Virus record (IMG/VR): IMGVR_UViG_3300047469_000074
Span: 1-53,543 of that record
Strand: one strand, 5' to 3'
Source of the DNA: a virus
DNA: 53,543 nucleotides
The position numbers were made by a program, and so were the translations under genes. Below are positions 1 to 53,543 of the stretch, piece after piece. Within the stretch, counting starts at the first letter, position 1; every line of letters begins with the position of its first letter. The notes under the pieces are model-generated. The model made no database searches. It was given only the letters and a program-made list of their open reading frames with translations, and had not been told where the DNA came from.

Positions 1-24
1 TTCGCTACTGGGTGGTTGGCGAAG
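1..24. repeat. 24-bp terminal duplication (circular closure)
   Basis: The first 24 bases are identical to the last 24 (53520-53543). A gene reads in frame across the junction once one copy is removed. This is the usual signature of an assembled circular or circularly permuted phage genome, rather than a biological terminal repeat, which would normally be longer. It implies a unique length of 53,519 bp and packaging by headful or from a site not shown here. Confidence 0.9.
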
Positions 25-302
25 ACCGCTGGGAGTACCGCGACATTCCTCCGCCGCCCGAACCCGAGCCGGAACCGGAGCCTACCCCGGAACAGATCCT
101 TGCAATCAACACAGCGACACGCAGGGCGCTGTTGTCCACAGCATCGCTTGAGATCGCCCCGCTGGAAGACGCTGTCGAACTTGGCATCGCAACCCCGCAG
201 GAAGAAGCAAAGCTGGCCGAATGGAAACAGTACCGCATTCTCGTAACGCGTGTTGACCTGACTATCAAGAACCCGAACTGGCCTGCACAGCCGACGCCAT
301 GA
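1..302 (+). CDS. Tail fibre assembly chaperone, C-terminal part (continues from 53309)
   Basis: This is the 3' part of a gene cut by the linearisation point; joined to 53309-53519 it gives a 170-aa protein. The middle has a Pro-Glu repeat linker ([13 protein letters not shown]). The C-terminal part is helical, with a [16 protein letters not shown] segment and a final Trp-containing tail, as in caudovirus tail fibre assembly proteins (Tfa/gp38-like) that help fold or trimerise fibres. It lies between two fibre genes (51828-53306 and 299-1633), which fits that job. The stop overlaps the next start (ATGA at 299). Confidence 0.8.
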
Positions 303-1633
303 CCGATTACACCAAGCCGCCAGTTCAACCCGCATGGGCCGAGTCGGGAGACCGCAGCGACCCTCCGTCGAACCCTGAGCTTCAAGAAGGTTGGGCGCTA
401 ACCAATACGCCGCCAACCCGTCAGCGGTTCAACTGGATCTTGAACTGGCTGGCGAACGGTGTGCGGTACTTCATGCAACGCGGCTTGCCCGATTGGGATG
501 CGGCAGAGTCATACCGAGAGGGTTCGCTGGTCATTGGGCCGGATATGCAAACGTACCGGGGCCTGCGCTCGAACACTGGTGCGAACCCGACGTCTAGCCC
601 GTTAGATTGGGTAGGCTGGCCTGACACCAGCGCCATCGAAGCAGAGGTTGATGCGGCGAATGCTGCGGCTGCTAGTGCTGTCGGCACAGCGAACGCAGCG
701 AGCGCGGCAGCGGGCGCAGCCCAGACCACTGCGAACGCTGCCTTGCCGAAAGCCGGTGGAACCATGACAGGCTCCATCACCTTGTCTGGCGACCCGACTG
801 CAAACCTGCACGCCACACCGAGGCAATACGTGACGCTGTCTGTGGGTTCTGCTTGTCGTGTGTACGGGCTGATCGTGCGCACCGGCGGCTCTGCTACCCA
901 GCTTGTGGTGAGCCACACTGGCGGAAAGATGCGGAATGCAGCCGGTGAAACGAAATCGGTTTCTGCATTGTCGTCTACGACGATGAACCTCAACGATGCG
1001 CAAGCCGGCCCTGTGCTCAACAAACGGGACCAAGCTGGGAATTTCGCTGGGCAATGGACTTACGTTTATGAGATTGGGGGTGCTGGGCAACCGGACGGGT
1101 TGATTTTGAGTGCCAGTGCTATCGCCCCAAACTTGCCAGCAGGCTATACGTGGTGGGTCCGGTGCTGCCCAATTCGCATTGGAGGAACAGCGAACAGCGT
1201 TTTCACTTTCTTCATTGACGGAGACAGGACTCACTACACCTACGGAACCGCGGAGGTGTGCGGCCCATCGACCACTAACCCACCCGGGAATACCGAATCA
1301 GGTTTGTCAGTTCTTCTGGTGGCGTACGTTCCGCCCGAAGCTATTGACTACGACCTGTCGGGTTACATGGCGGTTGCTGGTTCTCTTAGTATTTCGATCG
1401 CCACTGCCGAATTACGCTACTCTGTGGGTGGTTTTATCATGAGGGCTGGCACGTTCAATATCAACACAGGCGCAACAGGAAATCCCAGCCCAACACATCC
1501 GCTGGTGTTTTCGAACCTGCCGGTGTCCAGCCGAACAGGGGCAACCATCAAAGCGACAGTAGGTAGTGGGACCACTGCCGGAACATTGGCGCTGTACGTC
1601 AATACGTTCAGGTTCGACCCGTTCACGGTGTAA
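299..1633 (+). CDS. Tail fibre protein, third paralogue
   Basis: 444 aa. The first ~100 residues ([26 protein letters not shown], a W/Y-rich stretch and a carbohydrate-binding-module-like region around [13 protein letters not shown]) are shared with the fibres at 50758 and 51828. This shared part is probably the baseplate-attachment domain. Residues ~110-150 are an Ala-rich heptad region ([20 protein letters not shown]) followed by [14 protein letters not shown], a motif common in trimeric tail fibre shafts. The C-terminal ~270 residues are beta-rich, unlike the other two fibres, and presumably form the receptor-binding tip. It follows the fibre chaperone gene with ATGA overlap. Confidence 0.85.
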
Positions 1634-1684
1634 GCCAGTGAGGTCGCCGCCTACATACAACCCGAGCGGGAAGGGTATATAAAA

Positions 1685-2029
1685 ATGCAAGGGGTCCTAA
1701 ACTTTGTCGATAGCTGGCTACTACAAATCATAATCGGGGCTCTTGGAGGCTTCTTGGTTGTGCTGGTGAAGAAGGACATCACGTTCCGTGCTTACGTGAT
1801 GTCGATCTTCTCTGGCGGCATCCTCGCCCCGTTCTCTGCCAGCTTGATGCAAGCGTATAAGTTCGGCCCCGAAGCGATCAACGTTGCCTGTCTTATTTTG
1901 GGAATGGTGTCGGTTCGGCTTATCAACGGAATCGATAGTGGGTTCGACGGCGTGTGGGAATCGTTCTTAGGTGGTATCAAAGATATGATTCGTCGTTGGG
2001 CCAACAGGGAAGATGACAATCATGCCTGA
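1685..2029 (+). CDS. Small membrane protein, putative holin
   Basis: 114 aa with about three hydrophobic segments (residues ~10-28, ~38-56, ~64-82) and a charged C-terminus (RRWANREDDNHA). The GGGAAGGG-type ribosome site lies just upstream of the ATG. Position directly before another membrane protein, the endolysin and the spanins is the standard place for a holin, which would open the inner membrane to the endolysin. No family was recognised from sequence alone, so which of this gene and the next is holin or antiholin is open. Confidence 0.6.
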   Translation: MQGVLNFVDSWLLQIIIGALGGFLVVLVKKDITFRAYVMSIFSGGILAPFSASLMQAYKFGPEAINVACLILGMVSVRLINGIDSGFDGVWESFLGGIKDMIRRWANREDDNHA

Positions 2030-2408
2030 ACTCGTAGGTACGACCTATTACGAGATGTTCGTTCGCGCCGGTAGTGGCTGGTTCGCATTTGCCGCGCTGA
2101 TCATTTTCATCCACGACAGGCGCTCGTACGAGTTCCGCACCCCGGGGGCCATAGGGGTGCAGGTGCTTTCGTTCGGTTTGTTCTGGTACAGCACGGTATC
2201 CACATTCTCGTCTTTGTCGCTACTGGCGAAGGCGCACGGGGTGCTTCCGTGGTGGTACGTGCCAAAGTTCGTATCTGCCGAGGTCTGGTTCTATTTGATG
2301 CTTGGCGATGTCATCGTCAACATGTCGATCGGTTGCATTGCGCTGGCCTGTAGGCTGAACGCCAGCACGCGCAAAGGTCGACGCTACCTACGGGGGAAGC
2401 TAGAATGA
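2022..2408 (+). CDS. Small membrane protein, putative second holin or antiholin
   Basis: About 128 aa with hydrophobic segments near residues 18-33, 48-68 and 93-113 and a basic tail (RKGRRYLRGKLE). Two starts are possible, at 2013 and 2022. The GGAAG at 2008-2012 is too close to 2013 but 9 bases from 2022, so the later ATG is chosen. It overlaps the previous gene's end and the endolysin start (ATGA at 2405). The lysis-cassette position suggests a holin-type role. Function is inferred from context only. Confidence 0.6.
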   Translation: MPELVGTTYYEMFVRAGSGWFAFAALIIFIHDRRSYEFRTPGAIGVQVLSFGLFWYSTVSTFSSLSLLAKAHGVLPWWYVPKFVSAEVWFYLMLGDVIVNMSIGCIALACRLNASTRKGRRYLRGKLE

Positions 2409-3100
2409 TTACGCTTGAAGAGCTTGTACAAATCTTCCCGAAGACGCCGAGGACGCTGCTGGCGTCTTTTGTGTCTCCGCTGAATGACTGCTTCGAGAAG
2501 TGGGGCATTGGCACGCTACGCGGGCAAGCAGCATTCCTTGGTGTGTACGGTCACGAGTGCACCAATTTCCAGCGGCTCGAAGAGAACCTCAACTACAGCG
2601 CGGATGGGCTTGCTAACACGTGGCCCGCCCGGTACGCGGCTCGGGGGAAGGATGGCACGCTGCTGCCCAAGGTGGGCGGGCGCTACACTCCGGGAGACCT
2701 TGCCAAGAGGCTCGCGCGCAACCCCATCGCCATCGCGAACAATGTCTACGCGAACCGCATGGGCAACGGTAATGAGTCGAGCGGTGACGGCTGGCGCTTC
2801 CGCGGAGGTGGCGTCTCGATGCTGACTGGCCGGAACAACTACCAGAACTACAGCGACGCAACCGGGGTTGATGCTGTGGGCAACCCGGGTATCATTCGTC
2901 AACCAGCCGGCGCCACAGACCCGGCCGGTTGGTTCTGGTACGCCAATGGCATCAACAGGTTCGCTGAAGCCAACGACTTCGATGGCGTGTGCGATCAAGT
3001 CAACCTCGGCCGGCAGACTGCGGCAGAGGGTGACGCAATTGGCTTTGCCGAACGCAAGAAGACGCACGACCTCGCGCGGAAGGTGATGGGGGTGTATTGA
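2405..3100 (+). CDS. Endolysin, glycoside hydrolase family 19 (chitinase-like lysozyme)
   Basis: 231 aa, normal for a phage GH19 lysin without a cell-wall-binding domain. The catalytic region has GHECTNF (Glu51) and RLEENLNYSA (Glu59/60), followed by the family-typical NVYANRMGNG, GWRFRGGG, LTGRNNY and GWFWYANG blocks. It hydrolyses peptidoglycan glycan strands. There is no signal peptide or anchor, so it should need the upstream holin candidates for release. It overlaps the membrane gene before it (ATGA) and is followed by the spanin genes. Confidence 0.93.
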   Translation: MITLEELVQIFPKTPRTLLASFVSPLNDCFEKWGIGTLRGQAAFLGVYGHECTNFQRLEENLNYSADGLANTWPARYAARGKDGTLLPKVGGRYTPGDLAKRLARNPIAIANNVYANRMGNGNESSGDGWRFRGGGVSMLTGRNNYQNYSDATGVDAVGNPGIIRQPAGATDPAGWFWYANGINRFAEANDFDGVCDQVNLGRQTAAEGDAIGFAERKKTHDLARKVMGVY

Positions 3101-3101
3101 G

Positions 3102-3470
3102 ATGACCAAGTACCTTTGGCAAGGGGTATCGGCCCTGCTCGCGCTGGTTCTGCTGGTGGGCGGGATCATCTTGGGTTGGGCGGTCGTTGACGTCAAAGGT
3201 GAGCTCCGGAATTGCGAAGCCACGAACGCGGAACTTGTGAGCGAGAACACCGAACTGCGTGTGTCCCTCGGTGTTCAAACGGCACAGGTGAAGTCGTGGC
3301 AGGCGTCCAGTGAGCAGGCAGCAGCCGTGATCGAGAAGCTGCTTTTGGCAAGTGAGGTGCAGGACCGGAAGAACACTACTCTTCTCGAGTCGTTGGTCAA
3401 GCAGAAGGCCACGACATGTGCAGAAGCGATGCCCCACCTCCGGAACGCGTTGAAGGAATTACGCCAATGA
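3102..3470 (+). CDS. i-spanin (Rz-like inner-membrane spanin subunit)
   Basis: 122 aa. A single N-terminal transmembrane segment (residues ~8-28, ALLALVLLVGGIILGWAVV) is followed by a long helical, coiled-coil-prone periplasmic part and a Cys near residue 106. This is the Rz architecture. With the o-spanin it would fuse inner and outer membranes in the last step of lysis. It starts one base after the endolysin stop, and its stop overlaps the o-spanin start (ATGA at 3467). Confidence 0.88.
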   Translation: MTKYLWQGVSALLALVLLVGGIILGWAVVDVKGELRNCEATNAELVSENTELRVSLGVQTAQVKSWQASSEQAAAVIEKLLLASEVQDRKNTTLLESLVKQKATTCAEAMPHLRNALKELRQ

Positions 3471-3745
3471 GGATCGTACTGATTGCAGTGCTGGCTCTTG
3501 CCGGGTGTGGCACGGCCCAGCAACAGCGGGTGACTGTGGAGGTTCCGGTTCCAATCAAGGTGACCTGCGTAGAGCCGAAGAACGTGCCTGCCCGCCCGGC
3601 GTACGAAACCGAACGACTTGACCTCGACAAAGCTGGGGAGGGCGACGTAGTGATGGCGACTACCCGTGACTGGGTGAGGAGCCGTAGCTACGAGCGAAAG
3701 CTGGAGGCCATTGCCAAGGGCTGTAGCACGCTACCAAAGCCCTAG
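3467..3745 (+). CDS. o-spanin (Rz1-like outer-membrane lipoprotein)
   Basis: 92 aa from the ATG at 3467, with AAGGA at 3453-3457. An earlier in-frame ATG at 3416 is rejected because it would hide the signal sequence. The N-terminus (MRIVLIAVLALAGCG) is a lipoprotein signal with lipobox LAGC, then a Pro-containing linker (VPVPIKV). This pairs with the i-spanin upstream in the adjacent, slightly overlapping arrangement. It is the last gene of the rightward late block; a terminator follows. Confidence 0.87.
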   Translation: MRIVLIAVLALAGCGTAQQQRVTVEVPVPIKVTCVEPKNVPARPAYETERLDLDKAGEGDVVMATTRDWVRSRSYERKLEAIAKGCSTLPKP

Positions 3746-3772
3746 CAGGTAGGGTAGCACCAGCCCCCATGC

Positions 3773-3817
3773 AAAAGCCCCGCCACGGCCCGGAATTCAG
3801 GCTTGGCGGGGCTTTTT
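3773..3817. terminator. Bidirectional Rho-independent terminator between convergent blocks
   Basis: A 9-bp GC stem (GCCCCGCCA at 3777-3785 with TGGCGGGGC at 3804-3812) has A-tracts on the left (3773-3776) and Ts on the right (3813-3817), so it can end transcription from both sides. It sits exactly between the spanin gene on the plus strand and the last minus-strand gene, whose TAA lies inside it. Confidence 0.9.
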
Positions 3818-3959
3818 ATTTGGATTTGTAGGTGGCGCTGCGGCGCATGCCGCTCATAATGGCGTTACCCTCGCGTATCGCATCCTCGAACGTGTCTGCC
3901 ATAACGAAGAACCGACAACGCACTGCGCCAAACGAATATTCCATTTGCCAGCGGTACAT
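3816..3959 (-). CDS. Small hypothetical protein, 47 aa
   Basis: The ORF reads MYRWQMEYSFGAVRCRFFVM and ends in ATYKSK. It begins two bases after the stop of the 3962-4225 gene (TGATCATG), so translational coupling is likely, and its TAA falls in the terminator, as expected for the last gene of the leftward block. The central DTFEDAIREGNAIMSGMR segment looks like a normal amphipathic helix. No family recognised. The tight spacing argues it is a true gene despite its size. Confidence 0.65.
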   Translation of the reverse strand: MYRWQMEYSFGAVRCRFFVMADTFEDAIREGNAIMSGMRRSATYKSK

Positions 3960-3961
3960 GA

Positions 3962-4225
3962 TCAGTCCAGCCCCGTTTCGGGTCGCGCGAGCCGCACGTG
4001 CGAGGCCATGAGCTCGAGGGTTCGCGCCAGTTGCTCGCGACGCTCCGGAGACTTGGGGAGCCAGATCGTAACGGCGGAACGGTCGTCGTCTTCCGGTGGG
4101 TGGTGCAACATTAGCGAGCTGTGCAACATGAGCTGTACGGCGCTGTAGGTAAGCCCCGTGTTGCTAGTCTTCTCGACGGTGTTGACCTCGTTGGTCAGCT
4201 CTTGGCTATAGACATTGATACGCAT
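3962..4225 (-). CDS. Hypothetical protein, 87 aa
   Basis: Starts at the ATG at 4225 (MRINVYSQELTNEV). GGAGAA lies 7 bases upstream on the coding strand, and the start overlaps the upstream gene's TAA as TAATG. An upstream in-frame ATG at 4270 lies inside that gene and is rejected. The C-terminal half has a helix (SPERREQLARTLELMASHV). No recognised domain. It belongs to the tightly packed run of small genes at the left end of the leftward block. Confidence 0.75.
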   Translation of the reverse strand: MRINVYSQELTNEVNTVEKTSNTGLTYSAVQLMLHSSLMLHHPPEDDDRSAVTIWLPKSPERREQLARTLELMASHVRLARPETGLD

Positions 4226-4407
4226 TACCAGTTCTCCGGGTGGAGCATCTCGCCCGTGCCGAAATAGCACGCGCCGCAGATGCCAGAGTTATAAACCAGC
4301 ATGCCGTTTTTGTTGGCAAACTGAACTACCGGGCTTTGTCCACACGCTTCGCAATTGTGGATGTGGTCCGGGGCGGCTACGAGTTCTTCTTTCTCGCGGA
4401 TGTTCAC
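4225..4407 (-). CDS. Small zinc-ribbon-like protein, 60 aa, GTG start
   Basis: The likely start is GTG at 4407, preceded by AGGAAAG. A longer in-frame ORF back to 4629 would overlap two other genes and is rejected. Two CxxC pairs (Cys19/Cys22 and Cys44/Cys47) form a probable zinc ribbon. The start GTG overlaps the stop of the 54-aa gene upstream (GTGA), and its TAA overlaps the next start (TAATG). Function unknown; small treble-clef or ribbon proteins of this type often bind nucleic acid or protein partners. Confidence 0.65.
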   Translation of the reverse strand: MNIREKEELVAAPDHIHNCEACGQSPVVQFANKNGMLVYNSGICGACYFGTGEMLHPENW

Positions 4408-4568
4408 GGCTCGTTCTTTCCTGTCGTTACGCCTGATCCGGTCTGTATGAGGAACGCAGCGTAACGGTCGCGCTCCTGGACGGTTGAGTAATACTTGGTG
4501 ATGAATTTGTTGCCCGCCTTGTACTTCAGCCAGTAGGGCTTCTTCGGGTCTGGACTGACTTGGTTCAT
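4404..4568 (-). CDS. Small hypothetical protein, 54 aa
   Basis: Found by reading the minus strand: it begins MNQVSPDPKKPYWLKYKAGN and ends TTGKNEP. It is bracketed by ATGA overlap with the stop of the 4565-5095 gene and GTGA overlap with the next gene, which strongly suggests a translated member of the operon. Lys/Tyr-rich with a possible beta-strand (KFITKYYSTVQERD). No family recognised. Confidence 0.65.
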   Translation of the reverse strand: MNQVSPDPKKPYWLKYKAGNKFITKYYSTVQERDRYAAFLIQTGSGVTTGKNEP

Positions 4569-5095
4569 CGCACGAACTCCGCGTTGTCTGCCATGCGTTC
4601 ACGGAACTCTTGGGGAATGGTTCCGCCATGCCAGAGGTTATTTGTTTGCCAGACCTTGACGCTGCCGTCGACGAGGGTCTGCTTGATGGTGAACACGTTA
4701 CCCCCGTGGCCGAGGAACATGCCGCCCGGGCTATTGCCAGCGTCGCCGAAGATTGCGCCGTTGACGATTACCGCTTGGCTGCATGGGCCGATGTGCGCGT
4801 AATGGCGGGCGCGCTGCTCCCACAGGTCGCAGACGAAGCAGGTTTCGTCTTTGCGCAGCCGGGCCATGATCTCGTCGTTGTACCGGGCAAGTTCTATGTA
4901 ACCGCAGTGCTTACATAGATGGTACGGCTCGTTGCTCGTCACGAGCACGGAACGATAGAAGCCCTCATTCATCACGAGTGCTTTCTTGTGATGCGAGGCT
5001 TGCGCAATCTCGTCTTGCGTGACCTGCGACATGATGTACATGTTCAGGCGGCGTTGCGACTCTTTGAAGAGCGCAAGGAATTGTTCTTCGGTCAT
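4565..5095 (-). CDS. Hypothetical protein with two CxxC pairs, 176 aa
   Basis: The N-terminal half is helical. Cys61/Cys64 (LCKHCGY) and Cys86/Cys89 (TCFVCDLW) make a likely zinc-binding site. The C-terminal half is Gly-rich and beta-like, ending with NNLWHGGTIPQEFRERM, which looks like a small folded domain. Start at ATG 5095 after a purine-rich site. The function cannot be assigned; the position among small leftward genes suggests a host-interaction or accessory role. Confidence 0.75.
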   Translation of the reverse strand: MTEEQFLALFKESQRRLNMYIMSQVTQDEIAQASHHKKALVMNEGFYRSVLVTSNEPYHLCKHCGYIELARYNDEIMARLRKDETCFVCDLWEQRARHYAHIGPCSQAVIVNGAIFGDAGNSPGGMFLGHGGNVFTIKQTLVDGSVKVWQTNNLWHGGTIPQEFRERMADNAEFVR

Positions 5096-5137
5096 GGTGC
5101 GGGCTCCAGGAACCCGGGGGCTACCCGGGCAGTGTGG

Positions 5138-5413
5138 CTAACGTTTGCGGTTCAGGCGGTCGAGTTTTTCGTAGTACCCGTGGTCGATTGCATACCGGGC
5201 GGTATCGATGGCACGCAGCCACGACTCGAACGTATGCTTCGACATAAACGGGCGCATGAAGACCCGCGACAAGGCTTCGAACCCGGCAAGCAGGTAGCGG
5301 CACCAATTACGCTCGCGGGTCAGCTTGCGTTGCGGGGTATCTTCCCAGTGCTGGGCTTCGCGCCGGGTGCGCTCGGCAGAGAACAGACGTACAACGTTGT
5401 TATTGCGTGGCAT
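5138..5413 (-). CDS. Hypothetical basic helical protein, 91 aa
   Basis: Strong ribosome site AGGAG seven bases before the ATG at 5413. The sequence is rich in Arg and aromatic residues and mostly helical (FESWLRAIDTARYAIDHGYY, ending LDRLNRKR). No domain recognised. Net positive charge could mean nucleic-acid contact, but that is a guess. Confidence 0.75.
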   Translation of the reverse strand: MPRNNNVVRLFSAERTRREAQHWEDTPQRKLTRERNWCRYLLAGFEALSRVFMRPFMSKHTFESWLRAIDTARYAIDHGYYEKLDRLNRKR

Positions 5414-5441
5414 TGCGTGGCTCCTATTGGCGAGCGTGTGG

Positions 5442-6212
5442 TTAAACAGTGTGAACCGTGGGGCGCTGAACGTAGGTGTTTTTCACTCCATTATACAGCT
5501 CGTGCTTCTTTACCGTGGCGCTAAATCGAATACATGCGCCGCGTTCGCCGAGTTGGGCGGAACCCATGTAGGTGATCAGGTCTTTGCCGCAACGCACCTT
5601 GTAGATGTGCGTGGTGCCGTAGAACCCTTCGCTTGTGGTGTGCATGAGGATTTCACCGTCGAAGTCTTGGCGCTTGCCAACCGCGCCGACATATTCGGAC
5701 AGAGCGTCTTGCGCCGCACGCTCTTCGCGCTTGGCATCGCGCAAGGCAATGTAGCCTTTATCAAGTGCAACTCCGGCGCAGGCGGCGCACAGGGCTTGCA
5801 TGACGAGATCTTGACCGTCCTCTTTGGCCTTGTCGGCGAAGAACAAGACGTAATTCTGCGGGGCATCTTCGATGCGGGTATTGGCATGCTTGCCGAACGG
5901 GAATACGCCGTCTTCGATCATCTCGATCTTGCGAGTGTCGGCGGCCGACAGCTTGCCACGGCGTTTGAACGTTTCGCTATCGGCGCCGTCAACGAAGACG
6001 ATCTTAAAGTCTTCGCTTTCGCCGACTCGGTCGCGGTACGCCTCCACATACGCACGGGCCTTTTCCTCTGCCTTGTCTGCGGTGGCAGAGAGCGTACAGA
6101 CGTAGAAGTCAACTTGCACCGGGAATGCCGCGTGAGCCGGGACTTCGCGGAAGAACCGCAGCGTGTACATCACGTTCTTGCGACCGGTCGAGATGTAGAA
6201 GACTTGTTTCAT
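5442..6212 (-). CDS. Hypothetical protein with ExoX-C-like and OB-like segments, 256 aa
   Basis: The central segment FPFGKHANTRIEDAPQNYVL resembles the short FGK(Y)xxxxIxDxPxxYL domain at the C-terminus of exodeoxyribonuclease X and DUF3820 proteins. The C-terminal part (ATVKKHELYNGVKNTYVQRP) resembles the end of small nucleic-acid-binding OB-like modules found in phage helicase or primase proteins. AGGAG precedes the ATG at 6212. No catalytic site is visible, so a DNA-binding accessory protein is the best guess. Confidence 0.75.
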   Translation of the reverse strand: MKQVFYISTGRKNVMYTLRFFREVPAHAAFPVQVDFYVCTLSATADKAEEKARAYVEAYRDRVGESEDFKIVFVDGADSETFKRRGKLSAADTRKIEMIEDGVFPFGKHANTRIEDAPQNYVLFFADKAKEDGQDLVMQALCAACAGVALDKGYIALRDAKREERAAQDALSEYVGAVGKRQDFDGEILMHTTSEGFYGTTHIYKVRCGKDLITYMGSAQLGERGACIRFSATVKKHELYNGVKNTYVQRPTVHTV

Positions 6213-6235
6213 CGCAGGCTCCTAGGTGGCTTCGA

Positions 6236-6499
6236 TTAACCTACGTGATGCGCCAGAGCGCGAACAACCACTTGCATGAAGCCGGTTTGGCCGATGCTGA
6301 TCAAATTCTCGTGGCGCTCGCAGCAAAGCGAGTCGTACGCGTAAACTTCGAGGATTTGCATGGCAGGGTCGAAATCTACCCAAACCTCCTCCTGCACAAT
6401 CTCGAGCGTTTGAAGGTGGGGCGCAGTGCCTGCCACTTCGCTCGATTGAATACCCTTGGCGGCAAGCCAGCTTTGCAGGGTTTGGAGGGTGATTGCCAT
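6236..6499 (-). CDS. Hypothetical protein, 87 aa
   Basis: GGAG lies six bases before the ATG at 6499, and a good promoter is directly upstream (6532-6559), so this is the first gene of a small leftward unit running to 3816. The protein is mixed alpha/beta with a Cys-Cys pair (DSLCCERHENL). No recognised domain. Confidence 0.75.
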   Translation of the reverse strand: MAITLQTLQSWLAAKGIQSSEVAGTAPHLQTLEIVQEEVWVDFDPAMQILEVYAYDSLCCERHENLISIGQTGFMQVVVRALAHHVG

Positions 6500-6531
6500 G
6501 TTTAGCTCCGGTGTGTTTGGTGTATGTGCCT

Positions 6532-6559
6532 ATTATCTATCACGTGCGCCGGAGTTCAA
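6532..6559 (-). promoter_or_regulatory. Sigma70-type promoter for the 6499-3816 small-gene unit
   Basis: On the minus strand, TTGAAC (6554-6559) and GATAAT (6532-6537) are separated by 16 bases, about 30 bases upstream of the ATG at 6499 and just downstream of a hairpin terminator. The match is good enough that host RNA polymerase could use it early. Confidence 0.7.
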
Positions 6560-6589
6560 GTAGATTTTAGATGTGCCATAAACGCAACA

Positions 6590-6615
6590 GGCCCCCGCGA
6601 TCCTCTGCGGGGGCC
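6590..6615 (-). terminator. Hairpin, probable terminator after the secreted-protein gene
   Basis: A perfect 9-bp stem (GGCCCCCGC at 6590-6598 pairs with GCGGGGGCC at 6607-6615, loop 6599-6606) lies 18 bases past the stop of the gene ending at 6633. The following minus-strand bases (TGTTGCGTTT) are only moderately T-rich, so it may be a weak or Rho-assisted terminator. A promoter follows, supporting a unit boundary. Confidence 0.6.
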
Positions 6616-6632
6616 TTGACACAAACGCCAGC

Positions 6633-7397
6633 TTAGTTCAGCGGCGGCAGGCCGAGGCGGCTGCGGGTCAGCGGGTCGATTTGCTCACCACGGGCCACGG
6701 CAGCGGCTGCGGCGCGATCATTGCTGGCAACGTTGACCACACCAGCGCCAGCGGCCCGGGCAGCTACCTTCACGCCGCAGGGCTTGCCTTGGGCTTCACG
6801 GGCTGCACGATAGGCGTCGTTCTTCTGGCAGAACATTTCGGCCGCAGTTTGCTGGTCGCCAATCACCTGAGCCACGGTACGCACATCCTCGCGCAACGAG
6901 CAGTCCGTATCCTTCCAGCTCGTTCCGAACGAGAACCCGAACATGGAGCCTTGCCCGCCAGCGGAGGTCGATCCCATGCATGGCGCTGTCGGGTAGATGT
7001 TCGGGGCGTAGGCGGTCTGTGCGCCTGCCTTGCTGGCCTCGAACGTGTCGCCCTCGATGGTCGTGCTGCCAACATTCATGGAGCCGCTGAGGCTGGCGCC
7101 ATTGGTGTTCGAGTTGTTACCGCCGATGACGGTTGCCGAATTCGCGGCCGACGCTGCACCGCCTGCGCCCCCGGCGCCGCCCTTGCCACCTTGGCCGATG
7201 GCTACCTGCCCCTGCTGCTGGCCTTGCTGCTGGCCCTGTACCGCCGAGCCACCGATACCAACCCCCACGCCAACACCAACACCCGTACCGCCTTGGTTGT
7301 AGGTGTTGTCGCCGCCGATCAAACCGGCGTGCGCTTGTACGGACATCATCAGGCCAGCCACGATCAGTGCTGCAAACTTCGTACGACGTGCAAACAT
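6633..7397 (-). CDS. Exported Gly/Gln/Ala-rich phage protein of unknown function
   Basis: 254 aa from the ATG at 7397 (AGGAG seven bases upstream; an upstream ATG at 7412 lacks one). The signal peptide is FAALIVAGLMMSVQA, with cleavage predicted after AHA. Next come a low-complexity Gly-Val and Gln-Gly segment and Asn/Ser-rich repeats. The conserved end has PCMGSTSAGG, FGFSFGTSWKDTDC and a helix with Cys. This organisation is one I recognise from unassigned proteins in other proteobacterial phages. It would act in the periplasm or outside. Hairpins bound it on both sides, suggesting separate regulation. Confidence 0.8.
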   Translation of the reverse strand: MFARRTKFAALIVAGLMMSVQAHAGLIGGDNTYNQGGTGVGVGVGVGIGGSAVQGQQQGQQQGQVAIGQGGKGGAGGAGGAASAANSATVIGGNNSNTNGASLSGSMNVGSTTIEGDTFEASKAGAQTAYAPNIYPTAPCMGSTSAGGQGSMFGFSFGTSWKDTDCSLREDVRTVAQVIGDQQTAAEMFCQKNDAYRAAREAQGKPCGVKVAARAAGAGVVNVASNDRAAAAAVARGEQIDPLTRSRLGLPPLN

Positions 7398-7415
7398 TTG
7401 ATAACTCCTCATTAG

Positions 7416-7440
7416 AAAACCCGGTGGTCCCCGACCGGGT
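7416..7440 (-). terminator. Rho-independent terminator or attenuator before the exported protein gene
   Basis: On the minus strand ACCCGGT (7434-7440) pairs with ACCGGGT (7419-7425) across an 8-base loop, followed by TTTTCT. It lies between the 32-aa membrane gene and the exported protein gene and should end or attenuate the long transcript from the replication genes. The exported gene has no clear promoter of its own, so partial read-through is likely. Confidence 0.75.
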
Positions 7441-7448
7441 ACAGGTTT

Positions 7449-7547
7449 TTACTTCTTCTTTTGCTGCATGAAAAACACGTGCTCGATCACAAGCAGCGCA
7501 AAGAGCGCAACGCTAGCAATCCAGAGGTAGGCTTCGAATTTGGTCAT
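7449..7547 (-). CDS. Small single-span membrane protein, 32 aa
   Basis: A short ORF beginning MTKFEAYLWIASVALF with one hydrophobic helix (YLWIASVALFALLVIEHVFF) and a basic tail MQQKKK. This gives an N-out/C-in or hairpin-free topology by the positive-inside rule. Its ATG overlaps the stop of the upstream membrane gene (ATGA at 7544-7547) and a terminator follows closely. Function unknown; it could be a partner of the neighbouring membrane protein. Confidence 0.65.
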   Translation of the reverse strand: MTKFEAYLWIASVALFALLVIEHVFFMQQKKK

Positions 7548-7729
7548 TTGATGATCCCCCATGCACACATCACAAGAGCGGCCCAGATGGCAGTCCACGC
7601 GCTAAAGATCATAACGAAGTCGGCACGGGTGTGAGGAGGGTTGTTCTTGGTGGACACGTAGAGCTTCGGCGCCACCCAGAACGTAATCAGTAGAGCTGCG
7701 AGCAGGAGCCCGGCTTTATCAACGAGCAT
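7544..7729 (-). CDS. Small membrane protein, 61 aa
   Basis: Two hydrophobic segments (KAGLLLAALLITFWVAPKLY and DFVMIFSAWTAIWAALVMCA) flank a short basic loop. Two starts are possible, GTG at 7741 and ATG at 7729; AGGTG lies nine bases before the ATG, which is preferred. It directly follows the DNA polymerase gene and overlaps the 32-aa membrane gene. No family recognised; holin-like or superinfection-exclusion roles are possible but unsupported. Confidence 0.65.
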   Translation of the reverse strand: MLVDKAGLLLAALLITFWVAPKLYVSTKNNPPHTRADFVMIFSAWTAIWAALVMCAWGIIK

Positions 7730-7779
7730 TTTATTTATCACCTATAGTGGTGTGCGATTGGGTCCAATGTATATGGGAG

Positions 7780-9858
7780 CTAGGCCAAGCTCAATGCCTT
7801 TTTAGAAGACTTCTTCTCTTTAGGCTCGTATCCAATGTCTTGGAGTATGCGATGCGCTTCGCGCTCGTACCACTCGTAGTCGACATCCTCCGGAAATTCC
7901 CCGCGAAACTCCATGAGCGGTTTGCCACCTTCGCTCTTAGGAACCCGGGCACCGCTGGTAGCGTTAATGATCGGCCCTTCGTTGTCGCGGGCGTAGTACC
8001 AGCGCACGCTCTTCCCGAAGTACACGCCGTCGCGGTACGCGCCGCCCGCCACCTTGCGCACAGATACGAACTTGCCCATGTCCTTGCTCTCGCGGATGGT
8101 CTTCTCTACAGGCCAACCAAACTTGAACAGGTTCATAACCGCCTCTGTGCAGATGGTAGTCGTTGGGTTCTTTTTCATCTGCGACACAACATCGTCTGCG
8201 TCCACCCACGGGTTAGCGTAGATGCCTTTCGTCTTAACGTCGGCTACCTTGTTCGTCCAACGCTTCTCGGCCTTCAGGTATTCGTACTTCGCCGCAAAGT
8301 AGTTGTTCACGTCCTTGCTGAACAGGGCCGCATACTGGGTCTCTTCTGTGATGAAATGTGTGTCGCGCTCCCACTGCGCGATAAGCTCATCGTACTCTGC
8401 CTTACGCGAACGTAGGCACTTCACGGTCACGCCGTCAGTGTTAGCAGAGATCACTTCAAAACCCGCAGCCACCGCGCGCTCGATCAGTAGCATAAGCGTG
8501 AGCTGCCCGGTTAGCGTAATTTGGATCAGCAGCTCTGGCGAGTACATGATCGAGTGTGGTTCGCCCAGCTTACCGAACGTGCCGTTAATCACAATCTTCA
8601 AGCAGGCTGCGTCAATCTTGTTGCCGGAGTGTTTCGCGGCAAGGCGACGCTTAACGATCGTGTCAAACACCGCGAGGAAGGCGGGCGTCAGGTGCTGTGG
8701 ATAAAGCCCTTGGTTCAGTGCAATGCGCGGGTAGTAAGATTCAACGTCACGGTCGACAAGGATGTAGTTCTCGTCGCTCCAATGCCACGCACGCTTCTCC
8801 CGGCTGTGCAAACCCCCCATGCCCATCCCGTACATCTTGCCGCCCAGAGGCACGTCGAACTCGTCGAGCGCTGGCGGCATGAGCACGTAACCATCCGCGC
8901 CCACTTCGAAGTCTGTGTTAGCCACACGGTTCAGCACATACCGCAGGTTCGGCGACGTGGCCGTCCAAAGGTACTCTGGGATGACGTAACGGAAGCGCTT
9001 GCCCGGCTCTACAGTCTGCTTGCTAGGTGCCCGGCCAATAATGCGCTTGATCTCTTCGCGGATAACCGCCTCGGCGATCTGGGCATCACTCTTACTGCGC
9101 AGGTCGACTTTGTAGTCTGCGCTCAACACAACGCGCAGCTTCAACTCTTGGTGGAGCTTGTCGTGGATTAGTTGCGTGTTCTTCAGGTCGTTGAAGCAGT
9201 ACCAGAACGTGATAGCAATCTGGTCGTCGCTGAGTTCTGTGCCCGGCTCAAACGGGAGGTCTTGCATCTCTTCACAGTGCAGGCGCCCCGCGTACATCTT
9301 CAAGCTAGCCTGTATGGGGCAGACTTCAATTAAGTCGATGTAATCGATTTCAGTGATGCCCTTGACCTTGACGCTTTTGAGCACCTTGTACGGATACTCT
9401 TGGTCTTCAATGATGCGCGAGCCACACAGGAAGATAACGTCAGTCGACTTCCCTGCGCAGGCCAGTGACGACACAGGGAAGTCATAGCCCCGGATGTTGA
9501 AGCCGATGATACAGAAGTTTTGCAGCACCCACTTCAAACCCTCACGGTCCAGCGAGTGCCCGCGTTTGCAATGAAAGTAGATGAACTTCCCGCTGTCGAT
9601 GTGCTTGAACGCCGCGAGGAAGTAGTTAGGGTAGACCTCGCAGTCGAAGATCATCTTCTGGCCTTTGTAGGCCATGAGTTCTGCCGCCGTAAGCGTCTGC
9701 TCTTTGATGCCTGCAATGAACGCTCTGGCCTTGTCGAGATGCGGCAAGTAGTCCGGCTTCAGCCAGATTGGCTCCGGGGGTACAGGCTTGACCTTCTCTT
9801 TTTTGACCTTCTCTACAGGAATGTCTTCCCAGAACATCCCAATCGCGTCAGCCCTCAT
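7780..9858 (-). CDS. Family-B-like DNA polymerase with 3'-5' exonuclease
   Basis: 692 aa, compact for a replicative polymerase. Exonuclease motifs are Exo I FDCEVYPN (Asp72, Glu74), Exo II GFNIRGYDFP (Asn121, Asp126) and Exo III YCFND (Tyr220, Asp224). The polymerase site has motif A DVESYYPRI (Asp371), motif B KIVINGTFGKLG (Lys421 to Gly429) and motif C ANTDGVTV (Asp475). The second acidic residue of motif C (usual DTDS) is Gly here, and motif A keeps one Asp, a pattern typical of divergent phage enzymes. It overlaps the SLOG gene by 11 bases and lies downstream of a clamp-like gene. Confidence 0.9.
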   Translation of the reverse strand: MRADAIGMFWEDIPVEKVKKEKVKPVPPEPIWLKPDYLPHLDKARAFIAGIKEQTLTAAELMAYKGQKMIFDCEVYPNYFLAAFKHIDSGKFIYFHCKRGHSLDREGLKWVLQNFCIIGFNIRGYDFPVSSLACAGKSTDVIFLCGSRIIEDQEYPYKVLKSVKVKGITEIDYIDLIEVCPIQASLKMYAGRLHCEEMQDLPFEPGTELSDDQIAITFWYCFNDLKNTQLIHDKLHQELKLRVVLSADYKVDLRSKSDAQIAEAVIREEIKRIIGRAPSKQTVEPGKRFRYVIPEYLWTATSPNLRYVLNRVANTDFEVGADGYVLMPPALDEFDVPLGGKMYGMGMGGLHSREKRAWHWSDENYILVDRDVESYYPRIALNQGLYPQHLTPAFLAVFDTIVKRRLAAKHSGNKIDAACLKIVINGTFGKLGEPHSIMYSPELLIQITLTGQLTLMLLIERAVAAGFEVISANTDGVTVKCLRSRKAEYDELIAQWERDTHFITEETQYAALFSKDVNNYFAAKYEYLKAEKRWTNKVADVKTKGIYANPWVDADDVVSQMKKNPTTTICTEAVMNLFKFGWPVEKTIRESKDMGKFVSVRKVAGGAYRDGVYFGKSVRWYYARDNEGPIINATSGARVPKSEGGKPLMEFRGEFPEDVDYEWYEREAHRILQDIGYEPKEKKSSKKALSLA

Positions 9859-10207
9859 AGACTGGAATCCCCCGTCCTCTTGCTTGTTCTTTCATGTCGG
9901 CCGTGCCCACCCCACCCGGCAGAGCTATCACAAGATCTGGCATAGCCCAATCGAGCATCCACGTATTACGAACCGTGCCCGCGCCATTGCCCAGCTTGCG
10001 CCACGGCGCGTTCATTGTGATACACGGGTAGCCCTTGGACAGCGCCCAATCTTCGGCCATGCTGTCGGCCCCGGGCGCCCCGCCATTGATGATGCAGAAG
10101 GGCCAGCCAAAGAAGGGCCGGAGCTTGTGCATGACTTGATCGAGGTGCTCGCGGTTGTGGTACTTGCGCCCACCGCAGACTAGGATGCGTTTAGGCTTGG
10201 CGTGCAT
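9848..10207 (-). CDS. SLOG-fold nucleotide-binding protein (YspA/DUF2493-like)
   Basis: 119 aa from the ATG at 10207, which overlaps the upstream stop as TGATG. Motifs are RILVCGGRKYHN at the start, INGGAPGADSMAEDWA in the middle and LVIALPGGVGTADM near the end. These are the glycine-rich loops of the DprA/LOG-like Rossmann superfamily that binds nucleotides or related ligands. Its place between the clamp-like gene and the polymerase suggests a replication or nucleotide-sensing role, unproven. Confidence 0.85.
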   Translation of the reverse strand: MHAKPKRILVCGGRKYHNREHLDQVMHKLRPFFGWPFCIINGGAPGADSMAEDWALSKGYPCITMNAPWRKLGNGAGTVRNTWMLDWAMPDLVIALPGGVGTADMKEQARGRGIPVYEG

Positions 10208-11172
10208 CACATCCTCAGGCCAACGATGCAACCACGCAGCATATCGCCGAAGAACATGCACGGCTGCGGGAACGCAGTGAAGTCGATCTTGTTTGCCACA
10301 CCTTCCAGCGAGGTCAGCATCTCATGGTTGAAGATCGGGCCTTCTGGCAAGCCCTCCACGTCAACAGAGCTACCGACGCCTTCTTCTGCGTCCGTGGCAA
10401 TTCCGCCCGGCTTGAAGTAGACGCGACTAAGGTCGTCCAGGAATGGCTTGATATTGCCCAGCGCTTCCCAGAAGCCTTCGGGTACAGGCTTCGGTTCTTT
10501 GGCTGGGTTGACGAGGATGCGGTTGATGTCAGGCCACGTGCCTTTGTCCGGCGTGTAGAGCTGGCAGCGAATCCACCGACCGTCTTCGTAGTGGAACGTC
10601 ACTGCGGTGTCTGTGAGCTGCATCGATACCGGGTCTTCTTTGACCGCGCACATTGCGTTCACAACGGCTTCCGGAAGGTTCACTTCCACAGGGAAGACGT
10701 CTTTCGACCAGTGCTGCACAAGGATGATATTGTTCGTGGCGTTGGCGGTGTTGCCCCGGAGCAGTACGCCTTGCGCCCACGGACGGCTTGCATCGGCCGC
10801 AACAAAGGGCCGAATCAGCGCTAGGCGCGCATAAAGCCCGGGGGCCAAGGGGTAGGTAGCCCCCTCGGGCGTTATGGGCGGGTAGGCCCCGTTTTCAAGG
10901 CACTCGACGTGCGCACGGAACTTCCCGCTTTTGACGGTCAACTTGCCGCCCTTAGTCATGTCCATGGTGATGACCTCTTGGCACGTTTCGATGGCCTTGA
11001 AGAACGGCAGGGCCTTCGGGGTGACGTCTAGCTGGCAGTCAATCGGCGCGCTGATTGCCAGCTTGCCGTTGTAGCCCAGCGCACGTCCATCTTTGATACG
11101 GTAGTGCACCAGCTCAGGCGCGAAGTCTTTCTTGGCGACGGCGCCTTTGACAAACTTAAGAGCGGAGAGCAT
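10207..11172 (-). CDS. Sliding-clamp-like protein (possible polymerase processivity factor)
   Basis: 321 aa, close to the length of bacterial beta-clamp proteins. The N-terminal LKFVKGAVAKKDFAPELVHY with a following GRALGYNGKLAISAP, and the SGKFRAHVECLENGAYPP stretch, resemble the first clamp domain. Repeated beta-alpha-beta units follow. The Tyr/Gly-rich core and the neighbouring polymerase support a DNA-clamp role. Overall similarity to DnaN is weak by eye, so this is a structural-type guess rather than a firm family call. Confidence 0.65.
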   Translation of the reverse strand: MLSALKFVKGAVAKKDFAPELVHYRIKDGRALGYNGKLAISAPIDCQLDVTPKALPFFKAIETCQEVITMDMTKGGKLTVKSGKFRAHVECLENGAYPPITPEGATYPLAPGLYARLALIRPFVAADASRPWAQGVLLRGNTANATNNIILVQHWSKDVFPVEVNLPEAVVNAMCAVKEDPVSMQLTDTAVTFHYEDGRWIRCQLYTPDKGTWPDINRILVNPAKEPKPVPEGFWEALGNIKPFLDDLSRVYFKPGGIATDAEEGVGSSVDVEGLPEGPIFNHEMLTSLEGVANKIDFTAFPQPCMFFGDMLRGCIVGLRM

Positions 11173-11379
11173 TTAATCCTCCGCTTTCTCGATGTTGTGT
11201 AGCGGCACAGTCTGGCCCGGGTAGTCGCCTTCACTCGAGAATGTTACGGTCTTGTGCTCGACCCCAGTGTAACGAGAGTCTTCATTGGCAAGACCGTAGT
11301 CTGGCCCACTTAGGCTGTACACGATATCGCCAGCCTTAAAGCAGGCATGGTCACGCTTGACGCGATACTTAGTCGGCAT
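11173..11379 (-). CDS. Small hypothetical protein, 68 aa
   Basis: Start at ATG 11379 (MPTKYRVKRDHACFKAGDIV). An earlier ATG at 11409 lies inside dpdA. The sequence is beta-rich and looks like a small SH3- or KOW-like barrel (FKAGDIVYSLSGPDYGLAND-type pattern). It sits directly between dpdA and the clamp-like gene, one base from each. Function unknown. Confidence 0.75.
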   Translation of the reverse strand: MPTKYRVKRDHACFKAGDIVYSLSGPDYGLANEDSRYTGVEHKTVTFSSEGDYPGQTVPLHNIEKAED

Positions 11380-11380
11380 T

Positions 11381-12280
11381 TTAGAAGAGTCCAATCTGGT
11401 CCGGCACAAAGACCGGGGGTTTGTTTTCGATCTCTTTGTTCAGGCGGGTGAACGCGTGGCAGTTATAGGCCCAGCGCGCGACGTACTCGGTTTGCAGCCG
11501 GTGCACGTCAAAGCCTTCTTCTTCGATCATGTCACACACAGCCTTACGCTGCACTGGCGTGATTGTGTCGATGTGCATGTTGAGTTGTTTGCGGGCCGGG
11601 CTGTTGACCGACACGGCAAGCGCTCGGTTGCCCGGAAGCAGGATGGTTCCGTTACCTGCCATCTGCACCCACGACGACGAGTCGACCGAGTACCACGGAT
11701 AGCGCACCATAAGCGAGAGTGTGGTCAAGCCAAACCCGTGCACTTTGATCTTCGCCGTACCGTCCGGGTTGCAGAGGTGCTTCTCCCAGATGCGATCAAG
11801 CCATAGCTTCAACTGGTCGGTCGAAACCATCACCATACCACCGAGCGTCATGTGGTCGTAGTTCTGCACGTACCAATCAAGGTAGCGCTCGTCTTCGCCA
11901 TAGTGGAAGCAGGGCAAAGCGTTCGCCCCGAGCTGCTCCATTACGCGCTGGTTCTGCCACGTCTTGAGCGGGTCGCCAATGCCATCCAGGACCGAAGCCA
12001 CTTCGATGATATCGGCGTTGCGCTTGATGTAGTCGCAGTAACCCGGCAAGTCGATCTCTGCGCCTTTGGTGAATGCGGAGAAGGCGCCCGAGTCAAGGAA
12101 CACCCGGGCGCCATCCTCGCGGATCTTATCGACAAAACTCTGCTTGTGGATGTAGTGGTACGAGTCCAGCAAGTAGCGCACGTCGTCACGAGCCTTCTGT
12201 TCGCGTGGGCTGCACTTCATGTAAGCCGTAGAGCCCTTGCGCAGATTGTTCGTGTACAGGGCCGCGAGGTAGAGCTTCAT
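11381..12280 (-). CDS. dpdA: DpdA-type 7-deazaguanine DNA transglycosylase
   Basis: 299 aa, related to tRNA-guanine transglycosylases but in the short phage form. Conserved features are FLDSGAFSAF (Asp63), VHGFGLTTLSLM (residues 180-191) and YSVDSSSW (Asp200), with two Asp residues placed like the TGT catalytic pair. In the family this enzyme exchanges guanine in DNA for a 7-deazaguanine base, shielding phage DNA from restriction. Its start overlaps the folE stop (ATGA), and queD, queC and queE lie upstream in the same transcript. The substrate here is inferred to be preQ0. Confidence 0.88.
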   Translation of the reverse strand: MKLYLAALYTNNLRKGSTAYMKCSPREQKARDDVRYLLDSYHYIHKQSFVDKIREDGARVFLDSGAFSAFTKGAEIDLPGYCDYIKRNADIIEVASVLDGIGDPLKTWQNQRVMEQLGANALPCFHYGEDERYLDWYVQNYDHMTLGGMVMVSTDQLKLWLDRIWEKHLCNPDGTAKIKVHGFGLTTLSLMVRYPWYSVDSSSWVQMAGNGTILLPGNRALAVSVNSPARKQLNMHIDTITPVQRKAVCDMIEEEGFDVHRLQTEYVARWAYNCHAFTRLNKEIENKPPVFVPDQIGLF

Positions 12281-12894
12281 TTCTGTACGAACGACATGAA
12301 CTCGGCACGCGGGGCCGCATCCTTCATCACGCCCCTCAGCGCGGAGCTAGTGGTCTTGGTGCCAGCCTTGCACACGCCGCGCGACTCCATGCACATGTGC
12401 CGAGCCTTCACAACCACCCCCACGCCTTTCGGGTTCAGGTGGTGCATGATTGCGTCAGCAACTTGCACAGTGATGCGCTCTTGCACTTGCAGGCGCTTGG
12501 CGAAGCAGTCTACCAGCCGGGCGAACTTGGACAGGCCGACGATCTTGCCGTCCGGGATGTAGCCCACCCACGCTTCGCCGAAGAATGGTGTCATGTGGTG
12601 TTCGCAATGGCTGTAGAACGGGATCGGTCCAACCAGAACCATTTCGTCCACGCCGTCCGCGCCGTCTTCAAACGTCTTGAGGATCTGCGCCGGGTCTTGC
12701 TCGTAGCCCTTGGCCCACTCGCCCCAAGCTTTGACCACACGGTGCGGGGTCTCCGCCAGCCCGGAACGCATGGAGTCCGGGTCGATATAGTCCAAGAGCA
12801 CGCGCACGGCTTCGACTGCCCGCATGGGGCTGACCTTCAATGCGCGGTTCTCGCCAACGCGAGCAAGTGTTTGGATGTCTTCTGCGAGCTTCAT
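12277..12894 (-). CDS. folE: GTP cyclohydrolase I
   Basis: 205 aa from the ATG at 12894. It has the full catalytic and zinc set: HCEHHMTPF with Cys97, His99 and His100, then ARHMCMESRGV with Cys168. It converts GTP to 7,8-dihydroneopterin triphosphate, the first step toward preQ0 (and folate). Start chosen because the longer ORF to 12978 lies inside queD and the ATG at 12894 lies two bases past the queD stop. The dpdA gene follows with ATGA overlap. Confidence 0.95.
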   Translation of the reverse strand: MKLAEDIQTLARVGENRALKVSPMRAVEAVRVLLDYIDPDSMRSGLAETPHRVVKAWGEWAKGYEQDPAQILKTFEDGADGVDEMVLVGPIPFYSHCEHHMTPFFGEAWVGYIPDGKIVGLSKFARLVDCFAKRLQVQERITVQVADAIMHHLNPKGVGVVVKARHMCMESRGVCKAGTKTTSSALRGVMKDAAPRAEFMSFVQK

Positions 12895-12896
12895 GG

Positions 12897-13379
12897 TTAG
12901 CGGATGTGATTGGGTTGCGGGAATTCGACGATAGCGGAGTTTGCGCCATGCTCGCGTACCTCGACGCGCGACAGCCAAACGCGGTCGCTATGGCCTTTCA
13001 GCTTCAGCCAGTAGCCGACGTTCCGTGCAATACGTTCGGCGAAGGCTTCGCACCCAACGCCCTCCTCCATCACAACAAGCTGGACAAGCCCGAGGCTGTG
13101 GAGATATCGCATCATTTCCAATTGCGGGTCGTCCCCAGCCACTGCGAGCCTGTGGTCAAACGAGCCGCGCAGAAAGTCTTTGACCTCGCCGAACGAGCCA
13201 AAGTCGATAACCCAGTTACGCGAGTCGAGTTGTAGCGCACTGAACTCGAGAGATACGGCCAGAGCATAGCCATGGATGAATTGGCAATGCGAGCCTGACC
13301 GCCACTGGCGGAAAGCGCACGACAACCCGAAGTCGTGGCCGAACGTCTTAGTCGATTTGTAGATCACGTGGAACCTCAT
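12897..13379 (-). CDS. queD: QueD-like 6-carboxytetrahydropterin synthase
   Basis: 160 aa from ATG 13379 (13385 is an alternative two codons upstream). Motifs are FGHDFGLSCAF (His14, Cys20), SHCQFIHGYAL (His31, Cys32, His36), VIDFG and FDHRLAV. The enzyme makes 6-carboxytetrahydropterin from dihydroneopterin triphosphate. Classic QueD has HGH for the last two zinc ligands; here it is HGY, so the site is altered or uses another ligand. The gene overlaps the end of the DUF2591-like gene by ~32 bases. Confidence 0.82.
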   Translation of the reverse strand: MRFHVIYKSTKTFGHDFGLSCAFRQWRSGSHCQFIHGYALAVSLEFSALQLDSRNWVIDFGSFGEVKDFLRGSFDHRLAVAGDDPQLEMMRYLHSLGLVQLVVMEEGVGCEAFAERIARNVGYWLKLKGHSDRVWLSRVEVREHGANSAIVEFPQPNHIR

Positions 13380-13731
13380 CCCCATATTGCCAGAGCAGGA
13401 AGCAACGCGCCAATGCCATTGACGAACTAGCTTCGTGCTCTGCGCAGTAGATATGAACAAACCCATCATCGCGCTTCACATGGAAGCTCACACGGGCCAT
13501 TGCCCCAGTGTGGTCGATGAAGATCTTGCCTTCGCGCGCCATGCGAAGTAGAACCCGGGCTGTTTGCCGCCAGCGAGTAGACGGGCTGTAAATCTGCTTC
13601 GCCTTGTCTTGCTGCCAGCAAACGAGATGCTCGCCTTGGTTCGACTTACCGATCCGGACCGGCTGCATGAGCACTTGCCCGATCCAGTAGTCCAGCTCGT
13701 AAGCCTTCAGCGCCTTGACTTCACGCGTCAC
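13348..13731 (-). CDS. DUF2591-like phage protein
   Basis: 127 aa from a GTG at 13731 that overlaps the queC stop (GTGA); the longer ORF to 13788 sits inside queC. The start KALKAYELDYWIGQV and the middle YSPSTRW followed by ARVSFHVKRDDGF match the short phage family DUF2591, whose function is unknown. Its position inside the deazaguanine gene run may be a chance insertion or mean a role in that pathway. Confidence 0.75.
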   Translation of the reverse strand: MTREVKALKAYELDYWIGQVLMQPVRIGKSNQGEHLVCWQQDKAKQIYSPSTRWRQTARVLLRMAREGKIFIDHTGAMARVSFHVKRDDGFVHIYCAEHEASSSMALARCFLLWQYGDEVPRDLQID

Positions 13732-14417
13732 GCGAGGTGCTCGATGTATTCGTTCCAGCCTTTCTCGCGCAGCTTGCAGGCCGGGCATTCGCCGCAGCCA
13801 AACCCCCAGTCGTGACGCTCACTGCGGTCGCCTTCGTAGCACGTATGCGAGTGGTCAAGCACAACGCCGAGCACGTCCGCGTCTGCCGCGAGCTTGAACG
13901 TTGCGGCTTTGTTGATAAACATGAGGGGTGTGACAATTTCGATGTTGCTCTCGTAGCCCGCGTTCAGCGTGCGCTCGAGCTGGCGAATGAACACGTCGCG
14001 GCAGTCCGGATAACCGGAGTAGTCCGTCTGGCAAACCCCCGTGTAGATCTGTTGGGCACCAAGCTCTTGCGCTGCGGCGTGCGAGATGGTGAGCATCAGG
14101 GCGTTGCGCGCAGGCACGAACGACGCGGGCAGGCTCTTCAGCCGGCTGTGTTGTTCGCTGACACGGTCAACCGTATTGGTGAGCGCGCTCGTGACCATCT
14201 TGGGCAGGAACGGCAGGTCGACCGTGTAGAAGTCGACGCCGAGCTTTCCGGCAATCACTTCCGCTTGGCGCAGCTCCACCGCGTGACGCTGCCCGTAGTT
14301 GAACCCGATGGCTTGCACGCGGTCTGCGCCGAACACCTTGATCGCGAGGCCGAGGCAGGTAGTGCTATCTTGCCCGCCGCTGAACACTACTACGGCATCT
14401 TTCTTACTGTCGAGCAT
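13728..14417 (-). CDS. queC: QueC, 7-cyano-7-deazaguanine synthase
   Basis: 229 aa from the ATG at 14417 with GGAG seven bases upstream. The PP-loop ATP pyrophosphatase signature is FSGGQDSTT (residues 12-20). The C-terminal zinc site is the CGECPAC cluster with a nearby upstream Cys (HTCYEGDRSERHDWGFGC). It converts 7-carboxy-7-deazaguanine to preQ0 using ATP and ammonia. It follows queE by four bases, the usual pathway order. Confidence 0.95.
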   Translation of the reverse strand: MLDSKKDAVVVFSGGQDSTTCLGLAIKVFGADRVQAIGFNYGQRHAVELRQAEVIAGKLGVDFYTVDLPFLPKMVTSALTNTVDRVSEQHSRLKSLPASFVPARNALMLTISHAAAQELGAQQIYTGVCQTDYSGYPDCRDVFIRQLERTLNAGYESNIEIVTPLMFINKAATFKLAADADVLGVVLDHSHTCYEGDRSERHDWGFGCGECPACKLREKGWNEYIEHLA

Positions 14418-14421
14418 GACG

Positions 14422-15114
14422 TTACTCCATGTTGATGAGCTTGTGGACTTGAAGCCCAAAGGTGTAGCCGTGGCGCATGGCTACGTGAATAGTGGCGTTC
14501 TGGTTGAACGTGTTGATCAGGGGGTCTTTGTCGTCCTGCGGGTTGACGTAGACCATACCCGTGAACTCTGCGTGCGGGCGGGCGGGGCGGACCCCATCCA
14601 ACGCACGTGTGGGCAACCCGTCTTCTTTATCGACGTGTTGATGATTGATGACGTACTTGTACGCGGTGATGTATTTGTACAGGCCCGGGTTGACGCGGCC
14701 TGCCTTGGGGCTGCACACGATGTCCACCAACGCATAGGGGAAGTCTTCCGGTGCCCGCGTGCCATTGGTTTCGATCTGGATGTCATACCCGCTGTCGTGC
14801 AAGCGTTGAACAAGCTGGGACAGGTTCTGCCTGAACGGCTCGCCGCCCGTGAGCACTACCATCGCTTTTGACGGGTGTGCCATGCGCCGTACCACCTCAA
14901 CGACGTCCTGGACAGGCAGCACGTCGCGACCCTGCGTGTACTCGGTGTCGCAAGCTGGGCATTGCAGGTTGCATCCAGCGAGGCGGATAAACACTGCGGG
15001 CCGGCCAACGTGCGGGCCTTCCCCCTGAATGGTGTGAAAGATGGAGTGGATGTCGAGGGCCGAGCCGTTCCCGATAGACGGGCGTTCAATAGGCTGGATA
15101 TTGATTACTTTCAT
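14422..15114 (-). CDS. queE: QueE, 7-carboxy-7-deazaguanine synthase (radical SAM)
   Basis: 230 aa from the ATG at 15114; the longer ORF would start inside the promoter. The radical-SAM cluster is CNLQCPAC (Cys48, Cys52, Cys55), the CxxxCxxC arrangement, with TGGEPF following (SAM-binding GGE). It converts 6-carboxytetrahydropterin to the 7-deazapurine. First gene of the operon, with a TATAAT -10 about 26 bases upstream. Confidence 0.94.
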   Translation of the reverse strand: MKVINIQPIERPSIGNGSALDIHSIFHTIQGEGPHVGRPAVFIRLAGCNLQCPACDTEYTQGRDVLPVQDVVEVVRRMAHPSKAMVVLTGGEPFRQNLSQLVQRLHDSGYDIQIETNGTRAPEDFPYALVDIVCSPKAGRVNPGLYKYITAYKYVINHQHVDKEDGLPTRALDGVRPARPHAEFTGMVYVNPQDDKDPLINTFNQNATIHVAMRHGYTFGLQVHKLINME

Positions 15115-15139
15115 AGTGTCCCCATAGGCGGTAATGCCA

Positions 15140-15145
15140 ATTATA
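15140..15145 (-). promoter_or_regulatory. Promoter -10 for the queE operon
   Basis: A perfect TATAAT at 15140-15145 on the minus strand, ~26 bases before the queE ATG and just after the terminator that ends at 15195. No clear -35 is visible at 16-18 bases upstream, so an activator or a phage-modified polymerase may be needed. Confidence 0.55.
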
Positions 15146-15194
15146 CGCATTAGCCACACGCTCGGCGCACATGGCATCTACAAAAATTTAGAGC

Positions 15195-15232
15195 AAAAAG
15201 AAGCCCCGTCGCATTGGAGTACGAACGGGGCT
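15195..15232 (-). terminator. Rho-independent terminator ending the structured RNA
   Basis: On the minus strand AGCCCCGT (15225-15232) pairs with ACGGGGCT (15202-15209), followed by TCTTTTT (15195-15201). It is preceded by the structured non-coding region and followed by the queE promoter, so it ends the RNA transcript and separates it from the deazaguanine operon. Confidence 0.87.
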
Positions 15233-15860
15233 AGGACGGGTAGAAGCTCTCGGGGGAGGGGCTTCGGTGTGGGCCGACAGTGCCAGCTTGTCTTGAGTGA
15301 TACCGGGGAAACGGATCGCAAGAGTTGGACAAAGCAGGCCCACGCCGAAACCCCCTCGGGGGTGCGGGAAGCTAGTCGCGCACGGGCTTATAAGGACCAT
15401 GCGCCATCAAGCTACTAGGCTTATCAGGCCGTTTGCCATGAGCAGTTGATAAGGCTGCCGCCAGCTTCGGGGAAGAGGTTAGACCCGCCATGGAGGCGAT
15501 GTGCGTTTTCGCGGCAACTGTCGTCGGTACGCACGATCGTGATCCTCGGGTTCGGCTAACCCACTTCCCCGAAGCCCCCTGATCACGTCAAGGAACCTCG
15601 GCCCCGCAGCCACGCTAGGAAATCATCACAGCGAAGCACCCTACCTGTCTGGTGTGCCCGCACCGACTATTGCCCGGTGGCAGGGCGCTTCGCTGTGACG
15701 CCCCCGAAGGGGCGGGATGATTTGATCGGCCTCTTGGCCCCTCCCGGGTCCGCAATACCTGTACCGACTTAGAGCTCGCAGTTCTTAAACTGGTTCCCGC
15801 AAGCATCGCTTCCGTTTTCGTGCCCCGAAGAGCCCCCTAACGATCCAGCGCGCATCCTGG
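15233..15860 (-). ncRNA. Large structured RNA candidate, ~630 nt
   Basis: There is no plausible gene here on either strand, but nearly the whole stretch pairs. Main helices (plus coordinates): 15256-15275 with 15337-15357, 15372-15376 with 15414-15418, 15378-15385 with 15397-15404, 15420-15426 with 15447-15453, 15464-15482 with 15556-15575 (12 bp plus 6 bp, continued inward by 15483-15487 with 15547-15551, 15497-15500 with 15536-15539 and 15501-15505 with 15530-15534), 15620-15627 with 15716-15723, 15628-15642 with 15682-15696. Small hairpins occur at 15700-15713, 15728-15739, 15779-15792, 15801-15811 and 15822-15833. Several pairs are G-U only on the minus strand, and two hairpins have C(UUCG)G loops only on that strand. 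A terminator follows at 15232. It resembles the large phage and bacterial RNAs in scale (GOLLD, ROOL class), but the family is unknown. Confidence 0.75.
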
Positions 15861-15862
15861 AA

Positions 15863-16363
15863 TTACTTGGCCGGGGCAGCAGGCACAACAGCCGCCTTGC
15901 TGGCCTTGGCGGCAGCAGCCGCTGCGTCCTTGGCCTTCTTGTCTTCAGCAGCCTTGGCCTTCTTCTCGGCGTCAGCCTTGGCTTTGGCGTCAGCCTTGGC
16001 CTTCTTTTCTGCATCAGCCTTGGCCTTGGCTTCGTCCTTTTCCTTCTGCTTCGCTTCCTTGGCGGCAGCTTGCACTGCGGCCGAGGTATTCTTCAGGCCG
16101 TAATACTTGCACCAGCGACCGTACTGCGTGGTGATCGTTGCCGGGTTCACGCCTTCCTTCTGGCCCTCGGCGAGCACTTCGCCCCGGGTTGCCGGGCGGC
16201 CGAACTTCTTCGACAGAGCGTCGGCGATCACCCACACCTTACCGGTGGCGCCGGTGGCTTCCTTCGGGCGGGTCACGCCATTGCGTTCATCCTTGGCAAC
16301 CGGGGCCGGTGCCGTCGGTGCGGTGGTCGTTGCGGGGGCTTGCGTGTTGGTTGCGTCCGTCAT
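15863..16363 (-). CDS. Lys/Ala-rich protein with a shared HTH-like domain
   Basis: 166 aa. Residues ~38-95 form a compact domain (VWVIADALSKKFGRPATRGE, then a TTQYGRWCKYYGL end), shared with the next two genes upstream in the same order. The rest (from ~95) is an Ala-Lys tail with a 14-residue unit repeated (AKAKADAEKKAKAD), like histone-H1-type DNA-binding tails. Together these suggest a nucleic-acid-binding protein. Its own promoter candidate lies at 16435-16463, and the structured RNA begins 2-3 bases after its stop, so the two are probably co-transcribed. Confidence 0.8.
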   Translation of the reverse strand: MTDATNTQAPATTTAPTAPAPVAKDERNGVTRPKEATGATGKVWVIADALSKKFGRPATRGEVLAEGQKEGVNPATITTQYGRWCKYYGLKNTSAAVQAAAKEAKQKEKDEAKAKADAEKKAKADAKAKADAEKKAKAAEDKKAKDAAAAAAKASKAAVVPAAPAK

Positions 16364-16434
16364 CTTCTTCTCCAGTGGTAGTGTTGGCCCGTGGTGGCGG
16401 GCGCAGAAAAATTCGGTAAATCGGGAGTAGCTGA

Positions 16435-16463
16435 ATGGTAATGTCCAGCCACTCCGCCGTCAA
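16435..16463 (-). promoter_or_regulatory. Promoter for the 16363 gene and structured RNA
   Basis: On the minus strand TTGACG (16458-16463) and TACCAT (16435-16440) are exactly 17 bases apart, just after the stop of the 16471-17181 gene and ~70 bases before the ATG. This would give the Lys/Ala-rich protein and the RNA their own transcription start. Confidence 0.6.
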
Positions 16464-16470
16464 AGAGTTT

Positions 16471-17181
16471 TTAGATCCCTTGGGCCGACTTCCACTTGCC
16501 ATACTGCGTCGCCGCAGTCGAGTCGTTGATCCCTTCGGCTTCGCACTGTTTCATCACCACGACCCGGAAGTCTTTCAGGTTCAGGCCATCGAGCTTGGTG
16601 TGCCCAGCTTTGGTCATGGCCTCGTCGCAGATCTCCCAGACCCTTGCGGTGGTGCTGCCGGGCTTGGGCCGGGTTGCCGGGCTTGGGGTGCCCCGGTGGG
16701 CCGGTGTGGGCAATGCGCGGCCCCCTGCCCCGTTTGTGCCCGGGGTGGGTGCTGGGGGTACTAGGTGCCCAGCCTCGGCCAGCATAGCCCGCCATTCTGG
16801 GTCCGTAGGGCCGTTTTCAGGCGGCAGGGGCGCAGGGCGGTCCGGGTGCGTTGGGTACAGACCCTGCATCGCATGCTTGTGGGCGGCTTCGAGGGTGGCT
16901 ACAGGCGTCTCGTCGACCTGCAACTCCAATGACCTGTAGTAGCAGGCCCGCAGCATTTCGCCGTAGGGGCGCAGGCCCAAGTCTTCGCCGAACGTGTTCT
17001 TATACAGGCGCATCAAACTCAGCTCGGTGAGGCACGAAAAGGCCCGCACGCACAGGTCGCTAACATGGGTCGACTTCATTGCAAAGTCAGTGTCAGCCCA
17101 CAGGGTCGCGGCCCGGTAGTCATTCGTCCTCTTTACAATCTTGGGGGTCTCGAGATCAATCACAACATAGGTTTCGGGCAT
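16471..17181 (-). CDS. Hypothetical protein with C-terminal shared domain, 236 aa
   Basis: The N-terminal half (ETYVVIDLETPKIVKRTNDY) begins like a small alpha/beta domain. A Pro/Gly-rich linker runs from residue ~120 to ~180. The last ~55 residues (ARVWEICDEAMTKAGHTKLD to STAATQYGKWKSAQGI) repeat the domain found in the proteins at 15863 and 17405. GGAG precedes the ATG at 17181. Function unknown; the conserved TQY-W motif suggests a DNA-binding or oligomerisation module. Confidence 0.78.
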   Translation of the reverse strand: MPETYVVIDLETPKIVKRTNDYRAATLWADTDFAMKSTHVSDLCVRAFSCLTELSLMRLYKNTFGEDLGLRPYGEMLRACYYRSLELQVDETPVATLEAAHKHAMQGLYPTHPDRPAPLPPENGPTDPEWRAMLAEAGHLVPPAPTPGTNGAGGRALPTPAHRGTPSPATRPKPGSTTARVWEICDEAMTKAGHTKLDGLNLKDFRVVVMKQCEAEGINDSTAATQYGKWKSAQGI

Positions 17182-17193
17182 GGTAGCTCCAGT

Positions 17194-17343
17194 TTATCTA
17201 AACAGCGAGTTAATAAGTTTGCTCGCCAACTTGTAACCAGCCTTTCGACCGATCCTCTTACCGATGGCAACGGGGCCTCGGCTTATTGCGTTCGCGTCAC
17301 CGAGCAGAGACGCGAGGCGGTACAGCAACGATCGAAAGGTCAC
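17194..17343 (-). CDS. Small basic phage protein, 49 aa, GTG start
   Basis: The ORF starts at GTG 17343 behind a GGGGGA ribosome site, with an in-frame stop just upstream. The sequence (MTFRSLLYRLASLLGDANAI, then VAIGKRIGRKAGYKLASKLI and ending FR) is very basic and typical of a small protein type seen in many proteobacterial phages (a LLGD segment followed by an Arg/Lys/Gly helix). It lies between two larger genes in the same operon and had no larger competing frame. No function known. Confidence 0.72.
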   Translation of the reverse strand: MTFRSLLYRLASLLGDANAISRGPVAIGKRIGRKAGYKLASKLINSLFR

Positions 17344-17404
17344 AGCGGTCCCCCGGGACGTTTAACCAGTGGCGCCCCGAACTGGCGGCGCCTTACATAT
17401 AAGC

Positions 17405-18238
17405 TTAGGCTTTCTGGCCTTGCTTTGCAGCTCGTTCTTCCATTTCCTTTTGCGTGGTACGCCACAGTTGATATTGCGTGCGAGCCGTGTAGTAGGCGAT
17501 GCCTTGGCGATCGCATTCAGCCAGCACGTCGCCACGCTTGGGCAGGGCGCCGCCGTTGGCCTTCTTGAACTGGTCAGCGATTTCCCACACTGCTGCGCAC
17601 GGGTTTTCGATCGAGCTGGCGCGGCGGTGGCCGATGTCGAAGGTCCAGTCGCAGCGGTGGCATCCGCCCGTGGTGTCTTCGTTCGCGACCGTGCCGTTCA
17701 CGCCGACGCCGTGGAAGATTTCTTCGCAACCGCACTGCGGGCAAACCTTGCAGTTCAGTGGGTTGGTCTCGGCTGCTGCCTTCAGGCGGGCTGCTTCTTG
17801 CTCGTCGGTCAGGCCGTTGATCAGCTGCGCCTTGGCTTCGGCTGCGTCAGCCACGAGCAGCTCGTTGGCTTGCACGTCGGCCAGCGCTTGAACCTTGGCG
17901 CTGCACTGGCCCAGCAGGGTCAGCATCACGCCTTCGGTGATTTCGTTTGCCTTGAACAGATCACCAACGGCGCGCTCGCAAACTTGGATGCTTTGCATCG
18001 ACTCTGCCTTGGCGATCATGTCTTGCAGCACGCGGATCGCAGCTTCGTCTGCTTGGCGCTTGCTTTGCACCGGGGCCGACTCCATTACGTCTTCAACGGC
18101 GGCGAGGTCAACGTATGCGTATTGGCCGTCGCGCTCAACCAGCGTAGCCAGCTTTTCGAAGTCGTCGCCGAAGGCTTGCTTGGCGGCACGCTTGGCGTTG
18201 CTCTTGCTGCTGTAGAACTTGGTGTTGGTGGCTTGCAT
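17405..18238 (-). CDS. Hypothetical protein with zinc ribbon and C-terminal shared domain, 277 aa
   Basis: The N-terminal ~150 residues are helical and Ala/Gln-rich with coiled-coil character. A zinc-ribbon-like part has CPQCGCEE followed by CHRCDW. The final ~60 residues (AAVWEIADQFKKANGGALPK to YTARTQYQLWRTTQKEMEER) form the domain shared with the genes at 15863 and 16471. A promoter candidate lies upstream at 18306-18334. A DNA-associated role is likely but not shown. Confidence 0.78.
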   Translation of the reverse strand: MQATNTKFYSSKSNAKRAAKQAFGDDFEKLATLVERDGQYAYVDLAAVEDVMESAPVQSKRQADEAAIRVLQDMIAKAESMQSIQVCERAVGDLFKANEITEGVMLTLLGQCSAKVQALADVQANELLVADAAEAKAQLINGLTDEQEAARLKAAAETNPLNCKVCPQCGCEEIFHGVGVNGTVANEDTTGGCHRCDWTFDIGHRRASSIENPCAAVWEIADQFKKANGGALPKRGDVLAECDRQGIAYYTARTQYQLWRTTQKEMEERAAKQGQKA

Positions 18239-18305
18239 TTTTTGCTCCTAGGTTTGAAGTGGCTGCTTCGGGTTCGGCACCGCGTTGTCGCGCTGCCATG
18301 ACTAG

Positions 18306-18334
18306 ATAATCTATCAACCCTGCGACCACATCAA
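18306..18334 (-). promoter_or_regulatory. Promoter for the 17405-18238 gene
   Basis: TTGATG (18329-18334) and GATTAT (18306-18311) on the minus strand, 17 bases apart, ~65 bases before the ATG at 18238. AGGAG precedes that ATG. It separates the helicase cluster from the shared-domain gene cluster. Confidence 0.55.
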
Positions 18335-18361
18335 GCCTTAAAGAGCAAAAAGCGCAACTTT

Positions 18362-18378
18362 AAACCCTCAGAGGGTTT
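18362..18378. terminator. Short hairpin, possible terminator
   Basis: AAACCC (18362-18367) pairs with GGGTTT (18373-18378) over a 5-base loop, just after the stop of the 18383 gene and before the 18306 promoter. The minus-strand tail has a delayed T-run (TTTTTG about 12 bases on), so efficiency is uncertain. Confidence 0.4.
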
Positions 18379-18382
18379 GCCC

Positions 18383-18646
18383 TTAGAAGGGGATGTCCGG
18401 CACGTGGCGGTCGCAACCTACTACGATCACCTTGGCGGGCGGGCGCTGGCCCCACAGCGTGCACACCTCGTTCGGGTGTAGCTGGGGGTTTGGTTTCATC
18501 TTCAATGCGTGGTTGGCGTTCTCGCCCCACAGCTCGCAGTTGACGCAGCTAGGTAGCACGCCGCGCTCTACTAATAGCTTGTGCGTCGTGTAGATGGCGA
18601 CTTCGCCGGGGCTACGCCGCAGCTCGAGAGGGTTCTGGGAAGACAT
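18383..18646 (-). CDS. Cys-rich small protein with SSB-like C-terminal tip, 87 aa
   Basis: Start at ATG 18646, inside the end of the helicase gene (35-base overlap). Cys34, Cys37, Cys62 and Cys78 could bind zinc or an iron-sulphur cluster. It ends in HVPDIPF; this DIPF tip is the classic C-terminal peptide of single-stranded-DNA-binding proteins, which bacterial repair and replication proteins dock onto. No OB-fold is visible in the rest. The neighbour helicase makes a replication role plausible. Confidence 0.72.
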   Translation of the reverse strand: MSSQNPLELRRSPGEVAIYTTHKLLVERGVLPSCVNCELWGENANHALKMKPNPQLHPNEVCTLWGQRPPAKVIVVGCDRHVPDIPF

Positions 18647-20342
18647 AGCTGATGATCTCCGGGTAACGTTTGTTAACAACGACTAGGATGCGCTCTGGCG
18701 CGCGTAGGTGATCAATGGCCCCTGACTTGATGGCCTCTTCTGTCGTATTGGGTGGCGGGATGTCGCAGCGCTCGCGCCACCACTTCTCCGCCCGGTAACG
18801 AATGGCCGAGGTGTGGCTAAGGCAAACGAACTCGCGGAACACCCGCATCTTGCAGTAATAGCTGACCTCGAGCGACGTGGGTTTGCCGGGTTTGGTGTGG
18901 GCCTTGTAAGTGATCGAGTCAACCTCGAAGTATTCTTTGACGTCCTCGTCGCTGGCGATCAGCGCGTCGGTGCCGGCCTTGGTCTCGATGTTCAGGTGCA
19001 CGGGGAACTCGAAGCCACAGAACTCGCACTCGCGCACGCTTGCGTGATTGTAGATGCCACACTGGGGGCACTCGCGCACAGGCGCGGTGCCACCCTTGCC
19101 CGAACCTTTCTTCACAGGCACGACGGGATCATTGATAGGCCCGAGGCGTTTGGTGTTGCCACCGAAGTCACCAACGAGGCAGTTCTGCTTTGCGCTGGTC
19201 TCGATGGCAGCGCGCCGGCCTTCTAGCGTGTCAATGTCATAATGCCATTTGCCATCACGCTTGACCACAGGCAGCACTTCCCCCGGGCGGTGCCATGGCT
19301 TGTACAGGGTATCGAACAGAGGCCGTGTCCCCCGTCCCAAGATTTGCACCCACAGGGCTGACGACTTCGTAGCGCGGTACACGCCAAGATAATCCACCTT
19401 GGGGTCATCGAAGCCTGTGGTGAGAATACCGTTGTTGACGAGCGCACGGTACTCGCCTTGCTTAAATGCCTTGATACGGTCGTCGCGTTGCCCGCCCGGC
19501 ATCTTGCTGTGTACGACCGTTGAGTGAACGCCAAGCTCGTTCAGCAATTCGCACATCATTTCTGCGTGGTTGATGCCAGAGGCAAACATCAACCAGTGGT
19601 GGCGGTCCCCTGCGATGTTGAGCGTTTCATGTAGTGCGGACTCTGTGATCCGCATAGCTTCTATCTCAGCTTCCTTCAGGTCGTAGTCGCCGTTCTTGGT
19701 GTGCAACCCTTCAACCTTCATGACTGCGTCTGTGCGCTTGGGCAGCAGCTTCGCCAAGTAGAGCTGATCAAAAAGCCATTTGAAGCATTGACGCGTTGAC
19801 ATATCAAAGCAGACGTCAGTGAAGATGCTGCCTTCGTCCTGCGCGAGCTTGCCCTTACCCAGCCGGTAATCCGTGGCCGTGAATCCTACAACGCGCAGGC
19901 GCGGGTTTGTCTCTAGTAGCCCACTGATCAATTGCAGGTACATCGACGACTCTTTGTCGCTGACCATGTGGCACTCGTCGATCAACAGAATGTCGACGTG
20001 GCCCAGAGCAGGGATGCACTTGTACAGCGTCTGCACCGAGCCGAACGTGATCGGCCTGTTGAACTCACGCAGGTCTAACCCCGCAGCCACCACCCCCACG
20101 GGCGCCCCGGGCCAGTATGTACGCATTTTGTCTGCGTTCTGCTCTACCAGCTCTTTGACGTGTGTAGCGCACAGGATGCGGGTGGTAGCCCAGCCCATCA
20201 ACGCGCGGCGGCACAGCTCTGCAATGACTACAGACTTCCCCGTACCCGTCGGCATGACGCAGACCGGGTTCCCTGTGCTGTGCTGCGTGAAGAAATTAAA
20301 CGTGGCGTCTACTGCGCCGTGCTGATAATCCCGTGCCTTCAT
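18612..20342 (-). CDS. Superfamily 2 DNA helicase with zinc-ribbon tail
   Basis: 576 aa. Walker A MPTGTGKS (30-37), motif II DECH (122-125), motif III GFTATDYR, and motif VI QILGRGTRP mark a two-RecA-domain SF2 helicase of the RecG/UvrB/DEAD-related type. A CPQC...CEFCGF ribbon lies near residue 430. It should unwind duplex or branched DNA in replication or recombination. The start overlaps the nuclease stop (ATGA). Confidence 0.93.
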   Translation of the reverse strand: MKARDYQHGAVDATFNFFTQHSTGNPVCVMPTGTGKSVVIAELCRRALMGWATTRILCATHVKELVEQNADKMRTYWPGAPVGVVAAGLDLREFNRPITFGSVQTLYKCIPALGHVDILLIDECHMVSDKESSMYLQLISGLLETNPRLRVVGFTATDYRLGKGKLAQDEGSIFTDVCFDMSTRQCFKWLFDQLYLAKLLPKRTDAVMKVEGLHTKNGDYDLKEAEIEAMRITESALHETLNIAGDRHHWLMFASGINHAEMMCELLNELGVHSTVVHSKMPGGQRDDRIKAFKQGEYRALVNNGILTTGFDDPKVDYLGVYRATKSSALWVQILGRGTRPLFDTLYKPWHRPGEVLPVVKRDGKWHYDIDTLEGRRAAIETSAKQNCLVGDFGGNTKRLGPINDPVVPVKKGSGKGGTAPVRECPQCGIYNHASVRECEFCGFEFPVHLNIETKAGTDALIASDEDVKEYFEVDSITYKAHTKPGKPTSLEVSYYCKMRVFREFVCLSHTSAIRYRAEKWWRERCDIPPPNTTEEAIKSGAIDHLRAPERILVVVNKRYPEIISYVFPEPSRAAA

Positions 20343-21250
20343 TGTTGTTTGATTTCGATGATTGGGTCCCAGTCGTCACAGGCGGCTTTCTGCTCTTCAT
20401 AGTCCAGGAAGTTGCCGTGCAGCCCGCACACCCACTGCTTATCGTCTTTCACCAGAACGTTGACGCACGAACGACACGACTTGAATACAGGAGCCCGCCC
20501 GTGGCACACCCCATGCTGGTGACAGATCTTGCAACGGAACCACGCGGCGTTCGTGCTGATACGCACTGGCGGGATCTTGGCGTCGATGATGCGGGGCTGG
20601 CGCTCCATCAAGAACGCATAGCGGTTTGGGTCGAACGTAACCAGTTCGCACCATAGCTCGTCAGTGTTCTTGTCTACAGCGAGGTACAGGGCGGTTTTGA
20701 ACGCATACTCGCCCATGTACATATAGAGCTGGTCTACGTGTTCGGGGTTGCTTTTGTGCACGCCGTCCTTCTTGACCAGCGCGAAGCTCTTCGACGAATG
20801 CGTTTTGAATTCGGCAGGCATAGCCACCGAGGGAGCGTCCGGGAGGCCCTTGATGACGCAGTCCAGCGAGCCGCCAGCATGGCCCCTGTAACCCTTAATA
20901 CGGAACTGTTTGCCATTCTGGTCACGCTCCCATACTTGACACCCGATAAGACGCAGCAGCGTTATCAGGCGCAACTCTTCAAGGTGCCCCCGGTTGAACA
21001 GGCGAACCAGTTGACCGGAGGCATTCTCTTTACTGCACCAGCGAAACGTCATCCACATCTCACGCTCGCAGTGACCACTGAGCGTTGCCGCGCCAAGGTG
21101 GCGGCGATAGCCGTCGTCTTCTTTGAAGGCGCCCCCGGTGCCTTGCTGTGCGGCCTCGAGAACTACCTCGCGGAAGATGCGGCGGTACGCGTTGCCTTGG
21201 TCGCTTTCAAGCGCCCAGTTGATCGCGTCGAGCGTGAGTTGTGCTTTCAT
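20339..21250 (-). CDS. Cas4/RecB-like PD-(D/E)XK exonuclease
   Basis: 303 aa. The nuclease core has GHCERE (Cys61), GGSLDCVI (Asp130), PAEFKTHS (Glu147, Lys149) and a following HVDQLYMYM. The C-terminal half carries several Cys (CKICHQHGVC, KSCRSC, VCGLHG) that with Cys61 could hold an iron-sulphur cluster, as in Cas4 and AddB-type nucleases. It would resect DNA ends for recombination. Overlaps both neighbours as ATGA. Confidence 0.88.
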   Translation of the reverse strand: MKAQLTLDAINWALESDQGNAYRRIFREVVLEAAQQGTGGAFKEDDGYRRHLGAATLSGHCEREMWMTFRWCSKENASGQLVRLFNRGHLEELRLITLLRLIGCQVWERDQNGKQFRIKGYRGHAGGSLDCVIKGLPDAPSVAMPAEFKTHSSKSFALVKKDGVHKSNPEHVDQLYMYMGEYAFKTALYLAVDKNTDELWCELVTFDPNRYAFLMERQPRIIDAKIPPVRISTNAAWFRCKICHQHGVCHGRAPVFKSCRSCVNVLVKDDKQWVCGLHGNFLDYEEQKAACDDWDPIIEIKQQ

Positions 21251-21534
21251 TGCGATTGCGGGATGCTGTACTTCGGTTGCACAAGCTCAACAACCGCCTT
21301 CGGGTCGCCGGTGACGGTCGTGTTATTAACCACACGTGCCCGGGTGCGTGCCGGCTTGTTCAGCAGCTCTGCGACACGGGCCAGAGCGGTTTCCGGCATC
21401 TCACCTTCCACCAGATTGAACGTGTGGTGCCCGACGACCATCTGCATCACCAGCTTGCCCGCTGCCGGGTCGAAGAACACCGCGACAACGTGGTCCGGGT
21501 TCACGAAGACATGCTTACGTACTTCAACGATCAT
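21247..21534 (-). CDS. Hypothetical beta-rich protein, 95 aa
   Basis: Start at ATG 21534 (MIVEVRKHVFVNPDHVVAVF); upstream in-frame codons to 21672 lie inside the transporter gene. Contains a strand-turn-strand start and a helix (PETALARVAELLNK). No family recognised. Overlaps the nuclease gene as ATGA and the transporter gene by 11 bases. Confidence 0.75.
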   Translation of the reverse strand: MIVEVRKHVFVNPDHVVAVFFDPAAGKLVMQMVVGHHTFNLVEGEMPETALARVAELLNKPARTRARVVNNTTVTGDPKAVVELVQPKYSIPQSQ

Positions 21535-22060
21535 TGCTGGCCTCCATGGTGTGATAGACAGAGTACAGAAGTAGGCTCGCTGCGAACTTGGAAAGCGACA
21601 TCGCGAGGATACCGCCCCAGCTTGCCATGCCAATCCCCCACAGGAAGCAGAGGCTGTCCAGCGGCACCGCAATCGCCGAACTGATCAACACCCTGTGCTG
21701 GAATGGCTTCTTGGTGACCGTGTACACACCCCAGTCAGCGAGTTCACTGACGATGAAGGCGAGCCCGGAGGCGAACGCGATCATTGGGTCTGCGAGCACC
21801 ACGGACAGGCCGAGGCCCAGCCACATGACGATCAGCACATTGTGCCCTGCGTAGCGTTGGGCGTAGTCGCGCAGAATGAACACGAGCCCAACGAAGAACG
21901 CCATGAGGGGCACAGGGCCGAGCAGCGTGTGGATAACAGGCAGGTATGCGAACCCTACGTTGACTGCAACGATCATGAGCAGGTACGCAAAGCTGAACCC
22001 CCACGCCAGCCGACGTTGCTTCACGTGCGACGTGTACTCTGCTTGGAGATCGGCTAGCAT
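21524..22060 (-). CDS. yhhQ: YhhQ/VUT-type queuosine-precursor transporter
   Basis: 178 aa from the ATG at 22060, with about five or six membrane segments. Family hallmarks are LRDYAQRYAG, then the ASGLAFIVSELADWGVYT stretch and SSAIAVPLDSLCFL, as in the VUT/DUF165 family. E. coli YhhQ takes up preQ0 and preQ1, so this phage copy should bring preQ0 (or a related base) into the cell. It is not beside the que genes but in the same leftward transcription direction. Confidence 0.85.
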   Translation of the reverse strand: MLADLQAEYTSHVKQRRLAWGFSFAYLLMIVAVNVGFAYLPVIHTLLGPVPLMAFFVGLVFILRDYAQRYAGHNVLIVMWLGLGLSVVLADPMIAFASGLAFIVSELADWGVYTVTKKPFQHRVLISSAIAVPLDSLCFLWGIGMASWGGILAMSLSKFAASLLLYSVYHTMEASNDR

Positions 22061-22797
22061 GGGCCAACCCCCAGCAGCGCGCGGATGTCGTCGGTCGGGG
22101 GTTTGTAGTTCGGCCCCTTCATGATCTTGCCGTCTTCGCGTTTGACGGGGTTGCCGTCTGTGCCGAGCTTGCTCATGTTGCTGCACTGGATGGCTTCAAT
22201 GATCTGGCAGTGGGGGAAGCCGAACACCAGCGCTGCGCCTGCTGCAAGGTAGTCGATGTCGCCGATCGCGTCAGCCATCTCGACCATGTCCGGTTCGCCC
22301 GGGTAGGCTTCGACCCTGAAGCCGTGCACCCAGACCTTCTTTTCCATGTTGAAGCGAACCTCCAGCTCGCAGCGCACACGAGCCGCCTCGGCCAGCTCCA
22401 GCACTTCTTCGAGCAACATGCGCACACGCAGAGCCCGCAGTTCCGGCGTAGCAACGTTTGGCACGGATGCGATCGGGTGCTCGAATTTCTCGTGGAAATC
22501 TTGAACGTGGCCGATCGTCGGCATGTAGAGCACCGAGCCTTTATAGTCGGCCGACTCCACAACGCGCCCACGTACAGGCGCTTGCGTCTGTTGGATGGTT
22601 GGCATGGGCTTCAGCGGCCCCGCTGCGTGCGCAGCGTCTTGTTGCTCGCCCGGCAACACTGTAGCGTCGATGATCTGGTGGTGAAGCATCTTCATCCAGA
22701 GCTCTTTTGCGTGCTCTGCGGTGATGAACGGTAACGCCTTCTCGATGAAGAAGGAATTGATCTCTTTGGCAAGAGCTTCGTAAACGGATGGGGTCAT
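22054..22797 (-). CDS. MazG-like NTP pyrophosphohydrolase (PRA-PH type)
   Basis: 247 aa. The C-terminal two-thirds holds the all-alpha pyrophosphatase pattern: FHEKFEHPIASVPNV, LLEEVLELAEAARV and MVEMADAIGDIDYLAAGAAL, with the Glu-rich helix and ExxD metal site. Then SNMSKLGTDGNPVKREDGKI, typical of phage phosphoribosyl-ATP pyrophosphatase-like proteins. Such enzymes hydrolyse nucleotide triphosphates and may tune nucleotide pools. The N-terminal ~90 residues are extra. GAGG precedes the ATG at 22797. Confidence 0.85.
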   Translation of the reverse strand: MTPSVYEALAKEINSFFIEKALPFITAEHAKELWMKMLHHQIIDATVLPGEQQDAAHAAGPLKPMPTIQQTQAPVRGRVVESADYKGSVLYMPTIGHVQDFHEKFEHPIASVPNVATPELRALRVRMLLEEVLELAEAARVRCELEVRFNMEKKVWVHGFRVEAYPGEPDMVEMADAIGDIDYLAAGAALVFGFPHCQIIEAIQCSNMSKLGTDGNPVKREDGKIMKGPNYKPPTDDIRALLGVGPC

Positions 22798-22811
22798 GTC
22801 TGTCCTCGAAG

Positions 22812-22839
22812 AAAAAGAACCCCGAGCCGTAGCCCGGGG
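22812..22839 (-). terminator. Strong Rho-independent terminator
   Basis: On the minus strand CCCCGGGC (22832-22839) pairs with GCTCGGGG (22820-22827) across a TACG loop with one G-U pair, followed by TTCTTTTT (22812-22819). It lies between the DUF669-like gene and the MazG-like gene, cutting the leftward block into at least two level-controlled parts. Confidence 0.88.
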
Positions 22840-22859
22840 CGTTTCAACCTACTACGCGA

Positions 22860-23747
22860 TCAGCCTTGCAGCCACGGGGGCGTATCACCCGCCGCAGCGG
22901 CACTCGCTGCCGGGGGCGTTGCCTCCCCAGCATTGGTCGCAGCCGACGCCGTAGCAGCCGGAGCAGCAGGTGCCGAGGCAACGGGCGGGACGGGGGGCGT
23001 TGCCGGGGCCAGCTTTCCCAGCACGTCGGCCTTCAGCAGAACCTCCTGGCCCTTGTACCAGTATTCGGGCGATTGCGGGTGCTGGGTCCAGCCACCTTCG
23101 GTAAGGCGCTCCTCGTCCGTTTTCTGCGCCACAACCGGGGCAGGCGGGGCCGTGGGCGTTGCGGGCACGGCGGGTGCTGCTGGGGTAGCGGGGGCGGTTT
23201 CCGTGGGCGTAGCGGCCCCACCCGGGGTGCCTGCCGGGTTCTTCATCCAGTCCGGGGCATCCTGCGGCGCGGCAGCGCCCATCGGCGTACCACCCGAGGC
23301 CGGCGCGGCGCCACCTTCCATCGGGTCTTTGAACTCGAAGCCCTCGATGGTCTTGAAGCCCTTGCAGACGTTGCGAGCGTCGTAGACCTTGCCCGTTTGC
23401 TCGTCCTTACGTTCTTCTTCGATACCGAGCTTGACCGCGAGCTTCTTGCCAACGAGCTGCTTGTCATTCTCGAGATTGATGACGCCGACAGCGTGGCAGA
23501 TGGCCGACAATTGCTCTTGCCCGATACGTTGGGCTTCGCTGCTGTCGTGCTTCCAGTTCAAGCCGTCGAACGTCTTGCGGCCCTTGGCCTTGCCGGCGTC
23601 CACGGTGAACACCAGCTCGAGCCGTTGGCCCTTCTGGATTTCCTTGTTCTCGGCCTCGCTGATGACCATGGGGTACCAGCCCTTATTAAGAACGTCGAAC
23701 GGCTGTTGCGGTGCGACTTCTGCTGCGTTGAAACCCATCTTTGCCAT
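22860..23747 (-). CDS. DUF669-like ssDNA-binding-type protein with Pro/Ala-rich tail
   Basis: 295 aa. The N-terminal ~130 residues (NKGWYPMVISEAENKEIQKG, then LELVFTVD and KTFDGLNWKHDSSEAQRIG) match the phage DUF669 family, found beside recombinases and thought to bind single-stranded DNA. The middle and end are Pro/Ala-rich linkers with two short W-containing motifs (DAPDWMKN and DTPPWLQG) that may be protein-docking tips. AGGAG precedes the ATG at 23747. It sits next to the Sak4-like ATPase, as in other phages. Confidence 0.82.
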   Translation of the reverse strand: MAKMGFNAAEVAPQQPFDVLNKGWYPMVISEAENKEIQKGQRLELVFTVDAGKAKGRKTFDGLNWKHDSSEAQRIGQEQLSAICHAVGVINLENDKQLVGKKLAVKLGIEEERKDEQTGKVYDARNVCKGFKTIEGFEFKDPMEGGAAPASGGTPMGAAAPQDAPDWMKNPAGTPGGAATPTETAPATPAAPAVPATPTAPPAPVVAQKTDEERLTEGGWTQHPQSPEYWYKGQEVLLKADVLGKLAPATPPVPPVASAPAAPAATASAATNAGEATPPAASAAAAGDTPPWLQG

Positions 23748-23764
23748 TGCATTACTCCTGTTGA

Positions 23765-24496
23765 TTAGACTGCGGAAACGATCTTGTTGATGATGTAGCC
23801 AAGGTGCGGACGCTCGATGAGCGCCAGTGACCCCGATCGATCCTTGGCATCGTTGTTCTCGTCGGGCTGGGTTTGCAGGTAGCGGTACGCCGTGCCGTCC
23901 TGCTGCCGGCCAAGCGTCATGTAGAAAATCTCGTCAAACATGTAGGGCATCTCTTTGCCGAGCGCCTTGCCCGGCATCGAAGGCCCGCCCTTCATGTCAC
24001 CATTGGCGTCCTGGATGAAGTCATACTTCGCCGACATGAAGACATGCTTGCCCTCGATGTCGCGGAACTTCCGCATCTGGGGCACAATCTCATCGATCAT
24101 AACCCCGTAAGCCTTGCGCCCATCTTTGTTCTCGAGCTTGGCTTCAGCCAGCACCACCTCAGCGATTTCACTCGCGCTATCGAAGTAGACGCTCTGGAAT
24201 TGCTTGGCGTGCGGGCTCGAGGTTAACCACAGGTGGATGGCGTCGAGGTCTTCCAGCGTCTTAACCGTGAGCGTCGGGATGTCGTACGTGATGCCCTGAG
24301 TGCCAACACCCCACACGCGCTCGATGTTCTTCTTGGTGAGCGACAGCAGGCCGTGCTCTGCTGTCACCACGATCGGCGCTGGCATGGTCGCAGCGAGCAT
24401 AGTCTTGCCAATACCGGACTTGGCATAGACGAGACCCTTCACGCCGTGGCCCACGGAAACCTCGCTGGTGCGGCCCCAGTGCAGCGCGCCGGCCAT
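23765..24496 (-). CDS. RecA/Sak4-like phage ATPase
   Basis: 243 aa, the usual length for single-domain phage recombination ATPases. Walker A is YAKSGIGKT (24-32) and Walker B is SVYFDSAS (Asp106). The pattern VVTAEHGLLSL and the KHVFMSAKYDFIQ region match AAA_24/Sak4 proteins that anneal or pair DNA strands with a neighbour ssDNA-binding protein. Start overlaps the upstream stop as TAATG. No RecA-type second domain, so it probably needs the DUF669-like partner. Confidence 0.82.
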   Translation of the reverse strand: MAGALHWGRTSEVSVGHGVKGLVYAKSGIGKTMLAATMPAPIVVTAEHGLLSLTKKNIERVWGVGTQGITYDIPTLTVKTLEDLDAIHLWLTSSPHAKQFQSVYFDSASEIAEVVLAEAKLENKDGRKAYGVMIDEIVPQMRKFRDIEGKHVFMSAKYDFIQDANGDMKGGPSMPGKALGKEMPYMFDEIFYMTLGRQQDGTAYRYLQTQPDENNDAKDRSGSLALIERPHLGYIINKIVSAV

Positions 24497-25011
24497 TAGG
24501 AAGCCTCCGGCGCAATGAGCTTGATCGTGGGCAGGGCTGGCTTCGTGGTGAGCACCTCACTGAGCAGTCCGTAGATGTGCTCGGCCTTGCCAACCTGCGG
24601 AGACTCGTCCGGGTGCGCTGCCTTGGCGACGCGTTCTTTCTCGACCTCCTTTTCCAGTACACGCAGCTCGCTGACCGAGATTTCAGCCGTGTACTTGAAG
24701 AGCCGCTCGATGGCAACACCGAGCTTGTGCGCCTCGGCTTCGCGCATGGCTGCAATGGCTGTGGGCAAAGCGTCTTGGTCCAGCTTACGGGTGTACTTCT
24801 GGTCAGCCTCGACGCGCCAGCCTGCGGGCAGGCCAGCTTTATTCACGCCTTCCTTGGCATTCGGGAAGAGTGCGGCAAACACCTTGCGGCGCAGCTCTTT
24901 CTCTTCTTCGATCAGCGGTTCCAGCGCGCGGACCTCGGCAACCTTCTTGCGCCATTCGTTGAGCAGCGCGTGATGCTCTGCGGGGACTTGCGGTAGTGGT
25001 GCGGCGGGCAT
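24496..25011 (-). CDS. Hypothetical coiled-coil protein, 171 aa
   Basis: Start at ATG 25011 (MPAAPLPQVPAEHHALLNEW) with AGGAG upstream. Long Glu/Lys helices (KKVAEVRALEPLIEEEKELR and ISVSELRVLEKEVEKERVAK) flank a short WRVEADQKYTRKLD segment. No family recognised. Its place at the head of the recombination cluster, overlapping the ATPase as TAATG, suggests a partner role. Confidence 0.8.
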   Translation of the reverse strand: MPAAPLPQVPAEHHALLNEWRKKVAEVRALEPLIEEEKELRRKVFAALFPNAKEGVNKAGLPAGWRVEADQKYTRKLDQDALPTAIAAMREAEAHKLGVAIERLFKYTAEISVSELRVLEKEVEKERVAKAAHPDESPQVGKAEHIYGLLSEVLTTKPALPTIKLIAPEAS

Positions 25012-25019
25012 TACAGCTC

Positions 25020-25238
25020 CTAGTAGAGTTGGTGCGGTTGGTCGTGCTGGCCCCAATCAAAACCGTCTTGCGTGAGCAAGCAGCTAGCAAGGGGGATGGC
25101 GTAGAAGTATTGCGGTGCCGGGTACAGCCTGCGCATCTCCGCAGACTTGGTTACGCTTTCGTCGAACACACCTACGAACGACATCAGCGCGGACCCGGGG
25201 TCACGACGTAAGATCAAAACTAGCTTGGTAGGGGGCAT
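25020..25238 (-). CDS. Hypothetical protein, 72 aa
   Basis: Start at ATG 25238, inside the end of the next upstream gene; a second possible start is at 25184. The N-terminal MPPTKLVLILRRDPGSALMS is hydrophobic-basic, and the rest is aromatic-rich. The stop lies 8 bases before the next start, so it is packed like a real gene. No function assigned. Confidence 0.6.
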   Translation of the reverse strand: MPPTKLVLILRRDPGSALMSFVGVFDESVTKSAEMRRLYPAPQYFYAIPLASCLLTQDGFDWGQHDQPHQLY

Positions 25239-25389
25239 GGATGATCAAGGGCTGGGGGTGGCGTTCTGCCTGCTCTTGTGCCCGGGCGTGTGCCCAGTCA
25301 GCGAGGCTCTTGTAATCCCGAAAGATTTGAGTCTGCTTGCCAGTAGGCGTATTGAAGGTGACTTCGCACTTGTCGCGGTGATAGCCCAT
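25201..25389 (-). CDS. Hypothetical protein, 62 aa, first leftward gene
   Basis: Start at ATG 25389 with GGAGG six bases upstream; a longer frame to 25443 lacks support. The protein (MGYHRDKCEVTFNTPTGKQT) is basic with a short helix (SLADWAHARAQEQAERH). It follows the leftward promoter at 25416-25445, so it is expressed first in the leftward block. Confidence 0.75.
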   Translation of the reverse strand: MGYHRDKCEVTFNTPTGKQTQIFRDYKSLADWAHARAQEQAERHPQPLIIHAPYQASFDLTS

Positions 25390-25415
25390 AGGTGGCCTCC
25401 GTTGGTGTAGGCAGG

Positions 25416-25445
25416 ATATTACGTGCGTCTGGCCGTGAGCCACAA
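25416..25445 (-). promoter_or_regulatory. Leftward divergent promoter
   Basis: TTGTGG (25440-25445) and TAATAT (25416-25421) on the minus strand, 18 bases apart, ~27 bases before the first leftward gene. The -35 sequence is identical to that of the rightward promoter on the other side of the same short intergenic region. Confidence 0.6.
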
Positions 25446-25490
25446 GCAGTATTTAGAACCTCGTATTTAACCCGCAGGATTTACTTGTGG
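25440..25490. promoter_or_regulatory. Operator candidate with inverted and direct repeats
   Basis: CCACAAG (25440-25446) and CTTGTGG (25484-25490) form a perfect 7-bp inverted repeat that contains both -35 elements. Between them GTATTTA occurs twice (25449-25455 and 25463-25469) as a 14-base-spaced direct repeat. This fits regulator binding that controls both promoters, possibly by the adjacent HTH-type protein. Confidence 0.5.
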
Positions 25491-25514
25491 TTCGTTGTGT
25501 GACCCGGCTACCAT
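25485..25514 (+). promoter_or_regulatory. Rightward divergent promoter
   Basis: TTGTGG (25485-25490) and TACCAT (25509-25514), 18 bases apart, ~32 bases before the ATG at 25546. It would drive the HTH gene and primase-helicase. Confidence 0.55.
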
Positions 25515-25545
25515 AGCCCGCACTACTAACAGGCACGCCAACAAA

Positions 25546-25752
25546 ATGAACTGCAAAGAGCCTCTTTCCCTCATGAGCAAGACGTTGGAGTTGCTACACG
25601 CAGACTCTCGCGGGCTTGCCGTGATCAGCGTAACTGCTGACGTGCCGTACCACTGGCTCGAACAATTTCGCCGGGGCATCATCAAGAACCCGAGCGTCAA
25701 CCGCGTACAGGCTCTGTACGAATTCCTGTCTGGTCGCAAACTCGAAGTTTAA
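25546..25752 (+). CDS. Small HTH-type DNA-binding protein (Cro-like candidate)
   Basis: 68 aa from the ATG at 25546; an earlier frame start at 25495 falls over the promoter. The sequence has a helix-turn-helix pattern (GLAVISVTADVPYHWLEQFR followed by IIKNPSVNRVQALYEFL), like small lambda-repressor-type regulators. As the first rightward gene beside paired promoters, it is a good candidate for the switch controlling early genes. No integrase is seen, so a timing role is more likely than lysogeny. Confidence 0.7.
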   Translation: MNCKEPLSLMSKTLELLHADSRGLAVISVTADVPYHWLEQFRRGIIKNPSVNRVQALYEFLSGRKLEV

Positions 25753-25765
25753 AAACTACATCCAC

Positions 25766-28174
25766 ATGTATAAGAAGCTGGAGAACATTCCGCTCGAGCT
25801 ACGCGAGCGGCGACAATGGGTCTGCGCAGCATTTGATAAGAAGCCCCTCTGCCCGCGCAATGGCAAGAAGGGGTATGGGGCTGACGTAACGGACCCAAGT
25901 GATTGGGGTACGTTCGAGGATGCCGTGGAGCTATGGATGGAGCACCCAAATATTATCATGGGTGTTGGGTTTGTCCTCACCAAGGACGACCCATATGTGA
26001 TCGTCGACTTTGACGACAAGCCAGAGAAGCCAGCGGCACCCGGCGCGAAGGTGTGGTTCGGGCAAGCATGCGTGAAGCTTGGCTGCTATGTGGAGCGGTC
26101 TATTAGCGGCTACGGCTTCCATGCAATCCTCAAGGGGGACTTCCCGAGGGGCATCAAGGCGCACGGGCTCGAGCTATACGGTGCACAGCGGTACATGCTG
26201 TGCACTGGAGATGTTGTCCAGGAAGGCCCTGTTAAGCACGACCAAGAATTTATCGACAGCCTCGCAGAGCTCATTGAAACTTCACGTCCGGAAAATGGCG
26301 GTGCCAAGTACGAGTTCAACGAGGTGCTCGAGAAGAAAGACGACGCTCGGGTGATGCGCCACTTCGAGTCGTTGAGCAGGCCACTCTATGATCTGTACCA
26401 CACAGGTGACTGGCAGAGCTACTTGCAAGGCAAGCAAGGCGACCTGTCACAGTCGCGCGCAGACCTTGCGATGGTACAGGCGCTTTGCTCGTGTACCGAC
26501 AGCGATGAGCAAGTGATCAGGCTGTGGGCAGAGTCTCTCCTGTGCCCGAGCAAACGCAGGCCGCCGAGCAAGCCCAAGGCCAAGCCCGGAGACTACATGC
26601 GCCGCACGATCGGGCTGGCCCGCGCCCATGTGGCAAACGACCGAGCATCCAATCCTCCCATTGATGTGAGCGGATTAATGGCGCAAGCAACCCGTAACAG
26701 GGAAGCCATGCAGGCCAGCACCCCGCCTTTGCCCCCTCCGCCACCGCCTCCGGTGCCCGGACCTACACCCGTCGACGCGCCTGTTCCAGTGATCAAGCCA
26801 AGCGACCCCTTTCCTCCGGGATTGCTCGGCGATGTTGCCCGGTACATCTACAGCGTGGCCCCACGGCCCATCCACGACCTCGCATTGGCAGCAGCTATCA
26901 GTTACATGGCTGGCATCTGCGGTCGCACGTACAACGTATCTGCACAGGGTCTCAACCAATACGTGCTCGTGGTAGCGAATTCCGGTGTCGGCAAGGAAGG
27001 GATGCAGCACGGCATTGATGCGCTTCAACACGCGGTGGGCCGCATCAGCAACCATTCAGGCAAGTTCATCGGGCCATCCAACTTCACAACAGGTGCAGCA
27101 GTCCAGAAGCATCTGGAGGAACAGCCGTCGTGCCTGTCTACCTTCACCGAGTTCGGCAAGATGCTCGTGAGGTTCAACAGCGCTCGCGACGAGCACGGAC
27201 AATTACTCAAGGCGTCTTTGCTGTCCGCGTACACCAAGAGCGGCTTCAAAGGTGTGATGGGTAAGGCCAAGTACAGCAAAGACGAGAACAGTATTGGACA
27301 TATCAACTCGCCCAACCTGTCGATACTGGCCGAGGGCACGCAGGACACGGTATTCGAGAACTTACCCATCCACAGCATCCTGGACGGCTTCCTGCCGCGT
27401 TTTATCATCATCGAGTACACAGGCGAGCGACCACCACTCAACCCCAGCGTAACCCACGACCCGCCCCCACAGCTTACGCAAGCGATCGCGAGCTTGATGG
27501 AACGCGCAGAGCAGGCGCGGCAGGGCAAGATGGTCATGGATGGCCCGGGCGCCAACATGCTCAAAGAAAAGCCGTTCAGTGGGGAGGATGTCCAGTTCGA
27601 CCAAGACGCACGGGCGTATGCCGATGCTTTACTCAAGCGCATGGACGATGAATACAACGCGCTGCACAGTGAAGCCCTGCGTGCGCTGCACTCACGAACG
27701 TATCTAGCAACGTTGAAACTCGCTGCACTGGTAGCCGTCGGTATCCAGCCATACGGCCCTGTCATCACCCTCCCCGTTCTACGTTGGGCAGAAGACCGTA
27801 TTTCCAAGTCATACGCCGCGTTTGAAAAGCGTCTACGCGAAGGCGATATCGGTGGCAACGACATGAGCAAACGTGAGCAGGCCATCGTACAGATTGCCAA
27901 GCGGTACATCCTGGACGGCCCACCCCCGAGCATGGACAAGCTCGGCGATGCAAAGGCCATGCGTGCGTGCGGCGCAGTGCCATTCGACTATGTACGACGC
28001 ATGTCCAGAAACCATGCAGCGTTCAAAGAAAACGGGCGCACGAACGGCGACATGGTGTTGTCCACATGCAAGGGCTTGCACGAGAGCGAGGTCTTTATTC
28101 AACTGCCCAAAGCAGACGCAAAAGAACGCTTCGGTACGTCTAATGTTTGGGTGCTAGCACTGCCTGACGCATAG
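25766..28174 (+). CDS. Primase-helicase (AEP-like primase plus DUF3987-type helicase)
   Basis: 802 aa. The N-terminal domain has YVIVDFDDKPEKP (Asp81, Asp83) and SISGYGFHAIL (His119), the paired acidic and GxH motifs of archaeo-eukaryotic-type primases. A Pro-rich linker lies near residues 315-345. The C-terminal half has VVANSGVGKEGM as a Walker A-like loop and matches the DUF3987/YfjI type of phage primase-helicase. It should prime and unwind at the replication origin. The next 280 bases downstream are non-coding and AT-rich. Confidence 0.83.
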   Translation: MYKKLENIPLELRERRQWVCAAFDKKPLCPRNGKKGYGADVTDPSDWGTFEDAVELWMEHPNIIMGVGFVLTKDDPYVIVDFDDKPEKPAAPGAKVWFGQACVKLGCYVERSISGYGFHAILKGDFPRGIKAHGLELYGAQRYMLCTGDVVQEGPVKHDQEFIDSLAELIETSRPENGGAKYEFNEVLEKKDDARVMRHFESLSRPLYDLYHTGDWQSYLQGKQGDLSQSRADLAMVQALCSCTDSDEQVIRLWAESLLCPSKRRPPSKPKAKPGDYMRRTIGLARAHVANDRASNPPIDVSGLMAQATRNREAMQASTPPLPPPPPPPVPGPTPVDAPVPVIKPSDPFPPGLLGDVARYIYSVAPRPIHDLALAAAISYMAGICGRTYNVSAQGLNQYVLVVANSGVGKEGMQHGIDALQHAVGRISNHSGKFIGPSNFTTGAAVQKHLEEQPSCLSTFTEFGKMLVRFNSARDEHGQLLKASLLSAYTKSGFKGVMGKAKYSKDENSIGHINSPNLSILAEGTQDTVFENLPIHSILDGFLPRFIIIEYTGERPPLNPSVTHDPPPQLTQAIASLMERAEQARQGKMVMDGPGANMLKEKPFSGEDVQFDQDARAYADALLKRMDDEYNALHSEALRALHSRTYLATLKLAALVAVGIQPYGPVITLPVLRWAEDRISKSYAAFEKRLREGDIGGNDMSKREQAIVQIAKRYILDGPPPSMDKLGDAKAMRACGAVPFDYVRRMSRNHAAFKENGRTNGDMVLSTCKGLHESEVFIQLPKADAKERFGTSNVWVLALPDA

Positions 28175-28454
28175 TCGAAAATTCCCTAAATGCGTGTTGG
28201 GAGGGTTTGGGGAATCCCCGGAGACCGGCCACTGGCTTGGGTTTGCGGGCGATTGGGACTTTTTGGGTGGGGAATGTCCTATAAAGCAAAAAAGTAACAC
28301 AGATACATAAAGCGCTACGCGGCACATCTAGTTACCATGTAGTATTAATCCTATATTCCTTTATTCCTATATATATACTAACTAACTGTTTTATAAGGCA
28401 AAAATGCAGGGAACCACGAGGGACTGTGCTTTCCCGCTCTAAACGGAGCTAACA
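28175..28454. other. Non-coding AT-rich gap (possible origin or regulatory region)
   Basis: No gene in 280 bases. The second half (about 28340-28400) is strikingly AT-rich in a GC-rich genome, with repeated TTCCT and an alternating TATATATATACT stretch. Two near-identical sites (TATAAAGCAAAAAAG at 28280-28294 and TATAAGGCAAAAATG at 28392-28406) form a direct repeat. No standard -35/-10 pair is convincing. Its place directly after the primase-helicase and before the packaging genes fits an origin or a phage-specific promoter. Confidence 0.45.
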
Positions 28455-28730
28455 ATGGCGATAAGAGTGGCATACGCGGTACAGGTGCGTAAGCTGGATT
28501 ACGAACGGTATCGTGTGTACTTGGTGAGTGGTGCAGAGGCGACGCAATTGTGTACGCTGGCAGACGGGCCTAGCGCCATCGAGTATGCACAACGGGTGCA
28601 CCAGTTCTTAACGAATGAGAACCCGGGCGCAGCTTATGAAAGAAGCGAAGACGTTGTGTGGAGTAAGGGCTTCGACATGCTGCAAGAACTAGATGCAAAG
28701 AACCGGAAATTGAATAAGCGAGGAGATTAA
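28455..28730 (+). CDS. Hypothetical protein, 91 aa
   Basis: ACGGAGCTAACA precedes the ATG (GGAG at -10). Beta strands (AVQVRKLDYERYRVYLVSG) and a helix (PSAIEYAQRVHQFLT) make a small alpha/beta fold. No family recognised. First gene after the AT-rich gap. Confidence 0.75.
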   Translation: MAIRVAYAVQVRKLDYERYRVYLVSGAEATQLCTLADGPSAIEYAQRVHQFLTNENPGAAYERSEDVVWSKGFDMLQELDAKNRKLNKRGD

Positions 28731-28731
28731 G

Positions 28732-29196
28732 ATGGGCGGGAAAGCGGCGCTGGATAAAGGCAAGCGAGCTGAACGGGCGGTGGTGCAGAAATTGAAAGAG
28801 GTTTTAGACCGAGTGAGCGCCGAACTGGGTGTGGACAACACAGTGAACGTCTGCCGCAATTTGATGCAGAGCTTGGAGGGTGGACATGATGTGTACGTGC
28901 CATGGTGCGCTATCGAGGTCAAGCACCATGAACGGCTCGAGGTAGTGAAGTGGTGGTGCCAGTGCCTAGCGTCTGCACAGCGGCTGAAGCTCGAGCCCGT
29001 CCTCATCTACAAACAGAACAATGTGAGTTTTCGAGTACGTCTCTTTACGCATATGCGCGTGTGGGACGGAACGCAGGTCAAGGTACTCAGCGATATTGCG
29101 TTCGACGACTACCTGTTTTACTTTGAGCAGCAGGCCCGGGCGTATTTCGTGTGGCTGGGGCGTGCCAGCGTGGCGCGTGCTGCGGTTGGCGGGTAG
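28732..29196 (+). CDS. Putative PD-(D/E)XK-type nuclease (Holliday-junction-resolvase-like)
   Basis: 154 aa. The N-terminal KGKRAERAVVQKLKEVL helix and later GGHDVYVPWCAIEVKHHERL (with D and ExK) fit the Hjc/VRR-NUC-like resolvase core; WWCQCL and a beta strand follow. It could resolve branched DNA during replication or packaging, or trim DNA. One base after the previous gene. The fold call is by pattern only. Confidence 0.65.
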   Translation: MGGKAALDKGKRAERAVVQKLKEVLDRVSAELGVDNTVNVCRNLMQSLEGGHDVYVPWCAIEVKHHERLEVVKWWCQCLASAQRLKLEPVLIYKQNNVSFRVRLFTHMRVWDGTQVKVLSDIAFDDYLFYFEQQARAYFVWLGRASVARAAVGG

Positions 29197-29300
29197 GGCT
29201 GGGGGGTAGGGTAGGGCAGGCCCCAAAAACGCAGCCACGGCCCGTTTAACGCTTGTGCTTCAGGCTCGCTGACCAGTATGCTTTTCCCTATCCACAGGAA

Positions 29301-29858
29301 ATGAAGGTGAACGGCATGGGCGGCAAGGTAGCCATGAAGGGCGACGAGTCTAGCGACGTGATCCAGAGAAGTATGGTCGCACTGGATTACAGGCTGCAAG
29401 GTTGGTCCTACTCGAAGATCGCGGCGGCGATGGGGTTGAGCGTGCCTTACGTGCACAAGCTGGTTCGCAGGCGCCTGAAAGAGAAGGTGAGCGAGAAAGC
29501 AGAGCAGGTGCGCAACGTAGAGCTGCTCAGGCTAGATAAGCTCTGGGTGCACGCGTACAGCGGATTGGTGAGCACGCCGGACGAGGATGGTGTGGTCAAC
29601 AAGGACGCAGTCGACGCCTGCCTGAAGATTATGAAGAGGCGTGCAGAGCTGCTCGGCTTGGATCTAGCTCCTCCCAAACCAATCAACCTAAACGTTGACC
29701 TGAACGCAGAAACTGTGCAATTCTACTTACCGGGCAATGGACGCGAAAGCCTGCCCGCACCGGTGCAACCCGCAGACGTCGTTGATGTGCAAGTGCGCGA
29801 AGTGGTTGCAGTTGAATCACCTACCTACGATGAGGAAGAAGATGACGAAGACGATTGA
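29301..29858 (+). CDS. Terminase small subunit
   Basis: 185 aa from ATG 29301. ATG 29316 with AAGGTG upstream is an equally good alternative, giving a shorter protein. The N-terminal YSKIAAAMGLSVPYVHKLVR is a clear helix-turn-helix for DNA recognition, followed by a helical oligomerisation part and an acidic end (DEEEDDEDD). Its job is to find packaging sites for the large subunit at 31611. Several small genes separate the two. Confidence 0.78.
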   Translation: MKVNGMGGKVAMKGDESSDVIQRSMVALDYRLQGWSYSKIAAAMGLSVPYVHKLVRRRLKEKVSEKAEQVRNVELLRLDKLWVHAYSGLVSTPDEDGVVNKDAVDACLKIMKRRAELLGLDLAPPKPINLNVDLNAETVQFYLPGNGRESLPAPVQPADVVDVQVREVVAVESPTYDEEEDDEDD

Positions 29859-30351
29859 CCGACGTAGCTATGCCACCATGCTCGATTACCTGAAGGCCCG
29901 CTTTAGCGCGTGGTGGGAGAAACACGTCGTTGGCGATGACCCAAGCTACGACTTCGATGCTGAGGTGGTGCGCAATTGCAATTGTGCGAATTGCCGCATT
30001 AACGGGGGCTACGGCTACGCACACCTCGAGCAAGTGCCAGAGGGCAAGCTAGGCGATTACCTTGCGCAGCTCGACCAGAAGCCAAACGACATGCCGCCTA
30101 TGCAGAACGCACATCGCCGCTTTGCATTCTGCTTCTTGGCAGTCGCGCGGGATGGTGATATGCGCATTAGCGATCGACCGGAAGTGTTTTCGAACCCTGT
30201 CATTGCAGAGCGATACCCGTTATTCCTGGACCCGCAGGACGAACAGCAGATCCCCTGCGGTTATCGCTGGCGTGCGCACCCGGAGGACCGTTGGTTCTTC
30301 GGCATTGGCGAAGCACTCTACGTGAACAACACGCAACCACTCTACCGCTAA
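29842..30351 (+). CDS. Hypothetical protein, 169 aa
   Basis: Start at ATG 29842 (GAGGAAGAAG just upstream), overlapping the small terminase end by 17 bases; earlier starts lie inside that gene. The sequence begins MTKTIDRRSYATMLDYLKAR, has a CNCANCRINGGYGY segment and a long C-terminal part with many aromatic residues. No family recognised. Possibly tied to packaging by position. Confidence 0.72.
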   Translation: MTKTIDRRSYATMLDYLKARFSAWWEKHVVGDDPSYDFDAEVVRNCNCANCRINGGYGYAHLEQVPEGKLGDYLAQLDQKPNDMPPMQNAHRRFAFCFLAVARDGDMRISDRPEVFSNPVIAERYPLFLDPQDEQQIPCGYRWRAHPEDRWFFGIGEALYVNNTQPLYR

Positions 30352-30355
30352 GACC

Positions 30356-30634
30356 ATGAATGCAATCAAAGGCAGTTGCACGCTACTCGGCAAAGACATC
30401 AAAGAGGTCTGCGAGAACGTACTCAAGCTGGGGTTGCTTGGTGAATTCCGCACGTTGCGCCTGTGGCACTGGAACATGGCACGCTATCATCGCGATTGCG
30501 CAAAGGCGTACATGCCAAAGAGCGCGTCTGCGTGTGTTCACAACGCACAAGCCGATTTCCACATCAAGCAGGTCCAGCTCCTGAACGTGTTCTTTGAAGT
30601 TGGAGACACGGCTGAAGGGGACGCGGCAAAATGA
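30356..30634 (+). CDS. Hypothetical protein, 92 aa
   Basis: Begins MNAIKGSCTLLGKDIKEVCE and is largely helical with Cys at two sites and an acidic end. Five bases after the previous stop. Its stop overlaps the next small gene (ATGA at 30631). No family recognised. Confidence 0.75.
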   Translation: MNAIKGSCTLLGKDIKEVCENVLKLGLLGEFRTLRLWHWNMARYHRDCAKAYMPKSASACVHNAQADFHIKQVQLLNVFFEVGDTAEGDAAK

Positions 30635-30777
30635 ACGGTAAGCGCATGGAGCCGTGGCATCCGTGGAAATACGTCGACGTTGACGGTAACTCTCATGTGC
30701 CATTCATGCCGGGCTCGATCCGCATGGTGAATCAAACAACTTTGGCCATTCTAAGGGCTATGGGGAAGATTAAATGA
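30631..30777 (+). CDS. Small hypothetical protein, 48 aa
   Basis: The ORF reads MNGKRMEPWHPWKYVDVDGN to the end LRAMGKIK. It is bracketed by ATGA overlap with the stop at 30634 and by ATGA overlap with the next gene at 30774, strong evidence of translation. Trp/Pro-rich start, helical end. No known function. Confidence 0.68.
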   Translation: MNGKRMEPWHPWKYVDVDGNSHVPFMPGSIRMVNQTTLAILRAMGKIK

Positions 30778-31484
30778 CCGACCACAACGCACGCCAAGCG
30801 GGGCTGACGGATGAGCAGATTGCCGACGGGCATCGACTGCACCGTCTTCGCCGTGACAATTACACCGGGCCGAGCCAGTTGTGCGACGCATTCACGGCAG
30901 GTGCGCGCTACGCAGAATCGCTACTCGCCGCCCATTCTGCGGATGCCCGCAATGGGGAGGGGGTGGCGTCCTCCAAAATCCGGAGATTCGACAAGGACAT
31001 GGATGGGTCCATGGATGAATTCGAGGATGGCCGATGGGTGCGCTATGAAGATGTTGCCGCCCTACTCGCCGCACCAGCACCGACTGTGGATGAGATCGAA
31101 GCGCAGGACAAGTCGATTGCCGATGCGGCCACGATGAAACTCATGTTCATCAACGTAATGGCGGCATTCGCCACGGGGCGCAATCTGGAAGCGCAATTGC
31201 ACGCCGCATATGACTGGTGCGAACGGTCTGGCATGGTCAAGAAATACAGCACGATGGAGCGCGCCGCATCAGCCCCGGCACCCGCTGCGCAGGCGGATGA
31301 GCGGAAACATTACACAGGCGGTTGTTTCGTCCGTTACGTGCATTTGCCGAGTGGGGCGGGATTCGAGCATGTCGAAGGCGATACGTGGCGTGTCACTGTC
31401 GCCACCCCGCCAGAATGCACCTGCCCGTCCGGGAACGGCTCACTGCGGCATCCGTGCCCGGTTCACCCAAAGGAATCGAAATGA
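30774..31484 (+). CDS. Hypothetical protein, 236 aa
   Basis: Starts MTDHNARQAGLTDEQIADGH and has an acidic EF-hand-like RFDKDMDGSMDEFEDG stretch, then a helical middle and a Cys-containing C-terminus (PECTCPSGNGSLRHPCPVHP) that could bind zinc. This composition is common in phage accessory proteins between small and large terminase. Function unknown. Confidence 0.72.
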   Translation: MTDHNARQAGLTDEQIADGHRLHRLRRDNYTGPSQLCDAFTAGARYAESLLAAHSADARNGEGVASSKIRRFDKDMDGSMDEFEDGRWVRYEDVAALLAAPAPTVDEIEAQDKSIADAATMKLMFINVMAAFATGRNLEAQLHAAYDWCERSGMVKKYSTMERAASAPAPAAQADERKHYTGGCFVRYVHLPSGAGFEHVEGDTWRVTVATPPECTCPSGNGSLRHPCPVHPKESK

Positions 31485-31621
31485 TTCTCTTTGATTGCGG
31501 GGACTGCCCGTGCGCGGCTGGTTGCCTTGGGCGGTGCATGAAGTCCAGCGAGCCCATTCCAGAAGAACCAGAAGAACCCGTTCAACAGCAGCAAGACGAC
31601 TTATTCGAGAATGGCCGTTAA
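31481..31621 (+). CDS. Small Cys-rich protein, 46 aa
   Basis: Start at 31481 overlaps the previous stop (ATGA); longer frames back to 31322 lie inside the preceding gene and are rejected. Five Cys are packed in the first 20 residues (DCGDCPCAAGCLGRC), then an acidic Glu/Pro/Gln tail. Metal-binding is likely. It ends within the large terminase start (31611). Confidence 0.6.
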   Translation: MILFDCGDCPCAAGCLGRCMKSSEPIPEEPEEPVQQQQDDLFENGR

Positions 31622-33038
31622 AGTCATCAAGCCCCAGCCGGGGCCGCAAGAGCAATTCCTCTCATCCCCCGCAGACATCGTCATCTATGGTGGCAGTGCT
31701 GGCGGGGGAAAGACGTTTGCGGCGCTCATGGAGCCACTTCGCCATGTGACGCGCAACCCCGGTTTCTTCTCCGTCTACTTCCGCAGGCAGACCACGCAGA
31801 TCAAGAACCCGGGCGGGCTGTGGGACACCTCAATGCAGATGTACCCTGCTGCGGGTGGAACGCCGATATCCCACGTGCTCGAATGGAAATGGCCCAAGGG
31901 CGGGAAGATCAAGATGGCCCACATTGAGCACGAGAAGGACATGCTCTCGTGGCAGGGGTCACAGATCCCTTTGATCATCTTCGATGAGCTGACCCACTTC
32001 CTTGAGACGCAGTTCTGGTACTTGCTATCGCGGAACCGTGACGGGCAGGGCTGCGGCGTGCGCCCCTATGTGCGGGCCACAACGAACCCTGACGCAGACT
32101 CATGGGTGCGCAAGTTCATTGACTGGTGGATTGGTGGCGACGGGTATGCCATCCCCGAGCGGAGTGGGAAGATCCGTTGGATGTGCCGTGTCAGTGATGA
32201 GGTGCACTGGGCCAACAGCGAGGAAGAGCTCATTGAGCGCTTCGGTGACGACTGCGAACCCCTGTCTGTGACGTTCATCCTGTCGCGCCTCAAGGACAAC
32301 GCAATCCTGAACAAGAACGACCCGAAGTACAAGGCCACGCTGAAGGCCATGACGCGGGTTCAACGCGAACGGCTGCTGGGTGACGAAGAGAAGGGCGGCA
32401 ATTGGAACATCCGCCCGGCAAGCGGTATGTACTTCAAGCGTCACGAGGTTGACATAATTGACAGATGTCCTACTGACGTTGTACGTTGGGTGCGTGCATG
32501 GGATTTGGCCGCGACCGAGCCTAGCGAGACGAACCCAGACCCGGATGGTACGGCAGGCGTGCTCATGGGTATCCGGCCAGCAGGTACAGTGCCACGCTTT
32601 ATCGTGGCCCACTGTATCAGCGAGAAGTGGCGGGCAGATAAGGTCCGCAAGCTGGTGAAGCGCACAGCAGCGGCCGACACAGACAACGTCAAGATCCGGA
32701 TGAACCAAGATCCGGGGCAGGCAGGTAAAGAGCAAGCCGAGTCGTACGTGCGTGACCTCGCTGGGTACAAGGTCACAGCAATCCGCGAGTCAGGCGACAA
32801 GATTACCCGGGCAGAGCCCTTCAGTGCCCAATGGCAGGCTGGCAACGTGGCGGTACTGCGCGGCGCATGGAACGACCACTACTTCAACATCCTAGAAGCA
32901 TTCGGCGGCGATAATGTGCATGACGATGAAGTGGACGCAAGTAGCAGTGCGTTCAACGACCTGCAACGCAAGCCAAGCATCTACGAAGTTGACGACGACC
33001 TAACAGAACTAATCGAGGTAGAAGAAGATGCCGCGTGA
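31611..33038 (+). CDS. terL: Terminase large subunit
   Basis: 475 aa. Walker A GGSAGGGKT (27-35), Walker B IIFDELTHF (Asp125, Glu126), then an ATPase coupling region. The C-terminal nuclease half has RAWDLAATE and MNQDPGQAGKEQAE, with a final acidic DDEVDASSSAFN. It packages DNA into the prohead. Overlaps the Cys-rich gene by 11 bases and the portal by 11 bases. Confidence 0.95.
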   Translation: MAVKVIKPQPGPQEQFLSSPADIVIYGGSAGGGKTFAALMEPLRHVTRNPGFFSVYFRRQTTQIKNPGGLWDTSMQMYPAAGGTPISHVLEWKWPKGGKIKMAHIEHEKDMLSWQGSQIPLIIFDELTHFLETQFWYLLSRNRDGQGCGVRPYVRATTNPDADSWVRKFIDWWIGGDGYAIPERSGKIRWMCRVSDEVHWANSEEELIERFGDDCEPLSVTFILSRLKDNAILNKNDPKYKATLKAMTRVQRERLLGDEEKGGNWNIRPASGMYFKRHEVDIIDRCPTDVVRWVRAWDLAATEPSETNPDPDGTAGVLMGIRPAGTVPRFIVAHCISEKWRADKVRKLVKRTAAADTDNVKIRMNQDPGQAGKEQAESYVRDLAGYKVTAIRESGDKITRAEPFSAQWQAGNVAVLRGAWNDHYFNILEAFGGDNVHDDEVDASSSAFNDLQRKPSIYEVDDDLTELIEVEEDAA

Positions 33039-34512
33039 AGCCAAGACCCTGAATACTGCACTGACCCGGGCACGTGTGGATAAGCGCTTCAAGCTCGAGG
33101 CCACAGACGGCAGCTTGCAGAACGTGGTTGCTGGGCTTGGCACGGACCGCGACAAGATGTCGTTCACGCAGTACGTGATGCCGATTGCCCTGAGCGTGTA
33201 CCAGCTCACAGCGATGTACCGCGCCTCGTGGCTGGCCCGCAAGACCATCGACATCCCTGCACAGGACATGACCCGCGAATGGCGCACGGTCAAGTTCGAC
33301 GACGGCGAAGGTGACACCAAGGCGGTGAAGAAACGTGGCCGCGACACCCGCATGTTCGACATCGAGAACGCAGAGAAGAAGCTCGGTGTGCAGAAGAAGT
33401 TCAAGCAAGCGATTGCGTGGGGCCGGCTGTACGGCGGCGCAGTCCTCATCATGGGCACAGGCCGGAACCTCGACGTACCGCTCGACCCGGAGAAGGTGAA
33501 GAAGGGCGACCTGAAGTACCTGCTCGTCGTCGACAAGAACCGTATCAGCCCGGTTGGCGGGATGGTCAAAGACCCGGCAGACCCTGACTTCGGCTTGCCC
33601 GAGATCTACATGCTCCACGACAGCACTGTCCGGGTTCACCACACGCGGGTGATTCGCTTTGGTGGAAGCGAGCTGCCGTGGGACGCATGGATGAATAACG
33701 GCTACTGGGACGACAGCGTTCTTCAGTCCGCGTACACTGCCATGCTGAATGCCGACAGCACTACCGCCTCCATCGCAACCATGATGTTCGAGGCGAACGT
33801 TGACGTCGTGAAGGCGGAAGGCTTGGCTGACCTGCTGGCAAAGAAGAACGGTGAAGCCATCCTGACCAAGCGCTTCCAGACGGCTGCACTGCTCAAGTCG
33901 TACAACCGTATGCTCCTGCTCGACGGCACGGAAGAGTACGAGAAGAAGTCGAACAGCTTCGCCAACCTCGACAACATCATGACCAAGTTCATGATCAACT
34001 ACTCGGGGGCTGTTGATATCCCGGTGTCGCGGTTCTACGGACAGAGTGCCACGGGCCTGAATGCCACGGGCGACAACGACATCCGCAACTACTACGACTC
34101 GATCAAGAACAAGCAGCGCGACGAGGTAGGCCCGAACCTCGAGAAGTTCGACGCAGTGTTCATCCGCTCTACGCTGGGCACCTTTCCCGACGACTACCGC
34201 AGCGAGTTCAACAGCCTGTGGCAGATGACAGATACGGAGAAGGCTGAGATCCAGAAGAAGAACGCAGAACGCGATAAGATCTACATCGACACGGCGGTCA
34301 TCACGGAAGGCACAGTCGCCAAGGATCTCAAGGAAAACGGGGTCTACAAGAACCTGACAGACGAGGATGTCGCTATGGTCGACGAGCTGTCGCGCGAAGC
34401 CTTCATCAACCCACCCGAGCCTGTGGTGCCCGGTGCAGATCCCAACGCAGATCCGGCAGCTAACCCTCCGCAGCCCGCCGCCGTGCCAGCCAAGCCCGGA
34501 GCCACAGCGTGA
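33028..34512 (+). CDS. Portal protein (DUF1073 type)
   Basis: 494 aa, usual for this portal family. The region RASWLARKTIDIPAQDMTRE and the later GRLYGGAVLIM and LDGTEEYEKKSNSFANLDNI are DUF1073 hallmarks. It forms the DNA-entry ring of the capsid. Its end runs into the head-morphogenesis gene (ATGA overlap). Confidence 0.9.
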   Translation: MPREAKTLNTALTRARVDKRFKLEATDGSLQNVVAGLGTDRDKMSFTQYVMPIALSVYQLTAMYRASWLARKTIDIPAQDMTREWRTVKFDDGEGDTKAVKKRGRDTRMFDIENAEKKLGVQKKFKQAIAWGRLYGGAVLIMGTGRNLDVPLDPEKVKKGDLKYLLVVDKNRISPVGGMVKDPADPDFGLPEIYMLHDSTVRVHHTRVIRFGGSELPWDAWMNNGYWDDSVLQSAYTAMLNADSTTASIATMMFEANVDVVKAEGLADLLAKKNGEAILTKRFQTAALLKSYNRMLLLDGTEEYEKKSNSFANLDNIMTKFMINYSGAVDIPVSRFYGQSATGLNATGDNDIRNYYDSIKNKQRDEVGPNLEKFDAVFIRSTLGTFPDDYRSEFNSLWQMTDTEKAEIQKKNAERDKIYIDTAVITEGTVAKDLKENGVYKNLTDEDVAMVDELSREAFINPPEPVVPGADPNADPAANPPQPAAVPAKPGATA

Positions 34513-35360
34513 AGCTGAAACAACTACTGACCCTGCGCCGCAAGACCACGGGCAAGGGGCCGCGCAAGAAGACCATCAAGCTGAAGCCACCGAAGGCGAT
34601 GAAGCGTCAAGAGCTTTGGTACACAAAGCAGCTACGCAATATCGTTGATAAGTGCTGGGCTCGCGTCCAGGAAGACGTCATCCCCGTCTTGAAGGCGCTC
34701 GAAACCGACTACGCATACGGGCGCGCAACGGACGCAGCGACGGGTTCTACCGAACGTATCAACAACGAACTGCAAGGTCTGGCCCGCGTGTTTGGCCGGC
34801 TGCAAGAGCAAGCCGAGCGTTTAGCCACACTCCAGACGCAGATGGTGCTGGCAGAAACGGATAAGCAGCTCGTGCAGGCGGCACAGGCCGCAGTGAGCGT
34901 AGACATCGCCCCGCTGCTGACGGCTGGCGCAGTGGCCGACGAGGTGGCACTAGGCATCGCAGCAAACACGGCTCTTATCAAAAGCATCCCCGAGCAGTTT
35001 GCGGCACGTGTGGGCAACACAGTCCTGAATAACGTGCGCTCCGGTATGCGGTACGAAGCGATCATCAGCGACCTGCAGAACGACTACGATATCACCAAGC
35101 GTAGGGCCGACTTGATCGCTCGCGACCAGACCAGCAAGCTGAATGCTAGCTTCAATGAAGCCCGGCAAACGCAGCTCGGCATCACTAAGTACATCTGGTC
35201 GACCTCGCTTGACGAGCGCGTGCGGGACAGCCATGCTGAAAAGGAAGGGCAGACGTTTCGATGGGACGACCCGCCTGAAGACACTGGGCACCCGGGGGAT
35301 GACGTGAACTGCCGATGCACTGCAATCGCTGTATTCGAACTGGACACCGAAGATGACTAA
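34509..35360 (+). CDS. Head morphogenesis protein (Mu gpF / SPP1 gp7-like)
   Basis: 283 aa. The C-terminal motif LIARDQTSKLNASFNEARQT, then DERVRDSHAEKEGQTF and a final DVNCRCTAIAVFE match the SPP1 gp7/Mu gpF family of minor head proteins. The N-terminus is basic. It acts in assembly at the portal vertex, and follows the portal gene as usual. Confidence 0.85.
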   Translation: MKLKQLLTLRRKTTGKGPRKKTIKLKPPKAMKRQELWYTKQLRNIVDKCWARVQEDVIPVLKALETDYAYGRATDAATGSTERINNELQGLARVFGRLQEQAERLATLQTQMVLAETDKQLVQAAQAAVSVDIAPLLTAGAVADEVALGIAANTALIKSIPEQFAARVGNTVLNNVRSGMRYEAIISDLQNDYDITKRRADLIARDQTSKLNASFNEARQTQLGITKYIWSTSLDERVRDSHAEKEGQTFRWDDPPEDTGHPGDDVNCRCTAIAVFELDTEDD

Positions 35361-36600
35361 GCGCCTTAGCGTCACCGACACTATCGCTCTCTCGAGCCGC
35401 ACGATTACCCCGGAAGGCTACCTGATCGCCAAGGGTCGGCCTTCGCGTACTGGCATTCAAGAGTACCGGGCCTTTGAGCTGGGCCTGCAAGACGGTGGTG
35501 ACCCCATGCGCGTGATTCGCATGTACCGTCCCCCGGAAGAGGTCTTCGACGCAGAGTCGCTGACGTCGTTCAATTACAAGCCTATCGTCGATGATCACAA
35601 GACGGTGGACTCAAGCAATTGGAAAGAGGTGTCTGTCGGTGACATCTACGACTTCAAGAAAGGTGACTACGTCGACGAGGAAGGCAACCACTACACCGAA
35701 AGTACGCTGGTTGTTAAGGACGCTTCGGCGGTTGCAAAGATCAACGCAGGCAAAGTACAGTTGTCCAACGGTTATGATTTTCATGCCGATTGGACACCGG
35801 GCAAGACCCCCACGGGGCAAGCCTACGATGCAGTCCAACGCAAGATTCGCGGCAACCATGTAGCTCTGGTGGACGCCGCACGATGTGGCTCGGCTTGCCG
35901 AGTTGGTGATTCACAAACCTCTGGAGAACCTGTTATGCCCCGTACCGTTACGGTCGACGGCATCCCGGTCGAGGTCAACGATCAAGCCGCCGCTGTCATC
36001 GAGAAGCAGACCGGCCAGATCAAGACCCTGACCAACGATGTCGCAGCGCGCGATGCGCAGCTGAAAGAGACCATCGTGATCGATGGCTCCGCCTTCCCCC
36101 TCAGCGATCTGCTGGGCCTGCGTGGCGCCGTTGCCAAACTGATCGGTGACCGCGACGCAGCCAAGAAGGACGTCTTCACCCCGGAACAGCGCGACGCAAT
36201 GGTCGCTGACTGGGCCGAGACCCTCGACACCGGCAAGCGTCTGTTCCCGGGCCTCGACGCCAAGGGCAAGACCTGCCACGCCGTCCGGCTGGAGGTACTG
36301 GGGCATGTGGGCAACGATGAAGCCCTCAAGGGTCCGCTGGCAGTGATGCTCGGCGGCAAGGAAGTGAAGGCCCTCGACCAAGAGACGGCCCGCACCGCCT
36401 TCCGCCTCGTGGCTTCGCTGAAGCCCGCAGGCCAGGAAGCCCAAGACGCGCAAGCTCGCCAAGCCATCGGCGATGCGCTGCTGGGCAACGGTGGCGGTCA
36501 GCAAACGACGACCCAGCAACAGACGATGCAAGTTGTCGACTCGTCGCTGGCCTACCATGACCGCATGGCGAATGCGTGGAAGAAGAAGGAGGCCAAGTAA
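35353..36600 (+). CDS. Prohead protease/scaffold protein (DUF2213-like)
   Basis: 415 aa. The N-terminal half (TPEGYLIAKGRPSRTGIQEY, RMYRPPEEVFDAESLTS, and the following KTYNYKPI-like FNYKPIVDDHK) is the DUF2213 protease type, which processes head proteins. The C-terminal half is a coiled-coil scaffold-like part (QAAAVIEKQTGQIKTLTNDV) ending near 36600. The next gene (cement) starts two bases on. Protease and scaffold fused in one chain is common in this group. Confidence 0.85.
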   Translation: MTKRLSVTDTIALSSRTITPEGYLIAKGRPSRTGIQEYRAFELGLQDGGDPMRVIRMYRPPEEVFDAESLTSFNYKPIVDDHKTVDSSNWKEVSVGDIYDFKKGDYVDEEGNHYTESTLVVKDASAVAKINAGKVQLSNGYDFHADWTPGKTPTGQAYDAVQRKIRGNHVALVDAARCGSACRVGDSQTSGEPVMPRTVTVDGIPVEVNDQAAAVIEKQTGQIKTLTNDVAARDAQLKETIVIDGSAFPLSDLLGLRGAVAKLIGDRDAAKKDVFTPEQRDAMVADWAETLDTGKRLFPGLDAKGKTCHAVRLEVLGHVGNDEALKGPLAVMLGGKEVKALDQETARTAFRLVASLKPAGQEAQDAQARQAIGDALLGNGGGQQTTTQQQTMQVVDSSLAYHDRMANAWKKKEAK

Positions 36601-36602
36601 TC

Positions 36603-37115
36603 ATGGCTCAAGTCAAGAACGGTATCAACATCGCCACCAACGGGGGCGCCCTGCTGCCGATGGGCATCCCGGGCGCTGGCTACGACTTCAACCCGCGCGA
36701 TGTCATCTCGAAGCGGAACAACACCACCGGTACGGGCTCCGCTGCCCGCATCGTGTTCGGTACGTTCGTCGCTCGTGAAGGCGCCAAGACGGTGAAGAAG
36801 ATCGCAGCAGACGCTGACGTCGCGATCGGCTTTGCCATGTATTCGGCCGAGAAGCTCTTCAACGCCGACGGCACGGAAACCGGCTGGGACAAGGACGATA
36901 CGGTCCCCGTCGCGAAGCGTGGCTTCTACTACGCCAAGGCCGCTGAAGCCGTCAACGAAAACGACGACGTCATCAGCATCACCGCGTCGAACGGTATCGG
37001 CTCCGTGCAAACGGGCGCCGCTGCCGCTGGTCGTGTTGCAATTGCGAACGCCAAATGGCGTACCACCACCGCGTCGGGTGAAGTCGGCGTGATCTCGATC
37101 GACTTCCAGATCTAA
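36603..37115 (+). CDS. Capsid decoration/cement protein
   Basis: 170 aa from the ATG at 36603; the earlier in-frame start lies in the previous gene. MAQVKNGINIATNGGALLPM, an acidic beta-rich core and a Gly/Ala-rich end (GAAAAGRVAIANAKWRTTTA) match small head-cement proteins of the DUF2190/structural-cement kind. It would decorate the major capsid lattice. Precedes the major capsid gene. Confidence 0.75.
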   Translation: MAQVKNGINIATNGGALLPMGIPGAGYDFNPRDVISKRNNTTGTGSAARIVFGTFVAREGAKTVKKIAADADVAIGFAMYSAEKLFNADGTETGWDKDDTVPVAKRGFYYAKAAEAVNENDDVISITASNGIGSVQTGAAAAGRVAIANAKWRTTTASGEVGVISIDFQI

Positions 37116-37161
37116 GCCTGCCCGGGCTCGATCAGGTCACTCTACAGGAACAGACCACACC

Positions 37162-38193
37162 ATGCGAAATCAACAAGACCCGTACATCGTTCGCCGCCAG
37201 CCGGTGTTCGACGCGGCTGTCCGGACTGCCTTCGCGCAGATCATCGGTGGCCCCGAAACCATGTTCGGCCCGGGCTACCAGCCGAGCGCCAACGATGCCG
37301 CCAACGGTATCGGCTTCCTCATCTCGCAGCTCGCGTACACCGAAGCACAGGTGTTCAGCGTGATGCGCGAGCCGCTGCAATTCCGGCAGATGATCCCGGT
37401 TTCCACCGCTGCCGGTGAAGGTGCCGAGGTGATCCGCTACGAAACCACCGACAACGTGGGTCGCGGCAAGCGTATCAGTGCCTCGGGCAAGGACATCCCG
37501 ATGGCGAACGTGCTGGACGGCGACGCCACGATGCCCATCGTGCTCGGTGGTATCGGGTACGAGTACAACACCGAAGAGCTGCGCAAGGCTGCTTTCCTGC
37601 GCCGGCCCCTGCCGACGCGCCGCCTGAACGCCGCGATGGACGCTTACGAGCGCCACCTGAACGACGTCGCGCTGAATGGCGAAGACAACCTGCCGGGCTT
37701 CATCAACAGCCCGCAGATCGCCAGCGGCAATGCACCGAACGGCGCGTGGACTGCGGCCGACGCTGCCAAGATCCTCGCCGACCTGAACTTCGGCATCATG
37801 AAGATCTGGGACGCGACGGCCAAGACCGACGTTGTGACCGATATCGCGCTGCCGAACGACGAGTACGCGCTGATTGCCACGACGCCGATGAACGGCTACC
37901 AAGACAAGACCATCCTGGAATGGCTGCTCGAGCGCAACATCGCGCGCATCGAACGCAACCAGACCATCAATATCACGGCTGTCAGCTCGCTGAAGACCGC
38001 TGGTTCGGGTGGCACGTCGCGCGCGGTGTTCTACGTCAAGCGTGACGACCGTCTGGTGATGCATCTGCCGATGCCCCTGCGTTTCCTCGCTCCGCAACCT
38101 GTCGCTCTGTCGATGCAGGTTCCGGGCGAGTACAAGTACAGCGGTGTCGAATGGTACTACCCGCAGTCGGCGTACTACATGGACGGCATCTAA
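37162..38193 (+). CDS. Major capsid protein (DUF2184 type)
   Basis: 343 aa. PEAMFGPGYQP-like start region (GGPETMFGPGYQP), LAYTEAQVFSVMREPLQFRQ, TTDNVGRGKRISASGKD and a long beta-rich C-terminus fit the DUF2184 HK97-fold capsid family. A strong terminator follows, raising its expression relative to the neck genes. Confidence 0.9.
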   Translation: MRNQQDPYIVRRQPVFDAAVRTAFAQIIGGPETMFGPGYQPSANDAANGIGFLISQLAYTEAQVFSVMREPLQFRQMIPVSTAAGEGAEVIRYETTDNVGRGKRISASGKDIPMANVLDGDATMPIVLGGIGYEYNTEELRKAAFLRRPLPTRRLNAAMDAYERHLNDVALNGEDNLPGFINSPQIASGNAPNGAWTAADAAKILADLNFGIMKIWDATAKTDVVTDIALPNDEYALIATTPMNGYQDKTILEWLLERNIARIERNQTINITAVSSLKTAGSGGTSRAVFYVKRDDRLVMHLPMPLRFLAPQPVALSMQVPGEYKYSGVEWYYPQSAYYMDGI

Positions 38194-38230
38194 GGCTTCA
38201 AGCGTTTCACCCGCCGTTGATGTAGCCGAG

Positions 38231-38271
38231 GCCCGGGCAGTGTGGACAACCCACCTCGCCCGGGCTTTTTT
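38231..38271 (+). terminator. Rho-independent terminator after the major capsid gene
   Basis: GCCCGGGC at 38231-38238 pairs with the same palindrome at 38258-38265, with an inner weaker stem, followed by six Ts (38266-38271). Typical placement after a highly expressed capsid gene; neck and tail genes must be reached by read-through or another promoter. Confidence 0.88.
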
Positions 38272-38295
38272 CTTCTTATCTAGTTGGAGATCAAC

Positions 38296-38682
38296 ATGGC
38301 AAAAATTCGCCTCCTGAACGCATCGCAAGCCCCGATTCACCTGAACGCATACGCCAACGACGGCACTCTCCAGACTGCCGTCATCCCTGCTGCCCGTGGC
38401 ATCCTGCCGGGCGAGGCAATGGTTGACGAAAGCCTGCTCGACGCGCTGCGCAAGAAAGAAGATGCGCCGACCAAGGCCCACTTCGAATCCGGCCGTCTGC
38501 GCGTCGGCTCGCAAGCCACGGTTCCCGACGAGCCGGCCCCGCTGGTGCCGGTGCCCGAACAGACCGCGCCGGAAGCTCCGGTTGTGCCCCCGGTGCCCGC
38601 CGCGCCGGCCGACAACGAAGTGCCTGAAGTTTCGAGCAATACCCCCGCCGACGCGCCGTGGGCCACGGGTAACGCGAACTAA
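38296..38682 (+). CDS. Pro-rich virion-associated protein, 128 aa
   Basis: Start at ATG 38296 with GGAG six bases upstream. The N-terminal ~60 residues (KIRLLNASQAPIHLNAYAND) are a small beta domain; the rest is a Pro/Ala/Val linker (PVVPPVPAAPADNEVPEVSS). Between capsid and neck genes it is probably a head fibre or head-completion protein. No family recognised. Confidence 0.65.
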   Translation: MAKIRLLNASQAPIHLNAYANDGTLQTAVIPAARGILPGEAMVDESLLDALRKKEDAPTKAHFESGRLRVGSQATVPDEPAPLVPVPEQTAPEAPVVPPVPAAPADNEVPEVSSNTPADAPWATGNAN

Positions 38683-38696
38683 TCCAGGAGCAGCAC

Positions 38697-39071
38697 ATGA
38701 CCGCGACTGTCGCAGGGTTCCGCGAGCTCTTCCCCGAATTCGCTGCCAACACCGACGAGCAGGTTCAAGCGCAAATGAACCTCGCTCTGGCGGTGGTGAA
38801 CGAATGCGCGTGGGCTCAGGAGCTCTACGACTACGCGGTCTACTACCTGACCGCGCATTACCTCTGGCTCTACAATCTGCGCGTTGCCGACCCGGACGCG
38901 TGGCAGAAGTTGACCACAGGTTCGGCCATCATGAAAAAAGTTGGCGATGTGCAAGTGCAGAAGAGTGAACAGCTTCTGCTCAAGGCCATCGATAACCCGT
39001 ACCTTCTCACGCCTTACGGGATCTGGTATTACGAGAACCTCGCGCCTGCCATTGGGGCGTGGGTTGTATGA
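38697..39071 (+). CDS. Head-tail connector (DUF4054 type)
   Basis: 124 aa. FRELFPEFAANTDEQVQAQM with a YLTAHYLWLYNLRVADPD helix is the DUF4054 pattern found at the head-tail joint of many phages. AGGAG upstream. Its stop overlaps the next gene's start (ATGA at 39068). Confidence 0.85.
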   Translation: MTATVAGFRELFPEFAANTDEQVQAQMNLALAVVNECAWAQELYDYAVYYLTAHYLWLYNLRVADPDAWQKLTTGSAIMKKVGDVQVQKSEQLLLKAIDNPYLLTPYGIWYYENLAPAIGAWVV

Positions 39072-39568
39072 TCAAGCCCAAGGCAGCGGTCAAGAAGGCT
39101 GGCGGGTTCGCCGGCGATCGTCTTGACGCTGCAAAGTTGAAGGCAACGGTCGACCGCATTAAGACGGAAAACCCCAAGGTTTATATCGGCGTACCACGGG
39201 GCGCAGAGCCAGAGAAGAACGGAACGCCGATGGCAGTGGTAGCTGCGACCCACGAGTTCGGCGCCCCGTCGCGCGGTATCCCAGAACGTTCTTTCCTCCG
39301 CGTCAGCCTCACCGCGAACGCGGGCAAGTATGTAAACTTCAACCGTGCACTGATCCCGCGCATTGTGAATGGACAGTTCACCATAGAGGAAGCTCTCGGC
39401 CTGCTAGGCGAGATGGCGAAAGGCGATGTGCAGAAGTTCATCGCAGCCAATACCTACCAGTTGAACGAGAAGACCATCAAGCGTAAGGGCTCGAGCAAAG
39501 CGCTGATCGACACCGGCAACATGCGCCAGAGCATTACGTGGGTACTCAACCCGGAAGATGAAAAATGA
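39068..39568 (+). CDS. Tail completion/neck protein (HK97 gp10-like candidate)
   Basis: 166 aa from the ATG at 39068. KVYIGVPRGAEPEKNGTPMA, THEFGAPSRGIPERSFLRVS and the final SKALIDTGNMRQSITWVL match the Mu gpG/HK97 gp10 pattern of head-to-tail joining proteins (the ERSFLR and DTGxMRxSI motifs). It should act at the tail's head-proximal end. Confidence 0.75.
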   Translation: MIKPKAAVKKAGGFAGDRLDAAKLKATVDRIKTENPKVYIGVPRGAEPEKNGTPMAVVAATHEFGAPSRGIPERSFLRVSLTANAGKYVNFNRALIPRIVNGQFTIEEALGLLGEMAKGDVQKFIAANTYQLNEKTIKRKGSSKALIDTGNMRQSITWVLNPEDEK

Positions 39569-39924
39569 TCGACGTCAGCGAACTGATTGGTGACCCGGAG
39601 ATGGGCGGGGGCAAGTGGCCCACGCGCACGCTCACCCGCACCCGCGTCACCGATGGCGAACGTGCCGGTGAGTTCGACACGGTGCAAACTACTGGAACCG
39701 TGACCGCCAACATCCAACCCGCGAGCGACTGGCAGAAGCTGAACATGCTGCCGGAAGGCCAGCGGGGTGACGACGCAATCCGCATCTACAGCCTCGCGGA
39801 GATCCCCGATACCACGCTTGTGACGTGGCGCGGAAACGAATACAAGGTCGCCAGCAAGAAACGCTGGATGGATGGTGGGTACTGCCTTCAACTCGCGGTG
39901 CAGAACGATGCAATCGCGCGTTGA
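39565..39924 (+). CDS. Neck/head-closure protein candidate, 119 aa
   Basis: Begins MIDVSELIGDPEMGGGKWPT; beta-rich (TVTANIQPASDWQKLNML), with VTWRGNEYKVASKKRWMDGG near the end. Size, order and pattern fit head-closure proteins between connector and tail terminator. Overlaps both neighbours. Family not firmly recognised. Confidence 0.7.
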   Translation: MIDVSELIGDPEMGGGKWPTRTLTRTRVTDGERAGEFDTVQTTGTVTANIQPASDWQKLNMLPEGQRGDDAIRIYSLAEIPDTTLVTWRGNEYKVASKKRWMDGGYCLQLAVQNDAIAR

Positions 39925-40537
39925 CCTGAACCGTAAGATCCGGGCACTGGTTGCGATGTGCACTGGCATCGCCCCGGCCTACGTGAGCCCAGCCCGCCAA
40001 GAGCTGGACGTGCCCCCTGCCCCGCAAGTGTGGGCAACCGTGCTCGTGACTGTCTACGGCCCGGTTGGCATGGACGAGGTTCGGTACAAGGACTCATCGA
40101 ACAACCTTGTCAGCGAAACGGTAGAAGGCTCGCGCTTGTGCGTGGCCTCCATTCAGTTCTACCGCGCGCCAGCCAACGACCTCGCGAACAAGTTCCGCAC
40201 GCGTATCCGTATGTCCCAAGCAGTCGAGTACATGCGCGCCAACGACATCGGCTTCGTGGACATCGGCCCGGTGAATGACCTGACCGAAGTCGAGAGCGAG
40301 AACTGGGAAGAGCGGGCGCAGCTTGACATGCGCTTCAACACCAGCGTCACCGACACACTTGAGCTTGACACATACGGGATCTTCCCGATCAAGCTCTACA
40401 CTGACGAACCACCAACCGAGCGAGACATTTTGATTTACGGCCCGGGCGAGCTTGGCGGGGGAGCCGCTGAGAACGCCATCACCACTGAGTCCGGCGATGT
40501 GCTTACCACAGAGTCGGGCGAGCAACTTGGGTTTTGA
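39908..40537 (+). CDS. Tail terminator-like protein (neck), 209 aa
   Basis: Start at ATG 39908, inside the previous gene. [20 protein letters not shown] and the [20 protein letters not shown], then [19 protein letters not shown], resemble the phage neck-terminator family (LIC_12616/gp12-like). A duplicated C-terminal [15 protein letters not shown] tail resembles sheath-neck docking ends. Stops just before the collagen-like gene. Confidence 0.7.
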
Positions 40538-40539
40538 AC

Positions 40540-41439
40540 ATGGCAAAGAAGATCAGTGAGCTTGAACTGTTGGAGGATCCCCTCGCCGCAGAAGCGATGG
40601 TCGCCGTTGTGCAGGACGATGTGACCGTTCGTACTCCTGTTTCGAGCTTCGGTGCAGCAGGCCCTGCGGGGCCGCAGGGGGCCACAGGCGCCACGGGAGG
40701 CACTGGGCCTACGGGTAGCACCGGGGCCACCGGAAACGCAGGCCCAACGGGCGGCACGGGGCCTGCCGGCGCCACTGGTGCACCCGGCGCTACGGGCTCT
40801 GCTGGCCCAACCGGAGCAACCGGCCCAACCGGCGCGACTGGCAACCCGGGCGCAGACGGCGCCAAGGGGGCTACTGGCGACGCTGGCCCCGCTGGTGGAG
40901 CAGGCCCCACGGGCGGTACTGGCCCGACAGGTGGCACGGGGCCGACGGGCGCGGCTGGCCCTACCGGCGCCACGGGTACGGCTGGCGATCCTGCGGCGGT
41001 GAAGTTTCAAATCATTCAAGCAGGATACGGCGGCGTACACACGGGCACGACTACCGACACGGCGAAAGTCACTGTGCCGATGCCCGTGCTCAAGAACAAC
41101 AGCCAAGTTCGTGTCCTTGTATATGTCGCCCAGACGGGCAACACGAACATGAAGGCCCTGAACGTCCGCTATGGCGGGGCGAGCGTTGGCGGCACGTATG
41201 ACACCACAGAATCGCAAGCGATTGCGCTCCGTGGCGAGTTCACCATCCAGAACAAGAACTCACTGACTGCACAGGCTACGACGTTCGCGATCGGTGAGCG
41301 TAGCTTCACGTACCTGAGCGACAACGACATCGCAGTCAACAGCGGCGTCGCGCAGAACCTTACGATCAATTTGCAGCTCGGCAACGTGGCCGACCAGCAA
41401 GAGATCTTGCACTACAGCGTCGAGGTCGCTAACCCGTAG
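40540..41439 (+). CDS. Collagen-like virion protein
   Basis: 299 aa from the ATG at 40540. After ~40 residues, about 105 residues are uninterrupted Gly-X-Y triplets rich in Thr and Pro ([20 protein letters not shown] style), which form a collagen triple helix. The last ~140 residues are beta-rich. Such proteins trimerise into thin fibres. Unusually it lies between neck and sheath genes, so it may be a head/neck whisker rather than a tail fibre. Confidence 0.85.
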
Positions 41440-41539
41440 TAGAACAAGTTCATCATAACAATGAACACGGACGACTGGCTTACACTACGCCGCAAGCTAG
41501 CCGTCCAGCTTACCAACCCAACCACAAGGACATCGAACC

Positions 41540-43015
41540 ATGCTTCCGGTTAATCGAGTCGTTAACGTCAAGATCCTCACGTCGCCGATCTTCCCGAAGC
41601 GGAATGGTTTCGGCGTCCTCCTCCTTCTGGGGACTGGCGCATATCTGCCTGTGCGCGAACGCTCGCGCGCGTATGCCAACATGACCGAAGTCGCCCTCGA
41701 CTTTCCGGCAGGCAGTGAAGAGTACAAGGCCGCAGCGATCGCATTCAGCCAATCGCCGCGCGCAGACCAGATCCGCATCGGCCGTCGCTTTGCCTCGGCG
41801 GTGGGCGGTGAGCTGGTCGGCGCCGCCCCGACGGCAACCGACGCGGCAACGTGGGCTGCAATCGACGACGGTTCGTTCCGCGTGACCATCGATGGCGGTA
41901 CCCCGCTTGATGTCAGCCCAATCGACTTCACAGGTGTGGCCAACCTGAACGCTGTCGCCTCCAAGGTGCAGACCGCCATCCAAGCAGAAACGGGCGGCAC
42001 GGGCGTTCTCGTCTCGTACAACGGTTCGCGTTTCACCATCAAGTCGCCGACAACCGGCCCGACCAGCTCGGTTTCGTTGACCTCGGCCGTGACTCCGGCC
42101 ACGGGTACGCACATCGGCGGTCTGCTGGGCACCGACAGCGGCACGGCAACGGCAGGCTTCGCCGCAGAGACCATCGCTCAAGCCCTTGATGCGCAAGAAG
42201 CGTACTCGACGGAATGGTACGGCCTGCACTTCACGAACGGTCAACTCTCGACGGCGCAGGACTTCGTTGACGCTGCCGGCTGGGTTCAGTCGCGCGTGAA
42301 GATCCTCGGCATTACCTCGCCACAGGCTTCGTTGTACGACCCGACCAACACCACTGACTTCGCCTCGGCGCTCAAGGACGCGATGTACAGCCGGGTGTTC
42401 ACGGTGTACGACCAGACGAACAATTATGCCGCTGTATCGGCAATGATGCGCGCGTTCGCGGTCAACTTCAACAACCAGAACTCGACGATCACGTTGATGT
42501 TCAAGACGTTGCCGGGCATTCAGGCAGACGACTCCATCAATACCACCCGGGCCAATGCGCTCGAGGGCAAGAACGTCAACTACTACACGCAGTTCGGCGA
42601 CTCGCCCATGCTGGCGAACGGCATCATGGCCTCCGGCGTGTACTTCGACGAGGTGCATGGTCTGGATTGGTTGCAGAACGCTATCGAAACGAACGTGTTC
42701 GGCTTCCTCTACACCCGCACGACGAAGGTGCCGCAGACCGATCGTGGCGTCGCCCTGATCGTGCAACAGGTCGAGAAGGCTTGCCAAGAAGGCGTGAACA
42801 ACGGTCTGCTTGCCCCGGGCACGTGGAACGGCAGCGAGTTCGGTACGCTGACGGTCGGCCAGTTCTTGAAGCAAGGCTTCTACGTGTACGCGGCTCCGGT
42901 TGCCACGCAGAACCAGAGCGACCGCGAGGCCCGCAAGGCACCCCCGATTCAAGTTGCTGCGAAGGGCGCCGGAGCAATCCAGCACGTCGACATCGAAGTC
43001 ACGTTCGAACGCTAA
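41540..43015 (+). CDS. Tail sheath protein (DUF3383 type)
   Basis: 491 aa, full length. Starts MLPVNRVVNVKILTSPIFPK with AAGGA before the ATG; LTFYQTN-type internal patterns and a conserved C-terminus (APVATQNQSDREARKAPPIQ) match the DUF3383 contractile sheath family. It proves a contractile tail. Confidence 0.9.
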   Translation: MLPVNRVVNVKILTSPIFPKRNGFGVLLLLGTGAYLPVRERSRAYANMTEVALDFPAGSEEYKAAAIAFSQSPRADQIRIGRRFASAVGGELVGAAPTATDAATWAAIDDGSFRVTIDGGTPLDVSPIDFTGVANLNAVASKVQTAIQAETGGTGVLVSYNGSRFTIKSPTTGPTSSVSLTSAVTPATGTHIGGLLGTDSGTATAGFAAETIAQALDAQEAYSTEWYGLHFTNGQLSTAQDFVDAAGWVQSRVKILGITSPQASLYDPTNTTDFASALKDAMYSRVFTVYDQTNNYAAVSAMMRAFAVNFNNQNSTITLMFKTLPGIQADDSINTTRANALEGKNVNYYTQFGDSPMLANGIMASGVYFDEVHGLDWLQNAIETNVFGFLYTRTTKVPQTDRGVALIVQQVEKACQEGVNNGLLAPGTWNGSEFGTLTVGQFLKQGFYVYAAPVATQNQSDREARKAPPIQVAAKGAGAIQHVDIEVTFER

Positions 43016-43048
43016 TAGCGCGCGAGCATATTAACCACAGGAGCAAAC

Positions 43049-43480
43049 ATGCGCCGCTACAGTTTTCTTGACACGATCCTCGCCGTGAATGGCGTGGAAG
43101 CGACGGGGTGGAGCGAAGGTGACGACGTCATCAAGTGCACCCGCCGCACGGACTCGGCCAGCGACAAAGTCGGGGCCGCTGGCGAAATGATGATGTCCTT
43201 GTCGGCAGACAGGTCCGGCGAGGTCGTTATCAAATTGCAGCAGACGTCGAGCTTCCGCGCCTTCCTGCTCGACTTGCTGGGCCGGCAAGAAGCTGGCAAC
43301 CTGACGTTCATCCCGGTGAACGTGACCTTCCGTGACGTGTTCCGCCAAGACGTCGTGACGGGTTCGGTTGGCTACATCAAGAAGCCCGCTGACTTCCAGC
43401 GTGGGGCGGCAGGCAACGACGAGGAGTGGACCTTCGTTGTTGAACGCCTCGATATTCTGGCAGGGGATGTGCAAGTATGA
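43049..43480 (+). CDS. Tail tube protein (DUF3277 type)
   Basis: 143 aa. RRYSFLDTILAVNGVEATGW, then ADRSGEVVIKLQQTSSFRAF and a final WTFVVERLDILAGDV match the tail tube family paired with DUF3383 sheaths. It forms the inner tube. Overlaps the chaperone gene (ATGA at 43477). Confidence 0.9.
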   Translation: MRRYSFLDTILAVNGVEATGWSEGDDVIKCTRRTDSASDKVGAAGEMMMSLSADRSGEVVIKLQQTSSFRAFLLDLLGRQEAGNLTFIPVNVTFRDVFRQDVVTGSVGYIKKPADFQRGAAGNDEEWTFVVERLDILAGDVQV

Positions 43481-43896
43481 CGCGTGACCACCAACCGATC
43501 ACCATCGGCGAACATACGGTGCTGGCTTCGACGCTGGCACCGCGCGACGCCATCCAAGTGCAGGTCGCGCTCATCAAACTGCTCGGCCCGACTCTCTTTT
43601 CTGCGCTTGGCAAGAAGGGCGCCAGCAAAGAGGAAGTCGGTGAGCTGATGATGAGCGCGCTGACGAGCCACGCAGACGAAGCCGCAGTATTCAAGCTGCT
43701 CGAGAAGCTGTTGCCATGCGCGCGCATCAACGGCGCAAAGGTGACGCTCGATAGCCAAGAGTTCTACGGTGATCCGTTGCTGGTGTGGCAAGTGGCCTTC
43801 CACGTGTTGCAGGCGAACTTCGTGGATTTTGTCAGCGCCGCGCGCTCACGTTTCGGCCATCTCATCAAGGCCAAGACGTCGACCCAATCGAGCTAG
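43477..43896 (+). CDS. Tail assembly chaperone, upstream frame (gpG-like)
   Basis: 139 aa. Small helical protein (ASTLAPRDAIQVQVALIKLL with a GxKGASKEEVGELMM stretch), right before a second frame that lies in -1 register and leads to the tape measure. This is the common two-frame chaperone arrangement. Stop at 43896; the -1 frame is open from 43773 on. Confidence 0.8.
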   Translation: MTRDHQPITIGEHTVLASTLAPRDAIQVQVALIKLLGPTLFSALGKKGASKEEVGELMMSALTSHADEAAVFKLLEKLLPCARINGAKVTLDSQEFYGDPLLVWQVAFHVLQANFVDFVSAARSRFGHLIKAKTSTQSS

Positions 43897-44072
43897 CCAA
43901 TATCGATTGGTACATCTGGCGTCCTGTACTTCGTGATCCTCCGCTGTGTACGTACCGAGAACTCTGCGACGGTACGTACACGCTGAACGACCTAGCCGAC
44001 ATGCACGAGGCGATGGACGTTGAAGAAGAGTACGCGCGGCGTGCTGAACAAGCTAGGAAAGCAAAGCGATGA
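43773..44072 (+). CDS. Tail assembly chaperone, -1 frameshift extension (gpT-like)
   Basis: Open frame in -1 register from just after a stop at 43770 to TGA at 44072. The unique part (residues after the shift) has IDWYIWRPVLRDPPLCTYRE and LADMHEAMDVEEEYARRAEQ, a conserved tail-chaperone pattern. No good start codon exists near its conserved part, so it is most likely read by frameshifting; a T-TTT run at 43827-43830 in the overlap is the best slip candidate. Ends overlapping the tape measure start (ATGA). Confidence 0.7.
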   Translation, partial: SVAGVASGLPRVAGELRGFCQRRALTFRPSHQGQDVDPIELANIDWYIWRPVLRDPPLCTYRELCDGTYTLNDLADMHEAMDVEEEYARRAEQARKAKR

Positions 44073-45880
44073 TTATCGATAGCCTGCTGGTCGCGCTGGG
44101 GTTTGAAGTAGACACAGGCCCAGCGCAACAATGGATCGACAAGGCCAAGGACGCAGAGACCGCCGCCCTTGGCTTCGTTGGCGCAATCGTGGCCCTTGCT
44201 GGCGCGATCGGCGTGGCTACGATTGCAATGGCTGGCGAGCTGGACGAGGTAGGTGACTTTGCAGACCTGAACTCCGTTGCTGCGACCTCCGTACTTGAAC
44301 TTGGCTTCGCTGCCCAGCTTTCAGGTGGTGACATCGACGCGCTGAAGAGTTCCGTGCAGGGCCTGAACCGCGTGGCTGGTGAAGCCGCCCTTGGCATTGG
44401 TCGAGGCGCAAAGCTCTTCGCTACGATGGGCCTCAGCGCAAGGAATGCCAGCGGAGAAGTCAAGAGCTTTGATGAACTGTTGCTAGACATTGCCGACAAG
44501 ATGCAAGGTCTGTCGACGCAGGAGCAGATTGCGCTAGCGAGCAAGCTAGGCATTGATCCGACACTGGTTCCGCTGCTGCGCAAGGGCCGCGAAGAGATCG
44601 AAGCCCTGCGCCAAGAGTTCCGAGACTTCGGTGGCGCAACCGACGCAGACATCGCTGCTGCTGGCGAACTCACAGATGAGATCGACAGGCTCAAGGCTAT
44701 GGCGACAGCCACGGGCCAAGCCATCGGTTTGTTCTTCCTGCCAATCGTCAAAGAGACAGTCGGTGCCTTCCGCGAGTGGTGGGTTGCGAACCGCCAGCTC
44801 GTGCGTGACAACCTCACAACCTCGCTACAATTTCTTACGAACTTACTCAGCGTCGTCTTTGACTGGTTGCGACGACTTGGAGGTGTGGTTAACTGGCTCG
44901 TCGATCTCATTGGCGGCTGGCGAACCGTGCTGCTTGCCGCTGGGGCAGCGCTGACCATTCTTGTGAGCGCCCAGACACTGAAGCTGTTGACGAGTTTCGT
45001 GGCCGTGCTGAACTACGCGCGGACGGCGATCTGGGGCTTGGTTGCTGGCATCGGTATCGTGCCGATTCTTGTGGCGGCAGCGGCTGCGGCAATCTTCCTG
45101 CTGATCGACGACGTCGTAAACTTCGCAGAAGGAAACGACAGCGTCATCGGGCGGCTGGTGGAGCGGTTCCCGGCGTTCGCCGAGTTCATTCGTAAGGTGG
45201 CGTACGACCTGAACGAGTTCTGGCAACAGATGACTGCGGCGTTCGAAGGTCTTAGCCCGCGTCTCGTGGAGCTGGCGAATTCATTGGGCGGCTTGTTCAG
45301 CGTGCTGTGGGATCTGTTGTCGCCTGTACTGGGTGCCATCCTGCAACTCGTTGGGTTCTTGCTGCCAATCGTTCTTCTGGTGATTGAGAAGATTGTAGTA
45401 GTGATCACCACGCTGCTGACTGGTCTGCTTCAAGCCGTTACTGTGGTTGCGAACCTGCTCGTTAGCACGCTTACCGGCGTCATCAGCATCCTGACTGACG
45501 CATTCGCAGGGTTCTTCAACATGCTGATTGCAGGCTGGGACCGCGTCGTAAAGACTATTGGCGGGGCGGTGAGTGCGGTGAAGGGGTGGCTCGGCCTTGG
45601 CAGTGGCGATGCCGTGCCCGTGGCAGGGGCTACAGGCGCCGCAAGCAGCGGGGGGCTACCTACCCCCCAGCCCACGCAAAAAAACGGCGTGCTGGGGCCG
45701 GCAGCTAGCCCAGCGGGCACGACAGGGGGCAACACCAACACGACAAACGTGCAAGTTGGGGCGCCCAACATCACAATCCAGACGACAGACCCGCAGACCG
45801 CAGGCCAGTCGGTAGTCGATGCGCTTGACAAAATGAACCGTGGTGTAATCCGCGACAACCAATCTTCGGTAGCCCTGTAA
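44069..45880 (+). CDS. Tape measure protein
   Basis: 603 aa. Long helical protein with a hydrophobic centre (LVAGIGIVPILVAAAAAAIF and VLLVIEKIVVVITTLLTGLL) and a soluble end, as for tape measure proteins, which set tail length. At ~1.5 angstroms per residue it predicts a tail of about 90 nm, short for a contractile tail. Starts overlapping the chaperone stop. Confidence 0.9.
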   Translation: MIIDSLLVALGFEVDTGPAQQWIDKAKDAETAALGFVGAIVALAGAIGVATIAMAGELDEVGDFADLNSVAATSVLELGFAAQLSGGDIDALKSSVQGLNRVAGEAALGIGRGAKLFATMGLSARNASGEVKSFDELLLDIADKMQGLSTQEQIALASKLGIDPTLVPLLRKGREEIEALRQEFRDFGGATDADIAAAGELTDEIDRLKAMATATGQAIGLFFLPIVKETVGAFREWWVANRQLVRDNLTTSLQFLTNLLSVVFDWLRRLGGVVNWLVDLIGGWRTVLLAAGAALTILVSAQTLKLLTSFVAVLNYARTAIWGLVAGIGIVPILVAAAAAAIFLLIDDVVNFAEGNDSVIGRLVERFPAFAEFIRKVAYDLNEFWQQMTAAFEGLSPRLVELANSLGGLFSVLWDLLSPVLGAILQLVGFLLPIVLLVIEKIVVVITTLLTGLLQAVTVVANLLVSTLTGVISILTDAFAGFFNMLIAGWDRVVKTIGGAVSAVKGWLGLGSGDAVPVAGATGAASSGGLPTPQPTQKNGVLGPAASPAGTTGGNTNTTNVQVGAPNITIQTTDPQTAGQSVVDALDKMNRGVIRDNQSSVAL

Positions 45881-46467
45881 TGGCCCAGCCCACGACCCTA
45901 ATCCAACGAAGCATCGGCGGGCTGACCTTTGACGCAGTGGTTAGCGAGTCGCATACAGTGACCACGGAGATCACAGACAACCCGGTGGAGTCCGGAGTTA
46001 GCATCACCGACCACGCGTACATGAAGCCGTACAAGGTGGTCATTGAAGCAGGCGTCACGAACACCCCGCTACATGAGCCGACCGACAACTACGGCACGGG
46101 CGACGCACGTGTGGCTAACGCATACGCAGCTTTGCTTCAATTGCAAGCTACTCGCGAGCCGTTCGATGTACAGACGGGCCTCCTGCTGTACAACAATATG
46201 CTGATCCAGGAATTGACGGTCATCCAGGACAAGGACACATCGAATGTGTTGGCGTTCAGCGCCACGCTACGCGAGATCGTTATCGTCTACACGGAGACCG
46301 TCAAGTATCCTCCGCGGAAGGCTGGCGCCACGAAGAACCAAGCAGGCAAGAAGAAAGAATCCGGGCAGAAGCAGGGCACCGACCAAACCAGCCCAAGTGC
46401 GTCGACGAAGAAAGGTTCTCTGGCAAGCAAGACGCTTGACGTTCTGTCTAAGGGGTTAGGCAAATGA
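45880..46467 (+). CDS. Baseplate Dit-like protein
   Basis: 195 aa. TLIQRSIGGLTFDAVVSESH and the SGVSITDHAYMKPYKVVIEA segment match the N-terminal domain of Dit-like proteins in contractile-tail baseplates. The end is a Lys/Ser-rich tail (GATKNQAGKKKESGQKQGTD), likely disordered. First baseplate gene after the tape measure. Confidence 0.8.
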   Translation: MAQPTTLIQRSIGGLTFDAVVSESHTVTTEITDNPVESGVSITDHAYMKPYKVVIEAGVTNTPLHEPTDNYGTGDARVANAYAALLQLQATREPFDVQTGLLLYNNMLIQELTVIQDKDTSNVLAFSATLREIVIVYTETVKYPPRKAGATKNQAGKKKESGQKQGTDQTSPSASTKKGSLASKTLDVLSKGLGK

Positions 46468-46823
46468 TTATTGAACTCCCTGTCACCACGGACCCGGCGC
46501 AGAGGTTCACCACACAGCTCGGCGACACCAAGATCGTTTTCGACTTGCAATGGAACGACCGTAGCGAACGTTTCGAACTGTCCCTGTTTTACGATGCTAC
46601 GCAAGAGGTCATTGTGCGCGGCCTGAACATCGTGCTCGGTTGTGACCTGCTTGAGCCTTTCAACTTCAACCTTGGGCATCTGGTGGTCGTGGACACGGCG
46701 AACCTGCACACCGAAGCCAACCTGAGTAACTTCGGCACGGTGGTGAAGTTCATGTGGGTGTCGGCTGACGAGGTGCTGCCGGAACCGGCGCAAACCATCC
46801 CAGCCCCAGTGCTGGCTGAATGA
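46464..46823 (+). CDS. Baseplate plug-like protein, 119 aa
   Basis: MIIELPVTTDPAQRFTTQLG with RFELSLFYDATQEVIVRGLN and a LGHLVVVDTANLHTEANLSN end fits the small baseplate plug family (DUF6983-like) between Dit-like and hub proteins. Overlaps both neighbours. Confidence 0.78.
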   Translation: MIIELPVTTDPAQRFTTQLGDTKIVFDLQWNDRSERFELSLFYDATQEVIVRGLNIVLGCDLLEPFNFNLGHLVVVDTANLHTEANLSNFGTVVKFMWVSADEVLPEPAQTIPAPVLAE

Positions 46824-47755
46824 TGGCAGACTCCACCCGCCAATATCTTCGCAAGGCGCAGCTCGTCGTCGGCAAGCAAGGGCAAGGCTTGCTGATCGAG
46901 TTCTTGCGCATTGCATTCGAGGTCGAGAAGACCAGCGACGGCAATCCCAATACAGCAAGCATTCAAGTCTACAACCTGAACGAGACAAACCACGGGCGCA
47001 TTAAGAACGAGTTCGACGACGTTATCTTGAATGTCGGCTATGGTGACTCGCTGGCTGTGATTTTCCGTGGCAACATCAAGCGAGTCTTCAAGTACAAGCA
47101 GGGTAACGACTGGATCACAGAACTAGAGTGCGGCGACGGGGACCAAGACTTTAAGAACGCTATCATTAACGAGACCATCGAGGCTGGTGTTGACGACTCG
47201 GTGATCGTGGATCGTGCGGTGGGCACCATGAGCAAGACCACCAAAGGCCCGGTGAAAGGGTTGAGCCCGAACAAGCGCTTGCGTGGGAAGGTGATGTCCG
47301 GCAACACCCGCGACGTGTTGAGCAAACTCGCCAAGGACGCAGACGCTTCGTGGTCGATCCAGGACGGGCAGCTTACCTTCATCCCGATCAATGGCGTGCT
47401 TGACGATGAGGCCATTGTGGTCAACAGCCAGACAGGGATGCTTAGTGCGCCGGAGGTGGGTGACGAGGGTATCAAGGTGAAGAGCCTGTTGAACCCGCTC
47501 TACAAGATTTACGGGCGCGTTAAGCTCGACAATAACAACATGAAGGGGAAGAAGCAAACCATTGGTCAGGTGAAGAACACGAACACGGAAGTCACCAAGA
47601 CCAAGAAAGATGATAACCCTGTGCGCCAAGACCCTGACGGTATCTACAAGATCTACAAGATGAAGCACAAGGGCGACACACATGGCAGCGACTGGTACAG
47701 CGAGCTTGAAACTGTCAGTTTGGATGCAGCCATCCCCAAAAAGAAGGGTTCGTAA
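46820..47755 (+). CDS. Baseplate hub protein (gp44/gpD-like)
   Basis: 311 aa. RKAQLVVGKQGQGLLIEFLR, ASIQVYNLNETNHGRIKNEF, DVLSKLAKDADASWSIQDGQ and a final beta-rich end match hub proteins that seat the spike. ATG 46820 overlaps the previous stop; a second ATG follows at 46823. Followed by the spike gene. Confidence 0.83.
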   Translation: MMADSTRQYLRKAQLVVGKQGQGLLIEFLRIAFEVEKTSDGNPNTASIQVYNLNETNHGRIKNEFDDVILNVGYGDSLAVIFRGNIKRVFKYKQGNDWITELECGDGDQDFKNAIINETIEAGVDDSVIVDRAVGTMSKTTKGPVKGLSPNKRLRGKVMSGNTRDVLSKLAKDADASWSIQDGQLTFIPINGVLDDEAIVVNSQTGMLSAPEVGDEGIKVKSLLNPLYKIYGRVKLDNNNMKGKKQTIGQVKNTNTEVTKTKKDDNPVRQDPDGIYKIYKMKHKGDTHGSDWYSELETVSLDAAIPKKKGS

Positions 47756-48492
47756 TGGCACAAGAACGCGACGTACAAGAGCTGACAGCGGACCCGAACG
47801 CGGCAGTCAACACAGCCGTCGAAACCGCTCTCAAGAACCTGCATACCGCGCTGCCCGGAATCATTGAATCGTTTGACCCGGTGTTGCAGACGGCGCGTGT
47901 GCGCCCTGCTATCAAGCGTGTCTTTACTCAGCAAGGGGCGCTTGATCTGCCGCTGTGTTTGGATTGCCCGGTAGTTTATCCACAGGGGGGCGGGTTCGTG
48001 TTTGCCTTCCCCTTGGTGGCAGGGGACGAAGTTATTCTTGGTTTCTTCGAACGAGCCATTGACCGTTGGATGGTGGAGGGTGGCACGCAACCCCCGGTTG
48101 AGTTTCGCCTGCATGACCTGTCCGACGGTTTCTGCGTGCCCGGGGTCAGTAACCTGACGAGAGTTATCCCCGGCTTCAAAACAGACGCGGTGCAAATGCG
48201 TAACCGCGAGGGGTCTGCGTATGTTCAAATCAATACCAGCGGTGAAGTGGAAATTGATGGCGCGCTGCTTCGCATCAAGTGCCCGGTTATCGCGGAGCAG
48301 CCTGCAACGTTCGAGAGCTTGGTCACGTATCAAGCCGGCATGGTAGGTTCAGGCGGCACGGGCTCGTCTATCCAAATTACAGGGAACGTACAGTTCAGCG
48401 GTGGTTCGCTGACCCACAACGGGAAGAACATTGGCTCCACGCACATTCATTCGAATGGTAATGGCGGGGCGAACACAGGAGGGCCGGTTTAA
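47755..48492 (+). CDS. Baseplate spike (Gp138-N-like, with HxH tip)
   Basis: 245 aa. The N-terminal half (AVNTAVETALKNLHTALPGI, with VRPAIKRVFTQ and FAFPLVAGDEVILGFFERAI) matches the OB-type domain of spike proteins. The tail has GSTHIHSNGNGGANTGGPV; the His230-Ile-His232 pair resembles the iron-binding tip of phage spikes. It pierces the outer membrane. Confidence 0.85.
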   Translation: MAQERDVQELTADPNAAVNTAVETALKNLHTALPGIIESFDPVLQTARVRPAIKRVFTQQGALDLPLCLDCPVVYPQGGGFVFAFPLVAGDEVILGFFERAIDRWMVEGGTQPPVEFRLHDLSDGFCVPGVSNLTRVIPGFKTDAVQMRNREGSAYVQINTSGEVEIDGALLRIKCPVIAEQPATFESLVTYQAGMVGSGGTGSSIQITGNVQFSGGSLTHNGKNIGSTHIHSNGNGGANTGGPV

Positions 48493-48851
48493 TGCGAGTA
48501 CGTCGGCTAGACGCTAACCATGACATGACTTTCGGTTATGGTCAGGCCAATATTGCGGATACGCAGGAGGCCACAGCGCAGAAGGTAATGACGCGGTTAT
48601 ACTTGCTGCGGGGTGAATGGTTTCTCGATACGGACGCCGGCGTACCCTACACGCAGCAGATTGGAGGAGTGAAGCCTGCCCCGTTGCAATTCACAGAAGC
48701 CATCCTCAAACAGACGATCCTCGAGACCGAAGGTGTGGCAGAGATCCTCACCTTTGAACTTCAACTGAACAACCAGAACCGGGTGGCGAGCGTCACAGCA
48801 ACAGTGGCGACGATCTACGGTACGACTGAGAACATCAAGGTCCGGCTATGA
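48492..48851 (+). CDS. Baseplate wedge protein (gp25/GpW-like), 119 aa
   Basis: GYGQANIADTQEATAQKVMT, then RLYLLRGEWFLDTDAGVPYT and ILETEGVAEILTFELQLNNQ match the gp25-like wedge family. Stands in the usual place before the J-type gene. Confidence 0.85.
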   Translation: MRVRRLDANHDMTFGYGQANIADTQEATAQKVMTRLYLLRGEWFLDTDAGVPYTQQIGGVKPAPLQFTEAILKQTILETEGVAEILTFELQLNNQNRVASVTATVATIYGTTENIKVRL

Positions 48852-49999
48852 CACAGGTGACAGCGCAAGGTTTCGAGCGCACCCGTCTTGATGAGCGGGT
48901 CCAGCAATTGTTCGCGGCGTACCGCCTGATCTATGGCGAAGACATCTCGCTGGACCCGGACGATCTCGACGGGGAGTTCCTGTCGTTGATTGCTGAAGCA
49001 GTCAGTAACGTCGACCAGCTCGCTGAAGACGTCTACAACGCGTTCAACCCGAACAACGCAATCGGCGTAGCCCTGTCCCTGTTGGTGCAGCTGAACTCCA
49101 TCCGCCGAATTGCAGGCGCGTACTCGACAGCCGACCTGACCGTCGGCGGCAGCGACACCACATTCATCCCCGCCGGCTCGTTGGTTCGCAGCACGTACGA
49201 CAACTCGCAATGGGTGACGACGGGTGACGTAACTATCGGCTCGTCCGGTAACGCGCTGGTCTCGTGCCGGGCGCTGACGTTCGGCGCACGTTTTGCCCCT
49301 GCCAACACGATCACGAAGATCGACACCCCTATCTTCGGCTGGCAGAGCGTCACCAACCTTGCTTCAGCCACCCCGGGCCGGGCGGAAGAAAGCGACGAAG
49401 AGTTGCGGCAACGGCGCAAGCAGTCCACCGCAACGGCCTCGCAAGGCATTGTCGATGGCATCTATGGCACGATCCTGAACATCCCGAACGTGCGGCTCGC
49501 CAAGGTGTACGAAAACGAGACAGACGACGTTGACGCCAACGGGCAAGCCCCGCACAGCCTGAACGCAGTCGTGGAGGGTGGCGACATCGGCGAGATTGCG
49601 ATGGCCTTGTACATCAAGCGCTCGGCCGGCGTGACCATGCTTGGCGCAGTGGAACAAGACGTCGTTGACTCGCAGGGCCACATCCAGACGATGCGGTTTG
49701 ACAGGCCGACGGACCTCAACGCGTACATCACCGTGAACGTGACCAAGCTGCCGGGCTACCCGGTTGACGGCGCCACGAAGATCAAAGATGCGTTGGCTGC
49801 TTATGGCCTGACGCTCGACATCGGGCAGTCGCTACTGAACTCGCGGCTCTACAATCCGGTGAACACTGTACCGAACCAGTACGTTACGTCTATTCTCGTG
49901 GGCACGGCGCCGGCCCCGAGCACGGAAGCCAACATCAACCCGAGCTTCAAGCAATTGGTGAACATCGATCCTGCGAACATCGTGGTGAACGAGACATGA
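48848..49999 (+). CDS. Baseplate J-like protein (gp47 family)
   Basis: 383 aa. YRLIYGEDISLDPDDLDGEF, AFNPNNAIGVALSLLVQLNS, a beta-rich middle (TFIPAGSLVRSTYDNSQWVT) and RAEESDEELRQRRKQSTATA with SQGIVDGIYGTILNIPNVRL are J-family hallmarks. It builds the baseplate wedge. Confidence 0.92.
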   Translation: MTQVTAQGFERTRLDERVQQLFAAYRLIYGEDISLDPDDLDGEFLSLIAEAVSNVDQLAEDVYNAFNPNNAIGVALSLLVQLNSIRRIAGAYSTADLTVGGSDTTFIPAGSLVRSTYDNSQWVTTGDVTIGSSGNALVSCRALTFGARFAPANTITKIDTPIFGWQSVTNLASATPGRAEESDEELRQRRKQSTATASQGIVDGIYGTILNIPNVRLAKVYENETDDVDANGQAPHSLNAVVEGGDIGEIAMALYIKRSAGVTMLGAVEQDVVDSQGHIQTMRFDRPTDLNAYITVNVTKLPGYPVDGATKIKDALAAYGLTLDIGQSLLNSRLYNPVNTVPNQYVTSILVGTAPAPSTEANINPSFKQLVNIDPANIVVNET

Positions 50000-50757
50000 C
50001 ACCTATCGACTATATCCGGCTTGCGAGGAGCCGGGTGGCGATGCAGTACAAAGAATCGCCAAAGTTCCTCAAGACCCTTGACGCAGTGATGACGCAGTTC
50101 CAAGCGCTGGAGACTGCGTTCACATCCCTGTATGGTATCGTCGACATCGAGACAGCACAAGGTGTCAACCTCGATAACATTGGCGAGATCGTTGGCGTGA
50201 GCCGTGGCATCCCCGACGGGTTGGCACTGGCGTTCTTCGGGTTCACGGATACGCCGGAAGCGCTGCCGTATGGCGAGGAAGGTGTGGCTAACATCGGTGG
50301 CCGGTTCTACGAAGAAGGCGAGCCGTTTACGACAACGACCACGTTGGCGGACCCGGAGTTCCGCTTGCTCATCCGTGCAAAGATTGTGAAGAACCATTCT
50401 AAGGCGACGGTTGAAGACATCATTGCCGGGCTGGTCTACATCTTCAACACCCCGGGTACGCCGCTGATTCCGCATCCGCTGCAACCGGGCGAGGTGCCTG
50501 CCGGGCCGAACTACATTTCGGTTGACGACATTGGCGGTATGAAGATCAACATCGGCATCGGCCGTCCGTTGAGCTACCTCGAGAAGCAATTGATCTCGCA
50601 GTTCGACATTCTGCCGCGTCCGGCTGGCGTGCAGATTTACATCAAGACCAATTACGACAGTGAAGGCTACTTCGGGTTCCTCGGGCAACCCGGGGCCAAG
50701 GGGTTCGGTGAAGTGGGTGACCCAACCGTCGGCGGCGTTTTTGCGGAGAAGTTCTAA
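49996..50757 (+). CDS. Baseplate DUF2612 protein
   Basis: 253 aa. Starts MTPIDYIRLARSRVAMQYKE; the VNLDNIGEIVGVSRGIPDGL and LRLLIRAKIVKNHSKATVED-like FRLLIRAKIVKNHSKATVED pattern is the DUF2612 wedge family. Last baseplate gene before the fibres. Confidence 0.88.
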   Translation: MTPIDYIRLARSRVAMQYKESPKFLKTLDAVMTQFQALETAFTSLYGIVDIETAQGVNLDNIGEIVGVSRGIPDGLALAFFGFTDTPEALPYGEEGVANIGGRFYEEGEPFTTTTTLADPEFRLLIRAKIVKNHSKATVEDIIAGLVYIFNTPGTPLIPHPLQPGEVPAGPNYISVDDIGGMKINIGIGRPLSYLEKQLISQFDILPRPAGVQIYIKTNYDSEGYFGFLGQPGAKGFGEVGDPTVGGVFAEKF

Positions 50758-51831
50758 ATGACCCAATATGCGAAGCCCCCCATTTTGCCCACATGGGCTC
50801 AGGCGGGTGACAAGATCCAACCCACCGACGCAGAGTTGCTTGTCGGCTGGCCCGCTACATCTACTCCGCCATCGCGCCAGCGTTTCAACTTCGCGCTGAA
50901 CTACTCGTGGCAAGGTATCCGCTACTTCATGCAGCGCTCGATTGCTGACTGGGCTGCTGCTGAAGACTACCCAGCCGGCGCCCACGTGCGCGCACCGAAC
51001 GGCAAGACGTACCGGGCGATCGCGGACACCACCAACCAAGAGCCTAGCGCAAACGCTGGCGTCTGGGAGCGTTGGGGCTTCACCCTTACCGAGCTGTATA
51101 CAGAGCAGAACCAGCTTGCCCCCCGGGCGGACCCTATTTTCACCGGGAACCCGCGCGGCATTACTCGCCCGGTTGGCGACAACACAACCAGCCTAGCGAG
51201 CACCGCGTTCGTTACCCGGGCGGTGAACGACGCGTTGAGTGGGTTGATTCCTGTTGGCTTGATCGCAATGTGGAACGGCGCGATTGATACCATTCCCGCG
51301 AAGTGGCAACTCTGCGACGGCACCAACGGAACCCCGGACTTCCGTGACAAGTTCCTCGTTGGCGCTGGCGGCACCTACGCGGTGGACGCTAGTGGTGGCG
51401 CTGCTCAGGTCGCCCTTTCCGTTGCGAACATGCCGTCGCACCAGCACACGGGCGAAACGGCAGCGGCGGGTACGCACACGCACACGGCGTCCACAGACGC
51501 GCAGGGCTACCACAACCACGGGGGTTCGACGACCTCGGCTGGCGCCCACAACCACCAGAGCGGCATTTCGCGTAGCGTTGCGGTCTATGGCGGCGGCGGG
51601 CCTGCAGATGACATTGGCGAGAACATGAGCGCCAACCCGATCTACACCAGCACGAACGGGGACCACGGGCACGGCATCTATGCAGACGGAACGCACGCGC
51701 ACAACGTGACGATCAACGCGGGCGGGGCTCACGCACACACATATGCGACGAGCCTCGTCGGTGGCAGCACGGCGCACGAAAACCGTCCGCCGTATCTGGC
51801 AAAGGCATTCATCATGCGGGTGACGGTATGA
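50758..51831 (+). CDS. Tail fibre with His-rich (HxH) tip
   Basis: 357 aa. N-terminal shared fibre domain (PPILPTWAQAGDKIQPTDAE, then STPPSRQRFNFALNY). A collar-like WQLCDGTNGTPDFRDKFLVG segment marks the tip start. Residues ~225-345 contain seven HxH pairs (HQH, HTH, HNH, HNH, HGH, HAH, HAH), as in the iron-binding needle of the T4 long fibre. Ends ENRPPYLAKAFIMRV, a conserved fibre end. First of three related fibres. Confidence 0.85.
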   Translation: MTQYAKPPILPTWAQAGDKIQPTDAELLVGWPATSTPPSRQRFNFALNYSWQGIRYFMQRSIADWAAAEDYPAGAHVRAPNGKTYRAIADTTNQEPSANAGVWERWGFTLTELYTEQNQLAPRADPIFTGNPRGITRPVGDNTTSLASTAFVTRAVNDALSGLIPVGLIAMWNGAIDTIPAKWQLCDGTNGTPDFRDKFLVGAGGTYAVDASGGAAQVALSVANMPSHQHTGETAAAGTHTHTASTDAQGYHNHGGSTTSAGAHNHQSGISRSVAVYGGGGPADDIGENMSANPIYTSTNGDHGHGIYADGTHAHNVTINAGGAHAHTYATSLVGGSTAHENRPPYLAKAFIMRVTV

Positions 51832-53306
51832 CGCAATACAACACGCCGGAAGTCATCCCCGCGTGGGCTGAAGCGGGGGACAAGAACGACGTTCCCAGCA
51901 ACCCGGAGGTCCAAGAGGGTTGGGCGCTGACAAATACGCCACCGACACGCCAACGCTTCAACTGGCTGCTGAACTGGCTCGCGGGTGGCGTGCGCGCGTG
52001 GATGCAGAAGGGCATCCCTGACTGGAGCCCACTCGAAGACTACCCGGCGCACGCCAAGGTGACGGACGCGGACGGCAAGACGTACACCGCCAAGCGGGCC
52101 AACACGAATGCGGACCCCAGCGAAAGCCCGGACGACTGGGAGCGCTGGGGTTACAGTGCCAGCGATCCGAACATCGACAACGTCCCCACCCCTCCACTCT
52201 TCGACGACGACACGACCGTCGTGAACAGTGAGTTCGTGAACCGCAACGGGATGTTTGTGCGGAACGTAGACGTAACGGTTAACACGACGTTGGCGAACTC
52301 GCACATGGGTGGCTCGATCACCTTCAGGGCAGCGGTGAGCAGAGACATGACGCTCAAAGCAGCGAACACGGTTCCTGCTGATCGGGGAGTGTGGGTAATC
52401 AACCGGGCTACTGACGCAAATGCGCTGGTCTACCTCGTCCCTGCGACAAGCTCTGGTGATAAGATCAGTTTGCTTGGGCCGGTTGCTGCCAACTTCCCGT
52501 TCCTTGATACGACTGGCATCACGTCGTTGAGGTATGGGGAAAGCGCCTACCTTCGAAGCAACGGTAACAACTCGTGGGAGGCGCTGATCTTCAATACGAG
52601 GCAAGGTATTACGTACCCAGCCACAACCACCGGGGCGTTTCTCGCAACCCTCGACGCTGTTGACGCACGGATCAATGCGCTGTTTGTTGGTTCGCTCAAG
52701 CTCGTGCTGCACAACGGCCCCCCGGAGGCCGGGTTCCTTGCTGCCAATGGCTCGACGGTCAGTCGCTTTACGTACCCAACCCTGTTTGCATCTATCAGCA
52801 TTCAGGCACAAGGAAACAACACGAGCGGGCAGAACACCATCACGGGCGTTTCTGCTGGAGTGATTGCGCGTTTGCAGATTGGCATGCCTATCAGCGGGCT
52901 CGGTGTCCCTCCGGGGGCTACTGTAGCGGGCGCAAGCGGAACGACCATCACGCTGTCTGCGAACACGTCCGTTGGGGGAACAAGCCAGCTTTATTACGTG
53001 TGCCCGTGGGGTGTTGGCGACGGCTCTTCGACATTCCAATTGCCGGATCTGCGCGGGTTATTCTTGCGTGGTTTAGATCTCGGCAGGGGGATTGATGCAT
53101 CCCGGTTGCTCGGCCTTCAGCAAGGGGACGACATTATCGCCCACACCCACAACGTACCAAACTACATTCCAACGGGGTCGTTTGCTCAAACCGGTTCGGC
53201 AGTCGTATTGGCAAATAATCCGGGCAATAATTACGCCATAAGTTCAACGGGCGGGGCTGAAACCCGGCCGAAGAACCACGCGGTCCAAATCCTCATCAAA
53301 TACTGA
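51828..53306 (+). CDS. Tail fibre with collar-type C-terminal tip
   Basis: 492 aa. The N-terminal ~100 residues match the other two fibres, closest to the one at 299. A long beta-rich shaft region follows, then a tail-collar domain (APFLAANGSTVSRFTYPTLF-like FLAANGSTVSRFTYPTLFAS, SSTFQLPDLRGLFLRGLDLG) and the end RPKNHAVQILIKY, typical of fibre receptor-binding tips. Next is its chaperone at 53309. Confidence 0.88.
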   Translation: MTQYNTPEVIPAWAEAGDKNDVPSNPEVQEGWALTNTPPTRQRFNWLLNWLAGGVRAWMQKGIPDWSPLEDYPAHAKVTDADGKTYTAKRANTNADPSESPDDWERWGYSASDPNIDNVPTPPLFDDDTTVVNSEFVNRNGMFVRNVDVTVNTTLANSHMGGSITFRAAVSRDMTLKAANTVPADRGVWVINRATDANALVYLVPATSSGDKISLLGPVAANFPFLDTTGITSLRYGESAYLRSNGNNSWEALIFNTRQGITYPATTTGAFLATLDAVDARINALFVGSLKLVLHNGPPEAGFLAANGSTVSRFTYPTLFASISIQAQGNNTSGQNTITGVSAGVIARLQIGMPISGLGVPPGATVAGASGTTITLSANTSVGGTSQLYYVCPWGVGDGSSTFQLPDLRGLFLRGLDLGRGIDASRLLGLQQGDDIIAHTHNVPNYIPTGSFAQTGSAVVLANNPGNNYAISSTGGAETRPKNHAVQILIKY

Positions 53307-53308
53307 TC

Positions 53309-53543
53309 ATGGAAGAACTCAACCAACCAGACGAAGGTTTGTCGCAAGTCGTGGAACTTGCGTCGAAGATTGCTTACCAATGTACGCCGGAGTGGTCATA
53401 CGCAGGTGAAGTGACTGTGTACGAGTCCCCGCAGGACTTGCTCGAAGGGCGCCCCCGCGTGTGGATGATCCCCGCTGGCGTTGTCGAGCTGCCACCTCCA
53501 CCCGAAGAGCCGGGTAAAATTCGCTACTGGGTGGTTGGCGAAG
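53309..53543 (+). CDS. Tail fibre assembly chaperone, N-terminal part (continues at 1)
   Basis: Begins two bases after the fibre stop (MEELNQPDEGLSQVVELASK). It runs off the window but joins in frame to the ORF ending at 302 through the 24-base duplication. The VTVYESPQDLLEGRPRVWMI start then a Pro-rich VELPPPPEEPGKIRYW linker suit fibre-assembly proteins. Confidence 0.8.
   Translation, partial: MEELNQPDEGLSQVVELASKIAYQCTPEWSYAGEVTVYESPQDLLEGRPRVWMIPAGVVELPPPPEEPGKIRYWVVGE

Follow-up and report, generated by a model that had tools for sequence, protein, structure and literature searches.

The gap between a gene for a Lys/Ala-rich protein and queE in a bacterial virus almost certainly gives rise to a folded RNA, as a related phage keeps the fold though the paired letters have changed. 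The virus is represented by a 53.5-kb record (the whole stretch analyzed, 53,543 nucleotides, is called the window here), and the non-coding gap occupies 15195 to 15862 on its minus strand, or ~670 bases to the end of a terminator. We consider it fairly probable that the product is an RNA undescribed in Rfam and the open-access literature, encoded by a Queuovirinae-like siphovirus at the 3′ end of a minus-strand operon and acting in trans as a stand-alone "ornate" RNA.

The locus and its neighbors

The gene content and gene order of the window match those of the subfamily Queuovirinae and its kin, the phages compared being Pseudomonas phage NP1 and Sphingomonas phage MMDA13. No phage in the collection has proteins that are more than distantly related to those of the window, and all polymerase and terminase matches are below 60% identity. 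On the minus strand, the order is helicase, small genes, Lys/Ala-rich protein, queE, queC, queD, folE, Tgt/DpdA-like transglycosylase, clamp, and polymerase. The 7-deazaguanine (queuosine-type) cluster within this series, at 11381 to 15114 (queE, queC, queD, folE, and the Tgt/DpdA-like gene), suggests that guanines in the DNA of this phage are modified. The features that flank the RNA are as follows.

15863..16363, minus strand: upstream gene, encoding a 166-aa protein with a Lys/Ala-rich tail; phrog_18634 (unknown function)
14422..15114, minus strand: downstream gene queE, the first of the 7-deazaguanine cluster; the listed open reading frame (ORF) is 14422-15177, and the start that matches the homologue is at 15114
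15140..15145, minus strand: TATAAT between the terminator and queE, kept in the homologue as GCGCCG-17-TATAAT

Two adjacent proteins encoded at 15863-17181 on the minus strand, one of which has the long Lys/Ala-rich tail, have a C-terminal domain in common and both match phrog_7864 and phrog_18634; a Pfam search with the two returned no match above the cutoff. Elsewhere in the window, at 3776-3813, a strong terminator (GCCCCGCC...GGCGGGGC) flanked on both sides by T tracts is bidirectional and probably separates convergent transcripts.

The region folds more stably than shuffled sequence

An earlier note on this DNA, made from the letters alone, had named several long helices and proposed a shuffled-sequence control. 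The helices (15682-15698 with 15626-15642, 15556-15575 with 15464-15482, and the 15378-15404 stem) are present at those positions, and the minus strand of 15195-15860 folded at −314.4 kcal/mol, compared with −270.7 ± 7.0 kcal/mol for dinucleotide shuffles (z = −6.3), with none of 20 shuffles as good. The plus strand of the same interval was also unusually stable (z = −4.7), since long perfect stems fold on both strands. The closing terminator that had been reported is a genuine intrinsic terminator (stem 15202-15232, T tract 15195-15199). As for the extent, the earlier note had given 15233-15860; this interval is indeed structured, but the true 5′ limit is at ~15862, beside the upstream stop codon, and a large hairpin (H3, 15257-15355) had gone undescribed.

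We also scanned the whole window for stability in 240-nt tiles on both strands, with 12 shuffles per tile (668 tiles). The six tiles that start at 15201, 15361, and 15521 (both strands, together covering 15201-15760) all ranked among the top 12. Isolated stretches elsewhere, for example at 37601, 38081, and 9441, scored equally high, but the other high-scoring tiles formed no comparable run on both strands. The unusually stable tiles of the stretch 37601-38320 include a strong terminator on the plus strand, which ends at 38266, shortly past the major head protein gene.

The proposed RNA is made up of the following parts, in which "homologue" refers to the related sequence described in the next section.

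15195..15862, minus strand: whole proposed structured RNA, from the upstream gene's stop codon to the terminator T tract (fold z = −6.3; homologue at L003:4363-4926; no codon-position bias)
15717..15862, minus strand: 5′ domain, poorly conserved and, by alignment and helices, longer than that of the homologue
15699..15714, minus strand: UUCG hairpin (CGCCCC-UUCG-GGGGCG), identical in sequence in the homologue
15626..15698, minus strand: hairpin H1, arms 15682-15698 and 15626-15642; 9 of 17 pairs compensatory in the homologue
15577..15623, minus strand: core strand A (AUUUCCUAGCGUGGCUGC, GGGCCG, GUUCCUUG), nearly invariant; includes a small hairpin at 15577-15593
15464..15575, minus strand: hairpin H2, outer 7 pairs invariant and inner pairs swapped for compensatory ones (5 of 16)
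15404..15463, minus strand: core strand B (GGCGGCAGCCUUAUCA, CUGCUCAUG, AACGGCCUGAUAAGCCUAGUA, UUGAUGG), proposed partner of core strand A
15378..15404, minus strand: small hairpin H4 (GCGCAUGG/CCGUGCGC); the homologue has a hairpin of other sequence at the same place
15257..15355, minus strand: hairpin H3, with a conserved inner part (UGUCC ... CCCCGGU ... GGCACUG); 3 of 17 pairs compensatory
15195..15232, minus strand: intrinsic terminator, outer stem invariant and inner pairs changed compensatorily

A related phage keeps the architecture with compensatory changes

A comparison with homologues from related phages had likewise been suggested. A scan with QueE led to one close relative, L003 (IMG/VR 3300010214_000002, 54 kb), whose QueE is 86% identical. 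The gap between the same two genes in L003 (4363-4926) holds a related sequence of ~560 nt at the same place as the RNA of the window (~667 nt), so that the two sequences span ~560 to 670 nt. It folded with a z score of −10.0, again with none of 20 shuffles as good. Conserved blocks occur in the same order in both sequences (CCCGCCCCUUCGGGGGCGUCA; AUUUCCUAGCGUGGCUGC; GUUCCUUG; CAGGGGGCUUCGG; CCGAAGCUGGCGGCAGCCUUAUCA; CUGCUCAUG; AACGGCCUGAUAAGCCUAGUA; UUGAUGG; AGCUUCCCG; CCCCGGU; GGCACUG; and the outer terminator stem), and between them sit hairpins whose arms differ in sequence. A terminator with identical outer sequence follows the RNA in each.

Base pairs in H1, H2, and H3 were counted from the conserved ends, ungapped and in an anchored register. 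Counted in this way, H1 has 17 of 17 pairs in the window and 15 of 17 in L003, H2 has 14 of 16 and 16 of 16, and H3 has 15 of 17 and 16 of 17. Sliding one arm of these hairpins by 1 to 6 bases as a register control gave 14 to 67% pairing. Compensatory changes account for 17 of the 50 pairs (9 in H1, 5 in H2, and 3 in H3); 23 pairs are the same in both phages, 3 have a single changed base, and 7 form in just one of the two sequences. When the terminator was aligned by structure, 3 more compensatory pairs emerged. Free structural alignment of the domains yielded more, but the totals were only modestly above the best shuffles; we considered it too permissive as a test of covariation and used the anchored counts, on whose register the argument thus depends. 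H4, aligned structurally between the window and the homologue, did not score above shuffles. The two core strands escape this kind of test because their sequence hardly varies, and core strand B contains CUUAUCA/UGAUAAG, a 7-pair alternative or pseudoknot. With two sequences known, covariation rests on one comparison (n = 2), in which H1 and H2 receive strong support and H3 moderate support, and which says nothing about the core. The relative keeps the architecture of the window RNA with compensatory change.

The region is non-coding and under selection

The absence of a gene, also claimed from the letters alone, was borne out by the pattern of substitution between the window and L003. In the frame of the longest ORF in the RNA region, substitution rates at the three codon positions were 0.41/0.40/0.39, compared with 0.13/0.09/0.40 in queE, and two other ORFs that overlap the region gave 0.39/0.41/0.45 and 0.54/0.51/0.48. 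This flat distribution rules out a protein-coding explanation; a tblastn match of an overlapping ORF reflects plain DNA similarity rather than coding. The core blocks differ at ~9% of positions (alignment A3, with the H2 stem left out), much less than the 40% seen at third codon positions of queE, which argues that they are under selection for something other than a protein.

The RNA is specific to one lineage and sits at an older boundary

Searches against Rfam, with the window at the gathering threshold and with the region and its homologue at E values of up to 5, identified no convincing family; at E values of up to 5, there were low-scoring matches to snoRNA, microRNA, and PhotoRC-I models, well below their gathering scores. 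BLAST comparison of DNA with 50,697 phages and 72,556 plasmids found no relative of the RNA, and we dismissed as chance a 27-base match to the homologue in these collections. Exact-pattern scans for five RNA motifs in viral contigs and one in genome contigs recovered no member beyond the L003 record; at the other matches, similarity stopped at the ends of the motif. These negatives apply to collections from which records very close to the window may have been withheld. We built a covariance model of the core (R1), in which an artificial AAAA replaces the interior of H2. It recovered the window at 144 bits and, over 50 viral records, found the L003 record and nothing in the other 49. Two short viral contigs, L024 (IMGVR_UViG_3300046665_000040) and L026, encode terminases 100% and 77% identical to that of the window and may derive from this phage or from kin of it, which could lead to more copies of the RNA; these contigs hold the terminase region and not the RNA locus.

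NP1 and MMDA13 keep the gene order and lack the RNA, with 90 nt and 108 nt, respectively, between the same two genes. No other phage with a related QueE (Queuovirinae-like) has a comparable gap; the non-coding sequence at this site is ~135 nt or less, so the RNA is specific to this lineage. A similar-sized gap in Vibrio phage VpKK5 is filled by a protein gene resembling the upstream gene. The short gaps of NP1 and MMDA13 also hold a terminator-like hairpin. This implies that the site of the RNA is an old boundary, and the lineage of the window seems to have acquired or enlarged the RNA upstream of it.

The same observation bears on the main alternative, which is that the region is a cis-acting 3′ untranslated or operon-boundary element that protects the end of the upstream mRNA and sets read-through into queE-queC-queD-folE-dpdA by attenuation or antitermination. 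The location fits, between co-directional genes and with a terminator just upstream of queE, where the relatives have a terminator-like hairpin as well. Moreover, we found no promoter-like site at the 5′ end of the RNA, which makes it probable that the RNA is the 3′ part of the operon transcript and means that it may be just a long 3′ untranslated region. Several findings count against this alternative. No upstream segment pairs with the 5′ arm of the terminator better than in shuffles, in either the window or L003, so that antitermination by such pairing was rejected and no classical antiterminator switch is visible. The relatives manage with ~90 to 110 nt, and 560 to 670 nt far exceeds what an attenuator needs. 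In addition, because both sequences have a TATAAT in the stretch from the terminator to queE, queE may have a start of its own; this element is a possible separate promoter, with no consensus match for a −35 box. Overall, we regard a purely cis-acting element as rather unlikely, but as an explanation to be taken seriously.

The minus strand is favored by the terminator and the direction of the operon

We infer that the RNA is on the minus strand from its terminator and from the direction of the operon, as folding alone leaves the strand unsettled. The z scores of the whole region favor the minus strand (−6.3 versus −4.7 in the window and −10.0 versus −7.8 in L003), but in L003 the antisense strand has a slightly more stable fold overall (−306.0 versus −301.9). 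In both sequences, the minus strand gives the more stable fold for the core with H2, whereas for H3 alone the plus strand does so, by 7 to 10 kcal/mol. The earlier note had argued for the minus strand on the grounds that G-U pairs exist on that strand only. This holds in part; H3 of the window has one C-A mismatch and H1 of L003 has two A-C mismatches, all of which become G-U pairs when read on the plus strand. Together with the better plus-strand folding of H3, these mismatches make the G-U argument a weak one.

A structured plus-strand RNA, antisense to the operon, would account for the stability of H3 on that strand and for the presence, in both sequences, of a 94-aa plus-strand ORF that overlaps the region. 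We nevertheless hold it to be highly improbable, given the behavior of the core with H2 and of the whole-region z scores, the terminator on the minus strand (the other end of the region has no T run), and the lack of codon-position bias in the 94-aa ORF. Most improbable of all is a DNA-level element (a replication origin or a site of recombination or packaging, with hairpins that work in the form of single-stranded DNA), because, although both strands fold better than shuffles in the window and L003 and A-C mismatches occur alongside G-U pairs, the locus lies inside a co-directional operon, away from the strand switch near 25.5 kb, does not adjoin the terminase gene, is linked to the rest of the genome by no iterated repeats, and is closed on one strand by a conserved transcription terminator.

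A proposed mode of action

On the reading that we favor, a stand-alone RNA acting in trans, the region would form the 3′ end of an early or middle operon transcript (helicase, small genes, and Lys/Ala-rich protein) made from the minus strand, and its own intrinsic terminator would stop that transcript. The RNA might then be released from the transcript or be stabilized through its fold. The nearly invariant two-strand core would join H1, H2, and H3, rigid hairpins of variable sequence and fixed shape, together with the small hairpins. Such an RNA could work in trans as a scaffold, with a factor from the phage or the host binding at the conserved core; alternatively, it could form an RNA-only assembly, as in GOLLD and ROOL.

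A more specific proposal, to which we would give an even chance, is that this is a new class of "ornate" RNA without kinship to GOLLD, ROOL, or OLE. It would act in trans in the course of infection, possibly as a self-assembling particle or in complex with a basic phage protein, and one 7-deazaguanine-modifying lineage would have gained it at the boundary of the modification operon. If the family is independent, its well-defined boundary, its constant position among the genes, and the existence of close relatives without the RNA would offer a natural comparison and a role testable by deletion. Independence would also show that phages evolve or acquire such RNAs repeatedly.

Comparison with known large RNAs

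To our knowledge, very few large structured phage RNAs have been described. GOLLD, often more than 800 nt long and often located near tRNA islands, is expressed during lysis. The window contains no tRNA gene in its 53.5 kb. GOLLD, a large and elaborately folded RNA of phages and prophages, is grouped with ROOL, likewise from phages, and OLE as large ornate RNAs of poorly understood function (PMC12286853). All three form homo-oligomers, which in GOLLD and ROOL are nanocages, and ROOL env-120 has a length of 659 nt (PMC12286853).

The RNA described here resembles GOLLD in being large, elaborately folded, and built of variable and conserved parts in a phage, but it is shorter (~560 to 670 nt), is not matched by the GOLLD model of Rfam (window at the gathering threshold; region and homologue at E values of up to 5), and, in contrast to both GOLLD and ROOL, has no tRNA island around it. 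The likeness to ROOL is one of kind only, in its length (~667 nt, within 600 to 700 nt), its location in a virus, and its several long helices; the ROOL model is likewise unmatched, and known copies of the RNA are confined to one narrow lineage, where the operon context is fixed. Like OLE, it is a large ornate RNA that adjoins protein genes, its neighbor here being basic and possibly nucleic acid binding. Unlike OLE, it is phage encoded, the OLE model does not match it, and relatives that lack the RNA likewise encode proteins of the neighbor's type. With neither an Rfam match nor tRNAs nearby, we do not count it as a member of GOLLD, ROOL, or OLE, although its way of working may resemble theirs. 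The structured RNA and terminator just before queE recall the preQ1-type riboswitches and attenuators found upstream of queuosine genes, but no preQ1 family of Rfam matched the window, the RNA is several times larger, and no antiterminator pairing was found in it. The models for self-splicing introns and RNase P RNA were also unmatched, both in the window and in the region and homologue at E values of up to 5. The earlier note had seen a large structured non-coding RNA, like GOLLD and ROOL in kind and matching neither, and that description has held up: the region matches no Rfam family, and a stable fold, compensatory change, and non-coding sequence in two phages, with the same architecture in the homologue, place it with the large structured non-coding RNAs of phages as a kind.

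Follow-up and report, generated by a model that had tools for sequence, protein, structure and literature searches.

The window, by which we mean the whole 53,543-nt stretch of viral DNA analyzed here, carries a preQ0 operon that ran from dpdA to queE on the minus strand (11381-15114), with all frames open. The dpdA gene (11381-12280), encoding a DNA 7-deazaguanine insertase of the long DpdA type, matched PHROG 887, "queuine tRNA-ribosyltransferase" (E 7.9e-79), and aligned with the DpdA of phage CAjan; folE (12277-12894), for GTP cyclohydrolase I, matched PF01227 (E 2.1e-66); queD (12897-13379), a variant homologue of CPH4 synthase, matched PF01242 (E 2.3e-13); queC (13728-14417) matched PF06508 (E 1.3e-69); and queE (14422-15114) matched PHROG 2076 (E 3.9e-53). 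Between queC and queD, and overlapping both, lay a NinX-like gene (13348-13788; Pfam match below the cut-off). At E. coli positions 16, 27, 31, 33, 70, 71, and 110, the window QueD had F, C, H, Y, D, H, and E. Of these, positions 16, 31, and 33 are the zinc-ligand histidines of the E. coli enzyme, so that F and Y replace two of three zinc-binding residues, while the other four positions compared were kept. The same variant, retaining C27, H31, D70, H71, and E110, recurred in many phages, and it therefore looks like a subfamily rather than a decaying gene. Judged on its five genes (DpdA, FolE, QueD, QueE, and a QueC of 229 aa with no Gat domain, that is, no fused amidotransferase), the window falls into the dPreQ0 phage pathway, group 2 in the classification as excerpted from PMC6884629.

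The transporter ORF (21524-22060, minus strand; ATG start, 178 aa) overlapped the upstream gene for a MazG-like/PRA-PH nucleotide pyrophosphohydrolase (22054-22797, minus strand; PF01503, E 2.2e-10; PHROG 671) by 7 bp and the downstream gene by 11 bp. It shared its strand with queE-queC-queD-folE-dpdA and lay 6.4 kb from queE and 9.2 kb from dpdA. Two statements of the initial annotation held in this respect, namely that a VUT-type transporter gene lies about 6 kb from the que/dpdA operon and that a single phage carries genes for both preQ0 synthesis and such a transporter. Genes for a helicase (18612-20342) and a Cas4-type exonuclease (20339-21250), both on the minus strand, stood between the transporter and the que operon, MazG, SSB, and Sak4 genes followed on the other side, and genes for a DNA polymerase clamp and a DNA polymerase lay downstream of dpdA; in view of these surroundings, the transporter is therefore part of the DNA-replication block. 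On visual inspection, three adjoining genes at 15863-18238 seemed to have a C-terminal domain in common (the "VW.I" region), and two of them matched PHROGs 18634 and 7864, both with function unassigned in PHROGs.

Profile searches assigned the 178-aa protein to the VUT family. Vut_1 (PF02592) was the sole Pfam family found (E 2.3e-5), at 25.3 bits, below its gathering cut-off of 27.2, and the NCBIfam model for the queuosine precursor transporter, TIGR00697, gave 19.5 bits, below its equivalog cut-off of 50.95. PHROG 4899, whose function is unassigned in PHROGs, was matched over the full length (E 4.3e-35, residues 15-170), and a related phage protein (L017) scored 51.9 bits against Vut_1. BLASTP of the transporter (P0001) against E. 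coli YhhQ returned no significant match (best E 2.1), and hhalign of a 17-row transporter profile with YhhQ gave a weak match (probability 69.6, 107 columns). A single-sequence IMG/VR search with the protein recovered zero relatives, phmmer found no match among PDB chains, and megablast of the first 25 kb of the window found none in phage records. Eleven residues were invariant over 52 aligned rows (N34, G58, R64, D65, G72, F102, E106, D109, S127, D135, and F139). The scores below the Vut_1 and TIGR00697 cut-offs, the separate subfamily, and the absent BLASTP match ruled out canonical YhhQ. Of the earlier label "YhhQ/VUT-type transporter," the VUT part stands through PHROG 4899 and the canonical YhhQ part does not; on sequence grounds, the protein is a predicted transporter of the VUT family and falls in a subfamily, distinct from YhhQ, whose members are mostly from phages. 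Membership in a different VUT subfamily had been named in advance as an outcome that would speak against the preQ0 reading, and it is what we found, yet that subfamily proved to be tied to DpdA.

Six hydrophobic segments corresponded to six membrane segments, and the AlphaFold model (mean pLDDT 91.1) was mostly helical. Foldseek ranked a biotin S-component first, with an E of only 0.27, and the 11 best of the chains re-aligned with VIA-align were all ECF S-components. Their Z values ran from 9.2 (RibU) down to 6.4, with 8.8 for the cobalamin protein BtuM, against the 13 advised for helical bundles. Because helical bundles can match by chance in this Z range, an S-component fold is likely but not proven, and the modeled structure of the transporter is likely closest to the ECF vitamin S-components.

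Among 50,697 INPHARED records, 75 matched the transporter and 234 matched the window DpdA. We studied 16 of the 75, hand-picked for spread, and found DpdA in 15, the exception being an 8.8-kb fragment. Together with 130 IMG/VR loci, these 16 records gave 146 transporter-anchored loci, near-copies included, and a DpdA/TGT-type gene was present in the same locus or record in 137 of them: a DpdA/TGT-type gene within 600 bp in 112, a long DpdA within 10 kb in 17, and a gene elsewhere in the record in 8. The remaining 9, with none, were all on contigs of at most 21.2 kb. Clustering at 80% identity reduced the 146 loci to 87 clusters, distributed over the same four classes as 63, 11, 7, and 6. The mini-DpdA and T3-T5 profiles had been seeded from transporter neighbors, with the T3-T5 seeds chosen after the fact, and the linked count excluding the T3-T5 profiles was 112 of 146. 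The DpdA/TGT neighbor was on the transporter's strand in every case (112/112), whereas among the 1,331 other ORFs of 150 aa or more on the same strand in loci with a TGT-type gene, 215 lay equally close. This comparison of adjacency ruled out chance co-occurrence. In support of the initial annotation, the transporter family tracked DpdA/TGT genes across these loci.

The partners of the transporter were of several types, comprising mini-DpdA (PHROG 887), a type matching both Pfam DpdA and PHROG 1279, and groups of PHROG 15826, to which PHROGs assigns no function. Proteins of PHROG 15826 adjoined the transporter at L139:3962-4561, L088:9420-10007, L046:3237-3830, and similar places. Under VIA, the predicted structure of the L139 protein (pLDDT 81.8) aligned best with tRNA-guanine transglycosylases, over 193 residues at Z 15.2, and a profile comparison with mini-DpdA gave an E of 5.8e-5 (probability 65.7). 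Based on this model, the PHROG 15826 proteins are probably minimal DNA transglycosylases. Four loci from Rhodospirillales metagenome-assembled genomes (MAGs; L319-L322) encoded transporters of this subfamily, and the fetched DNA showed neither DpdA nor a que gene; a long-DpdA profile likewise found no match in the whole genomes of these MAGs. Therefore, the subfamily is not restricted to DNA modification. These MAG transporters are a possible cellular source of the phage-like subfamily. At a fifth MAG locus (L318), a neighbor with a DSGGF motif was read by eye as TGT-like.

The distribution of synthesis genes suggested that the two supply routes are mostly alternatives. None of the 28 records of at least 31 kb with a dpdA-transporter pair had QueC or QueD, with CAjan, the 29th record, serving as a control that scored for both; therefore, import usually replaces synthesis, and it seems that the majority of phages carrying this transporter have no synthesis enzymes and depend entirely on import. 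The reverse view came from the DpdA-anchored loci of about 31 kb or more (55 of 91, after removal of L233, which duplicates the phage in L153), whose whole records were searched. QueC was present in all 55 of these long-DpdA records and a VUT transporter in 6, two of which were the canonical YhhQ of Vid5 and PSTCR4. The other 49 gave no VUT match, and import is therefore dispensable. With both routes present, the window is in the minority. When the QueC hits were sorted by score and by the length of their open frames, presence of the transporter showed no link to the type of QueC (2 of 14 short high-scoring, 2 of 12 Gat-fused-length, and 2 of 29 other QueC). In the mini-DpdA loci, the transporter was found in 35 of 80, a share that is likely too high because transporter neighbors supplied the sequences for the mini-DpdA profile (A6), and 16 mini-DpdA records with no local transporter gave no match in a whole-record search run without a positive control of its own.

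A further arrangement, in which the transporter, a QueC of about 184 aa (a longer frame in L119), and mini-DpdA are adjacent, was found at L029:2327-4060 and in L030, L032, L033/L312, and L119; the fetched DNA around them contained neither FolE nor QueD nor QueE, and it is possible that CDG is imported there instead of preQ0. In Caulobacter phage DMCA (PQ480021.1, 21242-21919), mini-DpdA adjoined an annotated 6-carboxytetrahydropterin synthase, a partial-pathway arrangement. A broader proposal, which we hold at even odds, pairs the phage transporter with a small TGT-type enzyme in a DNA-modification module of only two genes, dependent on import, that would be widespread among phages and prophages and built around several diverged kinds of TGT, PHROG 15826 among them. 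On this view, phages with both routes joined two interchangeable supply modules, and the transporter-QueC-DpdA variant would import CDG rather than preQ0.

For the window, we favor, with a probability of roughly 70%, the reading that a stand-alone VUT-family transporter with six helices and an S-component-like fold imports a 7-deazaguanine base, most likely preQ0, into a pool shared with synthesis and drained by replication. From the genes, their subfamily, the predicted fold, and the linkage to DpdA, we infer transport, its direction, its substrate, and flux as the reason for keeping both routes. The transporter would take up the base from outside the host cell, import and synthesis would feed one preQ0 pool that replication drains, and import would top up this pool as thousands of insertions per genome deplete it. 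CAjan, which has both routes, was reported in the excerpted results of PMC6884629 to contain 70,628 dPreQ0 per million nucleotides, amounting to 32% of its G. By simple arithmetic, this density corresponds to about 8,400 bases on its 59.7-kb genome, and an assumed burst of 100 would require close to a million. Phage 7-11, with DpdA and no synthesis genes, contained fewer than 6 dPreQ0 and 50 dADG per million nucleotides according to the same excerpt, and we found neither a Vut_1 match nor, in a whole-record search, a transporter in it. Both facts fit a limited supply, although a single contrast of this kind is not proof.

The initial annotation had also suggested that import compensates for a weak biosynthetic step, the altered QueD, and the substitutions at two zinc-ligand positions, together with an odds ratio of 4 in the DpdA-anchored loci, could be read in this way. 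However, in the 75 of 80 DpdA-anchored IMG/VR loci with a scored QueD, the transporter was present in 3 of 22 variant-QueD loci and 2 of 53 others (Fisher p 0.15), meaning that no significant association was seen and that the transporter was not found in 19 of the 22 variant loci. Moreover, the 19 transporter loci with QueD, all with full synthesis, comprised 9 with the variant and 10 with canonical QueD, and the residues retained by the variant and its wide recurrence likewise argue against a defective enzyme. We accordingly abandoned this suggestion as very improbable. All 9 variant-QueD transporter loci had the layout in which the transporter is distal to the operon, and the variant looks like a lineage marker of that layout rather than a reason for import. 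The QueD of the window was distant from that of L019, to which its other pathway proteins and its transporter were closest, and QueD may have been swapped in the window lineage, the trees having been read without support values.

Retention of both routes as insurance for hosts that lack preQ0 synthesis or YhhQ, rather than for flux, is unlikely but credible. The phages that carry the transporter infect varied hosts, as such a role would predict, but a phage that encodes the whole synthesis route has no need of the host pathway in the first place, and E. coli, which the Seuratvirus members with both routes infect, has a complete pathway, as the excerpt of PMC5372724 indicates, and its own YhhQ; therefore, a backup for the host pathway is not needed in E. 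coli phages. Import of a different pathway base (CDG, ADG, preQ1, or queuine) in place of preQ0 is rather unlikely. Substrates do vary within the family, with preQ0/preQ1 for E. coli YhhQ and queuine for a Chlamydia member in the portion of PMC11130926 consulted, sequence networks suggest specificity groups (PMC5372724, in excerpt), and the five transporter-QueC-mini-DpdA contigs would fit CDG import; against this, QueC is far more often absent beside a dpdA-transporter pair than present, and in the window it is complete. Quite improbable is carriage of an unrelated purine or vitamin with an incidental linkage to dpdA: the scores below the family cut-offs and the many vitamins carried by S-component folds would allow it, but same-strand adjacency to several TGT-type families would not be expected. 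Import of preQ0 into a pool shared with synthesis remains the reading that we prefer.

Phage DNA modification with 7-deazaguanines protects from restriction enzymes, and many phages probably rely on import, with some having both routes, a pattern that shows where supply limits modification. The transporters and minimal TGT-type enzymes also provide a testable list. Considered for the window alone, the finding is ordinary, since the pairing was published in 2021. The portion of PMC8310023 available to us describes FolE, QueD, QueC, QueE, and DpdA with a preQ0 transporter in phage EC151, with relatives in Seuratvirus, and that of PMC8651126 adds YhhQ to the preQ0/G+ pathway of haloviruses HCTV-1 and HCTV-16; with the reports on EC151, CAjan/Seuratvirus, and haloviruses, the pairing of synthesis with a transporter is therefore already known. 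A putative transporter was described in Vid5 (PMC6266253, in part), and YhhQ homologues were noted in some phages, uncorrelated with phage group, in the excerpt of PMC6884629. To this, the present analysis adds how tightly the transporter is linked to TGT genes of different types, a class that seems to depend on import only, and the test of the QueD suggestion.

Compared with known systems, phages with both routes showed two layouts, with the transporter either inside the operon (Queuovirinae) or distal, upstream of queE, and in the latter case, found in 10 loci and the window, the two genes shared a strand and were 4.4-6.9 kb apart. The nearest relative of the window, L019/L160, also had the distal layout and shared 89-90% of DpdA, and the window transporter grouped with that of L019, apart from other distal transporters, in trees read without support values. 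EC151 and the Seuratvirus CAjan resemble the window in combining FolE, QueD, QueE, QueC, and DpdA with a transporter in one phage, and the CAjan transporter belongs to the same subfamily (55% identical). However, the CAjan gene is flanked by queC and queD within the que operon, alongside a canonical QueD, whereas that of the window lies 6.4 kb upstream and accompanies the variant. Rhizobium phages RHph_Y55 and RHEph04 and their IMG/VR relatives share the position of the transporter several kilobases upstream of the que genes, on the same strand and beside exonuclease/helicase genes, and an RHEph04-like record (L026) also has the variant QueD, although the transporters in this group are only 45-47% identical to that of the window. 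E. coli YhhQ/QPTR (COG1738) shares with the window protein the weak profile similarity over 107 columns and six membrane segments, but it differs in length (221 versus 178 aa) and in the absence of a significant BLASTP match, the window protein also scoring below the TIGR00697 cut-off. Pantoea phage Vid5 and Providencia phage PSTCR4 (L155/L157), like the window, combine a DNA-modification cluster with a VUT transporter, but theirs is of the canonical YhhQ type, above the Vut_1 cut-off, and lies beside queE with a Gat-QueC, apparently reflecting an acquisition separate from that of the window type.
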